A stretch of DNA of 64,000 nucleotides from Ancylobacter defluvii (GTDB lineage: Bacteria; Pseudomonadota; Alphaproteobacteria; Rhizobiales; Xanthobacteraceae): the NCBI RefSeq assembly GCF_018390605.1, contig NZ_JAHBGD010000017.1, positions 118,027 through 182,026 on the forward strand. The letters are read 5' to 3'. Shown piece after piece: positions 1 to 64,000 of the stretch. A model generated the notes under the pieces. That model was not told the DNA's origin, made no database searches, and was given only the letters and a program-made list of their open reading frames with translations. A program made the position numbers and the translations under genes. The first letter of the stretch is position 1. Every line of letters begins with the position of its first letter.

Positions 1-35
1 TCGCGATGCGCGGCCGTTGAATTATCCGGGGTCGA

Positions 36-242
36 TCAGTTCGCGGTCGCCGCGCCGATCACCGCGCCGGTGCCGGCGCCAACCGCCGCGCCCACCGCAG
101 CACCGGTGCCGCCGCCGGCAATGCCGCCGATGATGGCGCCGGCGCCGCCGCCGATCAGGGCGCCGGTACCGGCGCGCTTCTCGGTGGTGGTGCAGGCGGC
201 GAGCGAAAGCGCGACAAGAGAAATGGCAACAACGCGAACCAT
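36..242 (-). CDS. Small glycine-zipper outer-membrane lipoprotein
   Basis: A 68-aa protein with a lipoprotein signal peptide ending in the lipobox LAAC (lipidated Cys about residue 17). The rest is almost only Gly, Ala, Val and Ile with repeated GxxxG spacing (GALIGGGAGAIIGG and following). This is the pattern of glycine-zipper lipoproteins of the SlyB/YMGG type, which insert in or associate with the outer membrane. The mature part is short and ends in ATAN. It lies downstream of the RND permease on the same strand but is separated by 187 bp, so it is probably its own unit. The exact role cannot be read from the sequence. Confidence 0.8.
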   Translation of the reverse strand: MVRVVAISLVALSLAACTTTEKRAGTGALIGGGAGAIIGGIAGGGTGAAVGAAVGAGTGAVIGAATAN

Positions 243-429
243 ATGAGGCTCCCCCAGGGTGAATCAGCAACACCTTCATACCGCCGGCGGATTTCGCCAA
301 CAATAGGGGCAGCACCCATTCGCCGACCGGAGCCCCAGAGCGGGCCTCCCGCCGGCATTGTTCGCCGGCCTTCCCGCGCCCCGCCCGGCGGCCGCCACCG
401 CCACCGTCACGCGAAGGCCCTGCCGCCGG

Positions 430-3400
430 CTAGGCCGAGGCGGGCGTCTCCCGCATCGTCGCCACATAGAGCGCCGGCAGGAAGATCAGCGTCAGCACGG
501 TGGCGACCAGGAGCCCGCCCATGATGGCGAACGCCATCGGCCCCCAGAACACCGTCGGCGCGATCGGGATCATGCCGAGCACGGTGGAGACCGCGGTGAG
601 CATGATCGGCCGGAAGCGGGCGGATGAGGCATCGAGCACCGCCTCGCGCACCTTCTTCCCCGCCGCCCGCTCGGCCTCGATCTGGCCGATCAGGATCACC
701 GCGTTCTTGATGATCATGCCGAGCAAGGCGAGCACGCCGAGAATGGCGACGAAGCCGAGCGGCCGGTTCGACAGCAGCAGCGCCGCCACCACGCCGATCA
801 GCCCCAGCGGCGCCACCGAGACCACGATGAAGGTCAGCGAGAAGCGCCGGAGCTGGAACATCAGCACGGTGAGCATGATGAACAGCATCAGCGGCACCAC
901 CGCCACCACCGAGGCCTGCGACTCGGCGCTCTCCTCCACCGTGCCGCCGGTCTCGATGCGATAGCCGCGCGGCAGGTCGGCGTTCAGCGCCGCGATCTTG
1001 GGGGCGAGCGCGCTCACCACCTCGTCGGGCAGCGTGCCCGGCGTCACGTCGGCCTGCACGGTGAGGCTCGGCACCCGGTCGCGGCGCCACACCAGCGGGT
1101 AGGACTGGGCATAGTCGAAGGTGGCGAACTGCGACAGCGGCACGGTGCGCCCGCCGGGGATCGGCATTTGCAGCGTGCGCAGGCTGTCGAGCGACAAGCG
1201 CTGCTCGTCGGTGGCGCGCAGCACCACATTGACGAGATAGATGTCGTCGCGCACCTGCGTCACCGGCGCGCCGGAGATCACCGTGTTCAGCACGCTGGCG
1301 ATGGTCTCGGAGGAGAGCCCGAGCCGGCGCGCCTCGTCCTGGTCGACCTTGATCCGCACCTCGCGCGCCGGCTCGATCCAGTCAAAATTGACCTGTGTCG
1401 CCTGCGGGTTGGAGGCGACCACCTGCGCCAGCTTGAGGGCGATGTCGCGCACCTGCGCCAGATCGGGGCCGAGCACCCGGTACTGCACCGGCCAGCCGAC
1501 CGGCGGGCCGAGCTCCAGCGGCGACACCCGCGCCACCACGCCGGGGAACTCTTCCGCCAGCAGCTTCTCCAGCCGCGCCTGCAGGCGGATGCGTGCCGGC
1601 GTGTCCTTGGCCACCACCACCGCCTGGCCGAAGAAGTCGTTCGGCAGCTGCGCGTTGAGCGGCAGGTAGAAGCGGATGGCGCCCTGGCCGACATAGCCGC
1701 TCCAGCGCTCGACGTCGGGATCGGTCTTCAGCGCCGCGTCGAGCCGCTCCATGGCGGTCTCGGTGGCATGGATGGAGGCGTTCTGCTGCAAGGTCAGGTC
1801 GACCAGCAGCTCCGGCCGGTCGGAAGAGGGGAAGAACTGGCTTGGGATCAGCGGCAGCAGCAGCACCGCGCCGATGAACAGCGCCACCGTCACCGCGATG
1901 GTCACCCAGCGCGCGGCGAGCGCCGCCGACAGGAAGCCGCGATAGATCCGCATCACCCGCCCCGGCTCGCCGGTGCAGGGGGTCTTCGGCGGCTTCAGCA
2001 GCGCCATGCCGATCAGCGGCGCGAACAGCACCGCCACCAGCCAGGACACCAGCAGCGCGATGCTCACCACCGCGAACAGCGAGAAGGTGTATTCGCCGGC
2101 CGAGGAGGCGGCGAAGCCGATCGGCACGAAGCCGGCAATGGTCACCAGCGTGCCGGCCAGCATGGCGAAGGCGTAGGTCTTGAAGGCATAGGTCGCCGCC
2201 ACTTCCGGCTTCTCGCCGAGCGCCAGCCGGTTGATGGTGGCGTCGGTGGTGGTCATCGCGTCGTCGACCATGAGGGCGAGCGCGATGATCAGCGCGCCGA
2301 GCGAGATGCGCTGCATGTCGATGCCGGCGAGGTCCATGACGCAGAACACCGCCGCCAGCGTCAGCGGGATCGACAGCGCCACCACCAGGCCCGGCCGCAC
2401 GCCGAGCGAGATGAAGCTGACCACCAGGATGATGGCGATCGCCTGCCACAGCGATTCCATGAACTCGCCGATGGCATGCTCCACCGTCACCGCCTGGTCG
2501 GCGACCAGGGCAACGTTGATTCCCACCGGCAGGTCGCCAGTGACTTCGGTGATCACCGTCTTGATGTTGGCGCCGAGCTGCAGGATGTCGCCGCCGTCGC
2601 GCATGGCGATGGCGAGGCCGATCGCCGGCTCGCCATTGACGCGGAACATCGGCTGCGGCGGATCGGCATAGCCGCGCCGCACCGTGGCGATGTCGGCGAG
2701 CCGCAGCATCCGCCCATCGACGGCGAAGTTGATGTTGGCGATGTCGCGTTCGCTGTCGAAGGCGCCCGACACCTGCAAGGCCAGCGTCTCGTCGCCGGTC
2801 TGGATGGTGCCGGAGGGCTGCACCACGTTCTGGCTGCGCAGCGCCGCCACCAGCGCCTGCCGGTTGATGCCGAGGCTGGCGAGTTCCTCCATCGAGAACT
2901 CGACGAAGATGCGCTCGTCCTGGGCGCCGAGGATCTCGATCTTGGAGACGTCGGGCACCTGCAGCAGCCGCGAGCGCACCTGCTCGACATAGTCGCGCAG
3001 TTCGCGATGGGTGAAGCCGTCGGCGGTGAAGCCGTAGATCAGCCCGAACGTGTCGCCGAATTCGTCATTGAAGCCCGGCCCCACCACGCCCTGCGGCAGG
3101 GTGTGGCGCATGTCGGCGACGCTCTTGCGCACGTGGTACCACACGTCCGGCACCTGCGCCGCCGTGGTGGCGCCGTCGAGGTCGACGAAGATCGTCGTCA
3201 CGCCCGGCCGGGTATAGGAACGCAGGCGGTCGAGATGCGGCGTCTCCTGCAGGGTGCGCTCCAGCCGCTCGGTCACCTGCTGCAGCATGTCCTGCGTCGA
3301 GGCGCCGGGCCACGCCGCCTGCACCACCATGGTCTTGATGACGAAGGAAGGGTCCTCGGCCCGCCCGAGCCGGAAATACGAACCGATGCCGGCGACCACC

Positions 3401-3468
3401 ACCACCAGCATGAAGAAGATGACCAGCGAACGCTCGCGGATCGCCCATTCCGACAGGTTGAACCGCAT
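430..3468 (-). CDS. RND-type multidrug efflux permease (AcrB/MexF-like)
   Basis: Inner-membrane permease of 1012 aa, the usual length of hydrophobe/amphiphile efflux-1 RND proteins, which export drugs or toxic organics using the proton gradient. The N-terminus MRFNLSEWAIRERSLVIFFM enters TM1 directly. Two periplasmic porter regions and two TM blocks follow, including the TM4 segment with DDAMTTTDATINRLALGEKP. A longer reading frame extends upstream, but it only translates the end of the fusion-protein gene out of frame. The ATG at 3468 overlaps the preceding stop by one base (TGATG), which indicates translational coupling. The outer-membrane channel is not encoded here and must come from elsewhere. 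The substrate is unknown. Confidence 0.93.
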   Translation of the reverse strand: MRFNLSEWAIRERSLVIFFMLVVVVAGIGSYFRLGRAEDPSFVIKTMVVQAAWPGASTQDMLQQVTERLERTLQETPHLDRLRSYTRPGVTTIFVDLDGATTAAQVPDVWYHVRKSVADMRHTLPQGVVGPGFNDEFGDTFGLIYGFTADGFTHRELRDYVEQVRSRLLQVPDVSKIEILGAQDERIFVEFSMEELASLGINRQALVAALRSQNVVQPSGTIQTGDETLALQVSGAFDSERDIANINFAVDGRMLRLADIATVRRGYADPPQPMFRVNGEPAIGLAIAMRDGGDILQLGANIKTVITEVTGDLPVGINVALVADQAVTVEHAIGEFMESLWQAIAIILVVSFISLGVRPGLVVALSIPLTLAAVFCVMDLAGIDMQRISLGALIIALALMVDDAMTTTDATINRLALGEKPEVAATYAFKTYAFAMLAGTLVTIAGFVPIGFAASSAGEYTFSLFAVVSIALLVSWLVAVLFAPLIGMALLKPPKTPCTGEPGRVMRIYRGFLSAALAARWVTIAVTVALFIGAVLLLPLIPSQFFPSSDRPELLVDLTLQQNASIHATETAMERLDAALKTDPDVERWSGYVGQGAIRFYLPLNAQLPNDFFGQAVVVAKDTPARIRLQARLEKLLAEEFPGVVARVSPLELGPPVGWPVQYRVLGPDLAQVRDIALKLAQVVASNPQATQVNFDWIEPAREVRIKVDQDEARRLGLSSETIASVLNTVISGAPVTQVRDDIYLVNVVLRATDEQRLSLDSLRTLQMPIPGGRTVPLSQFATFDYAQSYPLVWRRDRVPSLTVQADVTPGTLPDEVVSALAPKIAALNADLPRGYRIETGGTVEESAESQASVVAVVPLMLFIMLTVLMFQLRRFSLTFIVVSVAPLGLIGVVAALLLSNRPLGFVAILGVLALLGMIIKNAVILIGQIEAERAAGKKVREAVLDASSARFRPIMLTAVSTVLGMIPIAPTVFWGPMAFAIMGGLLVATVLTLIFLPALYVATMRETPASA

Positions 3469-4595
3469 CACGAACCCGACGCCCCCGAGGTGACCGCCGG
3501 CGCGGCGCCCAGCAGCCGCACCTTCTGGCCCGGATGCAGCGCCTGCACGCCGGCGGTGACCACCACGTCGCCCACCGCGAGGCCGGAGGCGATCGCCACC
3601 GTCGCCGGGTTGAACCGCGCCACCTCGACATTGCGCAGCGCCACCGTGGCGGTGGAGGGATCGACCACCCACACCGCCGGCTGGCCGTTGGCGGCGGTCA
3701 GCGCCGAGGCCGGCACCTCCATCCCGGCGCCGCTCTCGATGTCGACGCGGCCGGTCACGGTGGAGCCGAGCCGCATCGCCTCGGGCGGGTTGTCGAGCCC
3801 CACCCGCACCCGGAAGGTGCGGGTGATCGGGTCGGCCTGCGGCGCCACCTCGCGCACCCGACCGACCGCGGTCACCGCCGGATTGTCGGTGAGCGAGACG
3901 GTGATCAGCGGATCGGCCGGCACCTGCCGCATCAGCTGCGCCGAGGCGTCGAACACCGCGTCGCGCCCGCCCTGCCGCGCCAGCTGCACGATCAGCTGCC
4001 CGGCCTGCACCACCTCGCCGGGCTCGGCGCCGCGCGCCGTCACCACGCCGGGGGCGTCGGCCTTCAATTCGGTGTAGCCGACATTGTCCTCGGCGATCTT
4101 CAGCTGCGCCTGCGCGTCGTCGACCTGCGCCTGCGCCGCCAGCCGGCCCTGCCGCGCCTCGTCATAGAGCGCCCGGGTGGTGAAGCCGTTCTGCAGCAGC
4201 CGCTCCTGCCGGTCGAAATGGTTGGAGGCCTGCACCAGCCGCCCCTCCGCCGCCGTCACGCCGGCCTGCGCCGAGCGCAGGGTGTTGAGCGCGTTCTGCG
4301 GGTCGAGCCGGGCCACCACCTGGCCGGCCTTCACCTGGTCGCCGACATTGACCAGCCGCTCGATCATCCGCCCGCCGGTCCGGAAGGCCAGCGCCGCCTC
4401 GTCCTCGGCCTGGATGGTGCCGGTGATCGACACCGACTCGCGCGCCGGCGCCTCCACCACCGTGATCACCCGTACCGGCCGCACCTGCGGCGGCGCGGTC
4501 GCCTCCTCCTGCGAGCAGGCCGCTGTCAGCAGCGCCGCCCCGAGCGCGAGGCTCAAGCCGGGCCAGGACCTTCTAACGGCAGTGCGCTTCAACAT
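3468..4595 (-). CDS. RND efflux periplasmic adaptor (membrane fusion lipoprotein, HlyD family)
   Basis: Protein of 375 aa that bridges the RND permease to an outer-membrane channel. The signal peptide ends in LTAAC (lipidated Cys27). The lipoyl/barrel-sandwich half-motif (RTGGRMIERLVNVGDQVKAG), an alpha-helical hairpin around RLAAQAQVDDAQAQLKIAE, the second lipoyl half (APGVVTARGAEPGEVV) and a beta-barrel/membrane-proximal part follow in order. I start at ATG 4595 because the signal peptide begins there with GAGA about ten bases upstream; an ATG at 4604 is also possible. The longer frame up to 4742 has no signal-peptide logic. First gene of a two-gene operon with the permease and divergent from the antiporter cluster. 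No adjacent TetR regulator is present. Confidence 0.9.
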   Translation of the reverse strand: MLKRTAVRRSWPGLSLALGAALLTAACSQEEATAPPQVRPVRVITVVEAPARESVSITGTIQAEDEAALAFRTGGRMIERLVNVGDQVKAGQVVARLDPQNALNTLRSAQAGVTAAEGRLVQASNHFDRQERLLQNGFTTRALYDEARQGRLAAQAQVDDAQAQLKIAEDNVGYTELKADAPGVVTARGAEPGEVVQAGQLIVQLARQGGRDAVFDASAQLMRQVPADPLITVSLTDNPAVTAVGRVREVAPQADPITRTFRVRVGLDNPPEAMRLGSTVTGRVDIESGAGMEVPASALTAANGQPAVWVVDPSTATVALRNVEVARFNPATVAIASGLAVGDVVVTAGVQALHPGQKVRLLGAAPAVTSGASGS

Positions 4596-4945
4596 GACGA
4601 TCATTCTCGCTTGCGTTCTCGCTTGGACGAGGCTCGGCTGGTTTCGGCGCCGGTCCTTTCGGATACCGCCGCCGGTGCGATGGTGCACGCTTTTGCCATT
4701 ACGGCATATCCTCGGATAAACCCCACGGTAAAGACACACCACACTTTGTCGTGGTCGCCACCCGGGTCCGGTATCGTTCGCAGTTGCAACATCGATGGCA
4801 TCATGATGGTGTGACGATCATGCGCGGCTGAGGGAAGCATTATGCGCAACCGCCTGCGGGCCTGCGTCGCGGTGCCGGTCTCCAGACCGGCCGCTCCTCT
4901 TATACGCCGCGACGCGGCCGGTCCGCACCGCCCGTGGAGCGGTGG
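4596..4945. promoter_or_regulatory. Divergent intergenic region, efflux operon / first antiporter cluster
   Basis: About 350 bp without a convincing gene. It must contain the promoters of both divergent operons. Visible structure is limited: a 10-bp perfect palindrome CATCATGATG at 4799-4808 and a weak ACCAC-N8-GTGGT dyad near 4740-4756. It is less GC-rich around 4680-4820 than the flanking genes. I see no clear sigma-54 site or named operator. Confidence 0.4.
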
Positions 4946-5470
4946 GTGGTGACGAATCGCAGGCCTGCCATGCGGCCCGGCAGCCGGATTGCCGCCCTTC
5001 CCTTCGTGGCGCGGGGCGCCGGCTTCCTGCTGTTCTGGCTGGTGCTGACCGATGGCAGCCTCGCCATGGTGCTGCCCGGCATCCTCGCCGCCGCCGTCGC
5101 CGCGCCGGTCAGCCTGGCCCTGCTGCCGCCGCGCCCGCTGCGGCCGGCCCCGGCGGCGCTGATTCGCTTCCTCGGCCGGCTCGCCGTCTCCATGGTGGCC
5201 GGCGGCGTCGATGTGGCGCGCCGCGCCTTCACGCCCGCGCTTCCGCTTTCCCCCGGCATCCTGCGCTACCATCCGCGCACCCCGCCCGGCCCGGCCCGCG
5301 ACGCGCTGCGCGCGCTGATGGGATTGCCGCCCGGTGCTCTCGCCTTCGAGGCCGAGGACGAGGACGGCTGGCTGGTGCACTGCCTCGACATCCACGCCCC
5401 CGTCGTCGCCGCCCTCGCCGAGGACGAGGCGCGTTTCCGCCGCGCTCTCGGCTCGGAGGACGCCGCATGA
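4946..5470 (+). CDS. mrpE: Mrp-type cation/proton antiporter subunit E
   Basis: About 174 aa with two or three N-terminal membrane helices (FLLFWLVLTDGSLAMVLPGILAAAVAAPVSLALL) and a cytoplasmic tail with the MnhE/MrpE pattern (RFLGRLAVSMVAGGVDVARRAF...LVHCLDIHA). The family belongs to the multi-subunit Na+(K+)/H+ antiporter. Start choice is open. GTG 4946 has GGAG six bases upstream, while GTG 4949 and ATG 4970 are alternatives giving a slightly shorter protein. It heads the first antiporter cluster. Its stop overlaps by four bases (ATGA) with the ATG of the following ORF. Family assignment is good; the transported ion is not known. Confidence 0.82.
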   Translation: MVTNRRPAMRPGSRIAALPFVARGAGFLLFWLVLTDGSLAMVLPGILAAAVAAPVSLALLPPRPLRPAPAALIRFLGRLAVSMVAGGVDVARRAFTPALPLSPGILRYHPRTPPGPARDALRALMGLPPGALAFEAEDEDGWLVHCLDIHAPVVAALAEDEARFRRALGSEDAA

Positions 5471-5874
5471 GCCGGCCTGCCGTCTCTCCGGTCATCGGCT
5501 CACGCATCGAGGGTGGGACATCCGTCCGCCCGGCTTCCCGCCTGCGCCGCAGCCCCCCTCCTCGCCAACCCCCTCCCCGCCGCCGCCAGCTTCCCAGCCC
5601 CGGCGCGGCGCGGCACCCATGGCCCGCCATCCGCCGGGCGTCCTCGTCCGCCACGCGCGTGTCGGCGGTGTTCGGGGCTCCGGGGGAAGCGGCCCACCCA
5701 TCGCGCCCCGCGCGCGGGGCAGGGTTCCGCCGCCTCTCCGGCTCGAACCCGCGCGGCGGCTGGCTCCGCGTCGGGGCCGACCTCGCGGCCCACACGCTCC
5801 CGCCCTCTCATCGCGCACCCTCGCGCGTGGACGACGAAGCGCCGGCCTTTCGCGCCATGGAGAACGCGGCATGA
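5467..5874 (+). other. Unexplained 135-codon ORF or insertion between mrpE and mrpF
   Basis: A stretch of about 400 bp separates subunit E from subunit F, which normally touch. One frame is open across it from ATG 5467, which overlaps the mrpE stop as ATGA, to TGA 5874, which overlaps the mrpF start as ATGA. The predicted product is Pro-, Arg-, Ser- and Ala-rich (begins MSRPAVSPVIGSRIEGG), has no membrane helix and resembles no family I know. Codon use in the middle is less biased to G/C in the third position than the neighbours (ggt, aca, cct, caa, ctt), and several other frames are also open. It may be a real accessory protein, or inserted non-coding or repeat DNA that happens to preserve coupling. 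I cannot decide between these. Confidence 0.4.
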
Positions 5875-6188
5875 CCGGCTTTCTCACCGCCATGGCCGCC
5901 TTCGTCGCCGCCACCGCCGGGCTCGGCCTTCTCCGGCTGCTGCGCGGCCCGAGCCCGGTCGACCGCATGATGGCGGTGCAGCTCGCCGGCACCGCCGGCG
6001 CCGGCGTCTGCCTGCTGTTGTCGGTGACGCAGGCCAGCCCGGCGCTGGTCGATGTCGCCCTCACCCTCGCCGTGCTGGCGGCGCTCGGCACCGCCGTGAT
6101 GAGCCGTTCCGGCCGGCCCGCCCGCATCGATGCGGCGGACGCGCCGCCGGCCCGGCCGGTCCTGCCCCGCGAACCGATGGGGAAGTGA
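5871..6188 (+). CDS. mrpF: Mrp-type cation/proton antiporter subunit F
   Basis: A 105-aa protein with three predicted membrane helices and the MrpF/PhaF hallmark RLLRGPSPVDRMMAVQLAGT after helix 1, then LVDVALTLAVLAALGT. The C-terminal tail is about 25 aa longer than usual and Pro/Ala-rich (DAADAPPARPVLPREPMGK). ATG 5871 overlaps the stop of the preceding ORF by four bases. The stop overlaps the next gene's ATG by one base (TGATG). A much longer frame runs upstream through the inserted region, but the family homology begins at this ATG. Confidence 0.88.
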   Translation: MTGFLTAMAAFVAATAGLGLLRLLRGPSPVDRMMAVQLAGTAGAGVCLLLSVTQASPALVDVALTLAVLAALGTAVMSRSGRPARIDAADAPPARPVLPREPMGK

Positions 6189-6478
6189 TGATCGCCGATC
6201 TCCTCACCCTCGTCCTGGTGCCGGCCGGCGCGGCGTTCTTCCTCGCCGGCACCGTCGGCCTGCTGCGCTTTCCCGATCCGCTGTCGCGCCTGCACGCGCT
6301 TACCAAGGCGGATTCGCTCGGCCTCGGCCTGATCGCGCTCGGCCTGGTGCCGCAGGCGGGCAGCATCTGGATGGCGCTGAAGCTGCTGCTGGTCTGGCTG
6401 CTGGTGATCATCGGCAGCACCGCCGCCGGTCAGATGCTGGCGCGCTTCCACCTCGGGCGGGAGGCAGCCGATGAATGA
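6188..6478 (+). CDS. mrpG: Mrp-type cation/proton antiporter subunit G
   Basis: A 96-aa three-helix membrane protein of the MnhG/PhaG family. The signature is GTVGLLRFPDPLSRLHALTKADSLGLGLIALG in the first half, with a helix LLLVWLLVIIGSTAAGQMLAR after it. It begins one base before the end of subunit F and its 3' end overlaps the next gene by eight bases. This is one of the small accessory subunits needed for assembly of Mrp antiporters. Confidence 0.9.
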   Translation: MIADLLTLVLVPAGAAFFLAGTVGLLRFPDPLSRLHALTKADSLGLGLIALGLVPQAGSIWMALKLLLVWLLVIIGSTAAGQMLARFHLGREAADE

Positions 6479-7406
6479 GCTGCTGGCGCTCGCCCTCGCC
6501 TTCCCGCTGGTTCTCGGCGCGCTGTTCATCGTGCTGGCCGCCTCGACCCGCGCCGCCCTGTTCGGCTTCTTCGCCTTCGGCCTCTTCCTCGCCCTCGCCT
6601 GGGTAGAGCTGGAGGCCATCGACGTCGCCCTCACCGAGGCCGCCATCGGTGGCGGCGCCACCGGGCTGTTGCTGCTGCGGCTCAACGCCCGCATGCGCCG
6701 CACGGTGTCGCTGGGCCAGCCGGCGGGACCGCAACTGCGGATCGTCGCCGGCCTGCTGGCCGTGCTGGTCACCCTTGTCCTCGGCGCCCTGCTGCTCGCC
6801 CTGCCCGACCCGGCGCCGAGCCTGGCGGCGGCGACGGTGGAGCCGCTGCCGACCCTCGGCATCAGCAACCCGATCACGGCGGTGCTCATCGCCTATCGCG
6901 CCCTCGACACCCTGCTGGAGATCGCGGTGCTGCTGATCGCCGTGGTCGGCATCCGGGTGATGGGGGCGGAGCGCGGCTGGGCCGGCCGGCCGGTGCCCTG
7001 GCCGGCGGCCGAGCCGTCCCCCGCCTTGGTGTTCCTCGCCCGCCTGCTCGTCCCCGCCGGCCTGGTCTTTGCCGTCTACCTGTTCTGGGTCGGCGCCGAT
7101 GCCCCGGGCGGCAAGTTCCAGGCGAGCACCCTCGTCGCCGCCCTGTGGCTGCTCGCCATCATGGCCGGGCTGGCACCGGCGCCGCGCACCGGCGGCGGGT
7201 GGACCGGCATCGCCCTCGCCGTCGGCCCGCTCGCCTTCATCGCCGCCGGGGCGATCGGCCTCGCCGCCACCGGCAGCTTCCTCGCCTGGCCCGAGCCGGT
7301 GGCCAAGCCGATGATCGTCGTGGTCGAGCTGGCACTCGCCGCCTCGGTCGTCGTGGCGCTGGTCATGCTGGTCGCCGGCCCGCCCGAGCCGGAGGCCGGG
7401 CGATGA
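6471..7406 (+). CDS. DUF4040 (MbhD-like) / MnhB fusion subunit of the antiporter
   Basis: A 311-aa membrane protein joining two modules. Residues about 1-80 match the DUF4040/MbhD region (AWVELEAIDVALTEAAIGGGATGLLLL), which in standard Mrp systems is the C-terminal part of MrpA. Residues about 195-310 match MnhB (VFAVYLFWVGADAPGGKFQASTLVAALWLLAIMAG). A linker with further helices sits between them. The MnhB loop usually reads H-x-PGGGFxAG; here the His is replaced (GADAPGGKFQAS). The gene overlaps subunit G by eight bases and subunit C by four. The fusion supplies the MrpA-tail functions, which explains how a cluster without MrpA could still assemble. This is inference from domain content. 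Confidence 0.78.
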   Translation: MNELLALALAFPLVLGALFIVLAASTRAALFGFFAFGLFLALAWVELEAIDVALTEAAIGGGATGLLLLRLNARMRRTVSLGQPAGPQLRIVAGLLAVLVTLVLGALLLALPDPAPSLAAATVEPLPTLGISNPITAVLIAYRALDTLLEIAVLLIAVVGIRVMGAERGWAGRPVPWPAAEPSPALVFLARLLVPAGLVFAVYLFWVGADAPGGKFQASTLVAALWLLAIMAGLAPAPRTGGGWTGIALAVGPLAFIAAGAIGLAATGSFLAWPEPVAKPMIVVVELALAASVVVALVMLVAGPPEPEAGR

Positions 7407-7690
7407 GCGCCACCATCCTCGGCCTCACCGGCGCGCTGCTGGTCGGGATCGGCCTTTTCGGCCTGATCGTCCACCCCACCGCACTGCGCAAGCTGCTCGC
7501 CTTCAACCTCGTCGGCGCCGGCGTCTTCCTCATTTTCGGCGTGGTGGCGCGCCGGGCGGCCGCGGCAGGCCTCCCCGGCGACCCTGTTCCGCAAGCCATT
7601 GTGATTACTGGGATTGTCGTCGCTTTCGCGGCCACCGCGCTGGCCGCGACATTGCTGGCGCGGCTGTCGGAGCCGGGAGAGCAGCCATGA
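7403..7690 (+). CDS. mrpC: Mrp-type antiporter subunit C (NuoK-like)
   Basis: A 95-aa three-helix protein of the MnhC/NuoK family: GLFGLIVHPTALRKLLAFNLVGAGVFLIFGVVARR, then DPVPQAIVITGIVVAFAATALAATLL. The DPVPQAIVITGIVV signature is strong for this family. The start ATG overlaps the preceding TGA, and the stop overlaps the next ATG (both ATGA), so all three neighbours are translationally coupled. It is slightly shorter than typical MrpC (about 112 aa). Confidence 0.9.
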   Translation: MSATILGLTGALLVGIGLFGLIVHPTALRKLLAFNLVGAGVFLIFGVVARRAAAAGLPGDPVPQAIVITGIVVAFAATALAATLLARLSEPGEQP

Positions 7691-9159
7691 CGGTCAGCCT
7701 GCTGCCGGTCTGGGCGGTGCTCGCGCCGGTCATCGGCCTGTGCGCCCTGCTGCTCCTGGAGGGCCGGCTGCGGCCGGAATGGGTCGCCGCGCCCTTTATC
7801 GCGATTGGATTATATCTTTCGATATCAATTGCTTACGAGGTCATTAGCCATGAAGCCTCGCTGGTCTACGCGCTCGGCGGCTGGCTGCCGCCGCTCGGCC
7901 TGACCCTGCGCGCCGATGGCGTCGGCGCGGTTCTGCTGGCGCTGACGGCGCTGGTCATGGTCGGCGTCTCCATCTGCGCCTGGGCGCCGGCTGATGGTGC
8001 GGGCGGGCGCGGCCGCTCCGGCTTCTGGGCCTTGCTGCTGGCGCTGTGGTCGGCGCTCAACCTCGCCTTCATCGCCCAGGACCTTTTCAATTTTTTCGTG
8101 GCGCTGGAGATGCTTAGCTTCAGCGCCGTGGCGCTGGTCGCCCTCGACGGCAGCCGCGACGCGCTCACCGCGGCGCTGCGCTACCTGCTGTTCGCCCTCG
8201 CCGGCTCGGTGCTTTATCTGCTCGGCGTCGGCATGATCTATGGCCGCTACGCGGTGCTCGATCTCGCCGGTCTGCGCGAGATCGCCCAGGCCGACCCGGT
8301 AACCCTCGCCGCCCTGGCGCTGATGACCGTGGGCCTGATGGCCAAGGCGGCCCTGTTCCCGCTGCATCTCTGGCTGCCGCCCGCCCATGCCAGCGCTCCG
8401 GCCCCGGCGAGCGCGGTGCTCTCGGCACTGGTGGTGAAGGCGCCGTTCCTGATCATCCTGCGGCTGTGGGTCGACCTGCTGCCATTGTCCGCCGCCACCG
8501 CGCCGCCGCAGATCCTGGCCGGGCTCGGCAGTGTGGCGATCTTGCTGTTCAGCATTTTAGCGCTGCGCCAGCAACGACTTAAGCTGATGATCGCCTATTC
8601 GACCCTGGCGCAGATCGGCTACCTGTTCCTCATGTTTCCGCTGATGCCCGGACCGGCTCCCTGGCTGGATATCGGCTGGACCGGCGGGATCCTGCAACTG
8701 GTCTCGCACGGCATCGCCAAGGCGGCGATGTTCCTCGCCGCAGGCCTGATCTACGAAGCCCTCGGCCATGACCGGGTGAGCGAGCTCGCTGGCCTCGCCC
8801 GCCGCCAGCCTATGACGCTGGTCGCCTTCGCCATCGCCGGCCTGTCGCTGATGGGCCTGCCGCCGAGCGGCGGCTTCATCGCCAAGCTGCTGCTGCTGAC
8901 CGCTGCCGTCGAGGCCGGCGCTTGGTGGATCGCCATCGTCGTCCTCGCCGGCGGCATCCTTGCCGCCTTCTATGTGTTCCGCGCCCTTGGCAGCGCGCTG
9001 GCCGAAGGCACGCCGGCGGTCGCCCCGGTCGCGCTCTACAGGCAGGGAGCGGTGCTGGCGCTGGCGCTCTGCGCGCTGGCGCTCGGTTTCGTGCCACTGC
9101 GCCCCTTTGCGCTGCTGGCGATCGGACGACCGCTCGAGGCGATGGAGGCGCTGCCATGA
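7687..9159 (+). CDS. mrpD: Mrp-type antiporter subunit D (proton-translocating, NuoN/L-like)
   Basis: A 490-aa polytopic protein of the proton-conducting membrane transporter family. Typical features are the essential Glu in FFVALEMLSFSAVALVALDGS, the Lys-containing helix LMAKAALFPLHLWLPPAHASAPAPASAVLSALVVKAPF, and YSTLAQIGYLFLMF. These residues form the antiporter channel in related proteins. It lies in the middle of the seven-gene cluster and overlaps both neighbours by four bases. A second gene of the same family follows directly. Confidence 0.9.
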   Translation: MTVSLLPVWAVLAPVIGLCALLLLEGRLRPEWVAAPFIAIGLYLSISIAYEVISHEASLVYALGGWLPPLGLTLRADGVGAVLLALTALVMVGVSICAWAPADGAGGRGRSGFWALLLALWSALNLAFIAQDLFNFFVALEMLSFSAVALVALDGSRDALTAALRYLLFALAGSVLYLLGVGMIYGRYAVLDLAGLREIAQADPVTLAALALMTVGLMAKAALFPLHLWLPPAHASAPAPASAVLSALVVKAPFLIILRLWVDLLPLSAATAPPQILAGLGSVAILLFSILALRQQRLKLMIAYSTLAQIGYLFLMFPLMPGPAPWLDIGWTGGILQLVSHGIAKAAMFLAAGLIYEALGHDRVSELAGLARRQPMTLVAFAIAGLSLMGLPPSGGFIAKLLLLTAAVEAGAWWIAIVVLAGGILAAFYVFRALGSALAEGTPAVAPVALYRQGAVLALALCALALGFVPLRPFALLAIGRPLEAMEALP

Positions 9160-10802
9160 CCCGCCTTCTCATAGCGGCCAGCTTCGCCCTGCCCCTCGCC
9201 CTCGCCGCCGCGGCACTATGGCCGGCGATGCGCGGCCGCCTGCTCGCGCTCCTGCCGGTCGCGCCGCTGCCGGCTCTGGCAGCCGCCATCCTCGCTCCCG
9301 GCGGCTCGCTGGTGCTGACGCCCGATCCCTTGCGCCTCACCCTCGCGCTCGACACCCCCGGCGCGATGCTGCTCGGCGCCAGCGCGCTGCTGTGGTGTGC
9401 CGCCGGCGCCTATGCGGCCAGCTATCTGGCGACATCGCCACGGCGCACGGCCTTCGCGGTGTGGTGGCTGCTCACCATGGCGGGCAGCCTCGGGCTGTGC
9501 CTCGTCGCCGATATGACGAGCTTCTACCTGTTCTTTACCGTCGCCAGCCTCGCTGCCTACGGCCTCGTCGCCCATGAGGCGACGCCGACGGCGCAGCGCG
9601 CCAGCTTGGTCTACATGGCGCTGGCGCTGCTGGGCGAGGCGTTCCTGCTGCTCGCCTTCGTCATGATGGCCATCGGCGTTCCCGGCGGCGGCAACCCGTC
9701 CATCGCCCAAGCGGTGGCCGGCGTTGCCACCTCGCCGTTCCGCGATACCATTCTTGCCTTACTGGTACTCGGCTTCGGGCTGAAGATGGGGCTGGTGCCG
9801 CTGCATGTCTGGATGCCGCTCGCCCACCCGGTCGCGCCGATGCCGGCCTCCGCCGTGCTCTCGGGCATCGTCGTCAAGGCCGGCGTCATCGGGCTCATCC
9901 GCTTCCTGCCCTTTGGCGCTCCGCTGGGAGGCTGGGGCGAGGCGCTGATCATCCTCGGCCTGTTCACCGCCTTCTATGCCGTCGCGATCGGCCTGACCCA
10001 GCCGCACCCGAAAGTGGTGCTCGCCTATTCGACGGTAAGCCAGATGGGCGTGGTCGCCGCGATCGCCGGCGCCGGCCTCGTCTCCGACAGCAACGCGACA
10101 CCGGTTCTCGTCGCCTTCTACGCCCTGCACCACATGCTGGTGAAGGGCGCGCTGTTTCTCGGCGTCGGGGTGATCGCCGCCGCCGGCGGACCGTCCGCCC
10201 GCCCGGTATTCGTCGTCATGGCGGCGCTGGCGCTGGCGCTGGCGGGCTTGCCGTTCACCTCCGGCGCGCTGGCCAAATATGCGGTGAAGGACCTGTTCGG
10301 CAACGGCATCGCCGCGCTTGCGGCTACGCTCTCGGCGACGGGCAGCACCTTGCTGATGCTGCATTTCCTGCGCCGCCTTTCCCGACTTTCGGCGTCCGAT
10401 ATCGAGGTGAGACCGCCCGCAGGCCTGCTGCTGCCTTTCCTTGCCACGGCCGCCGCCTCCTTCCTCGTCGCCTGCCTGCTGTTGCCGTCGACTGGCACTC
10501 CCTACGCTGCCGTCTTCGCGCCGGAAGCGCTGTGGAAGGCGAGCTGGCCAATGTTGCTCGGCGCCGCACTCGCGCTCGCCCTGCGGCGCTCGGCGCTCCG
10601 GATGCCCTCTATTCCAGAGGGCGATCTGATCGTCCTTGCCGCGCGGCTGGTGCCGGCCATCCGCCGGCTTGCCGATGCCGCGGACCGTATGGACGAAACG
10701 CTGCGCAGCTGGCCGGTCGCCGGCGCGCTGCTCCTGCTGCTGCTCCTCGGCCTTGGTGCCGCGATGCAACTATCGGCAGGATTCCATCCCGTAGGAGGTT
10801 AA
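9156..10802 (+). CDS. Second proton-translocating antiporter subunit (MrpD/NuoL-like)
   Basis: A 548-aa member of the NuoL/M/N-MrpA/D family: LGFGLKMGLVPLHVWMPLAHPVAPMPASAVLSGIVVKAGVIGLIRF and VVLAYSTVSQMG. Where MrpD has a Glu in the FF-E-L motif, this protein reads DMTSFYLFFTVASLAAYGL, so the usual helix-5 acidic residue appears to be missing or displaced. It is shorter than the NuoL-like half of MrpA and lacks the MrpA C-terminal domain. That domain is represented in part by the DUF4040-MnhB fusion upstream. It begins with an ATGA overlap and ends the cluster at TAA 10802. Confidence 0.8.
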   Translation: MTRLLIAASFALPLALAAAALWPAMRGRLLALLPVAPLPALAAAILAPGGSLVLTPDPLRLTLALDTPGAMLLGASALLWCAAGAYAASYLATSPRRTAFAVWWLLTMAGSLGLCLVADMTSFYLFFTVASLAAYGLVAHEATPTAQRASLVYMALALLGEAFLLLAFVMMAIGVPGGGNPSIAQAVAGVATSPFRDTILALLVLGFGLKMGLVPLHVWMPLAHPVAPMPASAVLSGIVVKAGVIGLIRFLPFGAPLGGWGEALIILGLFTAFYAVAIGLTQPHPKVVLAYSTVSQMGVVAAIAGAGLVSDSNATPVLVAFYALHHMLVKGALFLGVGVIAAAGGPSARPVFVVMAALALALAGLPFTSGALAKYAVKDLFGNGIAALAATLSATGSTLLMLHFLRRLSRLSASDIEVRPPAGLLLPFLATAAASFLVACLLLPSTGTPYAAVFAPEALWKASWPMLLGAALALALRRSALRMPSIPEGDLIVLAARLVPAIRRLADAADRMDETLRSWPVAGALLLLLLLGLGAAMQLSAGFHPVGG

Positions 10803-10941
10803 TTAATACCTCCAACGCTTGAGCGACCCTGCCCGTTTCGATATCGATGACGCTCGCGAGGTGGCGTACAAGCCGATTGTCCGTCGGCGAACGGGGTGGC
10901 GTGAGAGTATGCGGGTCGGAGAGCCCAGGACCACGCGACAT

Positions 10942-12174
10942 ATGGCAGGAATGGCGGTCCGGCTTCTCTTCGCCGCCTGCGCCGGTATCCTATTGGCAGG
11001 CTGCGCCAACCGTCCGGTCGGCGTGCTGGCGCCGGTCGTCGAGACCGCACCGGACGCCACCAAGGTCGACATGCTGGTCGCCACCACCCGCGCGCCCTCG
11101 GACGATCCGGGCATCATGTTCACCGGCGAGCGCGGCCGGCAGGTGGCGCTGACCTCTTTCGTGGTATCGATCCCGCCGGACCAGAACCGCCAGGTCGGCG
11201 AGGTGCAGTGGCCGCGCCGGCTGCCGCCGAACCCGCAGACCGATTTCGCCACCCTCGAGGCCCGGCCGCTCGACGGACTGAAATCGTCGCGCCGCTGGCT
11301 GCACGAACACCTCTCGCCCAGCCGCCGGGTGCTGATTTTCGTGCATGGCTTCAACAACCGCTTCGAAGACGCGGTCTACCGCTTCGCGCAGATCTCCCAC
11401 GATTCCAAGGCCGATGCGACGCCGGTCTTGTTCACCTGGCCCTCGCGCGCCCGGGTGTTCGACTATCTGTTCGACCGCGAAAGCACCATCTATTCGCGCG
11501 ACGCCTTCGAAGAGACGGTGTGGGAAATCGCCACCGACCCGGAGGTGAAGGACGTCACCATCATGGCGCACTCCATGGGAGCCTGGCTCGCCATGGAAGG
11601 CTTGCGGCAGATGTCGATCCGCCGCGGCCGGCTGCCGCCGAAGATCACCGACGTCATCCTCGCCTCGCCGGATGTCGATGTGGATGTGTTCGCCTCGCAG
11701 TGGCGGGCGCTCAACCACCCGACGGCGCGCTTCACCGTCTTCACCTCGCGCGACGACCGCGCCCTGCAGGTGTCGCGGCGCATCGCCGGCAGTGTCGACC
11801 GCCTGGGCCAGATCGATCCCAGCCAATATTACGCCGAGCTTGAGAAAGCCGGCATCACGGTGGTGGATCTCACCGCGCTGCGCACCGGCGATATGCTCAA
11901 TCACGGTCGCTTTGCCGAATCGCCGGAAGTGGTGCGGCTCATCGGCACCCGCCTGGTGGCCGGCCAGACGGTGACCGATTCCGACATGAGCCTCGGCGAT
12001 CGCATCGGCACCGTGGCCATGGGCGTCGGCCAGACGGTGGGCAGCGCCGCCAGCGTTGCCATCAGCGCGCCGATTGCGATCTTCGACCCGGCGACGCGCC
12101 GCACCTATGAAGCGCAGGTGAACCAGTTCGGCCAGGTGGTCAAGAACACCGCCGGCAATCCGGCCAAGCAATAG
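10942..12174 (+). CDS. Alpha/beta-hydrolase lipoprotein (DUF900 family)
   Basis: A 410-aa predicted lipoprotein: MAGMAVRLLFAACAGILLAGC gives a signal peptide with lipobox LAGC. The DUF900 hydrolase domain follows, with strand-turn RRVLIFVHGFNNRFEDAVYRFAQI, FTWPSRARVFDYLFDRESTIYSR and the nucleophile elbow IMAHSMGAWLAMEGL (Ser in AHSMG). The acid and His lie further on. The C-terminal 100 aa are unassigned. I start at ATG 10942 because AGGA lies about 11 bases upstream and the signal peptide begins there; an upstream TTG at 10819 is in frame but unlikely. It is separated by 139 bp from the antiporter cluster. Substrate unknown. Confidence 0.82.
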   Translation: MAGMAVRLLFAACAGILLAGCANRPVGVLAPVVETAPDATKVDMLVATTRAPSDDPGIMFTGERGRQVALTSFVVSIPPDQNRQVGEVQWPRRLPPNPQTDFATLEARPLDGLKSSRRWLHEHLSPSRRVLIFVHGFNNRFEDAVYRFAQISHDSKADATPVLFTWPSRARVFDYLFDRESTIYSRDAFEETVWEIATDPEVKDVTIMAHSMGAWLAMEGLRQMSIRRGRLPPKITDVILASPDVDVDVFASQWRALNHPTARFTVFTSRDDRALQVSRRIAGSVDRLGQIDPSQYYAELEKAGITVVDLTALRTGDMLNHGRFAESPEVVRLIGTRLVAGQTVTDSDMSLGDRIGTVAMGVGQTVGSAASVAISAPIAIFDPATRRTYEAQVNQFGQVVKNTAGNPAKQ

Positions 12175-12254
12175 GCCGGAAGCAACAGGCCACGCGAACC
12201 GGCCGGGCAGCCATGCCGCCCGGCTGGAGCGTTTCCCTCACCAGAGAGAGGGGA

Positions 12255-12581
12255 TCACCAGCTGCGCACCCAGCGGCCCGGCTCGTAGACCCAGGCGCCG
12301 CGGCGCAGCACCCAGCGGGGGCCGACATAGGTGAAGCCGCGCCGGTTCGGCTCCCAATAGCCCGGCTGCCACACCCAGCCCGGCCCGCGACGCCAGTTCC
12401 AGTGGCCGGGCACCCATGTATAGCCGCGGCGCGGAGGCGGCCGCCGCTCGCGGCGCGGCGGGGGCGGCGGCGCCATCGGCCGGCCCTGCGCCTCGGCCTC
12501 GCTCGAGGTCGCAAGCGTGGCGAGCGGCGCCAATGCGGCGGCCGAGAACAATCCGGCGAGAAGCGAACGGCGGTTGATCAT
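12255..12581 (-). CDS. YXWGXW-repeat secreted protein
   Basis: A 108-aa exported protein. A twin-arginine-like start MINRRSLLAGLFSAAALAPLATLATSSEAEA acts as signal peptide. A Pro/Arg-rich segment and aromatic repeats follow, of the type GYTWVPGHWNWRRGPGWVWQPGYWEPNRRGFTYVGPRWV. This is the YXWGXW pattern common in alpha- and betaproteobacteria, whose function is not established. It is convergent with the DUF900 lipoprotein gene. A GC-rich inverted repeat, GCCGGGC...GCCCGGC, lies between them near 12203-12225 and may help terminate transcription. Confidence 0.8.
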   Translation of the reverse strand: MINRRSLLAGLFSAAALAPLATLATSSEAEAQGRPMAPPPPPRRERRPPPRRGYTWVPGHWNWRRGPGWVWQPGYWEPNRRGFTYVGPRWVLRRGAWVYEPGRWVRSW

Positions 12582-12624
12582 CTGTCTGTCCTTACGTGAG
12601 GGCTGCCTGCTCCGCCAAAAGCGG

Positions 12625-13830
12625 TCAGCGGACGAGGAAGCCGATCACCGCAGCATTGGCGATATCAATGAAAAAGGCGGAAACGAGCGGCAGAATGATG
12701 AAAGCCCGGGTCGCCGCCCCATGCGCCTTGGTAACCGCCGTCATGTTGGCGATGGCGGTCGGGGTGGCGCCAAGGCTGATGCCGGTGAAGCCGGCGGACA
12801 GCACCGCCGCCTCGTAATTCTTCCCCATGGCCGGGAACACCACGAAGATGATGTAAGCCACCGCCGCCAGCGTCTGGATGGCGAGCACGATCACCAGCGC
12901 AAGGCCGAGCCCACCGAGCGTCCAAAGCTGCATGCTCATCAGCGACATCGCCAGGAACACGTTGAGCGACAGGTCGGAAACCAGCGCCAGCGCCCGGGTG
13001 CGTGTCGGCCAGACCACCCGCGGCAGCAGGCGCGGCACGGTATTGGTGAGCACGATGCCGACCAATAGGCAGATGACGAACAGCGGCAGCTTCAGCGCCA
13101 CCTCCTCCATCAGCTCCTCGATGCCGAAGCCGATCAGGATCGCGAGATTCATGACCAGGATGGTGCGCAGCAGGCTGACATGGTTCACGTCGTCACGTGT
13201 GGTGTCATCGAGCTTCTGCGGCAGGCCCATCACCGCCTCGTCCGAGCGCGGACCATGCAGATTGTGGCGACCGATCAAGTACTTGGCGATCGGGCCGCCG
13301 ACGAGGCTCGCCACCACGAGGCCGAGCGTCGCCACCGCGATACCGACTTCCATCGCATTGGCGAGGCCAAAGCGCTGCGCGATCAGCGGCGCCCAGGCGA
13401 TGGTGGTGCCGTGCCCGCCGATCAGCGAGGCCGAACCGAGGAACACCGCGACGCCCTCGGGCAGGCCGAGGATGGCGACGCTGCCGGCGGCGATCAGGTT
13501 CTGGATCACGAGGTAGATCAGCGTCAGCGCCAGCAGGATCAGCAGCGGCCGCCCGCCGGAGATCAGGTCGCTGAGCCGGGCGTTGAGGCCGATGCCGGTG
13601 AAGAAATACAGCAGCAGCATGTCGCGCGCTTCGAGCGCAAAGGTGATCTCGGTACCGAAGACGCGATAGGCGATCAGCGTCACCAGCGCCGCCAACAGCC
13701 CTCCGGTTACCGCCTCCGGTATGTTCCAGCGCCGTAGCGGCGCCACCGCACGGTTGATGCCCGCGCCGGCGAAGAACACCAGGATGGAGATGGTGAAGGA
13801 AAGCAGGCCAGAGATCTGGATCGTCGACAT
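12625..13830 (-). CDS. gltS: Sodium/glutamate symporter GltS
   Basis: A 401-aa inner-membrane carrier of the ESS family, which imports glutamate with Na+. Two inverted five-helix repeats are visible, each with a re-entrant loop motif: LGSASLIGGHGTTIAWAPL in the first half and SAGFTGISLGATPTAIANMTAVTK in the second. MSTIQISGLLSFTISILVFFAGAGIN is the start; ATG 13830 has GAGGAC upstream. The frame open to 13920 is a non-homologous extension. Single gene, 37 bp downstream of the GntP-like permease on the same strand, so co-transcription is possible. Na+ coupling fits a window with two cation/proton antiporters. Confidence 0.9.
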   Translation of the reverse strand: MSTIQISGLLSFTISILVFFAGAGINRAVAPLRRWNIPEAVTGGLLAALVTLIAYRVFGTEITFALEARDMLLLYFFTGIGLNARLSDLISGGRPLLILLALTLIYLVIQNLIAAGSVAILGLPEGVAVFLGSASLIGGHGTTIAWAPLIAQRFGLANAMEVGIAVATLGLVVASLVGGPIAKYLIGRHNLHGPRSDEAVMGLPQKLDDTTRDDVNHVSLLRTILVMNLAILIGFGIEELMEEVALKLPLFVICLLVGIVLTNTVPRLLPRVVWPTRTRALALVSDLSLNVFLAMSLMSMQLWTLGGLGLALVIVLAIQTLAAVAYIIFVVFPAMGKNYEAAVLSAGFTGISLGATPTAIANMTAVTKAHGAATRAFIILPLVSAFFIDIANAAVIGFLVR

Positions 13831-13867
13831 CGGTCCTCGCGTGCTGCCGCTATTGGCACCGGCCGGG

Positions 13868-15334
13868 TCAGAACGACCCGACCGCCGAGCCCACGACGAT
13901 GACGGCAACAAGGGCGACAATGGCGCCGACGATGCCGACCATCACGATGTCGAAATAGCTCTCGCGGTGCGTTGTGCCGCAGACCGCCAGCAATGTCACC
14001 ACCGCACCATTATGCGGCAGGCTGTCCAGCGTGCCGGAGCCGATCACCGCCACGCGATGCATCAGCGCCGGATCCAGCCCAGTCTGGCTGGCGATCTGCA
14101 TGAAGGTCGGCCCCAGCGCGTCGAGCGCGATGGTGAGGCCGCCGGAGGCCGAGCCGGTGAGCGCGGCGAGGATGTTGGTCGCCACCGCCAGCGATACCAG
14201 CGGGCCGCCCTCGATGCCGAGCACCCATTCGCGCACCAGCTCGAAGGCCGGCAGCGCCGCGACCACGGCGCCGAAGCCGACCAGGCTCGCCACCGAGAAC
14301 ACCGGCAGCACCGAGGCATTGGCGCCGGCATCGATGGTCGCCCGCAGGCCCGGCAGCCGCCGCCAGTTGATGGCAAGCGCGGTCAGGATGGCGGCGGTGA
14401 GCGCCACCGCCACCGACCACACGCCGCCAACCGCCGCCAGCGAGGTCTCGCCCCAGCGCGGCTCGGCGAGATAGGCGGTGTCGAGATTGGGCAGCACCGC
14501 CATCGACATGACGAGGTTCACCGCCACCACCACGATCAGCGGCAGCGCCGCCAGGACAATCGGCGGATTGGTATAGGCATGGACGCCGTTGTGGATCTCG
14601 GCGGGATCGAACTCGCGCGCGGTAGTGGCGCGTTCGCGCACCAGCGGATCCTCGGCGGCGGCATCCACTGGCGCCGGCTCGTCGGCACCGAATCCCTCGC
14701 CGGCGCGGCGCGCCTTGGCCTCGGCGTAGCGCAGCCACCACAGGCCGAAACCCAGCATGATCGCGGAGGCGAGGATGCCGAGCCCCGGCGCCGCGAACGG
14801 CGTGGTGCCGAAGAACGGCATCGGGATGGCGTTCTGGATCGAGGGGGTGCCGGGCAGCGCCGACATGGTGAAGGTGGAGGTACCTAGCGCGATGGCGGCC
14901 GGCATCAGCCGCCGCGGCACGCCGGCGGCGCGAAACAGCGCGAGGCCCATCGGCGCCAGCACGAAGAAGGCGACGAACAGGCTCACGCCGCCATAGGTGA
15001 CGAAGGCGCCGGCCAGCACCACCGCCAGCACCGCCCGCTCGGCACCGAGTTTCTCGGTCATGAAATTGGCGATGGCGGTAACCGAACCGCTGTCGTCCAT
15101 GATCTTGCCGAACAGCGCCCCGAGCAGAAACAGCGGGAAGAACTGCGCCACGAAGCGCGCGGCGCTGCCCATGAAGGTCTGCGTCCAGTGCGCCAGCAGC
15201 GGCTCGCCGGCGAAGGCGGCGGCGACCAGCGCCGCGATCGGCGCCAGCAGCAGCACCGACCAGCCACGGAAGGCGAAGGCGATCAGCAGGCCGAGGCCGA
15301 CGAGGATGCCGAGGAGACCCAGGGTTGCACCCAT
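13868..15334 (-). CDS. GntP-family permease, likely carboxylic acid/hydroxybutyrate type
   Basis: A 488-aa polytopic protein of the gluconate permease superfamily: FPLFLLGALFGKIMDDSGSVTAIANFMTEKLG, TSTFTMSALPGTPSIQNAIPMPFFGTTPFAAPGLG and LTGSASGGLTIALDALGPTF...GSGTLDSLPHNGAVVTLL. The PHNGAV and SGSTSG-like signatures match the branch often annotated as D-beta-hydroxybutyrate permease, rather than gluconate. Its ATG is three bases after the stop of the patatin gene, so the two form an operon. In related bacteria this pair is often found with a 3-hydroxybutyrate dehydrogenase, which is absent here. Substrate is inferred only. Confidence 0.82.
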   Translation of the reverse strand: MGATLGLLGILVGLGLLIAFAFRGWSVLLLAPIAALVAAAFAGEPLLAHWTQTFMGSAARFVAQFFPLFLLGALFGKIMDDSGSVTAIANFMTEKLGAERAVLAVVLAGAFVTYGGVSLFVAFFVLAPMGLALFRAAGVPRRLMPAAIALGTSTFTMSALPGTPSIQNAIPMPFFGTTPFAAPGLGILASAIMLGFGLWWLRYAEAKARRAGEGFGADEPAPVDAAAEDPLVRERATTAREFDPAEIHNGVHAYTNPPIVLAALPLIVVVAVNLVMSMAVLPNLDTAYLAEPRWGETSLAAVGGVWSVAVALTAAILTALAINWRRLPGLRATIDAGANASVLPVFSVASLVGFGAVVAALPAFELVREWVLGIEGGPLVSLAVATNILAALTGSASGGLTIALDALGPTFMQIASQTGLDPALMHRVAVIGSGTLDSLPHNGAVVTLLAVCGTTHRESYFDIVMVGIVGAIVALVAVIVVGSAVGSF

Positions 15335-15337
15335 CGC

Positions 15338-16396
15338 TCACACCCCCTCGATAAGCTGGTCGATGTCGAGGGTGGAACGCTTGCCGATATCGTCGCCATG
15401 ATTGTCGAGGAAGGTCTGTGCCGCCTTGCGCCCCTCGTCGCGCAGCATGCTGAGGAACTCCCATTCGGCATTGAGCTTGGAGGAATAGCCCAGCGAGGCC
15501 ATCACCGGATTGGGCACCATGTGGATGCGCATTTTGGCCCATTGCGCGCCTTCGGAATTGCCGGGGTCGGCGACCTTGCGCATCAGCGCCATCATGCGCA
15601 GCTCCTTCAGCAGCACGGCGTTGAACGACACTTCGTTCAGCCGGTTGAGAATGTCGCGCGCATTGTCCGGCGTGCCCTCGCGCTCGACCGGGTTGATCGG
15701 CACCAGGATGGTGTCGTCGGAATCCAGCTCACGCACCAGCGGCGTCATGGTTGGGTTGCCGGAATAGCCGCCGTCCCAATAGGGCTCGCCGTCGATCTCC
15801 ACCGCCTGGAACATGGTCGGCAGGCAGGCCGAGGCGAGCAGCACCTCCGGCGTGATCTCGCCGTTGCGGAACACCCGGCCGCGACCGGTGCGCACGCTGG
15901 TGGCGGTGATGAACAGCCTGATCGGTGAGGCTTTCAGCAGCTCGAAATCGACGAGCTGCTCGAGAATGCCGCGCAGCGGATTGCTGCCGCCCGGATTGAG
16001 GTCATAGGGCGACACCAGCCGCGACATCAGGTCCATGGCGACGAACATCGGCGAGTTGTCCAGCGTCCAGCGCCCCAGCAGCCGATCCATCGGTCCGCGC
16101 TGGAACGGGCTGAAGCGCGCCGCCTTCGAGACCTCGCCCCAGAAATGCGCCAGCGCCTCGCGGGCGCCCTCGGCGCCGCCCTTCGCATAGCCATAGCCGA
16201 GCACCGCGGCGTTCATGGCGCCGGCGGAGGTGCCGGAAATGCCGTCAATGGTCAGCCGGCGCTCTTCGAGCAGCCGGTCGAGCACGCCCCAGGTAAAGGC
16301 ACCATGCGAGCCGCCACCCTGCAGGGCCAGATCGACGAGAATGGGCGCCTGCCCTGCCCCGCCGGCGGCGGGGTCCGTCGCTTCTGTGTCGCTCAT
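15338..16396 (-). CDS. Patatin-like phospholipase/esterase
   Basis: A 352-aa protein with the full patatin catalytic dyad: oxyanion loop LALQGGGSHGAF (residues 24-34), nucleophile GTSAG with Ser57, and the Asp of DGGYSGNP (Asp208). No signal peptide is present, so it acts in the cytoplasm. The start at ATG 16396 gives MSDTEATDPA; the frame continues to 16546 without homology. First gene of an operon with the GntP-family permease. This linkage suggests a role in lipid or polyester/hydroxyacid turnover, but the sequence alone does not identify the ester substrate. Confidence 0.88.
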   Translation of the reverse strand: MSDTEATDPAAGGAGQAPILVDLALQGGGSHGAFTWGVLDRLLEERRLTIDGISGTSAGAMNAAVLGYGYAKGGAEGAREALAHFWGEVSKAARFSPFQRGPMDRLLGRWTLDNSPMFVAMDLMSRLVSPYDLNPGGSNPLRGILEQLVDFELLKASPIRLFITATSVRTGRGRVFRNGEITPEVLLASACLPTMFQAVEIDGEPYWDGGYSGNPTMTPLVRELDSDDTILVPINPVEREGTPDNARDILNRLNEVSFNAVLLKELRMMALMRKVADPGNSEGAQWAKMRIHMVPNPVMASLGYSSKLNAEWEFLSMLRDEGRKAAQTFLDNHGDDIGKRSTLDIDQLIEGV

Positions 16397-16635
16397 GTCT
16401 CGCCCTCTCCGACGCGCCGAACGGCACGTCCCGTGCGGGCAAAAGCCCGCTCTTCGCCCAATCGGCGGGCGCGGCACCGTGTCGGCCGCCGTCGGTCGGG
16501 GAGGAGCATATGCTACCGTCGACGACCACAAAATGATCCGCCGCAAATTTTCTGCCGCATCGCAGCAAAATATCGCGTCGCGGCGGAACCCGATCCGTTG
16601 ACAGCACGTTAGCCCAGCTAACTCGGAGGGGATGC

Positions 16636-17760
16636 ATGCTCACAGTACGGCGTCTGGCGGACGAAATCGAAGGCCTGCTCTACTGGGCTCCCGACTGGCT
16701 GGTCAGCCTGCTGTTCTTCGCCATCGCCGTCGTGGTCGGCATCGTCCTGCACCGGATCGCCTTTCGGGTGATCACCCGCCTCGTGCGAGACATGGACCTG
16801 TTCTGGCGCTCGCTGGTCTCGCGCACCGAAGGGCCGACCCGCCTCGCCGCCATCGTCATCATGCTCGGCATCGCCGCACCGGTGGCCCCGCTGTCGTTGC
16901 AGGGGACTTTCTGGGTCCGCCACATCCTGCTGGTCTGCTCGATCGCGCTCATTGCCTGGCTCGCCCACACCGCGCTGCACATCTGGGTGACGGTCTATCT
17001 GCGGCGCTTCAAGCTCGATGCCGAAGACAACCTGCTCGCCCGCAAGCATGTCACCCAGACCCGCATCCTGCGCCGGGTGGCGGCGGCGATCATTTTCACC
17101 GTCGCGCTCTCCGCCGCGCTGATGACCTTCGAGAGCGTGCAGCAATATGGCGTATCGCTGCTCGCCTCCGCCGGCGCCGCCGGCCTGGTGGTCGGCCTCG
17201 CATTCCAACCGGTGCTGAAGAACCTCATCGCCGGCATCCAGCTTGCCGTCACCCAGCCGATCCGCATCGACGATGCGCTGCTGGTCGAGGGCGAATGGGG
17301 CAACGTCGAAGAAATCACCTCCACCTATGTGGTGATCCGCATCTGGGACTGGCGGCGCCTCATTCTGCCGCTCAGCTACTTCATCGAGCAGCCGTTCCAG
17401 AACTGGACGCGCGAGGGCTCGGCGCTGATCGGCACGGTGATGATCTATCTCGATTACAGCGTGCCGGTCGATGCCGTGCGCGCCAAGGTCGAGGAGATCG
17501 TGAAAACCTCGCCGCTCTGGGACCGCAAGGTGGTGAACGTCCAGGTCACCGACTTCAGGGAAAGCGTGATGGAGGTGCGCATCCTGGTCAGTGCCAGCAA
17601 TTCCGGCCGCACCTTCGACATACGCTGCGAGGTGCGCGAGAAATTGATCGCCTTCCTGCAGCAGGCCTATCCGGCCGCGCTGCCGCGGCTGCGCGCCGAG
17701 ATCGCCGGACCGCCGCCGCTCGCCGCCGAGCGGACTCTGGATCGCGCGCTGGCCTCGTGA
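16636..17760 (+). CDS. MscS-family mechanosensitive ion channel
   Basis: A 374-aa inner-membrane protein with four or five helices before the MscS core. The pore helix TM3 reads GVSLLASAGAAGLVVGLAFQPVLKNLIAGIQLAVTQPIRIDDALLVEGEWGNVEEI, with the Gly/Ala packing typical of MscS. The beta domain (TYVVIRIWDWRRLILPLSYFIEQPFQNWTR) and alpha-beta C-terminal domain follow. It releases solutes on hypo-osmotic shock in studied homologues. GGAGGGG lies just before the ATG. Divergent from the patatin operon with about 240 bp between. Confidence 0.92.
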   Translation: MLTVRRLADEIEGLLYWAPDWLVSLLFFAIAVVVGIVLHRIAFRVITRLVRDMDLFWRSLVSRTEGPTRLAAIVIMLGIAAPVAPLSLQGTFWVRHILLVCSIALIAWLAHTALHIWVTVYLRRFKLDAEDNLLARKHVTQTRILRRVAAAIIFTVALSAALMTFESVQQYGVSLLASAGAAGLVVGLAFQPVLKNLIAGIQLAVTQPIRIDDALLVEGEWGNVEEITSTYVVIRIWDWRRLILPLSYFIEQPFQNWTREGSALIGTVMIYLDYSVPVDAVRAKVEEIVKTSPLWDRKVVNVQVTDFRESVMEVRILVSASNSGRTFDIRCEVREKLIAFLQQAYPAALPRLRAEIAGPPPLAAERTLDRALAS

Positions 17761-17844
17761 GAGCCGCCGGCACGCGCGGCGGCGAAAACAGATTTCCTTG
17801 CCGCCGTCTCCCGTCTATTTCCCCGATACGGATCGCGGGAGACC

Positions 17845-18807
17845 ATGATGTTCACGCTCGACGAACTTGAGACGGCCAGCCTACGGATCCATGAGGTGTT
17901 TGCCGGGACGCCGGCCTATGCCTGGCCGCTGCTCGCGGAGCGCACCGGCGCGGAGGTTTGGGTCAAGCACGAGAACCTCACTCCCACCGGCGCCTTCAAG
18001 GTGCGTGGCGGCCTCATCCATGTCGAGCAGCTGGCGCGGGACAAGCGGGCCCCGAACGGTCTCATCTCGGCGACGCGCGGTAATCACGGCCAGTCGCTGG
18101 CCTTCGCCGGCCGGCGCTTCGGCGTGCCGGTCACCATCGTCGTGCCGGAGGGCAACAGCGTCGAGAAGAACGCCGCGATACGTGCGCTCGGGGCAAAGCT
18201 GATCGAGCACGGCGCCGATTTCGACGCAGCCAAGATCGAGGCGATGCGGCTGGCGCAGCTGCACGGCCTCCATTTCGCGCCGTCCTTCCACCGGGATCTG
18301 GTGCTCGGGGTCGCCAGCTGGGCGCTGGAGCTGTTCCGCCTCGCACCGAAGCTCGATGCGCTCTATGTGCCGATCGGCCTCGGTTCCAGCATTTGCGGCG
18401 CCATCCGCGTGCGCGACCTGCTCGGCCTGTCCACCGAGATCATCGGCGTGCAGAGCGCCGGCGCGCCGGCCTATGCGCGCTCGCTTGCCGCCGGCCGGCC
18501 GGTCGAGACCGAACGTGCCGACACCTTCGCCGACGGCCTTGCCGTGCGCATTCCCGATCCGGCGGCCTTCGCCATCATCCGCGACGGCGTCTCCCGCATC
18601 GTCACCGTGAGCGACGACGAGATCGCCGCCGCCATCCGCGCCTATTGGACTGACACGCATCAGCTGGCGGAAGGCGCCGGCGCCGCCCCGCTCGCCGCGC
18701 TGATGCAGGAGCGCGACGCCAAGGCCGGCCGGTGCGTCGGCCTGCCGCTCAGCGGCGGCAATATCGACCTTGCGCTGTTTCGCGATCGCGTGCTCGGCGG
18801 CGCCTGA
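17845..18807 (+). CDS. PLP-dependent threonine/serine dehydratase-like ammonia-lyase
   Basis: A 320-aa fold-type II PLP enzyme. The PLP lysine sits in HENLTPTGAFKVRGG, with the N loop SATRGNHGQSLAFAG. The phosphate-binding loop reads PIGLGSSICG instead of the GGGG of classical threonine dehydratases. The C-terminal SGGN contacts the pyridine nitrogen. No ACT domain is present, so it is not feedback-regulated by isoleucine. Homologues deaminate threonine, serine or hydroxyaspartate; the actual substrate is open. GGGAGA precedes the ATG. It converges with the EamA exporter gene with only five bases between stops. Confidence 0.85.
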   Translation: MMFTLDELETASLRIHEVFAGTPAYAWPLLAERTGAEVWVKHENLTPTGAFKVRGGLIHVEQLARDKRAPNGLISATRGNHGQSLAFAGRRFGVPVTIVVPEGNSVEKNAAIRALGAKLIEHGADFDAAKIEAMRLAQLHGLHFAPSFHRDLVLGVASWALELFRLAPKLDALYVPIGLGSSICGAIRVRDLLGLSTEIIGVQSAGAPAYARSLAAGRPVETERADTFADGLAVRIPDPAAFAIIRDGVSRIVTVSDDEIAAAIRAYWTDTHQLAEGAGAAPLAALMQERDAKAGRCVGLPLSGGNIDLALFRDRVLGGA

Positions 18808-18812
18808 ACCCG

Positions 18813-19700
18813 TCAGGAGGCCGCCAGGCTCCGCCCGCCGCGGCCGAACAGGCCGAGCACCAGCGCGCAGCCGCACACCACCGTCACCGCACCGATCATC
18901 TGCACCGCCGAGAGCGGTTCGCCCAACAGGCCGGCACCGATCGCCACCGCGACCAGCGTCACCGCGAATTCGACGCTGACCGCCCGCGTGGCGCCGAGCC
19001 GACCGACCAGCCAGAAATACAAAAGATAGGTCAGCCCGCTCATCAGCGCGCCGGCGATGAACAGCAGGAGGTAGTCCAGCGGCAATGGCGAGCCGGGGAC
19101 AGGCACGAATGCCAGCATCGGCAGCAGCATGGCGCCGCCGGTGAGAAACGAACCGATCGTCACCTCCCACGCACCGACATGGCTGAGGCGGTGCCCGACA
19201 TAGTTCGATCCCAGAGCGGCGAAGAAGGCGGAGGCAAGCGAGCAGAGACAACCGATGACGAATGACGCCGTCAGCGGCACCGCCGGAAACCCGACCAGCA
19301 GCATCACGCCCACGAAGCCGAGCAGCAGCCCGGCCTTGCGCGGCGCGCTCAACCGCTCGACGCCGGCAAGCTGGGCGATCAGCATGGAGAACAGCGGAAT
19401 GGTCGCCACCAGGATCGCCGACATCGCGGTGCCGATCATCGGCATGGCGTAGTTGAGGCCGGCGAGTTGCAGGGCGACGGTCGTCGCCCCGACGATCGCG
19501 AGGCGCGGCCAGCCGACCGAGAAATCCAGGCGCCGCCGGGTTATGGCGGCAATGATGAGCAGCGTGCCCGCCGCCACGAAGGCGCGCAAGGTGACCGCGC
19601 CGACCCAGCCGAACGCCTGCACCACCCGCAGGACCACCACGAAAGACAGGCCCCAGATCACCGCGAGGGCGACATAGGCGGTCAAATCCTTCGGCTTCAT
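18813..19700 (-). CDS. EamA-family (DMT superfamily) transporter
   Basis: A 295-aa inner-membrane protein with ten predicted helices in two EamA repeats: AVIWGLSFVVVLRVVQAFG...AFVAAGTLLIIAA in the first and SYVGHRLSHVGAWEVTIGSFLTGGAMLLP...FWLVGRLGATRAVSVEFAVTLVAVAIGAGLLGEPLSAVQMIGAVTVVCGCAL in the second. The family exports amino acids and other metabolites. Adjacent to, and convergent with, an amino-acid ammonia-lyase, which is only weak evidence for an amino-acid substrate. Confidence 0.88.
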   Translation of the reverse strand: MKPKDLTAYVALAVIWGLSFVVVLRVVQAFGWVGAVTLRAFVAAGTLLIIAAITRRRLDFSVGWPRLAIVGATTVALQLAGLNYAMPMIGTAMSAILVATIPLFSMLIAQLAGVERLSAPRKAGLLLGFVGVMLLVGFPAVPLTASFVIGCLCSLASAFFAALGSNYVGHRLSHVGAWEVTIGSFLTGGAMLLPMLAFVPVPGSPLPLDYLLLFIAGALMSGLTYLLYFWLVGRLGATRAVSVEFAVTLVAVAIGAGLLGEPLSAVQMIGAVTVVCGCALVLGLFGRGGRSLAAS

Positions 19701-19809
19701 GCAAAAGGCTCGCTGGTCGCAGGCTCGGGGACGCAGGCTGGCGTGGGCCGAGGATCGGCCGATGGCAAGGCGCTAGGGCCTTGCCCGGACGCTGTCAAGC
19801 GGCAGCGGC

Positions 19810-20037
19810 TCAGCGCATCCGTACCCCGTGCCCCTGCTCGCCGGGCGGCAGCAGCACCACCCCGGCCTCCTGCAAGGTGCGGATCAGCAGCGTCTCGGTG
19901 CCACGATGCAGCACGTGCCGATGGCACTCGAAATCGCGTACCGTTGAACGCGACACGCCGGCACGGGCGGCAAGGCGCTCCTGCGTCCAGTCGAGCAGGC
20001 CGCGTGCGGCGCGGCATTGTTCAGGCGACAGATCCAT
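19810..20037 (-). CDS. Small XRE-type helix-turn-helix protein
   Basis: A 75-aa protein with an XRE-like helix-turn-helix: QCRAARGLLDWTQERLAARAGVSRSTVRDFECHRH. Short C-terminal strands (LLIRTLQEAGVVLLP) follow. Such short proteins (QCRAAR-LLGWSQ type) are frequent in Rhizobiales and their targets are mostly unknown. I use ATG 20037 (MDLSPEQC); an upstream start at 20070 adds 11 aa. It is divergent from phaAB with only 95 bp between the starts, so control of the antiporter operon or of itself is possible but not shown. Confidence 0.72.
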   Translation of the reverse strand: MDLSPEQCRAARGLLDWTQERLAARAGVSRSTVRDFECHRHVLHRGTETLLIRTLQEAGVVLLPPGEQGHGVRMR

Positions 20038-20132
20038 CGTTTCCGCCTTGCCTATGACCGCGCAAATCAACCATAATGGGCGAAATCGCGCAAGATCGAG
20101 GGTTCCCGGCCGGGCGAGGAGGCGGCTTCACC

Positions 20133-23039
20133 ATGTCCAACGGCCAGCTCCTCCTCCTCGCGCTGCTGCTGCCATTCGCGGGGAGCGCGCTCGCCGCCTT
20201 CCTTCCCACCCATGCCCGCAACGCCGCTGCCTTCATGGCCGGCGCCATAGCCGTCGTCGGCTGCGTCCTCATTGTCCTCATGTACGGCTCGGCAGAACGC
20301 AGCGAGCCGGTGCGGCTGGTCCTCGAATGGCTGCCGATGCTGGGCATCAATGTCAGCCTGCGGCTCGACGGGCTCGCCTGGCTGTTCGCCCTGCTCATCT
20401 TCGGCATCGGCGCGCTGGTGGCGCTCTATGCCCGCTACTATATGTCGGCGGAAGATCCGGTCCCGCGCTTCTTCTCCTTCCTGCTCGCCTTCATGGGGGC
20501 GATGCTGGGCGTGGTGCTGTCGGGCAACCTCGTGCAGCTGGTGTTCTTCTGGGAACTCACCAGCCTGTTCTCCTTCCTGCTGATCGGCTACTGGCACCAC
20601 ACCGCCGCCGCCCGCGACGGCGCGCGCATGGCCCTCACCGTCACCGGCGCCGGCGGGCTCTGCCTGTTGGTTGGCGTGCTGCTGATCGGCCGCATCGTCG
20701 GCAGCTACGAGCTCGACGAGGTGCTGAACGCCGGCGGGCTGATCCGCTCCAGCCCGCTCTATGTGCCGGTGGTGGTGCTGGTGCTGCTCGGCGCCTTCAC
20801 CAAGAGCGCGCAGTTCCCGTTCCATTTCTGGCTGCCGCATGCCATGGCCGCACCGACCCCGGTCTCGGCCTATCTGCATTCGGCGACCATGGTGAAGGCC
20901 GGCATTTTCCTGATGACCCGGTTGTGGCCGGTGCTCGCCGGCACCGACACCTGGTTCTACCTTGTCGTTCCCGCTGGCCTCGTCACCCTGCTGCTCGGCG
21001 CCTATGCGGCGATCTTCCAGCAGGACCTCAAGGGCCTGCTCGCCTATTCCACCATCAGCCATCTCGGGCTGATCACCCTGCTGCTCGGGCTCGGCAGCCC
21101 GCTCTCGGCGGTGGCGGCGATCTTCCACACCGTGAACCACGCCATCTTCAAGGCGTCGCTGTTCATGGCCGCCGGCATCATCGACCACGAGACCGGCACC
21201 CGCGACCTGCGCAAGCTGTCCGGGCTGTTCCGCTACATGCCCATTACCGGCACGCTCGCCATGGTGGCGGCGGCCTCGATGGCCGGCATCCCGCTGCTCA
21301 ACGGCTTCCTGTCCAAGGAAATGTTCTTCGCCGAGGCGGTCGAGAACCATACCGGCTCGCTGCTCGACGACAGCCTGCCCTATTGGGCGACGCTCGCCGG
21401 CATCTTCAGCGTCACCTATTCGCTGCGCTTCATCATCGGCGTGTTCTTCGGGCCGCCGGCGACCGACCTGCCGCGCAAGCCGCACGAGCCGCCGCACTGG
21501 ATGCGCTTTCCCGTCGAGCTGTTAGTGCTCATCTGCCTGCTGATCGGCGTCGTGCCGAGCTTCACGGTCGGGCCGCTGCTCGCCAATGCCGCCCGCGCCG
21601 TCATCGGTCCGGACCTGCCCTATTACAGCCTCGCCATCTGGCACGGCGTCACCTGGGCGCTGGTGATGAGCATCATCGCCATGATCGGCGGCGTGCTGCT
21701 GTTCCTCGGGCTCAGGGCCTATCTCGACAGCGGCGTCGAAGGCCCGCCACTGGTGCGCGAGCTGAAGGGCCAGCGCATCTTCGAGCGCATCCTGGTGGTG
21801 ATCTCCTGGCAGCTCGCCCGCACGCTGGAGCGCGCCTTCGGCAGCAAGCGACTGCAACCGCAATTGCGCATCGTGGTGGTGGTCGCGCTGGCCGCCGCCA
21901 TCTCGCCGCTGTGGCTGCGCGGCATGGTATCGGAAGGCACCCTGCCGCTCACCGCCTTCGACCCCGCCTTCGCCCTACTGTGGGCGATAGGCGCCGGCTG
22001 CGCCATCGCCGCCGCCTGGCAGGCGAAGTTCCACCGCTTCGCCGCCCTGGTGCTGCTCGGCGGCGCCGGCCTGGTGAGTTCCATCACCTTCGCCTGGCTG
22101 TCGGCGCCGGATCTTGCACTCACCCAGCTGCTGGTGGAGATCGTCACCACGGTGCTGCTGCTGCTCGGCCTGCGCTGGCTGCCCAAGCGCATCGAGGAGC
22201 CCTACCCCACCAGCCCGCCGCCCTCGGTGCTGCTGCGCCGCTACACCGATCTCGCCATTGCCGTCACCGTCGGCATCGGCATTGCCGTCATCTCCTATGC
22301 GGTGATGACGCGTCCTCTCGGCGAGAGCGTGTCGCGCTATTTCGTCGAGCGCGCCTATATCGGCGGCGGCGGCACCAATGTCGTCAACGTCATCCTGGTC
22401 GACTTCCGCGGCTTCGACACGCTGGGCGAGGTGGTGGTGCTCTGCCTCGTCGGCCTCACCGTCTATGCGCTGCTGCGCCGGTTCCGCCCGGCGCCGGAGA
22501 GCGTCGGTGCCCCGGAGCAGCAGCGTCTCCAGGACGAATTCGACGAGGCCGCCCCCGACCGCTCGCCCGGCGACACGGTGGCGGACTATCTCAGGATTCC
22601 CCGCCTCGTCATGCAGTGGCTGTTCCCGGTGATCGCCACCTTCGCCGTCTATCTGTTCATGCGCGGGCACGATCTGCCGGGCGGCGGGTTTGCCGCCGGC
22701 ATCACCCTCTCTATCGCCTTCATCGTGCAGTATATGGCCGCCGGCACCCGCTGGGTGGAGGACCATCTGCGCGTGCTGCCGCTGCGCTGGATGGGGCTCG
22801 GCCTGCTCATCGCCTCGGCGACCGGAGCCGGCTCCTGGTGGTTCGGCTATCCGTTCCTCACCACCCATGTGCGCTATCTCGACTGGCCGATCGTCGGCAA
22901 GTTTCCGGTGGCCAGCGCCCTGATGTTCGATCTCGGCATCTTCGCGGTGGTGGTCGGCGCGACCCTGCTCATGCTGGTGGCGCTGGCGCACCAGTCGCTG
23001 CGCCGCACGCGATCGAGCCGCACGGCGGAGGGGGAATAG
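20133..23039 (+). CDS. phaAB: PhaAB: fused MrpA-MrpB subunit of K+/Na+:H+ antiporter
   Basis: A 968-aa inner-membrane protein. Residues about 1-600 are the NuoL-like MrpA core (VFFWELTSLFSFLLIGYW, FTKSAQFPFHFWLPHAMAAPTPVSAYLHSATMVKAG, YSTISHLG). The MrpA C-terminal domain follows (SAPDLALTQLLVEIVTTVLLLLGLRWLP). From about 840 on is the MnhB module (FAVYLFMRGHDLPGGGFAAGITLSIAFIVQYMAAG). Fusion of A and B is characteristic of the Pha system first described in rhizobia, where it is a K+/H+ antiporter needed at alkaline pH. The ATG follows GAGGAGG. Lead gene of a six-gene operon with overlapping or abutting junctions. Confidence 0.95.
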   Translation: MSNGQLLLLALLLPFAGSALAAFLPTHARNAAAFMAGAIAVVGCVLIVLMYGSAERSEPVRLVLEWLPMLGINVSLRLDGLAWLFALLIFGIGALVALYARYYMSAEDPVPRFFSFLLAFMGAMLGVVLSGNLVQLVFFWELTSLFSFLLIGYWHHTAAARDGARMALTVTGAGGLCLLVGVLLIGRIVGSYELDEVLNAGGLIRSSPLYVPVVVLVLLGAFTKSAQFPFHFWLPHAMAAPTPVSAYLHSATMVKAGIFLMTRLWPVLAGTDTWFYLVVPAGLVTLLLGAYAAIFQQDLKGLLAYSTISHLGLITLLLGLGSPLSAVAAIFHTVNHAIFKASLFMAAGIIDHETGTRDLRKLSGLFRYMPITGTLAMVAAASMAGIPLLNGFLSKEMFFAEAVENHTGSLLDDSLPYWATLAGIFSVTYSLRFIIGVFFGPPATDLPRKPHEPPHWMRFPVELLVLICLLIGVVPSFTVGPLLANAARAVIGPDLPYYSLAIWHGVTWALVMSIIAMIGGVLLFLGLRAYLDSGVEGPPLVRELKGQRIFERILVVISWQLARTLERAFGSKRLQPQLRIVVVVALAAAISPLWLRGMVSEGTLPLTAFDPAFALLWAIGAGCAIAAAWQAKFHRFAALVLLGGAGLVSSITFAWLSAPDLALTQLLVEIVTTVLLLLGLRWLPKRIEEPYPTSPPPSVLLRRYTDLAIAVTVGIGIAVISYAVMTRPLGESVSRYFVERAYIGGGGTNVVNVILVDFRGFDTLGEVVVLCLVGLTVYALLRRFRPAPESVGAPEQQRLQDEFDEAAPDRSPGDTVADYLRIPRLVMQWLFPVIATFAVYLFMRGHDLPGGGFAAGITLSIAFIVQYMAAGTRWVEDHLRVLPLRWMGLGLLIASATGAGSWWFGYPFLTTHVRYLDWPIVGKFPVASALMFDLGIFAVVVGATLLMLVALAHQSLRRTRSSRTAEGE

Positions 23040-23378
23040 ATGGAAATGGTGCTCGCCATCGGCATCGGCGTCTTCGCCGGCTCGGGCGTGTGGCTGCTGC
23101 TGCGGCCGCGCACCTATCAGGTGATCATCGGCCTGTCGCTGCTCTCCTATGCGGTCAACCTGTTCATCTTCAGCATGGGCCGGCTGAAGATCGGCGCGCC
23201 GCCGATCCTGTCGGTGCCGGGGGTCGGCGATCCCGCCACCATGGCCGATCCCACCCCGCAGGCGCTGGTGCTCACCGCCATCGTCATCGGCTTCGCCATG
23301 ACCGCGCTATTCCTGGTGCTGCTGCTGGCGGCACGCGGCCTCACCGGCACCGACCACGTCAACGGGCGGGAGGATTGA
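23040..23378 (+). CDS. phaC: K+/Na+:H+ antiporter subunit C (PhaC/MrpC)
   Basis: A 112-aa NuoK-like membrane protein: GVWLLLRPRTYQVIIGLSLLSYAVNLFIFSMGRL, then DPTPQALVLTAIVIGFAMTALFLVLLLAARG, which is the MnhC signature. The start abuts the phaAB stop (TAG then ATG). The stop overlaps phaD by one base (TGATG). This symbol refers to the antiporter subunit, not the polyhydroxyalkanoate synthase of the same name. Confidence 0.94.
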   Translation: MEMVLAIGIGVFAGSGVWLLLRPRTYQVIIGLSLLSYAVNLFIFSMGRLKIGAPPILSVPGVGDPATMADPTPQALVLTAIVIGFAMTALFLVLLLAARGLTGTDHVNGRED

Positions 23379-25039
23379 TGGTGGTCCATTCCCTCGCCGA
23401 GCACCTGGTCATCGTCCCGATCCTGCTGCCGCTGGTGGTGGGCGCGGCCATGCTGCTGTTCGACGAGCGGCGGCGGCAGCTGAAGATGACGCTGAGCCTC
23501 ATCACCGTGGCGTCCCTGCTGGCCGTCGCCGTGCTGCTGCTGATCGGCGCGGCGACCATCCAGTCCGACGGCGACGCCACCGTGATGGTCTACCCGCTGG
23601 GCAACTGGCCGGCGCCGTTCGGCATCGTGCTGGTGGTGGACCGGCTCTCGGCGCTGATGCTGGTGCTGACAGCGGTACTCGGCGCCTCCACCCTGCTCTA
23701 TTCGCTGGCCCGCTGGCACAAGGCCGGGCCACGCTTCCACACGCTGTTCCTGCTGCTGCTTGCCGGCCTCAACGGGGCCTTCCTCACCGGCGACCTGTTC
23801 AACCTGTTCGTGTTCTTCGAGGTGCTGCTCGCCGCCTCCTACGGGCTGGTGCTGCACGGGTCCGGCACGGCGCGGGTCAAGGCCGGGCTGCACTACATCC
23901 CGGTGAACCTCGTCGCCTCCTCGCTGTTCCTCATCGGGGTGGCGATCATCTACGGCGTCACCGGCACGCTGAACATGGCCGACCTCGCCCGGCTGGTACC
24001 CTCGCTCAATATCGACGAGAGGGCGCTGTTCGAGACCGGCGCGGCGATCCTCGGCGTCGCCTTCCTCATCAAGGCCGGCATGTGGCCATTGTGCTTCTGG
24101 CTGCCGACCACCTATGCGGCGGCCTGCGCCCCGATCGCCGCCATGTTCGCCATCATGACCAAGGTGGGCGTCTATGTGATCCTGCGGCTGTTCCTGCTGT
24201 GCTTCGGCGGCGAGGCGGGGAACTCGGCCGGCTTCGGCGCCGACTGGCTCTATTATGGCGGCATGGCGACCATCGCCTTCGGTGGGATCGGCGTGCTCGC
24301 CTCGCAATCGATGCTCCGCCTGGCTGGCTACAGCGTGCTGGTTTCCTCCGGCACCATTCTCGCCGCCATCGGCACCACCAACAGCGCCGTCATTTCCGGA
24401 GCGCTGTTCTATCTCATCACCTCGACCCTCTCGATCTCCGCCTTCTTCCTGCTGATCGAGCTGATCGAGCGCGGCCGCGATGCCGGCGCCGACGTGCTCG
24501 CCGTGACCATGGAGGCCTATGGCGACGGCGAGAGCGACGACGAGGAAGACGACGACGAGGGCGAGGTCGGCGTCGCCATCCCCGCGACCATCGCCTTGCT
24601 CGGCGGCGCCTTCGTCGCCTGCACCGCGCTGCTGGCCGGACTGCCGCCGCTTTCCGGCTTCATCGGCAAGGTCGCGATGCTGTCGGCGCTTATCAACGAG
24701 GCTGGCTCGATCTCGTTCTCGCACTGGCTGCTGATCGCGCTGATGATGCTCACCGGCTTCGCCACGCTGATCGCCATGACCCGCACCGGTATCCGCACGC
24801 TGTGGATGCCGCGCGAAGGCACCATCCCGCGGGTGCGCGCGGTGGAGGCGGCGCCGATCGGCGCCTTGCTGGCGCTCTGCGTCACGCTCACCGTGCTGGG
24901 CGGGCCGGCGATGCGCTACATGGACGCCACCGCGCAGCTGCTCTACTGGCCGCAGGAATATGCACGCGACATCCTGGGCATCGCGCCGGCCGGCACGGTG
25001 CCGTTGCGCCCCACCCTCGGTACGGAGGGCAAGCCATGA
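23378..25039 (+). CDS. phaD: K+/Na+:H+ antiporter subunit D (PhaD/MrpD)
   Basis: A 553-aa proton-translocating subunit. Key segments are FNLFVFFEVLLAASYGLVLHGSG (conserved Glu), LIKAGMWPLCFWLPTTYAAACAPIAAMFAIMTKVGVYVILRL (conserved Lys) and LAGLPPLSGFIGKVAML. An acidic insertion of about 20 residues, GDGESDDEEDDDEGEVG, lies in a loop near residue 385; this is longer and more acidic than in most MrpD proteins. It overlaps phaC and phaE. Together with PhaAB it forms the antiporter core. Confidence 0.94.
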   Translation: MVVHSLAEHLVIVPILLPLVVGAAMLLFDERRRQLKMTLSLITVASLLAVAVLLLIGAATIQSDGDATVMVYPLGNWPAPFGIVLVVDRLSALMLVLTAVLGASTLLYSLARWHKAGPRFHTLFLLLLAGLNGAFLTGDLFNLFVFFEVLLAASYGLVLHGSGTARVKAGLHYIPVNLVASSLFLIGVAIIYGVTGTLNMADLARLVPSLNIDERALFETGAAILGVAFLIKAGMWPLCFWLPTTYAAACAPIAAMFAIMTKVGVYVILRLFLLCFGGEAGNSAGFGADWLYYGGMATIAFGGIGVLASQSMLRLAGYSVLVSSGTILAAIGTTNSAVISGALFYLITSTLSISAFFLLIELIERGRDAGADVLAVTMEAYGDGESDDEEDDDEGEVGVAIPATIALLGGAFVACTALLAGLPPLSGFIGKVAMLSALINEAGSISFSHWLLIALMMLTGFATLIAMTRTGIRTLWMPREGTIPRVRAVEAAPIGALLALCVTLTVLGGPAMRYMDATAQLLYWPQEYARDILGIAPAGTVPLRPTLGTEGKP

Positions 25040-25545
25040 ATCGCGCCTCCAGCCTGCTGCGCCGGGTCATTCCCTTCCCGCTGCTGTTCCTGGCCCTGCT
25101 CGTTATGTGGCTGCTGCTGCAACAGTCGCTGGCACCCGGCCATATCGTGCTCGGCTCCCTGGTCGCACTTGGCGCCACCTGGGCGATGACGGCGCTGGAT
25201 CCCGAACCGGTGCGGCTGCGGCGGCCGGCGGCGATGCTGCGCCTCGCCTTGCGGGTGCTGGTCGACGTGTTCCGCTCCAATCTCGCGGTCGGCACCATCA
25301 TCCTGCGCGGCAACCGGCACAGCGACCATGCCGGCTTCATGACCGTCCAGCTCGACCTGCGTAGCGAATACGGCCTCGCGGTGCTGGCGATCATCCTCAC
25401 CTGCACGCCCGGCACGCTGTGGGTCAATCACGACCCGGCGCGCGGCACGCTGCTGCTGCATGTGCTCGATCTCGTCGACGAGCAGAGCTGGATCGACCTC
25501 ATCAAGCTCCGCTACGAGCGCCTGCTGATGGAGATCTTCGAATGA
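25036..25545 (+). CDS. phaE: K+/Na+:H+ antiporter subunit E (PhaE/MrpE)
   Basis: A 169-aa subunit with two N-terminal helices (LLFLALLVMWLLLQQSL, GHIVLGSLVALGATWAM) and the MnhE core: LALRVLVDVFRSNLAVGTIILRG...GFMTVQLDLRSEYGLAVLAIILTCTPGTLWVNHD...LLLHVLDLVDEQSW. This matches the family much more closely than the E subunit of the first cluster. ATGA overlaps at both ends. Confidence 0.94.
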   Translation: MNRASSLLRRVIPFPLLFLALLVMWLLLQQSLAPGHIVLGSLVALGATWAMTALDPEPVRLRRPAAMLRLALRVLVDVFRSNLAVGTIILRGNRHSDHAGFMTVQLDLRSEYGLAVLAIILTCTPGTLWVNHDPARGTLLLHVLDLVDEQSWIDLIKLRYERLLMEIFE

Positions 25546-25835
25546 CGGCGCCGCTCGAAGTCCTCATCCTCGGCTGGTCGCTCACCTTCGCGCAGTTGCT
25601 CGTCGGCCTCGCCATGGCCTGTGCCGCCTGCCGCATACTTGTCGGCCCCCGCGCGCAGGACCGCATCCTCGGGCTCGACACCTTCTATGTGAACGCCATG
25701 CTGCTGCTGCTCACCATCGGCATCCGCTCCGGCACCACCCTCTATTTCGAGGCGGCGCTGGCGATCGGGCTGCTGGGCTTCTCCGGCACGGTGGCGCTGG
25801 CCAAGTTCCTCATGCGCGGCGAGGTGATCGAATGA
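25542..25835 (+). CDS. phaF: K+/Na+:H+ antiporter subunit F (PhaF/MrpF)
   Basis: A 97-aa three-helix protein with the MrpF signature ACRILVGPRAQDRILGLDTFYVNAMLLLLTIGIRSGTTLYFEAALAIGLLGFSGTVALAKFLMRG. It is of normal family length, unlike the extended F subunit of the first cluster. It overlaps phaE and phaG by four bases each. Confidence 0.94.
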   Translation: MTAPLEVLILGWSLTFAQLLVGLAMACAACRILVGPRAQDRILGLDTFYVNAMLLLLTIGIRSGTTLYFEAALAIGLLGFSGTVALAKFLMRGEVIE

Positions 25836-26203
25836 GCACCGCTCCCGAACTCCCGCTTTGGGCGGCTCTCGTCGTCTCCGCCCTGATGGTGATCGGCGCC
25901 GCCATCGCCCTGATCGGCTCAGTCGGCCTCATCCGGCTGAACAGCTTCTATGCCCGCGTCCACGCCCCAACCCTGGGCGCCACGCTCGGCGTCGGCAGCC
26001 TGCTGATCGGCTCGATGATCTGCTTCAGCGTGCTGCAAAGCCGCCCGGTGGTGCACGAGGTGCTGATCGCCCTCTTCGTCACCATCACCACCCCGATAAC
26101 TCTGGTGCTGCTCGCCCGCGCCTCCCTGCACCGCGACCGCGTCGAGGGCAATCCCGAGGTGCCCAAGAGCGACCACGCCTCGCTGGACCGCCACGACGGC
26201 TAA
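25832..26203 (+). CDS. phaG: K+/Na+:H+ antiporter subunit G (PhaG/MrpG)
   Basis: A 123-aa three-helix protein of the MnhG family: GAAIALIGSVGLIRLNSFYARVHAPTLGATLGVGSLLIGSM, then VVHEVLIALFVTITTPITLVLLARAS, with a hydrophilic tail. Last gene of the operon. A large stem-loop lies between it and the convergent activator gene. Confidence 0.93.
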   Translation: MSTAPELPLWAALVVSALMVIGAAIALIGSVGLIRLNSFYARVHAPTLGATLGVGSLLIGSMICFSVLQSRPVVHEVLIALFVTITTPITLVLLARASLHRDRVEGNPEVPKSDHASLDRHDG

Positions 26204-26254
26204 AGCCTTTCCCGATCGGGCGTCGCCTGACCGGAACGCCTCCTGTCCACACAC

Positions 26255-26303
26255 CCGAGCCCGCTCCGGGAACGTCCTGCAACGTTCCGGCAACCGGGCT
26301 CGG
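26255..26303. terminator. Nested stem-loop between convergent phaG and the activator gene
   Basis: An outer inverted repeat CCGAGCCCG (26255-26263) / CGGGCTCGG (26295-26303) encloses an inner perfect repeat GGAACGT...ACGTTCC with a six-base loop. The position between two convergent stops fits a bidirectional terminator. No T-run follows, so this is inferred from structure and place. Confidence 0.55.
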
Positions 26304-26307
26304 CGGC

Positions 26308-28182
26308 TCAATGGGTGCTGAGCAGCCGCCGGTAGAGCGTCGAGCGGTTGATGCCGAGCGCCCGTGCCGCCTTGGAGACGTTGCCGCCATGGGCGTCCAG
26401 CGCGCGCCGCATCGCCGCGAGTTCGATGGCGTCGAGATCGGCCGGCTCGGATGCCGGCGCGTCGGAGGCGGCGCGAGCCGGCTGCGGGCGCGCATTCTCG
26501 CTAACCTCCTGGGGCAGCAGATCGGTGCCGACCGGCTGGCCCGGCTCGGCCAGCGCGGCCAGCATCCTGAGAACCCCGACCAGCTGGCGGAAGTTGCCGG
26601 GCCAGTCATAGGCGGCCAGCCGCTCCTCGCAAGCTGCCGTCAGTACCAGCCTCTCGTCGCGCGCCACCCGGCGCCAGAGCTCGCGCACCGTGGCGAGGCG
26701 GTCCGGCAGATCGCGCACCGCCGGCAGCTCGATGGTGTAATGCGCGATGCGGAAATAGAGATCGGAACGGAACGTCCCGCTCTCGACCAGCCCCTTGAGA
26801 TGGCGGTGGGTGGCGCAGACCAGCGCGAAATCCACGCTCACCGGACGGCCGCCGCCCAGCGGCAGCACCTCGCGATCCTGCAACACCCGCAGCAGGCGCG
26901 ACTGCAGGGAGAGCGGCATGTCGCCGATTTCGTCGAGGAACAGCACCCCGCCCTCCGCCTCGCGCAGCAGCCCCTTGCGGCCGTGGCGGCGGGCACCGGT
27001 GAAGGCGCCCTCCTCATAGCCGAACAGCTCCGCCTCGATCAGCGTCTCCGGGATCGCCGCGCAGTTCACCGCGACGAAAGGCGCCGCGGCCCGCGGCCCG
27101 CGGCGATGCACCTCGCGCGCGGCCATCTCCTTGCCGGTCCCGGTCTCGCCCTGGATCAGCACCGGCACGCCAGCATCGATCATCTTGACCGCGCGCAGCA
27201 GCCCCCGCTCGTCCTCCTCGCGCAGCAGCAGCTCGCCGAACTGCGGCAAGCCGCGCGGCGCCATGCGCGCGCCGCGGGGGCGGGACGGAACCGTCTCCTC
27301 GCCGTCCATCCGCCCGAACAGCACGCCGCGCCCCGCCGTCTCCATGCGGGCGATGCCCGCGCCCTGCGGCAATCGCTCGACCAGTTCATCCACGCTGCGG
27401 GTGCCGAGCGCCGACCAGTCGATGCCGAACAGGCCGAGCCCATGCCGGTTCGCCGCCACCAGCCGCCCATCGTCGAACACCAGCACGCCCTCGCGCGCGG
27501 TGCCCAGCAGTGCCCGGTCGGCGCCGAGCCTGAGCACCTGCAGGCCGGCGAACCCATCGTCGAAGAAGCGATGCTCGATCTGCTCGGCGGCGAGGCGCAC
27601 CAGGCCGAGGGCATGGCGATGGTCCACCGCCGCCGGGCCGGAAAGGTCGAGCACCCCGACCGCGCGACCGAACGGGTCCATGATTGGCGCGGCCGAGCAG
27701 CTGAGGATTCCATGCGGATCGAAATAATGCTCGCCGCCATGCACGGCGATCGGCCGGCCTTCCAGCAGCGCCGTGCCCACCGCATTGGTGCCGGTGGCGC
27801 TTTCGCTCCAGTCGACACCGGGCCGCAACGCCACCTGCGCGGCGCGCGAGGCGAAGGCGGTATGGCCGCGCGATTCCAGGATCAGCCCGGAGGCGTCGGT
27901 GAGGATGATCACGCAGCCGGTCTGCATCGCCTCGGCATAGAGGCTCTCGATCTCCGGCCGGCTCAGCCGCCGCAGCCGCTCGTTGCGCTCGCTGGCCCGG
28001 CGCAGTTCGCCTTCGGTCAGCGGCACCAGCGAGGGCAGCACCTGATTGTCGAGACCAAGATCGGCACAGCGCCGCCATGAGCGCAGGATCGGCTCGGCGA
28101 CCAGCGATTGCGGCGGCCGCCCTTCGTTGAAGAACTGCCTGCGGGCGGTGGAAACCGCCTTCGACCCCGTGTCGGCTCGCAT
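26308..28182 (-). CDS. Sigma-54-dependent transcriptional activator, AcoR family
   Basis: A 624-aa enhancer-binding protein. The N-terminal GAF-type sensor (PIL-SW-RC start, then [32 protein letters not shown], residues about 30-200) is typical of AcoR/FhlA-like activators of acetoin, alcohol and aldehyde catabolism. The AAA+ domain has Walker A GETGTGKE (345-352), the sigma-54 contact loop GAFTGAR (392-398) and FLDEIGD. A Fis-type HTH at the end reads [25 protein letters not shown] 28182 has GGGAGGA upstream. It is divergent from the aldehyde dehydrogenase gene, whose promoter it probably activates. Confidence 0.93.
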
Positions 28183-28196
28183 AAGTTCCTCCCGGC

Positions 28197-28215
28197 GTGT
28201 CGCATTCTGCAACAC
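28197..28215. promoter_or_regulatory. 19-bp inverted repeat, candidate activator binding site (UAS)
   Basis: GTGTCGCATTCTGCAACAC: arms GTGTCGCA and TGCAACAC match at 7 of 8 positions around a 3-base spacer. It lies about 160 bp upstream of the sigma-54 promoter and just upstream of the activator's own start. This placement is what is expected for an enhancer-binding protein site. A direct repeat of TGTTCTA (28217-28223 and 28232-28238, 15 bp apart) follows. Confidence 0.6.
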
Positions 28216-28374
28216 CTGTTCTAGTTATTGTTGTTCTATACGACAGTTGTGGCAAAGTTCCGGCACGCGGTCCACACCCTTTGTTTTGAAGCGAATGTGA
28301 ACTGAATTCTTACACCAGTCGTTTCAATATTTTGCCGTGCCGCATCAACGATTTTTTGCACCGCGACAAAACTC

Positions 28375-28390
28375 TGGCACAGGCGGTGCA
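28375..28390 (+). promoter_or_regulatory. Sigma-54 (-24/-12) promoter for the aldehyde dehydrogenase operon
   Basis: TGGCACAGGCGGTGCA matches the consensus TGGCAC-N5-TTGCA except one base in the -12 box. GG and GC are separated by exactly ten bases. The transcript would start near 28401, about 24 bases before the ATG of the aldehyde dehydrogenase. The divergent gene encodes a sigma-54 activator, which supports the call. Confidence 0.78.
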
Positions 28391-28424
28391 ACCAAGGGCT
28401 CACCCAACATGGGAGGAACCCAAA

Positions 28425-29942
<1,518 letters not shown>

Positions 29943-29987
29943 GCCCGGCCTTTCTGGCCGTCCGCCACGCGGGGTCAGATCAAGGAT

Positions 29988-30018
29988 CGGCAGGATGGAA
30001 TGCGCTTCCATCCTGCCG
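29988..30018. terminator. Perfect hairpin between aldehyde and alcohol dehydrogenase genes
   Basis: CGGCAGGATGGAA (29988-30000) and its exact complement (30006-30018) enclose a five-base loop. No T-run follows, so it may act as an mRNA stabiliser or partial terminator and reduce expression of the alcohol dehydrogenase relative to the first gene. Confidence 0.5.
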
Positions 30019-30072
30019 GAACCATGTTGGCCGGCGCATCCGGTGCCGGCTCGAACGGAGATGAGAGCGTTC

Positions 30073-31101
30073 ATGGCAAAGACGATGAAGGCGGCAGTGG
30101 TCCGCGCCTTCGGCAAGCCCCTCGTCATCGAGGAGGTGCCGGTCCCCGAGCCCGGCCCCGGCGAGATCCAGGTCCGCATCCAGGCGTCGGGCGTGTGCCA
30201 CACCGATCTGCACGCCGCCGAGGGCGATTGGCCGGTGAAGCCGAATCCGCCCTTCATCCCCGGCCATGAGGGGGTGGGCTACGTCTCCGGCGTCGGGGCC
30301 GGCGTCAAGCATGTGAAGGAAGGCGACCGCGTCGGCGTGCCGTGGCTCTATACCGCCTGCGGCCATTGTCCCCACTGCCTCGGCGGCTGGGAGACGCTGT
30401 GCGAGGAGCAGAAGAACACCGGCTATTCGGTGAATGGCGGCTTCGCCGACTACGTCATCGCCGATCCCAACTATGTCGGCCACCTGCCGAAGAACATAGG
30501 CTTCGTCGACATCGCCCCGGTGCTGTGCGCCGGCGTCACGGTCTATAAGGGCCTGAAGATGACCGACACCAAGCCGGGCGACTGGGTGGTGATCTCCGGC
30601 GTCGGCGGGCTCGGCCACATGGCGGTGCAATATGCCAGGGCGATGGGCCTCAACGTCGCGGCGGTCGATGTCGCCGACGACAAGCTCGATCTGGCGCGCA
30701 AGCTCGGTGCCGCCGTCACCGTCAACGTGCTGGAGCAGGACCCGGTGGCGGTGCTGAAGAAGGAGATCGGCGGCGCCCATGGCGTGCTGGTCACCGCGGT
30801 GTCGCCCAAGGCGTTCAGCCAGGCGATCGGCATGATGCGCCGCGGCGGCACCCTGGTGGCGAACGGCCTGCCGCCCGGCGCCTTCGATCTGCCGATCTTC
30901 GACATGGTGCTGAACGGCACCACGGTGCGCGGCTCCATCGTCGGCACCCGGCTCGATCTGCAGGAATCGCTCGAATTCGCCGCCGAGGGCAAGGTGAGGG
31001 CGACGGTCGAGCGGGGCAGGCTCGAGGACATCAACGACATCTTCGCGCGCATGCACGCCGGCAAGATCGATGGCCGCATCGTGCTCGACATCGCCGCCTG
31101 A
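30073..31101 (+). CDS. adhP: Zinc-dependent alcohol dehydrogenase (AdhP-like)
   Basis: A 342-aa medium-chain dehydrogenase. Catalytic zinc ligands are Cys42 ([14 protein letters not shown]), His65-Glu66 (PGHEGVG) and a later Cys ([14 protein letters not shown]). The structural zinc is held by Cys96, Cys99, Cys102 and Cys110 ([15 protein letters not shown]). The Rossmann motif is [13 protein letters not shown]. It matches the short-chain primary alcohol (ethanol) branch and would feed the aldehyde dehydrogenase upstream. ATG 30073 is chosen with GGAG 13-18 bases upstream; an in-frame ATG at 30061 adds four residues. Confidence 0.93.
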
Positions 31102-31265
31102 GCGCGGACGCCACGCCGGACGGCGGCCCGCCGCCGCCCGGCCAATCTGCCGGCGCCACCGCCGCGCTTGCCGATGACCGGAGGCGGCCTCATCATCGAA
31201 GCCGCGCGAGCCGACAACGGCGCCGAGACAACAATAACGGCCGCGGCACCATACGGGAGGAGACC

Positions 31266-31685
31266 ATGACCGACGCCCTCACCGCCGATCCGCACGCTGC
31301 CAACGACGTGGTTTCCCGCGTCCTCGCCACCGACGCGGCCCTGGCGCTCATCGTCGAGCTGCGCGGCGAATACGGGCCGGTGCTGTTCCACCAGTCCGGT
31401 GGCTGCTGCGACGGCTCCTCGCCAATGTGCTACCCGCAGGGCGACTACATCGTCGGCGACGAGGATGTCCGGCTCGGCGAGATCGGCGGCGCCCCGTTCT
31501 ATATGAGCCCGTCGCAGTTCGACTATTGGCAGCATACCCAGCTGATCATCGACGTGGTGCCGGGGCGCGGCGGCATGTTCAGCCTGGAGAACGGCCGCGG
31601 CGTCCGCTTTCTCACCCGCTCCCGCCTGTTCACCGATGCCGACCTCGATCGCCTCGCCCCCATCGGACGAGGGGTGAACGGCTAG
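31266..31685 (+). CDS. DUF779 protein linked to aldehyde dehydrogenase
   Basis: A 139-aa protein of the DUF779 family: GPVLFHQSGGCCDGSSPMCYPQGDYIVGDEDVRLGEIGGAPFYMSPSQFDYWQHTQLIIDVVPGRGGMFSLENGRGVRFLTRSRLF. The Cys cluster (GCCDGSSPMC) suggests metal or redox binding, which is inference. Genes of this family are regularly next to acetaldehyde-type dehydrogenases and their function is unknown. A strong GGGAGGAG lies just upstream of the ATG. It is 164 bp downstream of the alcohol dehydrogenase and probably in the same unit. Confidence 0.9.
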   Translation: MTDALTADPHAANDVVSRVLATDAALALIVELRGEYGPVLFHQSGGCCDGSSPMCYPQGDYIVGDEDVRLGEIGGAPFYMSPSQFDYWQHTQLIIDVVPGRGGMFSLENGRGVRFLTRSRLFTDADLDRLAPIGRGVNG

Positions 31686-31729
31686 ACCGGGGATCGACGA
31701 CGAGACCGCCTGCCGCCTGCCGCCTGCCG

Positions 31730-32665
31730 CTAGCGCGGCGTGAGGGCGGTGACCGCCAGCGCCGTCGCCGCCGCCCGGTTCTCGACGCCGATCTTCGAAT
31801 AGATCTGCTCCAGATGCTTGTTCACCGTGCGCGGCGACAGGCCGAGGATCTCGCCGATATCGCGGTTCGCCTTGCCGCGCGCCAGCCACATCAGCACCTC
31901 GGCCTCGCGCAGGGTGAGATTGAGCTTGGCCTTGAGCACCTGTTCCGGCGCCAGCCCGTCATCCTCGACAATGCGCAGCAGCAGCTCGTCCGGCCCGATC
32001 TGCCCGACATAGGACAGGCGCAGCCGCCGCGTCGAGGCCTCCACCGGCAGATCGATCGCCTCGCGGCCGGAACCCGGCGCCCCGTCGCCGCGGCGACCGG
32101 CCAGCCAGCGCCGCACCGGCTCCGGCAGCAGGAACGCATCACCCGGCGGCGAGACGGTGATGGCGGTGAGCAGCGCGGTGGCCTGCGGCGTGCTCCACAG
32201 CACCCTTCCCTCCGCTGTCGCGGACAGCAGGAAGCGGCCGGAGGCATCGAGCGCCGCCCGTGCGCTATGAGTCTGTCGGGCATTGGCGAGATGTACCCGG
32301 ATGCGGGCGATCAGCTCGAAGGGCGAGATCGGCTTGGTGACATAGTCGACGCCGCCGGCTTCCAGCCCCTTCACGATCTGCTCGGTTTCCGACAGGCCGG
32401 TCATGAAGATCACCGGCACATGGGCGATCGCCTTGTTGCTCTTCAACCGGCGGCAGGTCTCGAAGCCGTCCATGCCCGGCATCACCGCGTCCATCAGGAT
32501 GACGTCGGGGGTGATCCGCTCGACCAGAGCGAGCGCATTGGCGCCCTCCACCGCCACCAGCACGGTGGCGCCGGCGGCTTCGAGCGCGTCGGTCAGCAGG
32601 CTCAGGGTTTCGGGCGAATCGTCCACCACCAGGACGATGTCGCGGCGTTCCACGCTATGCATCAT
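31730..32665 (-). CDS. Response regulator, REC plus LuxR-type HTH
   Basis: A 311-aa regulator. The receiver at residues 10-130 has the acidic pair VVDDS, phosphoacceptor Asp59 (VILMDAVMPGMDG), Thr/Met switch VIFMTG and Lys of VTKPIS. A middle segment (about 135-245) has a PAS-like look (FLLSATAEGRVLWSTPQATALL). The C-terminal LuxR HTH at about 248-305 reads LTLREAEVLMWLARGKANRDIGEILGLSPRTVNKHLEQIYSKIGVENRAAA. The gene overlaps the end of the kinase gene by 11 bases, with GGAGG inside the kinase coding sequence as its Shine-Dalgarno. It is the likely output partner of that kinase. Confidence 0.93.
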   Translation of the reverse strand: MMHSVERRDIVLVVDDSPETLSLLTDALEAAGATVLVAVEGANALALVERITPDVILMDAVMPGMDGFETCRRLKSNKAIAHVPVIFMTGLSETEQIVKGLEAGGVDYVTKPISPFELIARIRVHLANARQTHSARAALDASGRFLLSATAEGRVLWSTPQATALLTAITVSPPGDAFLLPEPVRRWLAGRRGDGAPGSGREAIDLPVEASTRRLRLSYVGQIGPDELLLRIVEDDGLAPEQVLKAKLNLTLREAEVLMWLARGKANRDIGEILGLSPRTVNKHLEQIYSKIGVENRAAATALAVTALTPR

Positions 32666-35600
32666 TGCTGCGCAACGCCTCCAGGACGGCCATGTATTGC
32701 TTGAGGTCGAACGTGTCCATCAGATCCCGCATATGCGAGACGAAGGCGCCATTGTCCGGCGAGGCGGCCTCGATCTCGGTGAGCTTCGCCTGGATTCCAC
32801 GCACATAGCCGATCTCGCCGAGCTTCATCAGATCCTCGATATGCGTGACGGCCGGCGGTCGCAGCACCTGCGGACGCACCGGCACCGGCGGTGCAACCTG
32901 CCCGTCGACGATCCATGTGAGTTCCAGCAGCTTCTCGAGCTTCTCCAGCAGCGCAGCGAGTTGCACCGGCTTGGCCATCTGGTCGTCGTGATGCCGGGCA
33001 TCGAGACCCTCGCCGATGATCTCGCCGGCATTGGCGGAGATCATCAGGATGCGCAGCCGCACGAAGCCCTCGTCGCGCAGCTGACGCGCCACCTCCCAGC
33101 CGTTCAGCCCCGGCATGGAAATATCCAGCAGCACCAGTTCCGGCTCCCATTGCCGCACCATCTCCAGCGCCGCCACGCCGTCGGCGGCGGCGAGCACGGT
33201 GAAGCCGAGCGGCACCAGCAATTCGTGCATCAGGTCGCGATGCGCGCTGTCGTCGTCGGCCACCAGCACGGTGCGCCGCCGCCCGGTATAGCCGGCGATC
33301 CGCCGGTGCGGCAGCGCGGCGGTTCGGCTCGGCCGCGCCACTTCCGACAGCATCAGCTTCACCCGGAACAGGCTGCCGGCGCCCGGCGCCGAGGTAAGCG
33401 CGATCTCCCCGCCCATGATCTCGGTGAGCAGTTTGGTGATGGTCAGGCCGAGGCCGATGCCGGCGGTGGAATAGGTGCCGGCCCGCTCGCCGCGCTCGAA
33501 GGGTTCGAAGATCCGCGTGTGGTCGGTCTTGGGAATGCCGATGCCGGTATCCTCGACCTCGAACTCGGCGACCTGGTTGCGATAGGCGACGCGCAGCGCC
33601 ACCCGGCCGGAATCGGTGAACTTGATGGCGTTGGACAACAGGTTGATCAGGATCTGCCGCAGCCGCTTCTCGTCGGTATAGACCACCGCCGGCAGCCGCT
33701 CGGGCCGGACATAGACGAAATCGATGCTCTTGGCGGTCGCCTGCAGGCGGAACATGTCGACCAGCTGGTCGAGGAAATCGCCGATGCGCACCTCGTCGCG
33801 GGTGAGATGCAGCCGCCCGGCCTCGATTTTCGATATGTCGAGCAGGCCGTCGATGAGCCCGGACAAATGCTCCGCCGAGCGCCGCATCACCCGAATGGAA
33901 TCGCGCCGGTGCGGCGGGATGGCGGCATCGCGCTCCAGGAGCTGCGCATAGCCGAGAATGGCGTTGAGCGGCGTGCGCAGCTCATGGCTGATGCCGACCA
34001 CATAGCGGCTCTTGGCCAGATTGGCGGCCTCCGCCACCTCCTTCGCCTTCTGCAATTTGGCGTCGGTGCGCTTGTGCGCCTCGATCTCGCGCATCAGCAG
34101 CGCGGTCTGGCGGTTGCTCTCCTCCTGGGCGACGCGCCGGCTCTCCTGCGCCAGCACGAACAGCCAGGCGGCGACGCCGGCAATGATCAGCAGGATGAAG
34201 TAGAGGGTGAACAGCATGCCGCCGATCGCCTCGCGTTCGGCGGGTGGCGAGAGCGCGGCCTGGAAATAGATCACCCCGAGAATGGCGCCGATCACCAGCG
34301 CCAGCAGCGACAGCACGCCGATATAGTGGCCGAGCCGCGAATTGATCCGCGCCACCGCCCACATCGGCAATGTCGCGCTCAGCATGGCGAGGATCTGGTC
34401 GGGAAACCGCGCGCCCTCCTTGCAGCGGTCGTGGCAGCGCGCATCGAGCGAGCAGCACAGCGAGCAGATCGGCCCGGCATAGACCGGGCAATGCGCCATG
34501 TCCTCCGGCTCGAATTTGTGCTCGCAGATGCAGCACTTCAGCGTCGTGCGCCCCTCCCACTTCTTCGAGGCATGGCGGGCGAGGTAATAGCGCCCGCCGG
34601 TTCCCCAGGCGACGCCGCAGGCGGTGGCGAAGGATACCACCAGCGCCACGAAGGGGGCGAAGGCCTGCAGGGTGGCGCCGAACAGCCCGGCGAAGGCCAG
34701 CACGGCGATGCCGGTGCCCGCCATCACCGCGGCGACCCCCACCGGGTTGATGTCGTAGAGATGCGCCCGCTTGAACTCGATGCCCGGCGGGCTCCAGCCC
34801 ATCGGCTTGTTGACCACCAGATCGGCCACCAGCGCCGCCACCCACGCCACCGCGACGATGGCGTAGAGGCCGAGGATCTGCTCCAGCACCTTGTAGATGC
34901 CCAGCGCCATCAGCATCAGCGCGATGGTGACGTTGAACACCAGCCACACCACCCGGCCGGGATGGCTGTGGGTCAGCCGCGAGAAGAAGTTCGACCACGC
35001 GATCGAGCCGGCATAGGAGTTGGTCACGTTGATCTTCAGCTGCGCCAGGATGACGAACAGCCCGGTGGTGACCAGCGCCGTCTGCGGCGACAGGCCGATC
35101 TCGAAGGCGACGAGATACATCTGCGTCGGCTCCGCCGCATGCACGAACGGCACCCCATGGGTGAGCGCAAAATAGGCGAGGAAGGATCCCGCCAGCATCT
35201 TGATGCCGCCGACCACGATCCAGCCGGGGCCGGCCGAGAGCAGGGCGAGCCACCACAGCGTGTTGCGGGCCGCCGCGCTCCGCCCGGGCGCCCGGCGCGG
35301 CAGGAAGCGCAGGAAGTCCACCTGCTCGCCGATCTGCGCCACCAGCGCGAAGATCACCGTGGCGGCGGCGCCGAACAGCAGCGGATCAAAGGAGCCGTCC
35401 GGCGCGCCGAGCCGGCCGGTATAGCGCGTCCACTCTTGCAGCGAGTCCCCGCCGGCATACAGCACGAAGCCCAGCGGTACGATGTTGAGCAGCACCCAGA
35501 CCGGCTGGGTCCAGAGCTGGAAACGGCTGATGAAGGTGATGCCGTGCGTCACCAGCGGGATCACCGCCAGCGCGCTGATGAAGTAGCCCACCATCAGCGG

Positions 35601-36041
35601 CACGCCGAAGCACATCTCCAGCGCCAGCGCCATGATCGCCGCCTCGATGGCGAAGAACAGATAGGTGAAGGAGGCGTAGATCAGCGAGGTGACGGTCGAG
35701 CCGATATAGCCGAAGCCGGCGCCGCGGGTCAGCAGATCGATGTCGACGCCATATTTCGCCGCGTAATAGCTGATCGGCAGGCCGGTGGCGAAGATCAGCA
35801 CGCAGACGACGAGGATGGCGGCGACGGCGTTGTGGAAGCCGTAGCTCAACGTCACCGCGCCGCCGATCGCCTCCAGCGCCAGGAACGACACCGCCCCGAG
35901 CGCGGTATTGGCGACCCGCAGCGCCGACCAGCGCCGGGCGCTCTTGGCGGTGAAGCGCAGCGCATAATCCTCGAGCGTTTCGTTGACGACCCACTGATTG
36001 TAGCGGCGTCGCACGCGCACGATCCTCTGCTCGGCCGCCAT
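32655..36041 (-). CDS. NCS1-like transporter / hybrid histidine kinase fusion
   Basis: A 1128-aa membrane protein. Residues about 20-480 are a purine/cytosine-type NCS1 carrier with about 12 helices (RRYNQWVVNETLEDYALRF; SYAGSIAWSNFFSR; LINVNKPMGWSPPGIEFKRAH-like end). Residues 503-540 form a Cys-rich motif with nine Cys (CCIC, HCP, CSLCC, CHDRC), a probable metal site. Two more helices (573-630) and a coiled coil follow, then HisKA with His686 (ISHELRTPLNAILGY), HATPase (NLLSNAIKF, DTGIGIP, GIGLGLTI), a receiver with Asp973 and a helical tail. Start ATG 36041 has AGGAA upstream. Carrier-kinase fusions (e.g. CbrA-type with SSS carriers) sense a transported solute; here an amide, urea or nucleobase-like compound is inferred from the divergent operon. 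Confidence 0.93.
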   Translation of the reverse strand: MAAEQRIVRVRRRYNQWVVNETLEDYALRFTAKSARRWSALRVANTALGAVSFLALEAIGGAVTLSYGFHNAVAAILVVCVLIFATGLPISYYAAKYGVDIDLLTRGAGFGYIGSTVTSLIYASFTYLFFAIEAAIMALALEMCFGVPLMVGYFISALAVIPLVTHGITFISRFQLWTQPVWVLLNIVPLGFVLYAGGDSLQEWTRYTGRLGAPDGSFDPLLFGAAATVIFALVAQIGEQVDFLRFLPRRAPGRSAAARNTLWWLALLSAGPGWIVVGGIKMLAGSFLAYFALTHGVPFVHAAEPTQMYLVAFEIGLSPQTALVTTGLFVILAQLKINVTNSYAGSIAWSNFFSRLTHSHPGRVVWLVFNVTIALMLMALGIYKVLEQILGLYAIVAVAWVAALVADLVVNKPMGWSPPGIEFKRAHLYDINPVGVAAVMAGTGIAVLAFAGLFGATLQAFAPFVALVVSFATACGVAWGTGGRYYLARHASKKWEGRTTLKCCICEHKFEPEDMAHCPVYAGPICSLCCSLDARCHDRCKEGARFPDQILAMLSATLPMWAVARINSRLGHYIGVLSLLALVIGAILGVIYFQAALSPPAEREAIGGMLFTLYFILLIIAGVAAWLFVLAQESRRVAQEESNRQTALLMREIEAHKRTDAKLQKAKEVAEAANLAKSRYVVGISHELRTPLNAILGYAQLLERDAAIPPHRRDSIRVMRRSAEHLSGLIDGLLDISKIEAGRLHLTRDEVRIGDFLDQLVDMFRLQATAKSIDFVYVRPERLPAVVYTDEKRLRQILINLLSNAIKFTDSGRVALRVAYRNQVAEFEVEDTGIGIPKTDHTRIFEPFERGERAGTYSTAGIGLGLTITKLLTEIMGGEIALTSAPGAGSLFRVKLMLSEVARPSRTAALPHRRIAGYTGRRRTVLVADDDSAHRDLMHELLVPLGFTVLAAADGVAALEMVRQWEPELVLLDISMPGLNGWEVARQLRDEGFVRLRILMISANAGEIIGEGLDARHHDDQMAKPVQLAALLEKLEKLLELTWIVDGQVAPPVPVRPQVLRPPAVTHIEDLMKLGEIGYVRGIQAKLTEIEAASPDNGAFVSHMRDLMDTFDLKQYMAVLEALRSNDA

Positions 36042-36497
36042 GGTTTCCTGCCTCGCCGCCCCGCCGCTCGCCATTCCCTCCCCGTTCCTCCCACGCCCTG
36101 TTCTGTCGCCAGCCACGTCCGGGCCGGTCGCACGCCAGCAAAAAACGCACCACGCACGCCAGGATTGTGCCGCGCGACCGCCGAACCCATGCACTCGCGC
36201 CGAAATCGAAAATGGAATGACCGCCGGGCGACACCGGGCGACGCCACTATCCGGTCATTCGAAAAGTAGAAGCCTCCCCGTCCCCTTCGCGCACACGCGC
36301 GCACGCGCGTAAAAACAAATAGCCCGATCGGCGGATTCTATTCCACCAAGCTCGCAGACATGGTGAGGCCGGCGCCGGCAAACCCCTATACGTCAATCGA
36401 CGTATTGCTGCGGCACGGCATCGTTCCCCACCATCGCATCAACACAAGCACATCGAGAAGCTTGTTGAGGCCACGTCAAACCCGTGGAGGGGATCGT
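36042..36497. promoter_or_regulatory. Divergent regulatory region, kinase operon / amide uptake operon
   Basis: A stretch of 456 bp without a supported gene. It holds a 24-bp alternating purine-pyrimidine tract (36288-36311, CG/CA steps), an A/T-rich segment (36311-36322) and the 18-bp dyad at 36388-36405. GGAGGGG at 36485-36491 is the ribosome-binding site of the binding-protein gene. I find no sigma-54 consensus here, in contrast to the two other catabolic loci. Confidence 0.5.
36388..36405. promoter_or_regulatory. Perfect 7+7 bp inverted repeat, candidate LuxR-regulator operator
   Basis: ATACGTCAATCGACGTAT: arms ATACGTC and GACGTAT are exact complements with a four-base spacer. It lies 93 bp upstream of the first gene of the amide operon and in the same region as the divergent kinase/regulator promoter. 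The TACGT core resembles sites used by LuxR/NarL-type response regulators, but assignment is inference. Confidence 0.55.
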
Positions 36498-37778
36498 ATG
36501 TCTTCGCATAACGACGGCTCGGATAATTTTTCTTCGACGCGCCGCAGACTTCTGAAAGGTCTCGCCGCCCTTCCCGCGGCGCCTCTGCTTTCGTCAACCG
36601 CCCTGTTTTCTACCTCGGCCTTCGCCCAGGCACCGGCGACATCGGCGATCAACACGACCGGCCTTGCCGTGACCGACACGGAAGTCACCGTCGGCATCCT
36701 CCACTCCGTCACCGGCACCATGGCGATCTCCGAGACCGGCTCGGTGCAGGCCGAGAAGCTCGCCATCGAGCAGATCAATGCCATGGGCGGCGTGCTCGGC
36801 CGCAAGATCAAGTTCATCCAGGAGGACGGCGCTTCCGATTGGCCGACCTTCGCCGAGAAGGCCAAGAAGCTGCTGGTCAACGACAAGGTGGCGGCGGTGA
36901 TGGGCTGCTGGACCTCGGCCTCGCGCAAGGCGGTGCTGCCGGTGTTCGAGCAGTATAACGGCATGCTCTACTACCCCACCTTCTATGAAGGCCTGGAGCA
37001 GTCGAAGAACGTCATCTATACCGGCCAGGAAGCCACCCAGCAGATCCTCGCCGGCCTCGACTGGGTTAATAAGACCAAGGGCGCCAAGAGCTTCTATCTC
37101 ATCGGCTCCGACTATATCTGGCCGCGCACCTCGATGAAGATCGCCCGCAAGCACATCGAGGCGCATCTCGGCGGCAAGGTTTCCGGCGAAGAGTACTTTC
37201 CGCTCGGCCACACCCAGTTCAACTCGGTGATCAACAAGATCAAGCTGACCAAGCCGGACGTGATCTACTGCGCCGTCGTCGGCGGCTCGAACGTCGCCTT
37301 CTACAAGCAGCTCAAGGCCGCCGGCATCGACCTCAACAAGCAGACGCTGCTGACCATCTCGGTCACCGAGGACGAAATCGACGGCATCGGCGGCGACAAC
37401 ATCGCCGGCGCCTATAGCTGCATGAAGTACTTCCAGTCGCTCGACAACCCGAACAACAAGGACTTCGTCGCCGCCTTCAAGAAGATGTGGGGCGAGAAGA
37501 CGGTGATCGGCGACGTCACCCAGGCCGCCTATCTCGGCCCGTGGCTGTGGAAGATGACCGTCGAGAAGGCCGGCTCCTTCGATGTCGACAAGATTGCCGA
37601 GGCCTCGGCCGGCATCGAGTTCAACAAAGCACCGGAAGGCTACGTCAAGATCCACCCGAACCACCATTTGTGGTCGAAGACCCGCGTCGGCCAGGCGCAG
37701 CTCGATGGCCAGTTCAAGGTGGTGTTCGAGACGCCCGAGCTGATCGAGCCGGATCCGTTCCCCAAGGGCTACCAGTGA
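36498..37778 (+). CDS. urtA: Urea/short-chain amide ABC transporter substrate-binding protein
   Basis: A 426-aa periplasmic protein of the UrtA/FmdD/AmiC type. A twin-arginine signal (STRRRLLKGLAALPAAPLL...AFAQ) implies folded export by Tat. The mature part begins VTVGILHSVTGTMAISETGSVQAEKLAIEQINAMGGVLGRKI and includes GCWTSASRKAVLPVFEQYNGMLYYPTFYEG and FYLIGSDYIWPRTS, which are typical of urea- and amide-binding proteins. GGAGGGG precedes ATG 36498. First gene of an operon that ends with formamidase, so a short-chain amide such as formamide, or urea, is the probable ligand. Confidence 0.92.
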   Translation: MSSHNDGSDNFSSTRRRLLKGLAALPAAPLLSSTALFSTSAFAQAPATSAINTTGLAVTDTEVTVGILHSVTGTMAISETGSVQAEKLAIEQINAMGGVLGRKIKFIQEDGASDWPTFAEKAKKLLVNDKVAAVMGCWTSASRKAVLPVFEQYNGMLYYPTFYEGLEQSKNVIYTGQEATQQILAGLDWVNKTKGAKSFYLIGSDYIWPRTSMKIARKHIEAHLGGKVSGEEYFPLGHTQFNSVINKIKLTKPDVIYCAVVGGSNVAFYKQLKAAGIDLNKQTLLTISVTEDEIDGIGGDNIAGAYSCMKYFQSLDNPNNKDFVAAFKKMWGEKTVIGDVTQAAYLGPWLWKMTVEKAGSFDVDKIAEASAGIEFNKAPEGYVKIHPNHHLWSKTRVGQAQLDGQFKVVFETPELIEPDPFPKGYQ

Positions 37779-37794
37779 TCGGCTGACGCCGTCG

Positions 37795-37821
37795 CCCGGA
37801 GAGGGTTCCGCCCTCTCCGGG
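37795..37821 (+). terminator. Intercistronic hairpin after the binding-protein gene
   Basis: Arms CCCGGAGAGGG and CCCTCTCCGGG (11 bp, exact) with loop TTCCG, followed by GTTCTTTC. Such hairpins after the first gene of ABC operons often lower read-through or protect the upstream mRNA, so the binding protein is made in excess. That role is inferred here. Confidence 0.6.
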
Positions 37822-37874
37822 GTTCTTTCGGTTGTCGAGAACCGCGCCATCGGGCGCACGCCGGGGGATTCCTG

Positions 37875-38801
37875 ATGTTTTCCGACTATTCGCTGGCCGA
37901 GCTCAGCTCCATCTTCCTGATGCAGGGCTTCGCCGGCCTGATCCTGTTCTCCGTCTTCGTGCTCATGGCGCTCGGCCTCGCCATCATCTTCGGCCAGATG
38001 GGCGTCATCAACATGGCGCATGGCGAGTTCATGATCCTCGGTGCCTATGTCACCTATTTCACCTCGCAATTATTCCTGAATTACCTGCCGTCGCTGTTCG
38101 GCATCTACTTCTTCATCGCGATGATCCTCGCCTTCCTCGCTTCCGGCGCGCTCGGCATGGCGACGGAGTGGCTGATGATCCGCCACCTCTACAAACGACC
38201 GCTCGACACCCTGCTCGCCACCTGGGGCCTCAGCCTCATTCTTCAGCAGGTCTACCGCTCGGTCTTCGGTCCGCGCGAGGTCGGCGTCGAGCTGCCGAGC
38301 TGGATGATGGGCTCGCTTCCCGTCACCGAGGTGGTCGAGGTGCAGATCAACGGCCTGTTCGTCATGGGCCTCACCATCGCCATCACCGTCGCCGTTGCCT
38401 TGCTCATGTACAAGTCGAGCTGGGGCAAGCAGGTGCGCGCGGTGGTGCAGAACCGCGTCATGGCTGGCGCCGTCGGCATCAACACCGAGAAGGTCGACCG
38501 CTACACCTTCGGCCTCGGCTGCGGCATCGCCGGCGTCGCCGGCTCGGCCTTTACCATGATCGGCTCGACCGGCCCGACCTCCGGCCAGCTCTACATCGTC
38601 GACACCTTCCTGGTGGTGGTGTTCGGCGGCGCGCAGAGCCTGCTCGGCACCATCGCCTCCGCCTTCACCATCTCGCAGGCGCAATCGACCATGGAATTCT
38701 TCCTGTCCGGTTCGATGGCAAAGGTTCTCACGCTGCTCGGCGTGGTCGTCATCCTGATGCTGCGGCCGCAGGGCCTGTTCGTCATCAAGGTCCGTCGTTG
38801 A
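37875..38801 (+). CDS. urtB: Urea/amide ABC transporter permease (UrtB/LivH-like)
   Basis: A 308-aa branched-chain-type permease: MALGLAIIFGQMGVINMAHGEFMILGAYVTYF near the N-terminus, LLATWGLSLILQQVYRSVFGPREVGVELPSWM in the middle and VVVFGGAQSLLGTIASAFTISQAQSTMEFFLSGSMAKVLTLLGVVVILMLRPQGLF at the end. It lacks the long periplasmic N-terminal extension found in many proteobacterial UrtB proteins. It forms the channel together with the next gene. Confidence 0.92.
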   Translation: MFSDYSLAELSSIFLMQGFAGLILFSVFVLMALGLAIIFGQMGVINMAHGEFMILGAYVTYFTSQLFLNYLPSLFGIYFFIAMILAFLASGALGMATEWLMIRHLYKRPLDTLLATWGLSLILQQVYRSVFGPREVGVELPSWMMGSLPVTEVVEVQINGLFVMGLTIAITVAVALLMYKSSWGKQVRAVVQNRVMAGAVGINTEKVDRYTFGLGCGIAGVAGSAFTMIGSTGPTSGQLYIVDTFLVVVFGGAQSLLGTIASAFTISQAQSTMEFFLSGSMAKVLTLLGVVVILMLRPQGLFVIKVRR

Positions 38802-38811
38802 GGAGATGCCC

Positions 38812-39984
38812 GTGACCACATCCGCTCCGACATCCGGCCGCACCTTCTTCCTGCGCCCGCAGGACATGATCGGGATCGCGATCCTCGCGGTCCTGCTGGT
38901 GGTGATCCTGCCGCTGACGCTGGACAATTTCCGCCTGCAATTCGTCGGCAAGTACCTCACCTATGCCTTCGTCGCGCTCGGCCTGGTGCTGTGCTGGGGC
39001 TATGCCGGCATCCTCTCGCTCGGCCAGGGCGTGTTCTTCGGCCTCGGCGGCTACTGCATGGCGATGTTCCTCAAGCTGGAAGCCTCCAGCGTCGCGAACA
39101 CCAAGATCCAGACCACGCCGGGCATCCCCGATTTCATGGACTGGAACCAGATCACCGAACTTCCGCTGATGTGGCAGCCCTTCAACAATCTCGGGCTGAC
39201 GATTCTGGCCGTCATTCTGGTGCCGGCGCTGTTCGCCTTCATCGTCGGCTTCGCGATGTTCAAGCGGCGGGTCGGCGGCGTCTATTTCGCCATCATCACC
39301 CAGGCGCTTGCCGCCATCCTCACCATCCTGATCGTCGGCCAGCAGGGCTATACCGGCGGCATCAACGGCATTACCGACCTGCGCACCCTGCACGGCTGGG
39401 ACATCCGCACCGACGCCGCCAAGACCATCCTCTACTTCGTCTGCGTCGGCCTGCTCATCGCCTGCATCCTGCTCGCCTATTACGTGAAGTCGTCCAAGCT
39501 CGGCCGCATCCTCGTCGCCATGCGCGACAAGGAGGATCGCGTCCGCTTTTCCGGCTACGACGTCGCCAGCTTCAAGGTGTTCGTGTTCTGCCTCGCCGCG
39601 TCGCTCTCGGCGATCGGCGGCGCCATGTTCACCCTGCAGGTCGGGTTCATGTCGCCCTCCTTCGTCGGCATCGTGCCGTCGATCGAGATGGTGATCTACA
39701 CCGCGGTCGGCGGGCGCCTGTCCATCCTCGGCGCGATCTACGGCACGCTGCTGGTCAACTGGGCCAAGACCTCGTTCTCCGAGAGCTTCCCGGAGCTGTG
39801 GCTGTTCGGCCTCGGCGGCCTGTTCATCGCCGTGGTGCTGATCTTCCCGAACGGCCTCGCCGGCCTCTGGCAGACCTATGTCGCCCCGCGCCTCGGGCCG
39901 CTGTTCGGCGGGACGGCGAAGCGCGCCGTCCCCTCGCCGGCCTCCGAGCCGGCCGTACCCGCCGCCCCTGCCGTAGCGGAATAG
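38812..39984 (+). CDS. urtC: Urea/amide ABC transporter permease (UrtC/LivM-like)
   Basis: About 390 aa with ten or so helices: RPQDMIGIAILAVLLVVILPLTL, LVLCWGYAGILSLGQGVFFGLGGYCMAMFLK, GGVYFAIITQALAAILTILIVGQQGYTGGINGITDL and the EAA-like loop GRILVAMRDKEDRVRFSGYDVASFKVFVFCLAA. GAGGAG (38800-38805) directly abuts an ATG at 38806, but stands six bases before GTG 38812. I therefore prefer the GTG; using the ATG would add two residues. The Pro/Ala-rich tail is unremarkable. Confidence 0.92.
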   Translation: MTTSAPTSGRTFFLRPQDMIGIAILAVLLVVILPLTLDNFRLQFVGKYLTYAFVALGLVLCWGYAGILSLGQGVFFGLGGYCMAMFLKLEASSVANTKIQTTPGIPDFMDWNQITELPLMWQPFNNLGLTILAVILVPALFAFIVGFAMFKRRVGGVYFAIITQALAAILTILIVGQQGYTGGINGITDLRTLHGWDIRTDAAKTILYFVCVGLLIACILLAYYVKSSKLGRILVAMRDKEDRVRFSGYDVASFKVFVFCLAASLSAIGGAMFTLQVGFMSPSFVGIVPSIEMVIYTAVGGRLSILGAIYGTLLVNWAKTSFSESFPELWLFGLGGLFIAVVLIFPNGLAGLWQTYVAPRLGPLFGGTAKRAVPSPASEPAVPAAPAVAE

Positions 39985-39995
39985 GAGCCGGAACC

Positions 39996-40763
39996 ATGAA
40001 CGCCAATGTCATCAGCGACCAGATGAACAAGGACTTCGTGCTGGCGGTGGAGGGGCTCACCGTCTCCTTCGACGGTTTCAAGGCGGTCAACGACCTGTCC
40101 TTCTATGTCGACGAGAACGAGATCCGGGTGATCATCGGCCCCAATGGCGCCGGCAAGACCACGGTGCTCGATCTCATCTGCGGCCGCACCAAGGCGACCA
40201 CCGGCTCGATCCGCTTCAAGGAACGCGAGCTGACCAGGATGAAGGAGCACGAAATCGTCCGCGCCGGCGTCGGCCGCAAGTTCCAGAACCCGTCGATCTA
40301 CGAGGACCTCACCGTCTTCGAGAACCTGGAAATCTCCTACCCGAAGGGCCGCACCGTCAGGGGCGCCCTCACCTTCCGCCGTGACAGTGCGGTGAAGGAG
40401 CGGGTGCAGGAGGTCGCCGAGACCATTTTCCTCGCCGACCAGCTCGACCAGCGCGCCGAATATCTCTCGCACGGCCAGAAGCAGTGGCTGGAGATCGGCA
40501 TGCTGCTGATCCAGGACCCCGAGTTGCTGATGCTCGACGAGCCGGTGGCCGGCATGAGCGTCTCCGAGCGCAAGAAGACCGCCGAGCTGCTCAACCGCAT
40601 CATCAAGGACCGCTCGGTGATCGTCATCGAGCACGACATGAAGTTCGTCGAGGACATCGCCCACAAGGTGACGGTGCTGCACCAGGGCAAGATCCTGTCG
40701 GAGGGTTCGATGGCCAAGGTCCAGGCGGACCCCAAGGTCATCGAAGTCTATCTCGGTCATTGA
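39996..40763 (+). CDS. urtD: Urea/amide ABC transporter ATP-binding protein (UrtD/LivG-like)
   Basis: A 255-aa ATPase. Walker A is GPNGAGKTT, the Q-loop region QNPSIYEDLTVFENLEIS, the signature LSHGQKQWLEIG (SHGQK rather than SGGQ, as is usual for UrtD) and Walker B LLMLDEPVAGM, with H-loop IVIEHDM. It pairs with the next ATPase to drive import. The SHGQKQWLEIG motif with DEPVAGM supports the urea/amide branch over branched-chain amino acids. Confidence 0.94.
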   Translation: MNANVISDQMNKDFVLAVEGLTVSFDGFKAVNDLSFYVDENEIRVIIGPNGAGKTTVLDLICGRTKATTGSIRFKERELTRMKEHEIVRAGVGRKFQNPSIYEDLTVFENLEISYPKGRTVRGALTFRRDSAVKERVQEVAETIFLADQLDQRAEYLSHGQKQWLEIGMLLIQDPELLMLDEPVAGMSVSERKKTAELLNRIIKDRSVIVIEHDMKFVEDIAHKVTVLHQGKILSEGSMAKVQADPKVIEVYLGH

Positions 40764-40774
40764 GGAGGCACGCC

Positions 40775-41464
40775 ATGCTCGATATCGCCGACCTCCACGT
40801 CTCCTACGGCCAGAGCGAGGTGCTGCACGGCCTCGACATCAAGGTGGCGCCGAACGAGATCGTCGCCATCATGGGCCGTAACGGCATGGGCAAGACCACG
40901 CTGATGAAGTCGCTCATGGGCATCGTGCCGACCAAGAGCGGCTCGGTCACCCTCGGCGCCACCGACATCACCAGGCTCAAGAGCTATGAGCGGGTGGCCA
41001 ACGGCATCGCCTATGTGCCGCAGGGCCGCATGATCTTCTCCACCATGACGGTGCAGGAGAACATCGAGACCGGCCTGATCCCGCGCGGCGAGATCAAGGT
41101 GCCGCCGGACCTTTACGAGCTGTTCCCGGTGCTGCTGGAGATGAAGGGCCGGCGCGGTGGCAACCTCTCCGGCGGCCAGCAGCAGCAGCTCGCCATCGCC
41201 CGCGCGCTCGCCACCCAGCCGAAGGTGCTGCTGCTCGACGAGCCGACCGAAGGCATCCAGCCCTCGATCATTCGCGAGATGGCGCGCACGCTGAAGCGCA
41301 TCCGCGACGAGCGCGGCCTGTCGATCGTGGTGTCGGAGCAGGTGCTGTCCTTCGCCCTCGACATCGCCGACCGGGTGCTGGTGATCGAGAACGGCGAGAT
41401 CGTCCATGAGGACAAGCGCGCCGATGTCGACGAGGCCAAGGTCGCGCGCTTCCTCTCCGTCTGA
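40775..41464 (+). CDS. urtE: Urea/amide ABC transporter ATP-binding protein (UrtE/LivF-like)
   Basis: A 229-aa ATPase: MLDIADLHVSYGQSEVLHGLDIKV, Walker A GRNGMGKTT, signature LSGGQQQQLAIARAL and Walker B VLLLDEPTEGIQPSII. GRNGMGKTTLMKSLMG and DEPTEGIQPSI are typical of UrtE. GAGGAGG precedes the ATG. It completes a five-component transporter. Confidence 0.94.
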   Translation: MLDIADLHVSYGQSEVLHGLDIKVAPNEIVAIMGRNGMGKTTLMKSLMGIVPTKSGSVTLGATDITRLKSYERVANGIAYVPQGRMIFSTMTVQENIETGLIPRGEIKVPPDLYELFPVLLEMKGRRGGNLSGGQQQQLAIARALATQPKVLLLDEPTEGIQPSIIREMARTLKRIRDERGLSIVVSEQVLSFALDIADRVLVIENGEIVHEDKRADVDEAKVARFLSV

Positions 41465-41541
41465 GGCCCGGCACCGGCCTGCGGGCCGGCGCCCCATTTC
41501 CAAACTCTTCCGCATGCAGTCCAAGGGGAACGGAGTTCGCC

Positions 41542-42777
41542 ATGCCTGAAACACTGATCTCGGTCGACCTGTCGAAGCCGGCCACGGAGAACGAATATCT
41601 GCACAATCGCTGGCATCCGGACATTCCGATCGCCACCTGGGTCGAGCCCGGCGCCGACTTCCTCGTCGAGACCGTCGACTGGACCGGCGGCGCCATCGCC
41701 AACAATGATTCCGCCGACGACATCCGTGATGTCGACCTGTCGACCGTGCACTATCTCTCCGGCCCGATCGGGGTGAAGGGCGCCAAGCCCGGCGACCTGC
41801 TGGTGGTCGACATCCTCGACGCCGGCACGCTGAAGGGCCATGAATGGGGCTTCAACGGCTTCTTCTCCAAGAAGAACGGCGGCGGCTTCCTTACCGATCA
41901 CTTCCCGTTCGCCCAGAAGTCGATCTGGCACTATGAGGGCATGTTCACCCGCTCGCGCCACGTGCCGGGCGTCGGCTTCGCCGGCCTCATCCATCCCGGC
42001 CTCATCGGCACCCTGCCCTCGCAGAAGCTGCTCGACACCTGGAACGCCCGCGAGCAGGCACTGATCGACACCAACCCGACCCGCGTGCCGCCGCTCGCCA
42101 ACCCGCCGGCGCCCAAGACCGCGCATCTCGGCAAGCTCGGCAAGGGCGACGCCTGGGACAAGGTGGCCTCGGAGGGCGCCCGCACCGTGCCGCCGCGCGA
42201 ACATGGCGGCAATTGCGACATCAAGGACCTGTCGCGCGGCTCGAAGATCTATTTCCCGGTCTATGTCGACGGCGCCGGCCTCTCCATGGGCGACATGCAC
42301 TTCTCCCAGGGCGACGGCGAGATCACCTTCTGCGGCGCCATCGAGATGTTCGGCGCCTGGCTGCACATCAAGGTCGACCTGATCAAGAACGGCATGGAGA
42401 TGTACGGGATCAAGAACCCGATCTTCAAGCCGTCGCCGATCACCCCGAACTACAAGGATTACCTGATCTTCGAGGGCATCTCGGTCGACGAGAGCGGCAC
42501 CCAGCACTATCTCGACGCCAATGTCGCCTATCGCCAGGCCTGCCTCAACGCCATCGAGTACCTGAAGAAGTTCGGCTATTCCGGCGCGCAGGCGCACTCG
42601 ATCCTCGGCGTGGCGCCGGTGCAGGGCCATCTCTCCGGCGTGGTCGACATCCCGAACTCCTGCGCCACGCTGTGGCTGCCGACCGAGATCTTCGACTTCG
42701 ACATCAAGCCCTCCTCGGCCGGTCCGACCAAGTTCATCGATGGCTCGGTCGACATGCCGCTCTCGCCGGACCTCTGA
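41542..42777 (+). CDS. fmdA: Formamidase
   Basis: A 411-aa cytoplasmic amidohydrolase of the acetamidase/formamidase family, releasing ammonia from formamide (and sometimes acetamide). Family motifs include HNRWHPDIP, DWTGGAIANNDSADDIRDVDLSTVHYLSGPIGVKGAKPGDLLVVDI, PPREHGGNCDIKDLSRGSKIYFPVYVDGAGLSMGDMHFSQGDGEI and DIPNSCATLWLPTEIFDFDI. It is full length. It follows urtE by 77 bp and is followed by fmdB. This is the strongest clue to the substrate of the transporter. Confidence 0.95.
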   Translation: MPETLISVDLSKPATENEYLHNRWHPDIPIATWVEPGADFLVETVDWTGGAIANNDSADDIRDVDLSTVHYLSGPIGVKGAKPGDLLVVDILDAGTLKGHEWGFNGFFSKKNGGGFLTDHFPFAQKSIWHYEGMFTRSRHVPGVGFAGLIHPGLIGTLPSQKLLDTWNAREQALIDTNPTRVPPLANPPAPKTAHLGKLGKGDAWDKVASEGARTVPPREHGGNCDIKDLSRGSKIYFPVYVDGAGLSMGDMHFSQGDGEITFCGAIEMFGAWLHIKVDLIKNGMEMYGIKNPIFKPSPITPNYKDYLIFEGISVDESGTQHYLDANVAYRQACLNAIEYLKKFGYSGAQAHSILGVAPVQGHLSGVVDIPNSCATLWLPTEIFDFDIKPSSAGPTKFIDGSVDMPLSPDL

Positions 42778-42857
42778 CCCCCATTTGAACGTCCGGCCGG
42801 CGGGACGGTGGCGACGCCGCCCCGCCTCCATCGAGGAAACGCCCGAGGAGAAGGCTC

Positions 42858-43226
42858 ATGCCCGTCTATGAATATCTCTGCGAGGAGTGCGGCGACTTCA
42901 CCGCGCTGCGCCCGATGAGCGAGTATCTCGACCCGCAGCCCTGCCCGGATTGCGCCCGCTCCGCCCCGCGCGTGATGCTCACCGCCCCGCATTTCACCTC
43001 GATGTCGCGGACGAGCTTCAGCGCCCACGCGACCAACGAGCAGGCCCGCCACGCGCCGATGAGCGTCGATGGCTACCGGGAGAAGCAGGAGCGCGCCAGA
43101 CATGCCGCCGGCTGCTCCTGCTGTTCCGGCGGCATGAAGAGCCGGACGAAGAAGAACCGCACAGCCACCTCGGCGAGCGGCGCCAAGAGCTTTCCCTCGG
43201 CGCGCCCGTGGATGATCAGCCACTGA
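42858..43226 (+). CDS. fmdB: FmdB family zinc-ribbon protein
   Basis: A 122-aa protein beginning MPVYEYLCEECGDFTALRPMSEY...PCPDC, the four-Cys zinc ribbon of FmdB (CxxC...CxxC). A second Cys cluster (AAGCSCCSGGMKS) lies in the middle and the tail is Lys/Arg/Ser-rich. In Methylophilus the homologous gene is in the formamidase operon and was proposed to be regulatory; the role is not proven. GGAGAAGG precedes the ATG. Confidence 0.9.
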   Translation: MPVYEYLCEECGDFTALRPMSEYLDPQPCPDCARSAPRVMLTAPHFTSMSRTSFSAHATNEQARHAPMSVDGYREKQERARHAAGCSCCSGGMKSRTKKNRTATSASGAKSFPSARPWMISH

Positions 43227-43301
43227 GCGGCGCGGCGGCATTCCCTTCGTCAGGGCCGGGCCTGGCCCCCGCCATCCACGCCTTTCAAGTCCGGGCACCG
43301 T

Positions 43302-43336
43302 CTCGTCATCCCCGGGCCAGGCCCGGCGATGACGAG
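43302..43336. repeat. CGTCAT-type palindrome (dispersed-repeat style) between fmdB and ggt
   Basis: A 35-bp near-perfect palindrome: outer arms CTCGTCATC (43302-43310) and GATGACGAG (43328-43336), with inner CCGGGCC/GGCCCGG arms. It sits between the convergent ends of fmdB and the gamma-glutamyltransferase gene. Elements with CGTCAT...GGCC...ATGACG are a common dispersed repeat of Bradyrhizobium-like genomes and can act as bidirectional terminators. Only one copy is visible in this window. Confidence 0.65.
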
Positions 43337-43349
43337 CCCAGGCGCCGCC

Positions 43350-45131
43350 TCATTCCCCGATCACCGACCCCTCGCGGCGCGGATCGGCGGCGCCGGTCAA
43401 TCCATTCGGCCCGATCAGCACCGCCTGCACGCCCGAGGTCATCGGTGCCTTCTTCACCTTGAAGCCCAGCGCGGTGAGCTTAGGCTCCAGCGACTCGGCC
43501 GGGGTGCCCTCCTCGATCTCCACCGTGTCGAAGCGCGCCAGCACATTGGGAGCGGCGATGGCGGCGGGCAGGTCCATGCCCCAGTCGAGATGGGCGATCA
43601 GCGTCTTCGCGACATAGCCGATGATCTGGCTGCCGCCCGGCGAGCCCAGCGCCAGCAGCGGCTTGCCGTCCTTCATCACGATGGTCGGCGCCATGGAGGA
43701 GCGCGGGCGCTTTCCGGGCTCGACGCGGTTGGCGATCGGCACCCCGTCGCGCTGCGAGCGGAAGGAGAAGTCGGTCAGCTCGTTATTGAGCAGGAAGCCG
43801 CGCACCATCAGCCGCGAGCCGAAGCCGGCCTCGATGGTCGAGGTCATCGAGGCGACGTTGCCGGCCGCATCGACGATGGTGATCTGCGTCGTCGACGGCA
43901 GTTCGATCGCCTCGTCGTCGGCGCGCTTCGGCGCCAGCATGGCATGGTCCCAGGTCGGGTTGCCCGGCGCCACTTCCGGCAGCGCGTCGTCGCCCCGCAG
44001 CAGTTCGGCGCGGCGCTTGAGATAGTCCGGCGCCAGCAGCCCCTTGGTCGGCATCGGCACATAGTCCTGATCGGCCATGTAGCGGTCGCGGTCGGCAAAG
44101 GCGAGGCGCGAGGCATCGGCGATCAGCCGCCAGGCCTCCGGCGACTCCGGCCCCAGCGCCTTGAGGTCGTAGGATTGCAGCATGCCGAGGATTTGCCCGA
44201 CGGTCAGGGCGCCGGAGCTCGGCGGCCCCATGCCGCAGACATCCACGTCGCGATAATCGGCACAGACCGGCGCCCGCTCCTTCACCCGATAGGCGCGCAA
44301 ATCTTCCAGCGTCAGCACGCCGGGATTGCCCTTCGCCCCCCGCACCGTGCGCACGATGTCGCGGGCGATCGGGCCGCGATAGAAGGCGGCCGAGCCATAG
44401 CGGGCGAGCTGGCGCAGCGTATCGCCATAGGCCGGGTTCTTCAGCGTGGAGCCGACGGCGAGCGGCGCGCCCTTGTCGTCGAAGAAATAGGCGGCGGCGA
44501 CCGGATTGGCCTTCAGCGTCTCGGCATCCTCGGCGATCAGCTTGGAGAGCCGCGGCGACACCGGGAAGCCCTCCTCGGAAAGCCGTACCGCCGGGCGGAG
44601 CAGATGCGCCCAGGCGATGTGGCCGTAGCGCCGGTGCACGAATTCCAGCAACCGCGGCGTTCCCGGCGTGCCGACCGAGCGGCCGCCCACCACGGCCGAC
44701 ATGAACTTCAGCGGCTCGCCCTTGGCGTCCTGGAACAGCGTCGGCGTCGCGGCGCGGGGCGCCGTCTCGCGGCCGTCGAAGGTGGTGAGGCGACCCGCCG
44801 CCGCATCCCAATAGACCAGCAGCGCGCCGCCGCCGAGGCCGGAGGATTGCGGCTCGACAAGGCCGAGTACCGCCTGCGCCGCCACCAGCGCGTCGATGGC
44901 GTTGCCGCCATTGCGCAGCGCCGCCGCGCCGGCCCGGGTGGCGAGCGGGTTGGCGGTGGCGACCATCCAGTGCGTGGAGGTCGCCGACTTCGCTGCGGCG
45001 GCAATGGCGCTCGGGGCTTCCGGCGCCTGCGTGTCCGAAGCCTGCTGGCCGAGGGCGGGCGTCGCCATCAGCGCCGCGGCCAAAATCCATCCAAGTGGCC
45101 TGTTCAGGGCATAGCCATAGGCACTGCGCAT
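43350..45131 (-). CDS. ggt: Gamma-glutamyltransferase (periplasmic)
   Basis: A 593-aa precursor with a signal peptide (GYALNRPLGWILAAALMATPALGQQ). The family order is clear: VATANPLATRAGAAALRNGGNAIDALVAAQAVLGLVEPQSSGLGGGALLVYW, the nucleophilic Thr that becomes the small-subunit N-terminus in ELPSTTQITIVDAAGNVASMTSTIEAGFGS, and RPRSSMAPTIV...LALGSPGGSQII. It hydrolyses glutathione and gamma-glutamyl peptides after self-cleavage at that Thr. ATG 45131 is preceded by GGGAGG with five bases spacing. Monocistronic. Confidence 0.94.
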   Translation of the reverse strand: MRSAYGYALNRPLGWILAAALMATPALGQQASDTQAPEAPSAIAAAAKSATSTHWMVATANPLATRAGAAALRNGGNAIDALVAAQAVLGLVEPQSSGLGGGALLVYWDAAAGRLTTFDGRETAPRAATPTLFQDAKGEPLKFMSAVVGGRSVGTPGTPRLLEFVHRRYGHIAWAHLLRPAVRLSEEGFPVSPRLSKLIAEDAETLKANPVAAAYFFDDKGAPLAVGSTLKNPAYGDTLRQLARYGSAAFYRGPIARDIVRTVRGAKGNPGVLTLEDLRAYRVKERAPVCADYRDVDVCGMGPPSSGALTVGQILGMLQSYDLKALGPESPEAWRLIADASRLAFADRDRYMADQDYVPMPTKGLLAPDYLKRRAELLRGDDALPEVAPGNPTWDHAMLAPKRADDEAIELPSTTQITIVDAAGNVASMTSTIEAGFGSRLMVRGFLLNNELTDFSFRSQRDGVPIANRVEPGKRPRSSMAPTIVMKDGKPLLALGSPGGSQIIGYVAKTLIAHLDWGMDLPAAIAAPNVLARFDTVEIEEGTPAESLEPKLTALGFKVKKAPMTSGVQAVLIGPNGLTGAADPRREGSVIGE

Positions 45132-45329
45132 CGTCACCTCCCGTATCGAGAGGCCGTTCCGATCGATCGGAATGGCACTCGAATCCAGACATGGAGCCTT
45201 GTTCGGGCCGATCAGGCGCCGCTCCGCTCACCGAACATGTCACACCGCAACCCGATGTGAACAGTCGTGCCGTAAGGGAGGATGACGTCGGCGCGAATCA
45301 CGTTAAGCTCACATCGTCGTCAACAATCG

Positions 45330-45422
45330 AAAGGAGGTGATCCAGTGTCTGATCGTCTTGATCCGCGGTCGTCGGTATCCGTGACCTGGACTCTTGCCTT
45401 TAGCGAGGTCCGTGCCGCGTGA
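45330..45422 (+). CDS. Candidate 25-aa small protein with a maximal Shine-Dalgarno sequence
   Basis: AAAGGAGGTGATCC (45330-45343) is complementary to the last 14 bases of standard 16S rRNA. GTG 45345 stands seven bases after GGAGG and opens a 25-codon frame ending at TGA 45422: begins MSDRLDPRSSVSVTWTLAFS and ends EVRAA. The coding part is 45345-45422. The frame extends upstream to an ATG at 45282, but that start has no spaced ribosome site. A hairpin with a UUC loop (near 45434) and a clear terminator (45481-45514) follow. It may be an independent small gene or a leader peptide for the next gene. I do not recognise the family. Confidence 0.55.
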   Translation, partial: KGGDPVSDRLDPRSSVSVTWTLAFSEVRAA

Positions 45423-45480
45423 TGCGACACAAAGCACCGTCCTTCGGACGGTTACCGGGCCGGGCCGCGGTCTGACATGG

Positions 45481-45514
45481 GAAGGGCTGTCCTCACGGGC
45501 AGCCCTTCTTTCTT
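45481..45514 (+). terminator. Rho-independent terminator after the small ORF, upstream of yaiI
   Basis: GAAGGGCTG (45481-45489) pairs exactly with CAGCCCTTC (45500-45508) and is followed by TTTCTT. It lies 59 bp after the small ORF and 32 bp before the yaiI start. It either ends a small independent transcript or works as an attenuator. Confidence 0.8.
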
Positions 45515-45545
45515 GAGCCTTCCTCATCAACTGCAAATTAATACC

Positions 45546-46019
45546 TTGGCGAAATCCATCATCATCTATATCGACGCCGACGCCTGCCCGGTGAAGGACG
45601 AGACTTATCGTGTCGCCGAGCGCCATCGGCTCAAGGTGTTCGTGGTGGCCAACAGCTTCGTCAACACGCCGCGCACCGACTGGATCGAGCGGGTGATCGT
45701 GCCGGCCGGTGCCGACGTCGCCGACGACTGGATCGTCGAGCGGGTGGAGCCCGGTGACATCGTCATCACCACCGACGTGCCGCTCGCCGCTCGGGTAGTG
45801 GCCAAGGGAGCGGAAGCCTTGGCGCCGAGCGGCAAGGCGTTCACCGCCTCCTCCATCGGCCTGCAGCTGGCCACCCGCAATCTGATGCAGGATCTGCGCG
45901 AAGCCGGCGCTATCACCGGCGGTCCCCGGCCGTTTTCGCCGCGCGACCGCTCGGAATTTCTGCAATCCTTGGAGAGAAGCGTCTCGCGCTTGAAACGAAT
46001 GGGGTTCCACGCGGGTTGA
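45546..46019 (+). CDS. YaiI/YqxD (DUF188) family protein
   Basis: About 157 aa with the family core IIIYIDADACPVKDETYRVAERH...VVANSFVNTPRTDWIERVIVPAGADVADDWIVERVEPGDIVITTDVPLAARVVAKGAEALAPSGKAF...GPRPFSPRDRSEFLQSLERSV. The DADACPVK and DVPLA motifs place it in the PIN-like DUF188 family; biochemical function is unproven. The start is uncertain. TTG 45546 gives the normal family N-terminus (MAKSIIIYIDADACP), whereas ATG 45477 would lie inside the terminator. No clear Shine-Dalgarno precedes the TTG. Confidence 0.85.
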   Translation: MAKSIIIYIDADACPVKDETYRVAERHRLKVFVVANSFVNTPRTDWIERVIVPAGADVADDWIVERVEPGDIVITTDVPLAARVVAKGAEALAPSGKAFTASSIGLQLATRNLMQDLREAGAITGGPRPFSPRDRSEFLQSLERSVSRLKRMGFHAG

Positions 46020-46053
46020 AGCGGTGGAACCCACCAGCCGACAGGAAACGCCC

Positions 46054-46815
46054 ATGCTCCAGGCCTGCCTTAACGGTTCGCGCGATAAGGCGTTTCACGC
46101 CGACACGCCGTTCACCCCCGCCGAGCTCGCCTTCCAGGCGGAAATGGTGATCGCCGCCGGCGCCGGCGAACTGCATGTGCACCCGCGCGACGCAAGCGGG
46201 GCCGAGACGCTCGACCCGGCCCACGTCGCCGCCACGCTGACCGCCATTCGCGCCCGCGTGCCCGGCGTGCCGGTCGGCCTGTCCACCCATGGCGGCATCG
46301 CCCCCGGCGGCAAGGGACGGCTCGACGCGGTGGCCGGGTGGACCGAGCGGCCGGACTATGTGTCGGTAAATCTCATCGAGGACGACGCGCCGGAAATGAT
46401 CGCGCTGGCGCTCAAGCGCGGCATCGGCGTCGAGGCCGGCCTGTGGTCGGTCGCCGACGCCGAGCGCTTCGTGAAGCTCGCCGAGGCGCCGAAATGCCTG
46501 CGCATTCTCATCGAGATCAACGAGCAGGACGAGACGGAAGGGCTGGCGGCCGCTGCCGGCATCCGCACCGTGCTCGCTCGCGCCAGCCTCGACGTGCCGA
46601 TCCTGCAGCACGGCCTCGACGCCACCGTCTGGCCGCTCTACCGCGACGCGCTGCTGCGCGGTCTCGACGGGCGCATCGGCCTGGAGGACGGCAAGCACCT
46701 GCCGAATGGCGACGAGGCCGAGGGCAATGCCGCGCTGATCAAGGCGGCGTTCCTGATGTCGCGGGTGCCGCCCAATCTCGCGCCCGAGGCGATTCCGGCG
46801 GTGGGCGGGGGATAA
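46054..46815 (+). CDS. Beta-keto acid cleavage enzyme family protein (DUF849)
   Basis: A 253-aa zinc enzyme of the BKACE family, whose founder cleaves 3-keto-5-aminohexanoate with acetyl-CoA. Metal-site motif ELHVHPRDASG (HxH), glycine loop GLSTHGGIAPGGKGRLDAVAGW and C-terminal GRIGLEDGKHLPNGDEAEGNAALI are visible. The N-terminal substrate loop differs from lysine-fermentation enzymes, so another beta-keto acid is likely. AGGAAA precedes ATG 46054; a GTG at 46024 would add ten residues. It follows yaiI by 34 bp. No lysine-fermentation genes are nearby. Confidence 0.82.
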   Translation: MLQACLNGSRDKAFHADTPFTPAELAFQAEMVIAAGAGELHVHPRDASGAETLDPAHVAATLTAIRARVPGVPVGLSTHGGIAPGGKGRLDAVAGWTERPDYVSVNLIEDDAPEMIALALKRGIGVEAGLWSVADAERFVKLAEAPKCLRILIEINEQDETEGLAAAAGIRTVLARASLDVPILQHGLDATVWPLYRDALLRGLDGRIGLEDGKHLPNGDEAEGNAALIKAAFLMSRVPPNLAPEAIPAVGGG

Positions 46816-46873
46816 AGCGCATCGCCGTCGTCAGGCGCGGTCGATCCGACCGGAATAGCAACCCCGCTTGGCG

Positions 46874-47314
46874 TTATGAGCGTGGATCGTTATGAGCGTG
46901 GATGTAGCAGGTGGCGGGATTGGCGAGCAGGCGCTCGATGAGTCCCTCCATCTCGCTGCCCTCGACGGTGTCTGCATCGACCATCGTCGCGTCGGCGTCG
47001 AACGCCCGCAACGACAACAACCGGCGGCGCATGACATCCGATACCTGGTCGATGGCGTCATAGCGCCGGCTGGCGCTCTCGCGGACGAACATCGCGTGGC
47101 TGGCCCGATAGGGCGTGTCCGCCGGCGGGCTGGTGTGGTTGAGCAGCAGCACGGTCTCTCCCACCGCCGCCTCGCGCATCTCGATGCGGTCGGGAAAGCC
47201 CGGCGCCTCGTCGACCACGACGCGCCGGATTCCCAGGCTCGCGAGTTCGGCGTCCGGCAGGCCGAAGTAGCGTTGAAACGGCACCGGCGACAGCCCGGTG
47301 ATGCGGAACGACAT
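46874..47314 (-). CDS. DUF1203 family protein
   Basis: A 146-aa protein: MSFRITGLSPVPFQRYFGLPDAELASLGIRRVVVDEAPGFPDRIEMREAAVGETVLLLNHTSPPADTPYRASHAMFVRES...DADTVEGSEMEGLIERLLANPATCYIHAHNDPRS. This is the full DUF1203 pattern (FG..D.EL...G.RR..VDE.PGFPCR; HxPADTPYRASHAIFVRE). One frequent Cys is absent (PGFPDR). Function unknown. It lies downstream of ppc on the same strand with about 70 bp from the ppc stop and its own Shine-Dalgarno (GAGAAGAG). Confidence 0.82.
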   Translation of the reverse strand: MSFRITGLSPVPFQRYFGLPDAELASLGIRRVVVDEAPGFPDRIEMREAAVGETVLLLNHTSPPADTPYRASHAMFVRESASRRYDAIDQVSDVMRRRLLSLRAFDADATMVDADTVEGSEMEGLIERLLANPATCYIHAHNDPRS

Positions 47315-47382
47315 GTTGGACTCTTCTCAAGGTCCAACATGTCCCGCCGGCCGGGAGGCCACCACCCGTTATCGCCGCGCCT

Positions 47383-50178
47383 TCACCCCGAGTTGCGCAA
47401 GCCCGCCGAGATGCCGTTGATCGTCAGCTGGATGCCCTGCAGCACCTTCTCGTCGGTGTCGCTGGCGCGGTACTTCCGCAGCAGCTCGACCTGCACATGG
47501 TTGAGCGGGTCGATATAGGGGAAGCGGGCGCGGATCGAACGGTCGAGCAGCGGGTTGGAGCCGAGCAGCTTCTCCTGTTCGGAGATCGACAGCAGCGCCT
47601 CGATCGCCGCCTGATGTTCGGCACGGATCCGCCCGAAGATGCTCTCGCGCAGTTCGACATCCTCCACCAGTTGCGCATAGCGCGAGGCGATGGCGATCGA
47701 GCTCTTCGACAGCACCATGTCCATGTTGGACAATTGGGTGCGGAAGAACGGCCATTCGCGATACATCTCCTGCAACAGCGGCAAGCCGTCCGGGTTCTTG
47801 GCCAGCCATTGCCGGATGGCGGTGCCGAAGCCATACCAGCCCGGCAGCATCAACCGACACTGCGCCCAGGAGAACACCCAGGGAATCGCGCGCAGGTCCT
47901 CGATGCGCCGCGTCTTCTTGCGCGAGGCCGGACGCGAGCCGATGTTCAGCGTCGCAATCTCGTTGATGACGGTGGATTCCCAGAAATAGTCCTCGAAGCG
48001 CGGGGTCTCGTAGACGAGGCCGCGATAGGCCTTGAAGGCGGCATCGGACAATGCCTCCATCACGGTGAGGTATTCCTCGCGCGGCGCCTTGGCATCGCCG
48101 GAGAGCAGCGTCGCCTCCAATGTCGCCGCCGCGAGGGTTTCGAGGTTGCCGCGCCCCACCTGCGGGTTCGAGTATTTCGACGAGATGATCTCGCCCTGCT
48201 CGGTGATGCGGATCAGCCCCTGCACCGCCCCGCCCGGCTGCGCGAGGATGGCGTCGTAGCTCGGCCCGCCGCCGCGGCCGACCGAGCCGCCGCGGCCGTG
48301 GAACAGCCGCAGCCGCACGCCATGGCGCTTGAACACCTCGATCAGCTCGATCTCCGCCTTGTAGAGCTCCCAGCCGGAGGTGACGAAGCCGCCATCCTTG
48401 TTGCTGTCGGAATAGCCGAGCATCACCTCCTGCATGCCGCCGCGGCTGTCGACCAGCATGCGGTATTCCGGCAGGCGGAACATCTGCTCCATCACCTTGG
48501 CGGAGTTGCGCAGATCCTCGATGGTCTCGAACAGCGGCACGATGTTCACCGCCGCCGCGCCGGCCGGATCGACGAGGCCGACCTCCTTCAGCAGCAGCGC
48601 CAGCTCCAGCATGTCGGAGACGCCTTCGGCCTTGGAGATGATGCAGGTCTGGATCGCCTCGGGGCCGTAGATCGTGTGAATGCGGGCGCAGGTGCGCAGC
48701 ATGTCCATTTCGCCGACGGTCTCGTCGGAATAGCTCGCGAAGGGCGAGGTGAGCGGGCGCGCGGTGGTCAGCTCACGCAGCAGCAGCGCGACGCGGGTGC
48801 CCTCCGGCAGGCTCTTATAGCCGGTGCCGGGCGCCGCCACCTCGAACAGCTCGGCGATGCAGCGCTCATGCACGTCCGAATTCTGCCGGGAATCGAGGAT
48901 GGCGAGGTGGAAGCCGAAGCAATCGACCGCGCGGCGCAGCTCACGCAGCTTGCCACGGGCGATGGCGCCGGACTTGTGGGTCTTGAGCGAGCCGTCGATC
49001 ACGTCGAGATCGGCGCGCAGCTCGGCCGCCGAGGCGTAGGGGCGCACCTTCGGCTTCTCGGTAACGCCGACGAGGTCCGCGACCTCCAGTCGGAAGGCGG
49101 TGGCCTTGAGCCGCCCGATGATGGCGGTGACGGCGAGGCGATAAGGCTCGTTGCGCCGGTGCGGCGAGAGATCCGGCGAGGAATCCACCAGCGCCAGCAA
49201 TTCCTCCGACACCGCGACGCGGATGGTGCTGATCGACAGTTCGGCGCCGAGCTCGTCCAGCTCCTGCAGATAGAAGCGCACCGCCTGCGCGCCCTGCATG
49301 CGCATGGTTTCGCGGGTGACGGCGGCGGTGACGAAGGGGTTGCCGTCGCGATCGCCGCCGATCCAGCTGCCCATGCGCAGGAAGGAGCCGACCTCCGGCG
49401 CCACCGGCCCGGCCTCCTCGATGGCGGCGAGCCGGTCCTCCAGCGACGCATAAAGCCGCGGCAATTGCCGCAGGAACGTGTAGTCATAATAGGCGAGGCC
49501 GTTGGCCACCTCGTCGAGCACCGTCAGCTTGGTCTTGCGCAGCAGGTTGGTCTGCCACAGCGTCAGCACCCGCCGGCGCAGCTCGTCGTCGATCAGCGCG
49601 AACTCTTCCGGCGTCGGCTCGATGGTACGTTCGCGCTCGGCGAGCAGCTCGGCGATACGCATTTCATGCGTCATGGTGCTGCGCCGGCGCACCTCGGTCG
49701 GGTGCGCGGTCAGCACCGGGCTCGCCAGCGCGGTGTCGAAGAACTTGCGCAGCCCCTCCGTCGACACCCCCTCCTCCATCGCCCGCTCGATGGCATTCGC
49801 CAATGTGCCCGGGCGCGGCCCTTGGCCGGCAGCGGCCAGCGCGCGGCCGCGACGGATCACATGCTGGTCCTCGGCAATGTTGGCGAGGTGGGAGAAATAG
49901 CTGAAGGCGCGGACGATGGAGATGGTCTCGTCGGGGTCGAGGCCGAGCAGGATCTCCTCCAGCTCGTGGCGCGCGCCCTCGTCGTCCTCGCGATGGAAGC
50001 GGGTCGAGACCCGGCGAATGGTTTCCACCAGATCGAAGGTCGGCTCGCCTTCCTGGTCGCGCAGTGTATCGCCAAGCACGCGACCCAGCATACGGATGTC
50101 GTCGCGCAGCGAGTGATCGATCCCGGCATCGACTTCGGGTTCGGCATCCGGCTGGGCGAGTGTGAGGGCAAAAGACAT
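47383..50178 (-). CDS. ppc: Phosphoenolpyruvate carboxylase
   Basis: A 931-aa cytoplasmic enzyme forming oxaloacetate from PEP and bicarbonate, the main anaplerotic reaction. Family motifs are present: [16 protein letters not shown] (catalytic His), [50 protein letters not shown] and [23 protein letters not shown] (mobile loop). The C-terminus ends in [14 protein letters not shown], as usual. GGAGCG precedes the ATG. It is a single gene; the upstream 290 bp hold its promoter. Confidence 0.96.
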
Positions 50179-50390
50179 GGCTTATTCGCTCCCGTGATCG
50201 ACGCAACTTAGCAATTAGCATGCCGGGGTGTGGCCATTTGGCCGCAGCATCTCCAAATCCACACGCGGGAGGCCGCTGCCGTCGAGTTACCCGCTATTCG
50301 CCTAGAACCCGCCGCGATTCTGAACGAAATAGCCGTGACCATGAACGGACCAGTCAGTCCTCATTCAGGATTGTGGGTCCATAAAGGTGT

Positions 50391-50422
50391 CGTGCCTACC
50401 GTTAGACGTGCCTACCGTTAGA
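50391..50422 (+). repeat. Perfect 16-bp tandem duplication
   Basis: CGTGCCTACCGTTAGA occurs twice without spacer (50391-50406, 50407-50422). It lies about 50 bp upstream of a small ORF and 210 bp upstream of ppc, in a non-coding region. It could be a doubled operator or a recent slippage event. Confidence 0.8.
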
Positions 50423-50470
50423 GACGTCGCATCGCGTAACCGCGTATCGCGTACAAAAGAGGATTGAGTT

Positions 50471-50647
50471 ATGTCCGCCGTCAGGAATCGCGCCGAGGAA
50501 CGAGTTCCCGCCGCGCTCCGTCAGCCCGCCGCCGCCCTCAAGACGGTCCCCCGCGCTGTCGAGACCTCCACCGAGAAGCAGGCTTCCAACGTAGCGCCCG
50601 CACCGGTCGGCTCCATCGCCGCCATCGAGACGCAGCTCGGCTTCTGA
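50471..50647 (+). CDS. Candidate 58-aa small protein, function unknown
   Basis: ATG 50471 with GAGGA eight bases upstream opens a 58-codon frame: begins MSAVRNRAEERVPAALRQPA, ends APVGSIAAIETQLGF. Codon use is strongly G/C in third position (gcc, gtc, ctc, ggc), like the real genes around it. There is no membrane helix or signal peptide. It lies divergent from ppc and upstream of the TIM44-domain gene. I do not recognise a family. Confidence 0.55.
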   Translation: MSAVRNRAEERVPAALRQPAAALKTVPRAVETSTEKQASNVAPAPVGSIAAIETQLGF

Positions 50648-50759
50648 GCGTCGCCCTCCCGCAGGCTTGATCGGCCGGGGAGGTGACAAATGGCGATGGC
50701 TTCCCCATATGCTGACGCAGCGTCACATCGTGACCCCCGTGTCAGTTCCGAGAGAGGCC

Positions 50760-51776
50760 ATGCGCATCACGTCCCTGTTCCGCCTGCCTACCCTGGCTAC
50801 CGCCGCGCGTGCCGGCGCGGCGGCCCTGATCGTGGCCGGCAGCCTGATTGCCGTCGTTCCCGATGCCGACGCCCGCGTGGGCGGCGGCAAGAGCATGGGA
50901 AGCCGCGGCGCGCGCACCTGGTCCGCCCCCGCCCCCACACCCACCGCCCCTTCCGCCCAGACCATGCAGCGCTCGGCCACCCAGCCGGGTGCCACCAATC
51001 CCGGCATGGCCGCACCGGCGCGCCAGGGCGGCTTCTTCAACCGTCCCGGCTTCATGGGCGGGCTGATGGGCGGCCTGCTCGGCGCCGGCCTGTTCGGCCT
51101 GCTGATGGGCGGCGGCTTCTTCTCCGGCCTCGGCAGCCTCGCCGGCATTCTCGGCCTGCTGCTGCAGGTCGGGCTGATCTTCATCGTCGTCCGGCTGGCG
51201 ATGCGCTGGTTCGCCTCGCGCAACCGTCCGGCCACCGCCACCGCACAAGGCCCGCAGCCCGGCGCGCCGCTGGCCCGCGATATGTTCGGCGGCGGCAGCT
51301 CGGCTCCCGCCTCGAACGCCGCCGCTGCCGGTCGCTCCGGCTTCGCCAGCCGCCCGCGCGGCCGGCCGCTGCAGCTTCAGGGTGCCGATTTCGACACCTT
51401 CGAGCGCAAGCTCAGCGATGTGCAGGACGCCTATAGCCGCGACGACCGCGCCACCCTGTCGCAGCTGATGACGCCGGAAATGCTCGGCTATGTCTCCGAG
51501 GAACTCGACGGCTATGCGCAGGACGGCCTGCAGAATCGCCTCGACGAGGTGAAGCTGCTGCAAGGCGACCTCTCCGAGGCCTGGAGCGAGGATGGCCGCG
51601 ACTTCGCCACCGTCGCCATGCGCTACCAGCTCAAGGACACGGTGATCGAGCGCGCCAGCGGCCGCTTGGTGCAGGGCGACCCGGACCGCCTCGAATCGGT
51701 GGTGGAATTCTGGACCTTCACCCGCCCCGCCGGCGGCGGCGAGTGGACGGTAAGCGCCATCCAGCAGGGCGGCTAA
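50760..51776 (+). CDS. TIM44-like domain membrane protein
   Basis: A 338-aa protein. A signal/anchor (RAGAAALIVAGSLIAVVPDADARVGGGKSMGSRG) is followed by a Pro/Ala/Thr linker, then Gly-rich membrane segments (GFMGGLMGGLLGAGLFGLLMGGGFFSGLGSLAGILGLLLQVGLIFIVVRLAMRWF). The TIM44/MBA1-like domain reads ADFDTFERKLSDVQDAYSRDDRATLSQLMTPEMLGYVSEEL...VVEFWTFTRPAGGGEWTVSAIQQGG. Bacterial members are of unknown function. ATG 50760 has GAGAGG upstream. A strong terminator follows. Confidence 0.87.
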   Translation: MRITSLFRLPTLATAARAGAAALIVAGSLIAVVPDADARVGGGKSMGSRGARTWSAPAPTPTAPSAQTMQRSATQPGATNPGMAAPARQGGFFNRPGFMGGLMGGLLGAGLFGLLMGGGFFSGLGSLAGILGLLLQVGLIFIVVRLAMRWFASRNRPATATAQGPQPGAPLARDMFGGGSSAPASNAAAAGRSGFASRPRGRPLQLQGADFDTFERKLSDVQDAYSRDDRATLSQLMTPEMLGYVSEELDGYAQDGLQNRLDEVKLLQGDLSEAWSEDGRDFATVAMRYQLKDTVIERASGRLVQGDPDRLESVVEFWTFTRPAGGGEWTVSAIQQGG

Positions 51777-51830
51777 GCCCTCCCTGACCCGCAGGTGCCC
51801 GGCCAGCCGGGTGCCCGCGCCTGAATCAAC

Positions 51831-51870
51831 AGCCTCCATGACGGGCAGTCCGTCATGGAGGCTTTTTTCT
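51831..51870 (+). terminator. Strong Rho-independent terminator
   Basis: AGCCTCCATGACGG (51831-51844) pairs exactly over 14 bp with CCGTCATGGAGGCT (51850-51863), loop GCAGT, followed by TTTTTTCT. It ends the TIM44-domain gene and may also serve the convergent DUF805 gene. Confidence 0.92.
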
Positions 51871-51889
51871 TGCCTGGGTCCGTGCCGCC

Positions 51890-52282
51890 TCAGTACCGGG
51901 CCAGCGGGTCCGGCCCGAAGCGGTTCGGCCCCTCGGTTCCCTTGAACATGAACCAGAAGAAGATCACCAGCGCGCCGATGCCGGTCAGGCCGATCAGCAG
52001 CCACCAGCCCGTGCGATCCATATCGTGGAAGCGACGCGCACCCACCGCGATCGACGGAAGGATCAGCAGGACGCCGACAAGGGTGGTTAGCGGCGTGAAC
52101 ATGTGCACGTCGCCCGTCGCGATGAACGAAAACGCGCCGAACAGCGCGAGATCGACCAGACCGAGCACCCAGTTGAGCAGGATGGTGAACAGGGCCCACC
52201 ACCAATATTCCGAGCGCGGCGCGCGCCCCTGAAAGGTCGCGTATTTTCCCAGAACGCTCGAAATCGCCTGCGTGAAGCCCAT
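51890..52282 (-). CDS. DUF805 inner-membrane protein
   Basis: A 130-aa protein with the DUF805 layout: YATFQGRAPRSEYWWWALFTILLNWVLGLVDLALFG (FxGRAxRxEYW box and first helix), a second helix FTPLTTLVGVLLILPSIAVGARRFHDMDRTGWWLLIGLTGIGALVIFFWFMFKGTEGPNRFGPDP. RFHDMDRTGWW and the GxNRFGPDP end are diagnostic. Function unknown. Start at ATG 52282 with GGAGGA upstream. Confidence 0.92.
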   Translation of the reverse strand: MGFTQAISSVLGKYATFQGRAPRSEYWWWALFTILLNWVLGLVDLALFGAFSFIATGDVHMFTPLTTLVGVLLILPSIAVGARRFHDMDRTGWWLLIGLTGIGALVIFFWFMFKGTEGPNRFGPDPLARY

Positions 52283-52360
52283 GCTGTCCTCCTCCCGTCT
52301 CACGAGACCGCACCCCTCGGCACTGTCGGAACGCTACGGCAAGGCCGGCAACGCGAGCGG

Positions 52361-53164
52361 CTACGGATAGACGCCGTCGCTTTCCCTGTAGCCGCCGCCG
52401 ACAACCCAAATGAAGCCCTGTATATCAATGCCGTCCCGCTGATCGAGCTCGCCGATCTTCCGACGTGTGACATCGACGAGATCAAGCAGAGCCTCATAAG
52501 TGGGAAAGTCCGGCGGCGATGCATAGAGTTCGGCGAAGATGTGCCCCACGCGGGCCGCATATTCCCGAGTCACCTCGGGTTTCAGGAACATATGCCGCTC
52601 CGGCTGCCAGAAGAACGGGAGATAGGTGAGGATCGGCCAGGTCGCGGCTTTATGGGGCTTGGCGCATGTGGCGAGTTCGGCGAGATGCTTGCGCGACGGC
52701 TCGAGTGCAAAGCGTGCCGAGAATTGAATGAACCGGTCCGCATCCGCGCTGCGTAATAGGTTCTGCACCCAAATCTGCTCGAACTTTCCCGGCAAGTTCG
52801 TCCGTCGGAAGACGGCGAGCACCGCTTCGGCAAGACCGGTTCCGTCCACCGCTGCGACAAGCGGCACGTTACGGGACAGCTCGTCCAGAGCCACGATCTT
52901 GTCGCCTCGCTCCTGCGAGGCGAAACCCTGCGAGGCGAAGCCGTTCGGGAAGAACCGCCGGAAGTGATTGATCGCCCCCGAATAGCCGAAATAGCGCGGA
53001 TCGGCGACGCCGACATTGCGGCGCAGATTCGACCAGACTTCGTCTGCATCCTCCCCGTCCGCCAGCCGATGGCCATCGACTAGACCAACATAGACATTGC
53101 CATCGAGTACGAGCCGCAATTCTTTCTTGCCGGCCTTCTCGGTGCGGAGGGTTCTCGGCGGCAT
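52361..53164 (-). CDS. Hypothetical protein, family not recognised
   Basis: About 267 aa from ATG 53164 (begins MPPRTLRTEKAGKKELRLVL). No signal peptide or membrane helix. The C-terminus reads RRKIGELDQRDGIDIQGFIWVVGGGYRESDGVYP. An in-frame 15-bp tandem duplication (52912-52926 / 52927-52941) gives FASQ repeated: NGFASQGFASQER. Third-position G/C bias is weaker than in neighbours (many -t and -a codons), which hints at a transferred gene. There is no good Shine-Dalgarno at ATG 53164, so the true start may be a GTG upstream. It lies immediately downstream of uvrB, on the same strand. Function unknown. Confidence 0.65.
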   Translation of the reverse strand: MPPRTLRTEKAGKKELRLVLDGNVYVGLVDGHRLADGEDADEVWSNLRRNVGVADPRYFGYSGAINHFRRFFPNGFASQGFASQERGDKIVALDELSRNVPLVAAVDGTGLAEAVLAVFRRTNLPGKFEQIWVQNLLRSADADRFIQFSARFALEPSRKHLAELATCAKPHKAATWPILTYLPFFWQPERHMFLKPEVTREYAARVGHIFAELYASPPDFPTYEALLDLVDVTRRKIGELDQRDGIDIQGFIWVVGGGYRESDGVYP

Positions 53165-53229
53165 GGTGGAAGTATCCAACGGATGGAAAACGTAACGGCC
53201 GATATAACGAATCGCCACAACATAGCCAA

Positions 53230-55818
53230 CTACCGCTTCGGCGCGCGCCGTCCACCCTTGCGATGGCCCTTGGTCATCGGGTCCGGCCGCTCCGGGCGGG
53301 TCCATTCGGTAGCACGCAGCGGCTCGGTGCGATCGGTGCCGGGACCCATGTCGTCGAGCGACGGCCTGACGATGCGCGAGCCGCCATGCGCTCCATCATC
53401 AGCCGCGTAGCCGGCCTGCGCCTCGTCGGCCCGCGCCTGATGGCCGGAGGAGACATGGCCGGGCGAGGACCGCGCGCCACCACGTCCGCCCTTGCCCTTC
53501 TTCTCCGGCAGATTGGCCGAGCGGCCATATTTGCGCTCGCCGCGATAGCCGCCGGTCTTGTCGTCGATGGTCTCCTGCCGCGCCAGCGGGTCGTCGGAAA
53601 TCGCCAGTTCTGTGGCCTGCAACCGCTTGATCTCGTCGCGCAGCCGCGCCGCCTTCTCGAAATCGAGATCCGCCGCCGCCGCCCGCATCCGCTTCTCGAG
53701 GTCGGCGATGACCGCCGCGAGATTGTTGCCATAGGCCGCCGGCGCCTCGGCGAGCCCGGTATCGACGGTCACATGGTCGCGCTCATAGACGCTGTTGAGG
53801 ATGTCGCCGATCGCCTTCTTCACGCTCTCCGGCGTGATGCCGTGCTCGACGTTCCACGCCACCTGCTTGGCGCGGCGACGTTCGGTCTCCGCCATCGCCC
53901 GCTCCATCGAGCCGGTGATGTTGTCGGCATAGAGCACCACTCGCCCGTCGACATTGCGCGCCGCGCGGCCGATGGTCTGGATCAGCGAGGTCTCCGAGCG
54001 CAGGAAACCTTCCTTGTCGGCATCGAGAATGGCCACCAGCCCGCATTCCGGGATGTCGAGGCCCTCGCGCAGCAGGTTGATGCCGATCAGCACGTCGAAG
54101 GCGCCGAGCCGCAGGTCCCGCAGGATCTCGATGCGCTCGATAGTGTCGATGTCCGAATGCATGTAGCGCACGCGGATGCCGTTCTCGTGGAGATATTCCG
54201 TCAGGTCCTCCGCCATGCGCTTGGTGAGCACCGTCACCAGCGTGCGGTAGCCCTGCGCCGCAACCTGCCGCACTTCGCCGAGCAGATCGTCGACCTGCGT
54301 GCGCGCCGGGCGCACTTCCACCGGCGGGTCGACGAGGCCGGTCGGGCGGATCACCTGCTCGACGAACACGCCGCCGGAATGCTCCATCTCCCACGGGCCG
54401 GGGGTGGCGGAGACATGCACCGTCTGCGGCCGCATCGCCTCCCATTCCTCGAAGCGCAGCGGCCGGTTGTCCATGCAGCTCGGCAGGCGGAAGCCATATT
54501 CCGCCAGCGTCGCCTTGCGGCGAAAGTCGCCGCGATACATGGCGCCGATCTGCGGAATGGTCACATGGCTCTCGTCGCAGAAGATCAGCGCATTGTCGGG
54601 CACATATTCGAACAGGGTCGGCGGCGGCTCGCCGGGGCGGCGGCCGGTGAGCCAGCGCGAATAGTTCTCGATGCCGGCGCAGGAGCCGGTGGCCTCCATC
54701 ATTTCGAGGTCGAAGGTACAGCGCTGATCCAGCCGCTGCGCCTCGAGATAACGGCCCATGGCGTTGAGTTCGTCGAGCCGCATCTTCAGCTCGGCCTTGA
54801 TGCCCTGAATGGCCTGGATGAGGGTCGGGCGCGGCGTCACATAATGCGAGTTCGCATAGACCTTCACGAATTTCAGGTCCTGCGACTTGTTGCCGGTGAG
54901 CGGGTCGAACTCTTGAATCGACTCCACCTCGTCGCCGAACAGCGACACCCGCCAGGCCCGGTCCTCGTAATGCGCCGGGAATATCTCGATGACGTCGCCG
55001 CGCACCCGGAAGGTGCCGCGGGCGAAGTCACCCTGGATGCGTTTGTACTGCAGCGCCACCAGGTCGGCGAGGATGCCGCGCTGGTCGATGCGATCGCCGA
55101 CGGCGATCTTGAAGGTCATCGAGGCATAGGTCTCGACCGAGCCGATACCGTAGATGCAGGACACCGAGGCGACGATGATGACGTCGTCGCGCTCCAGCAG
55201 CGAGCGGGTGGCCGAGTGGCGCATGCGGTCGATCTGCTCGTTGATCGACGATTCCTTCTCGATGAAGGTATCGGTGCGCGGCACATAGGCTTCCGGCTGG
55301 TAGTAGTCGTAATAGGAGACGAAATACTCCACGGCGTTGTCGGGGAAGAAGCTCTTGAACTCGCCATAGAGCTGCGCCGCCAGCGTCTTGTTCGGCGCCA
55401 GAATCAGCGCCGGGCGCTGCACGCGCTCGATGACATTGGCCATGGTGAAGGTCTTGCCGGAGCCGGTGACGCCGAGCAGCACCTGATCGCGCTCGCCCTG
55501 ATCCGCCGCCGCCACCAGTTCGTCGATCGCCTGCGGCTGGTCGCCGGCCGGCGTGTAGTCGGACTTGATGACGAACCGGACGCCGCCTTCCGATTTTTCC
55601 GGCCGCGCCGGCCGGTGCGGCATCCACACCTGCCCGTCGACCTCGGGGCGGCCGCCCTCGATCAGCGCCGACAGCGCGGCGACGGTGGCGGAAGCGCCCG
55701 AGGTCGGCGCCACGCCGAGCTTCTCGGCGAGAACGGGATCGAGCGTGGCGGGTTGCGCGGGTTCGAAGGCGCGCTGGGAGCGCTCGGAGAATCCGCCGGG
55801 ACGTGCAGCTTTGGCCAT
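53230..55818 (-). CDS. uvrB: UvrABC excinuclease subunit B
   Basis: An 862-aa DNA-repair helicase that loads damage for incision by UvrC. The core begins at about residue 85 ([17 protein letters not shown]) with Walker [17 protein letters not shown], the beta-hairpin region [51 protein letters not shown] and helicase motifs V-VI ([18 protein letters not shown]). A UVR motif ([31 protein letters not shown]) follows. An 80-aa N-terminal extension and a basic Gly/Arg-rich tail of about 100 aa exceed the usual 670-aa length; both are common in alphaproteobacterial UvrB. Confidence 0.96.
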
Positions 55819-55873
55819 GGGCGGGAATATGGGGCCTCACCCCCGCCGTGGAAAGGGCTTCGGACGCCGCCGT

Positions 55874-56671
55874 TCAGAAGAACGGATAGGGACCGGGAAA
55901 CCGGCCGATCGGCACGTAATGCGTCACCAGCCCGGAAGGCTGCGTCCAGTGATGCAGCACCATCGCCGGTGGCTCGAGGAAGGAGGCCGGCTCGGCATCC
56001 GGGCGCAAGCGCAGCGCGATGGCGGTGGTGGTGCTCGGAGCGGTGATCAGCATCGTGCCGCCGAAGCGAGTCTGCATGAAGCGGTGGACATGCCCGCATA
56101 GCACCCGTTCGACCTGCCTGTTTCGCGCGAGCACCGCCGCGAGGCGATCGCCGCCCCGGCAATTATAGTCGTCGATATAGGGGATGCCGCTGAGGATGGG
56201 CGGCTGGTGCATCATCACCAGCGTCGGCCGGTCCGGCTCGGCCGCGAGCACGGAGTCCAGCCAGGAACTGGCCTCATCATACACCGCACCGTAATGCTCG
56301 CCGGGCACGGTGACGTCCAGCCCGACGATGCGCACCGGCCCGAGATCGCCCACCGCGAAATGCAGCGGCCCGGCCTTGGCGAGATAGGTGTGCCCGGCGA
56401 AGCAGGCGCGGAACCCGTCCCGCTCATCATGATTGCCGGGAATTACCAGCAGCGGCAGGCCGATGCCGGCCAGCATCTCCGCCGCCACCGCATATTCTTC
56501 CGCCATGCCTTCGTCGACCACATCACCGGTCAGCAGCACCACATCCGGCCGCGGATCGAGCCCGGCGAGGTGGTCGAGGGCCAGCGCGAACATGGCGTTT
56601 GAATCGACAAGGCCTTGATAGAGATAGCCTTTCGGCCGCAGATGCGGGTCCGAGAGATGGGCGATGAGCAT
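55874..56671 (-). CDS. Metallophosphoesterase / cyclic-nucleotide-type phosphodiesterase
   Basis: A 265-aa calcineurin-like phosphoesterase. The metal-site signatures are LSDPHL (Asp8, His10), LLTGDVVDEG (Asp50), IPGNHDERDG (Asn80, His81), VMMHQPPILSG and LCGHVHRF. The closest pattern is the class III cAMP phosphodiesterase/glycerophosphodiesterase (CpdA/GpdQ) group, where the substrate varies. No signal peptide. It is divergent from the cysteine hydrolase gene across an A/T-rich regulatory region. Confidence 0.88.
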   Translation of the reverse strand: MLIAHLSDPHLRPKGYLYQGLVDSNAMFALALDHLAGLDPRPDVVLLTGDVVDEGMAEEYAVAAEMLAGIGLPLLVIPGNHDERDGFRACFAGHTYLAKAGPLHFAVGDLGPVRIVGLDVTVPGEHYGAVYDEASSWLDSVLAAEPDRPTLVMMHQPPILSGIPYIDDYNCRGGDRLAAVLARNRQVERVLCGHVHRFMQTRFGGTMLITAPSTTTAIALRLRPDAEPASFLEPPAMVLHHWTQPSGLVTHYVPIGRFPGPYPFF

Positions 56672-56995
56672 GAGGCGTTCCCGAGATGCGCCGCCAGTCG
56701 ATCATTGCACCCGGCCGGAAGCAACGGGAAACGCGAGCGCCACGTCGATCACGATCCCGCCCGCCGCACCGTGCATACCACGCCGCCAAATTGAACACAT
56801 TATGTGCAAAATTGAACTCGACTACGTGAAGCGCTAAAAACAATTATCGTTTTATGTCAATATTATACATTCCTATGCGCTTCAATTTTATGCATGGCAC
56901 GCTTGATGCATACATTTCCGCATACAACTGACGAAGCCGGCTGAAGCATCCGCCGGCCCGTCTCCATCCTGGATGTCGATCCCGCGGAGATGCCC
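56672..56995. promoter_or_regulatory. A/T-rich divergent control region with repeated AAATTGAA boxes
   Basis: A 324-bp gap, clearly richer in A/T than the rest of the window between 56785 and 56930. AAATTGAAC occurs twice (56788-56796 and 56809-56817, 21 bp apart, i.e. two helical turns). Its complement TTCAATTT recurs at 56881-56888. Another inverted pair, TGAAGCGC (56827-56834) and GCGCTTCA (56877-56884), and the 11-bp palindrome CACATTATGTG (56796-56806) lie in the same stretch. These are candidate activator sites for the sigma-54 promoter that follows. Confidence 0.55.
56895..56910 (+). promoter_or_regulatory. Sigma-54 (-24/-12) promoter for the cysteine hydrolase/permease operon
   Basis: TGGCACGCTTGATGCA has the full TGGCACG -24 box and ATGCA at -12 (consensus TTGCA, one mismatch), with ten bases between GG and GC. 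Transcription would begin near 56921. Sigma-54 control fits a nitrogen-scavenging operon. A typical NtrC site was not found. Confidence 0.8.
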
Positions 56996-57691
56996 ATGCC
57001 CGTCCTCGCCGCCGAGCCTGCGCCGCTACCTTTCGATCCGGCCCGCACCGCCCTGGTCATCATCGACATGCAGCGCGACTTCCTCGAACCCGGCGGCTTC
57101 GGCGAAACGCTGGGCAACGACGTCTCGCTGCTGCAAGCCGCTGTAGAACCTTGCAAAAACGCGCTAGCCGCCGCGCGGGAGGCCGGCATGCTGATCGTCC
57201 ATACCCGTGAGGGCCACCGCCCCGACATGGCCGATGCTCCGCCTGCCAAGGTAGAGCGCGGCGAGCCGACCACCCGCATCGGCTGCGCCGGCCCGATGGG
57301 GCGCATCCTCATCCGCGGCGAGGCCGGCCACGACATCATCGCCGAGCTTTACCCGATCGAGGGCGAGCCGGTGCTCGACAAGCCGGGCAAGGGCGCATTC
57401 TACCAGACCGACCTCGAACTGATGCTGAAGAACCGCGGCATCGACACGCTGCTGGTCTGCGGCGTCACCACCGAGGTCTGCGTCCACACCACGATCCGTG
57501 AAGGCAATGACCGCGGCTATCGCTGCGTCGCGCTATCCGATTGCTGCGCCTCCTATTTCCCGGAATTCCACCGCGTCGGCCTCGACATGATCAAGGCGCA
57601 GGGCGGCATTTTCGGCTGGGTGTCGGACAGCACCGCCTTCATTGCCGCCCTCGGTGCGGCCTCCGCCGGAAGCGCCGCCGCGGCCGCCTGA
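56996..57691 (+). CDS. Isochorismatase-family cysteine hydrolase (biuret/ureide-type amidase)
   Basis: A 231-aa hydrolase with the Asp-Lys-Cys triad: Asp24 ([16 protein letters not shown]), Lys129 ([10 protein letters not shown]) and Cys162 ([22 protein letters not shown]), preceded by the cis-peptide Val-Thr-Thr. Spacing between the three residues is close to that of biuret hydrolase. Such enzymes cleave biuret, triuret, ureidoacrylate or N-carbamoyl compounds to release ammonia. GGAG (56986-56989) is six bases before ATG 56996, so I use it instead of ATG 56990. It is in an operon with an NCS2-like permease behind a sigma-54 promoter. The exact substrate is inferred only. Confidence 0.85.
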
Positions 57692-57777
57692 GTGCCGTGC
57701 CTGCCGCCGGCCCGGCCGGCTGATCCCATTGCCTGCGCATGCGCCTCTCCGCCACGCCCCATCAAGGAGCCCCGAGC

Positions 57778-59388
57778 ATGTCCGAGACTTCGATGTCTCC
57801 GCTTTCGCCCATGCGCACCGGCATGCGGCCCGTCCTATGGACCAAGGGCGACTGGAACGCCCTGTTCGGTTTCGGCACCAACATTCTCGTCAACATGCTG
57901 GTGCTGACCGGCTTGCTGCAATTCGTGCTGAAGATGCCGTCCGAGATCGTCTTCGGCCGCATCCTGCCGGCGGTCGGGCTGATGATGTTCCTGTCGACCG
58001 CCTACTATGCCTATCTCGGCTACCAGCTGGCCAAGAAGACCGGCCGCGACGACGTCTGCGCCCTGCCCTCGGGCATCTCGGTGCCGCACATGTTCGTCGT
58101 CGTGTTCGTCATCATGCTGCCGATCGGCGCCGCCTCCGGCGACCCGATCCAGGGCTGGGAAGCCGGCCTCGTCTGGGTGTTCTTCCAGAGCTTCATCCTG
58201 ATGATCGGCGGCTTCGTGGCGCCTTACATCCGCAAGATCACCCCGCGTGCGGCCTTGCTCGGCACGCTCGCCGGCGTGTCGGTGGCGTTCATCTCCATGC
58301 GCCCGGCCTTCGAGATCTTCATGACACCGGTGATCGGCCTCACCTGCTTCGCCATCATCATGGTGAGTTGGTTCGGCGGGGTGAAGTATCCCAAGGGCAT
58401 TCCCGCCGGCCTCGTCGCCATCGCGGTCGGCATGATCATCGCCTGGGGCTCCAACCTGTTCGGCCTCGGCTATGGCGGCATGAGCCTCGAGAAGCTCGGC
58501 GATTCATTCACCAATTTCGGCTTCTCGATCCCGCTGCCGGCCTTCGACCACGTCTTCCACGGCTTCAATTATCTCGGCATCATCCTGATCACCGCCATCC
58601 CCTTCGGCATCTACGACCTCGTCGAGGCGATGGACAATGTGGAGAGCGCCGAGGCGGCCGGCGACCACTACCCCACCACCCGCGTGCTCACCGCCGACGG
58701 CGTGGTCAGCCTGATCGGCTGCCTGATGGGCAACCCCTTCATCAACGCCGTCTATATCGGCCATCCCGGCTGGAAATCGATGGGCGGGCGCATCGGCTAT
58801 TCCGCCGCCACCGGGCTGATGGTGATCATCCTGTCCTGGTTCGGCATCATCGCGGTGCTGCTGGCGCTGGTGCCGGTCGTCGCGATCTCGCCGATCCTGC
58901 TCTATATCGGCATGCTGATCGGCGCGCAGGCCTTCCAGACCACGCCGTCGCGCCACGCGCCGGCGGTGATCCTGGCGCTGACCCCGCACCTTGCCGCCTG
59001 GGCGAAGCTGCTCATCGACAATTCGCTCGGCATGGCCGGCACCTCGGCCGCCGCCATCGGCATGGAAAAGCTCGGCGCGGTCGGCGTGCTCTATCACGGG
59101 CTGGAGGTCATGGGCGGCGGCGCCATCCTGGTCGGCCTGGTGCTGGGCGCCATCGGCGTCTTCGTCATCGACCGCAAGTTCACCCAGGCGGCCGCCTTCG
59201 CCCTTGCCGGGGCGGTGCTCACCTTCTTCGGCTTCATGCATGGCGAGATGGTGGGCATCGCCGTCACGCCGGGCGTGTCGCTGGCCTATGTGATGGTGGC
59301 GGGCTTCCTGCTCGCCTGCGCCAAATATGCCGCGGTGGAAGCCCTGCCGCCGGCGTCGATCGAGGCCGAGCCGGCACCGGCCGAATAA
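57778..59388 (+). CDS. NCS2-family (nucleobase/uracil-xanthine type) permease
   Basis: A 536-aa inner-membrane carrier with about 13 helices: WNALFGFGTNILVNMLVLTGLLQFVLKMPSEIVFGRILPAVGLMMFLSTAYYAYLGYQLAKKTGRDDVCALPSGISVPHMFVVVFVIMLP, GFNYLGIILITAIPFGIYDLVEAMDNVESAEAAGDHYPTTRVLTADGVVSLIGCLMGNPFINAVYIGHPGWKSMGGRIGYS. The latter carries the helix-8/10 substrate-site residues (Glu in DLVEAMDNVES) of NCS2 proteins. AAGGAG precedes ATG 57778. It is 86 bp behind the cysteine hydrolase and probably imports that enzyme's substrate or precursor. Confidence 0.88.
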   Translation: MSETSMSPLSPMRTGMRPVLWTKGDWNALFGFGTNILVNMLVLTGLLQFVLKMPSEIVFGRILPAVGLMMFLSTAYYAYLGYQLAKKTGRDDVCALPSGISVPHMFVVVFVIMLPIGAASGDPIQGWEAGLVWVFFQSFILMIGGFVAPYIRKITPRAALLGTLAGVSVAFISMRPAFEIFMTPVIGLTCFAIIMVSWFGGVKYPKGIPAGLVAIAVGMIIAWGSNLFGLGYGGMSLEKLGDSFTNFGFSIPLPAFDHVFHGFNYLGIILITAIPFGIYDLVEAMDNVESAEAAGDHYPTTRVLTADGVVSLIGCLMGNPFINAVYIGHPGWKSMGGRIGYSAATGLMVIILSWFGIIAVLLALVPVVAISPILLYIGMLIGAQAFQTTPSRHAPAVILALTPHLAAWAKLLIDNSLGMAGTSAAAIGMEKLGAVGVLYHGLEVMGGGAILVGLVLGAIGVFVIDRKFTQAAAFALAGAVLTFFGFMHGEMVGIAVTPGVSLAYVMVAGFLLACAKYAAVEALPPASIEAEPAPAE

Positions 59389-59450
59389 ATCGGCTCCCGC
59401 CTCGCACCGTCGGCGGGGGGCGGACAGCCGCCGGTCCTGGAAGCGGGGAA

Positions 59451-59490
59451 GCGTCGGGCATGCGATTTCGGTCGCATGCCCGACGTTTTT
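59451..59490 (+). terminator. Strong Rho-independent terminator
   Basis: CGTCGGGCATGCGA (59452-59465) and TCGCATGCCCGACG (59472-59485) pair perfectly over 14 bp with loop TTTCGG, followed by TTTTTG. It closes the hydrolase-permease operon. Confidence 0.92.
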
Positions 59491-59591
59491 GTATTGGCCG
59501 TCATGAATCGCGCCCTAATCTCCAATCCGGGATGCGCGCAGACACCGATGCATCGGCGTCGCGCACGCCTCGTGCAAAGGAGGACATAGCC

Positions 59592-60098
59592 GTGTCGATC
59601 TTGAAAAAAGGCCTTGCCGGCACTCCCGTCAAAATCCTGCAGGAAAAGCTCGGCCTACCCGGCGACGGCCAATTCGGCCCGAAGACCGAAGAGGCGCTGA
59701 AGGCCTATCAGACCAAGAACGGGCTGGCGGCCGACGGCATTGCCGGCCCCGATACCTTCGCGGCGCTCGGCCTTTACGAGCTCATTCTGCTGAAGGTCGG
59801 CTCGTCCGGCGAGACCGTGAAGAAGCTGCAGACCGCGCTCAGCCTCACCGCCGACGGCAAATTCGGCGGCGGCACGCAAAAGGCCGTCAAGGAGTATCAG
59901 GCCAAGAACGGCCTCGATGCCGACGGCTTCGCCGGGCCGGCGACGCTGGCGAGGCTCGGCCTGTTCGCCCAGATCACCCCCGAGGTCGTGGCGAAGTCGC
60001 AGATCGCGCCGCAGGACGCCGCGCCGGTCGAGGCTTCCGCCGCCGGCGAAGCGCCGGCCAAAAGCATCTGGGCGACAATCAAGGGCTTCTTCAGCTAG
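59592..60098 (+). CDS. Double peptidoglycan-binding-domain protein
   Basis: A 168-aa protein starting at GTG 59592, with AAAGGAGG and eight bases spacing. Two PG_binding_1 repeats: residues about 8-60 (TPVKILQEKLGLPGDGQFGPKTEEALKAYQTKNGLAADGIAGPDTFAALGL) and about 72-125 (GETVKKLQTALSLTADGKFGGGTQKAVKEYQAKNGLDADGFAGPATLARLGL). The tail is Ala/Pro-rich and ends in KSIWATIKGFFS, an amphipathic or membrane-contacting helix. No signal peptide is visible, which is unusual for a wall-binding protein. A much longer upstream frame merges with the permease region and is not coding. Confidence 0.82.
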   Translation: MSILKKGLAGTPVKILQEKLGLPGDGQFGPKTEEALKAYQTKNGLAADGIAGPDTFAALGLYELILLKVGSSGETVKKLQTALSLTADGKFGGGTQKAVKEYQAKNGLDADGFAGPATLARLGLFAQITPEVVAKSQIAPQDAAPVEASAAGEAPAKSIWATIKGFFS

Positions 60099-60154
60099 GA
60101 TCGGGAGCCGCGCGGCCGATGGCGCCGCGCGGCTCCTCCCATCACGGATTCCCG

Positions 60155-60508
60155 ATGTCCTTCCTTCTGCCCTTCGACCTCGCCGCCCTCGGCGTACCGG
60201 AAGAGACCGCGCCGCAGCCCGAGCGCCTGGTCGCCGGCAACCCGCTCCACCGCACCTGGAACCTCGAGACCCTGCCCGACGGCGCGCTGTTCGCCGGCGT
60301 GTGGGAATCGACGCCCGGCGCCTGGCGCGTCGATTACGAGGAATGGGAATTCTGCTCCCTGCTGGCCGGGGTCTCGATCCTGCACGAGGACGGCAAGGAG
60401 CCGGTCCGCCTCGCCGCCGGCGACAGCTTCGTGCTGCGTCCCGGCTTCAAAGGCGTATGGGAAGTCGTGGAGACAACGCGTAAGCTCTATGTGATCCGCC
60501 TCATCTGA
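60155..60508 (+). CDS. Cupin-domain protein (DUF861/Cupin_3)
   Basis: A 117-aa single-domain cupin: NLETLPDGALFAGVWESTPGAWRVDYEEWEFCSLLAGVSILHEDGKEPVRLAAGDSFVLRPGFKGVWEVVETTRKLYVIRLI. The WEFCSLLAG and AGDSFVLRPGFKGVWEV boxes match the Cupin_3 family. The usual metal His is not evident (EEWEFCSLL), so metal use is doubtful. The start at ATG 60155 is the likely one; an upstream ATG at 60119 adds 12 residues. Function unknown. Confidence 0.82.
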   Translation: MSFLLPFDLAALGVPEETAPQPERLVAGNPLHRTWNLETLPDGALFAGVWESTPGAWRVDYEEWEFCSLLAGVSILHEDGKEPVRLAAGDSFVLRPGFKGVWEVVETTRKLYVIRLI

Positions 60509-60550
60509 GCGGTGGCGGCGCGCCGCGCGCCGAAAAGGGAGGGTGCCCAC

Positions 60551-60856
60551 ATGTTGCATGCCCGCATCCCTCGTGCCTCGAAGCTCACCGCCCACGCCGT
60601 CCGGCACAGCGCCGCGACGCTCGCCCTGCTGCTGGCCGCCGGCGGCAGCGCGGTAGCCGACTGCAAATGCCGCGCCGGCGGGCGCGATTACCAGCACGGC
60701 GCGCGCGTTTGCCTGTCCGGCTCCACCGGCCCGCGCACCGCCGTGTGCGGTATGGACCAGAACGTCGCGAGCTGGATCTTCCTCGACGAGCCCTGTGCCG
60801 TCTCCGCCCGCCCGGCGGCCCTGCGCGTCGCCGCACACCTGCCGCCGCTTCGCTGA
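60551..60856 (+). CDS. Small secreted Cys-rich protein
   Basis: A 101-aa protein with a signal peptide (RHSAATLALLLAAGGSAVA) and a mature part with five Cys: DCKCRAGGRDYQHGARVCLSGSTGPRTAVCGMDQNVASWIFLDEPCAVS. The CKC-R-AGGR-Y-G...CL...R-A-C-M--NV-SW motif recurs in uncharacterised alphaproteobacterial proteins. Disulfides and a periplasmic place are inferred. GGGAGG lies upstream of ATG 60551. Confidence 0.7.
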   Translation: MLHARIPRASKLTAHAVRHSAATLALLLAAGGSAVADCKCRAGGRDYQHGARVCLSGSTGPRTAVCGMDQNVASWIFLDEPCAVSARPAALRVAAHLPPLR

Positions 60857-60970
60857 ACGCTCGGGTCGCGGTAGTTGCGACGTGGATTTTGCCCGATGTG
60901 TTGCATGCCCGTCCTTGACCGGTGTCGGGACGGGATGCATCGTCGCGCCAACGCATTGGAGAGAGTTGAC

Positions 60971-61540
60971 ATGGTCAAGGATCGGAGCCGGAAGGCGGGC
61001 GTCGCGGTGCGGCGCGCAATGGGGCTGCTGGCGGGAGCCGCCCTGCTCGCTGCCTCTGCCGGCGCCGGCCAGGCGGCGAGCTTCCTTGAGAAGAATTTCT
61101 GGCTCTCGGGACCGAACTACAGCGGCCAGGTGCCCGCCTGCGACACCCCGGCGGCGCTGTCGCGCATCCAGAAGCATTTCGCCGAGACCGAGAGCACCTA
61201 TTGGTCCTCCTCGGCGACCATCGACAGCTTCAACGATATCCGCGAGATCGCCTTCCGGCCCTGGGGCCCGGAATATCAGCCGCGCCGCTACTGCTCGGCC
61301 GACGTCATCGTCTCCGGTACTCCCGCTCCGGCCGGCCATGTGTATTCCGGCGGCCATTATGTCGGCGGCAAGGTCGGCGCGGTCAAAGCCGTCTCGGCGA
61401 CCGGCAGCCGCCACAAGGTCTATTACTCGATCATCGAGGATGGCGGCTTCATCGGTTTCTCATGGGGCGTCGAGTGGTGCGTGCAGGGCTTCGACCGCTC
61501 CTGGACCTACGCGCCGAACTGCCGCATGGCGCTGCCGTGA
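60971..61540 (+). CDS. Secreted protein of unknown function, paired with RNase T2
   Basis: A 189-aa exported protein. Signal peptide RAMGLLAGAALLAASAGAGQAASFLEKNFWLSGPNYSG. The mature part holds Cys residues (PACDTPAALSRIQKHFAETESTYW, RRYCSADVIV, VEWCVQGFDRSWTYAPNCRMALP) and the segment IREIAFRPWGPEYQPRRYCSADV. ATG 60971 with GGAGAG upstream is the plausible start. Its stop overlaps the GTG of the RNase T2 gene (GTGA), so the two are co-translated. It may be an inhibitor, chaperone or co-secreted partner; nothing in the sequence decides this. Confidence 0.78.
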   Translation: MVKDRSRKAGVAVRRAMGLLAGAALLAASAGAGQAASFLEKNFWLSGPNYSGQVPACDTPAALSRIQKHFAETESTYWSSSATIDSFNDIREIAFRPWGPEYQPRRYCSADVIVSGTPAPAGHVYSGGHYVGGKVGAVKAVSATGSRHKVYYSIIEDGGFIGFSWGVEWCVQGFDRSWTYAPNCRMALP

Positions 61541-62247
61541 GGCTGGGTGACGCGGCGCGGCTTGCCCGCGCCGCCCTCATTGCCTCCTCCCTCGCCTGCG
61601 CGGCGCTCGGCGCCTTTGTTCTTTCACTGACCGGTGGCGTGACGCCGGCAGCGGCGCAGCAGCCCGGCACGCCCGGCCGGTTCGACCATTACGTGCTCGC
61701 CCTCTCCTGGTCGCCGACCTATTGCGAGAGCGCCGGCGATCGGGCCGACCCCGCCCAGTGCAAAATCGGCCGCCCCTTCGCCTTCGTGGTTCACGGTCTC
61801 TGGCCGCAAAATATCTCCGGCTGGCCGGAAGACTGCCAGAAGCCGGCCCCCTTCGTGCCGGAGCCGGTGGTCCGCTCCATGCTCGACCTGATGCCGAGCC
61901 GCCGGCTGGTGATCCATGAATGGCGCAAGCACGGCACCTGCTCCGGCCTCGGCGCCACCGCCTATTTCGACACGGTGCGCAAGGCCCGCGCGGCGATCGT
62001 CATCCCGACGGAATACCGCCAGCTCGACACTTACAAGATGGTCTCGCCCGGCGATGTCGAGGCGGCCTTCCTTGCGGTCAATCCCGGGCTCGATGCCGGC
62101 ATGATCGCCATCACCTGCGATTCCCGCCGGCTGCACGAGGTGCGCATCTGCCTCGACAAGTCGCTCGGCTTCACCTCCTGTGCCGAGGTCGACAAGCGCG
62201 CCTGCCGAGCGTCGCGCGTCGTCATGCCGCCGATGCGCGGCGGCTGA
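61537..62247 (+). CDS. Ribonuclease T2 family protein (periplasmic)
   Basis: A 236-aa precursor from GTG 61537. Signal peptide ARAALIASSLACAALGAFVLSLTGGVTPAAAQ, then YVLALSWSPTYC. Catalytic segment CAS1 FVVHGLWPQ (His86) and CAS2 HEWRKHGTCSG (His127, Glu128, His132) are complete, so an active acid RNase is expected. It cleaves single-stranded RNA through 2',3'-cyclic phosphates in known members, probably for nutrient recovery. The start depends on coupling with the upstream gene, as no strong Shine-Dalgarno precedes it. Confidence 0.92.
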   Translation: MRLGDAARLARAALIASSLACAALGAFVLSLTGGVTPAAAQQPGTPGRFDHYVLALSWSPTYCESAGDRADPAQCKIGRPFAFVVHGLWPQNISGWPEDCQKPAPFVPEPVVRSMLDLMPSRRLVIHEWRKHGTCSGLGATAYFDTVRKARAAIVIPTEYRQLDTYKMVSPGDVEAAFLAVNPGLDAGMIAITCDSRRLHEVRICLDKSLGFTSCAEVDKRACRASRVVMPPMRGG

Positions 62248-62261
62248 TCCGGACGCTTTCG

Positions 62262-63125
62262 ATGAATTACCGCCACGCCTTCCATGCCGGCAATTTCGCC
62301 GATGTCGTCAAGCATGTCGTGCTGACGCGCATCCTCGCCTATCTCGGCCAGAAGGATGCCGCCTTCCGCGTGCTCGACACCCATGCCGGCGCCGGGCTCT
62401 ACGATCTTTCCGGCAGTGAGGCCCAGCGCACCGGCGAGTGGGAGAGTGGCGTCGGCGCGGTGCTGCGTGCGGATTTCAAGCCGGAGATCGCGGCGCTTCT
62501 GGCCCCCTGGCGGCAGGTCATCGCCGGGTTCAATCCCGGCCTCGATGCCGATCCGTCCGCCTTGCGCCATTATCCCGGCTCGCCGCTCTTCGCCCTCGCC
62601 CTCGCCCGCCCGCAGGACCGGCTGCTGTTCTGCGAGACCGAGCCCGGTGTGCGAGCGGCGCTCGACGACGTCGTGCAGGACCTCCGCGCGAAAGTGCTGC
62701 CGACCGACGGCTGGCAGGCGCTCGCCGCCTATCTGCCGCCCAAGGAGCGCCGCGGGCTGGTGCTGGTCGATCCACCGTTCGAGGAAGCCGGGGAGTTCCA
62801 TCGCCTCGCCGCCACACTCGCCGAGGCGTACAAGCGCTGGGCAACCGGCATCTATGCGCTGTGGTATCCGATCAAGGACGTGCGGGCGGTCGATGCCTTC
62901 CAGCGCGAGATTGCCCGCGCCGCCATCCCGAAGACGCTGCGCATCGAGTTCGATACCCGCGCCGTGCGCCAGGCCGGCGTGCTGTCCGGCTGCGGTCTGA
63001 TCGTGGTCAATCCGCCCTTCACCCTCGCGGACGAGATCCGCACCGTGCTCGCCGCCCTGGCGCCGGTGATGGCGAGCGACGGCGTCGGCCGCTCGCGCGT
63101 CGGCTGGCTGATTCCCGAGCGCTGA
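62262..63125 (+). CDS. rlmJ: 23S rRNA (adenine-2030-N6)-methyltransferase RlmJ
   Basis: A 287-aa SAM-dependent enzyme: MNYRHAFHAGNFADVVKHVVLTRILAYL (diagnostic N-terminus), VLDTHAGAGLYDL (SAM site), LLFCETEPG, LVLVDPPFE (catalytic DPPF) and ATGIYALWYPIKD...SGCGLIVVNPPF. Of normal length. It lies 14 bases after the RNase T2 stop and so is probably part of the same transcript. Confidence 0.94.
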   Translation: MNYRHAFHAGNFADVVKHVVLTRILAYLGQKDAAFRVLDTHAGAGLYDLSGSEAQRTGEWESGVGAVLRADFKPEIAALLAPWRQVIAGFNPGLDADPSALRHYPGSPLFALALARPQDRLLFCETEPGVRAALDDVVQDLRAKVLPTDGWQALAAYLPPKERRGLVLVDPPFEEAGEFHRLAATLAEAYKRWATGIYALWYPIKDVRAVDAFQREIARAAIPKTLRIEFDTRAVRQAGVLSGCGLIVVNPPFTLADEIRTVLAALAPVMASDGVGRSRVGWLIPER

Positions 63126-63272
63126 CCGGCCGCGTCCGGCCATCGCAGTCACGCTCCATATGCCGGTTTTTGCCTCCGGCCTCACATCGCGGCATCGGTC
63201 TTGCTTCAGCCTCTCCGTTCGTAAGACCCGGCGGCAGGCCAGCAATGCCGGCGGAGGCAAGGAGCAGGCGCG

Positions 63273-63488
63273 ATGGCAATGATGGGAACCGTCAAATTCT
63301 TCAACACGGAAAAGGGTTACGGCTTCATCCGCCCGGATGACGGTGGGCGCGATGTTTTCGTGCACGTCTCGGCGGTCACCCGTTCGGGTCTGGGAGCGCT
63401 CGCCGAAGGCCAACGCATCAGCTTCGAGGTCGAGCCGGACAAGCGCGGCAAGGGGCCCAAGGCCATCGACCTGCAAGCCGCCGACTGA
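63273..63488 (+). CDS. Cold-shock domain protein
   Basis: A 71-aa RNA-binding protein of the CspA family: MAMMGTVKFFNTEKGYGFIRPDDGGRDVFVHVSAVTRSGLGALAEGQRISFEVEPDKRGKGPKAIDLQAAD. RNP1 KGYGFI and RNP2 DVFVHVS are intact. AAGGAG lies 12 bases before the ATG. A long 5' leader (about 145 bp from rlmJ) with local inverted repeats could mediate temperature control. The paralogue type cannot be told. Confidence 0.94.
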   Translation: MAMMGTVKFFNTEKGYGFIRPDDGGRDVFVHVSAVTRSGLGALAEGQRISFEVEPDKRGKGPKAIDLQAAD

Positions 63489-63506
63489 TAGGTCTGCGCT
63501 GAAGCG

Positions 63507-63534
63507 GCGGCATGGCGCCGTCGCCGGATGCCGC
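63507..63534 (+). terminator. Hairpin downstream of the cold-shock gene
   Basis: GCGGCAT (63507-63513) and ATGCCGC (63528-63534) enclose an inner GGCG/CGCC stem. No T-run follows; a weak terminator or 3'-end stabiliser is the best guess. Confidence 0.4.
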
Positions 63535-63600
63535 GACGCTCCTCTGCGCCGAATGGGCGGGCGGGCGTTGTCGCATGCGCCCGAAGGCCTGAAGCCCGCG

Positions 63601-64000
63601 ATGATCCTCCGCTCGTCCAAACCCTCCCCATTCGGCCGCAAGGTCAAGATCGGCGCCATCCTGTGCGGGATCCATCTCGACATCGAATGGGCTGATACCA
63701 CCGATCCCACCGATACCGTGCGCCGACAGAACCCGCTCGGCAAGATTCCGGTGCTGCTGCCGGAGGGCGGCGATGCGCCGATCTTCGATTCGCCGGTGAT
63801 CCTGGAGTATCTGGACGGTGTGGCCGGCGGCGGCGTCATTCTTCCCGCCCCGGGGCCGGCGCGCATCCATGCACTGGTCGGACAGGCTTTGGCGGACGGC
63901 CTGATGGATGCCGCGCTGCTGCAGGTCTATGAAGTGCGCTTCCGCAGCGAGGAACAGCGCACCCCGGCCTGGATCGACAATCAGGCCGGCAAGGTGGCCC
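63601..64000 (+). CDS. Glutathione S-transferase, 5' part only (cut by window end)
   Basis: ATG 63601 opens a frame that is still open at the last base. The first 133 codons encode MILRSSKPSPFGRKVKIGAI, then GLCGIHLDIEW-like strand-helix and NPLGKIPVLLPEGGDAPIFDSPVILEYLD, which is the thioredoxin-fold GST N-domain with the cis-Pro (IPVL) and glutathione gamma-Glu contact (DSPVI). The start of the all-helical C-domain (RIHALVGQALADGLMDAALLQVYEVRFR) follows. Substrate is unknown. Confidence 0.87.
   Translation, partial: MILRSSKPSPFGRKVKIGAILCGIHLDIEWADTTDPTDTVRRQNPLGKIPVLLPEGGDAPIFDSPVILEYLDGVAGGGVILPAPGPARIHALVGQALADGLMDAALLQVYEVRFRSEEQRTPAWIDNQAGKVA

Follow-up and report, generated by a model that had tools for sequence, protein, structure and literature searches.

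A candidate ribosome-gated small RNA of Alphaproteobacteria with a ribosome-binding site complementary to the 3′ tail of 16S rRNA

Several bacterial small RNAs (sRNAs) serve a dual function, SgrS/SgrT, Spot 42/SpfP and RNAIII/hld being examples. In leader peptide attenuators such as trpL and ilvL a short open reading frame (ORF) is followed by hairpins and a terminator, and in RNA thermometers, translational riboswitches and translationally coupled genes the Shine-Dalgarno (SD) sequence is occluded by an intramolecular segment resembling the anti-SD. CC2171, an sRNA of Caulobacter, reportedly goes back to the work of Landt in 2008. Rfam files it as a non-coding sRNA gene (RF01867), and no ORF is noted in its records there. 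Rfam 15 lists CC2171 among the families with improved structure (PMC11701678), and the open-access papers that we searched name it only there and in a study of Mesorhizobium huakuii (PMC5596092); the passages concerned mention neither an ORF nor 16S pairing. A literature search by motif returned only a 16S reverse primer. For Sinorhizobium meliloti, rnTrpL/peTrpL is described in a passage of PMC10117765 as a dual-function sRNA.

Here we analyse a locus of Ancylobacter defluvii within a window of 64,000 nucleotides (the whole stretch of DNA studied, to which all positions refer; all features lie on the plus strand). With CC2171 it shares a full-length match, the 5′ block cAAcaAucGAAAGGAGGUGAUCCAGUGUCU and a closing helix adjoining the terminator, but its score stays under the family cut-off. 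Like dual-function sRNAs, it is a small free transcript that ends at an intrinsic terminator and holds a short ORF with the look of a translated one; in contrast to them, its peptide is unconserved, its ribosome-binding site extends over all of the 16S tail and any role in trans would be hypothetical. The layout of a short ORF, then hairpins and a terminator, recalls trpL and ilvL, without the conserved downstream regulated gene or the run of codons for a single amino acid that mark such attenuators. As in mRNAs that sequester their own ribosome-binding site, an anti-SD-like segment can occlude the SD, but here the occluder belongs to the short ORF itself, close to the stop codon, and the SD arm spans the whole 16S tail and sits in a second, interleaving long-range helix.

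An earlier, sequence-only reading of this DNA had singled out a 25-codon ORF behind a 14-nt perfect match to the 16S 3′ tail. The match is real (AAAGGAGGTGATCC, 45330-45343, 0 mismatches) and was understated. The organism's own 16S rRNA ends in ...GCGGCTGGATCACCTCCTTTCT, and the complement GAAAGGAGGTGATCCAG extends over 17 nt (45329-45345), from the penultimate base of the tail, with the usual mature end assumed, to the foot of helix 45. Its duplex with the single-stranded 16S tail is predicted at −29.9 kcal/mol; sites elsewhere in the window average −6.1 (SD 2.9), and the best of these reaches −22.7. All other 14-mer matches in the 64-kb window carry three mismatches, which bears out the claim that the pairing exceeds that of the ordinary genes around it. 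Elsewhere in the 5.28-Mb genome the exact 14-mer recurs only antisense to the 16S 3′ end. We rejected an origin as a 16S-derived fragment or antisense 16S, since the match ends with the 3′ tail, the remainder of the locus is unrelated and the second genomic match is the 16S gene itself.

The ORF (45345-45422) runs from a GTG at 45345 over 25 codons to a TGA at 45420-45422; its predicted product, MSDRLDPRSSVSVTWTLAFSEVRAA, matched no Pfam family. The spacing called ideal in the sequence-only reading is 7 nt downstream of GGAGG, and the hairpin, terminator and yaiI that it placed behind the ORF are all present. A longer in-frame ORF of 46 aa from an ATG at 45282 was discarded, since that ATG sits in a −35-like element. 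The hairpin (45436-45452) is predicted to carry a UUCG-type loop, lies between the stop codon and the 3′ arms of a long-range helix described below (helix B), and varies in sequence among congeners; it also scored as terminator-like on the minus strand. The intrinsic terminator (45481-45514) consists of a 12-bp stem, a 4-nt loop and TTTCTT, and was not listed by a simple terminator scan of the window. Altogether, the predicted fold of the RNA is stronger than that of shuffled sequences (z = −3.3). The gene 3′ of it, on the same strand, encodes YaiI/YqxD (PF02639).

The RNA gene (45320-45514) is a homologue of RF01867. The covariance model matches over its full length (45321-45506, model positions 1-159 of 159) with 68.5 bits and an E value of 4e-14 to 2e-14 (1.2e-13 for the whole genome), and model positions 1-30, the conserved 5′ block with its SD-like segment, are matched identically. 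As the score is below the gathering cut-off of 75 bits, we speak of a homologue and do not file the locus as a family member; an Rfam search of the window at gathering level returned nothing, and CC2171 appears only at a lower threshold. Relatives do reach the cut-off, with 83.9 bits in the same order and up to 91.1 bits elsewhere. This kinship with a catalogued RNA family was absent from the sequence-only reading, as was the pairing of the SD with a 16S-tail mimic within the ORF.

Homologues were found by the model in 85 of 385 sampled alphaproteobacterial genomes (E ≤ 0.001), 13 of them above the gathering cut-off, while the strict pattern AAGGAGGTGATCNNRTGTC matched 74 of the same genomes and its reversed control none. 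About one in five of the sampled alphaproteobacterial species, or more, carry the element. For the family to which the window belongs, matches came from 48 of 101 genomes, congeners among them. In a phylum-wide draw of about 213 genomes outside Alphaproteobacteria, the strict SD-start pattern matched six (G495, G721, G511, G522, G560 and G588), either by chance or as distant homologues; of the matches listed by a scan across all GTDB genomes, almost every one is alphaproteobacterial. One genome, G012, has two copies of the element (C1:805114 and C1:2922049), with the start contexts GATCGAATG and GATCCGATG.

Several observations indicate a free-standing gene. A likely core promoter (45282-45309) consists of a −35-like ATGACG (45282-45287), a 16-nt spacer and a −10-like TAAGCT (45304-45309), and would place the RNA start at about 45316-45320. 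The segments TGAC, CGAATC and TAA-CT are kept in all six congeneric loci, and most other lineages show CTTG...CATA/TATA-like elements at equal distance; a sigma-70 scan of the window found no E. coli-type promoter. An intrinsic terminator is present in 66 of 68 homologues, whose median RNA length is 175 nt if 25 nt before the start are assumed, compared with about 195 nt for the window RNA. Upstream and downstream gene families change with the lineage, and yaiI lies 3′ in only about 17 loci, which argues for a free-standing gene and not for a yaiI leader; promoter-like elements of its own together with an intrinsic terminator are consistent with this. For the Mesorhizobium huakuii homologue MH_s33, a passage of PMC5596092 reports a 215-nt transcript by RNA-seq. 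The sequence-only reading was to fall if relatives conserved neither frame nor SD and no transcript existed; frame and SD are both conserved and this homologue is transcribed (PMC5596092).

We examined the reading frame in 69 loci found with the Rfam model, which is blind to the ORF. The segment AAGGAGGTG is invariant in all of them; the base behind it is A in 56 loci, with G in 12 others, and T replaces the last C in six. Exchanges of A for G (opposite U) and of C for T (opposite G) keep a wobble pair with 16S rRNA, and tolerated changes that do not are fewer. Sampling by the model is biased towards the conserved 5′ block and a portion of helix B1, so that the invariance of the 5′ block is partly built in; this does not hold for the frame and the stop. 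The spacer between SD and start measures 7 nt in 68 of the 69 loci, the start codon is always ATG, GTG or TTG, and 68 have a frame 0 of 18-35 codons. The exception, L195 (genome G379), has the model-matched SD with the same 16S complement before a 55-codon frame resembling a secreted protein (MKILAAASVLAFGTVLSGAALAGC). Stops in frame +1 are scattered, and frame +2 often ends at codons 1-4. When loci were grouped by record title, and not by length, codon 19 was a stop in 12/12 Rhodobacterales (TAG 7, TAA 3, TGA 2) and in 17/18 Sphingomonadales (TAA 9, TGA 8), with freely varying codons on either side; in Bradyrhizobium the ORF has 14 codons in 5/5 loci. An in-frame stop that stays in place while TAA, TAG and TGA replace one another is, as far as sequence comparison can tell, a mark of translation to a fixed stop, and argues that ribosomes translate the RNA. 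The homologues hold a conserved short ORF with its start, SD and stop, as is looked for in a dual-function sRNA.

The peptides are alike within lineages and differ in sequence and length between them. The synonymous fraction in frame, compared with expectation, was 0.28/0.31 in the Ancylobacter group, 0.41/0.29 in Rhodobacterales, 0.31/0.27 in Sphingomonadales and 0.49/0.24 in Bradyrhizobium, with the other frames equally raised in some clades. Comparison with relatives, as the sequence-only reading had proposed, hence upholds frame and SD and does not yield a consistent excess of synonymous change in frame, which leaves frame, start and stop as the support for the ORF. The peptide as a conserved product was set aside because the codon test was not consistent across clades. 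Two reports may be leads bearing on the translation of CC2171: two of the ncRNAs of Landt 2008 are reported as translated in Caulobacter in a passage of PMC4117421 that does not give their names, and the account of S. meliloti SEP1 in PMC10117765 describes a 23-aa, acidic peptide, conserved in Rhizobiaceae, whose translation efficiency is the highest among the novel ORFs of that organism.

The SD arm, besides being complementary to 16S rRNA, is the 5′ arm of a helix (helix A) whose 3′ arm is a 16S-tail mimic inside the ORF (CTGGACTCTTGCCTTT, 45386-45401). In the window, helix A is interrupted (TCCAG/CTGGA and AAAGG/CCTTT), and longer versions occur in congeners and relatives; many homologous ORFs hold CTGGATC..TCGCCTC or an equivalent, i.e., a partial copy of the 16S tail that can pair with the SD arm. 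Across 68 homologues, pairing of the SD arm with the later part of the ORF beats shuffled sequences (mean z = −1.45, Fisher p = 5e-17), compared with controls of z = −0.22 for the 50 nt past the stop and −0.46 for the reversed ORF. Two bases of the SD arm vary, the one preceding the start codon and the first base of the start codon itself, and both covary with their partners: 108 of 176 are paired where 90 are expected, a value reached in 0 of 5000 permutations, which here and below correct only partly for relatedness. Of the 29 cases that are significant individually, 26 have the mimic ending within the ORF, usually 2-22 nt and mostly 10-20 nt before the stop. Its position tracks ORF length with r = 0.71, a value to be taken as indicative since longer ORFs were also searched over a wider range. 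The recurrent peptide motifs TWI-AS/TW-x-AS and EQPS are the translation of the helix A arm, and lineage-specific "conservation" of short peptides may be a shadow of RNA pairing. In some members of Sphingomonadales and Rhodobacterales helix A is scarcely detectable. A locus from a Rhodospirillaceae MAG (L112) repeats 12 nt of the 16S tail exactly, as GCGGATCACCTCCGC, past its stop (ORF nt 95-116; duplex −27.1 kcal/mol).

A second helix (helix B) ties the 5′ part of the ORF to the sequence before the terminator. Its outer part B1 joins CCA-GTGTC (45342-45349) to GACATGG (45474-45480), adjoining the terminator, in the minimum free energy fold, and in most homologues it likewise pairs codons 2-5 (TCATTGTC) with GACAATGG, with compensatory changes among relatives. 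The inner part B2 joins codons 6-10 (CCGCGGTC, 45363-45370) to GGCCGCGG (45463-45470), which precedes the 3′ arm of B1. As a single alignment of all type-I homologues grew to 544 columns and was unusable, we tested pairing without alignment or on anchored segments. Anchored alignment of 72 loci gave 412 paired cells compared with 379.5 ± 4.7 after permutation (maximum 400), and in the alignment-free test of the ORF 5′ part against the pre-terminator segment, run on the model-derived set, own partners scored 17.35 against 13.87 ± 0.34 for permuted ones (0/5000). In some lineages the arms are wholly different and nonetheless complementary, as with ATGAGATT/AATCTCAT and GGATTATAAAT/ATTTATAATTT. 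The Rfam structure line of CC2171 covers part of B1 and neither B2 nor helix A. Because the arms follow one another in the order SD, B 5′ arm, mimic and B 3′ arm, helices A and B interleave, and either form a pseudoknot or are mutually exclusive folds. In the window A is the less stable (−81.9 versus −88.0 kcal/mol for B); free folding returns A in some homologues and B in others. In Rhodobacterales loci such as L037, L042 and L062, a second SD-like segment, GAGGTG, lies within the ORF (codons 8-10) and finds its partner in a CACCTCC that precedes the terminator, so that both the internal element and the terminal one are of another kind than in the window's lineage.

Anatomy, conservation and covariation can be read directly from the sequences, and on this basis we lean towards a working model in which the locus is a free-standing gene for a translated, ribosome-gated dual-function RNA of ~195 nt whose fold reports translational capacity. 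The SD arm stays near-constant while its internal partner drifts, so that an invariant partner outside the RNA must hold it, 16S rRNA being the obvious one; selection would then act on the loading of ribosomes and their passage through a short frame up to a fixed stop, and not on the peptide. In the proposed cycle, a ribosome-binding site complementary to the whole single-stranded 16S tail would be gated by the interleaving helices, A closing the site through the mimic and B tying codons 2-10 to the sequence adjoining the terminator. A 30S subunit pairing with its full tail would displace the mimic to initiate, and the elongating ribosome would melt B and A. With the stop usually 2-22 nt past the mimic, a ribosome pausing there to terminate would have the mimic under its footprint, so that the next 30S subunit would meet an open site. 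We infer that the RNA is translated in Ancylobacter defluvii and that gating kinetics and stop-codon position act in this way; that its fold, and hence its stability or an activity in trans, senses ribosome supply is a guess. More speculative still, and to be entertained only tentatively, is a class-wide riboregulator of free 30S subunits, in which the invariant segment would pair either with the 16S tail or with its copy in the RNA's own frame, and this competition, locked by translation to the fixed stop, would set the shape of the RNA and its action on other genes. What the sequence-only reading had called a dedicated tiny gene with extreme initiation has stood up well, as a free-standing unit whose SD, start, spacing and in-frame stop are conserved class-wide. 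A family long catalogued as non-coding sRNA would emerge as a conserved micro-mRNA whose ribosome-binding site fits the 16S tail in full. If the gating is true, the RNA offers a system for studying the readout of spare ribosomes and the restraint of an over-pairing SD, and it may link spare ribosomes to gene control across a large bacterial class.

The RNA might instead, in line with the ribosome-titrating RNA offered by the sequence-only reading, be a trap or decoy that binds 30S subunits with near-maximal affinity for the 16S tail, where helix B blocks accommodation of the start codon, subunits are titrated or stored and the ORF is incidental. The 17-nt complement would suit such a trap, as would helix B beginning in the mRNA channel just past the start codon; yet in-frame stops at fixed positions with TAA/TAG/TGA exchange, and a standard start and spacing, would be superfluous, and a single-copy gene would have to be very abundant to titrate ribosomes, so we regard a trap as unlikely. 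We think it similarly improbable that the locus is a plain micropeptide gene with a functional product of 14-30 residues, the structure merely tuning expression. Peptide similarity within lineages speaks for it, and so does the high translation of S. meliloti SEP1 (PMC10117765), at most a candidate homologue. Against this, the peptides differ in sequence and length across lineages, the excess of synonymous change is inconsistent, and TWI-AS and EQPS fall in the very codons that form the helix A arm.

Anti-SD sRNAs with C-rich loops are known in Alphaproteobacteria, and an exposed, invariant SD segment within a small structured RNA could act as a sponge whose GGAGG soaks them up. Conservation reaches beyond this core along the entire match to the 16S tail, with GATCC and the 5′ G likewise kept, and the SD is accompanied by a start codon 7 nt away and by a stop that is conserved too, which makes a sponge quite improbable. 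Least probable is a leader peptide attenuating yaiI, as the sequence-only reading had also envisaged: yaiI follows on the same strand behind a terminator here and in about 17 loci, but most lineages have other neighbours there, and no antiterminator pairing was seen, helix B adjoining the terminator stem without overlap.

Upstream of the RNA favoured here, a ribosome-gated dual-function transcript, two further features were observed. An imperfect palindrome, TGTCACA-N10-TGTGAACA (45238-45263), lies between the divergent ggt gene and the RNA promoter, is partly kept in congeners and resembles a regulator site. The promoter spacer itself holds GAATC (45295-45299), an instance of the CcrM methylation motif GANTC. 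At about −50 from the start codon, GANTC occurs in 6/6 congeners and in 20/47 related loci, and overall in 37 of 157 loci compared with 16.7 expected by shuffling, which could mean cell-cycle (GcrA/CcrM) control of the RNA in some lineages.
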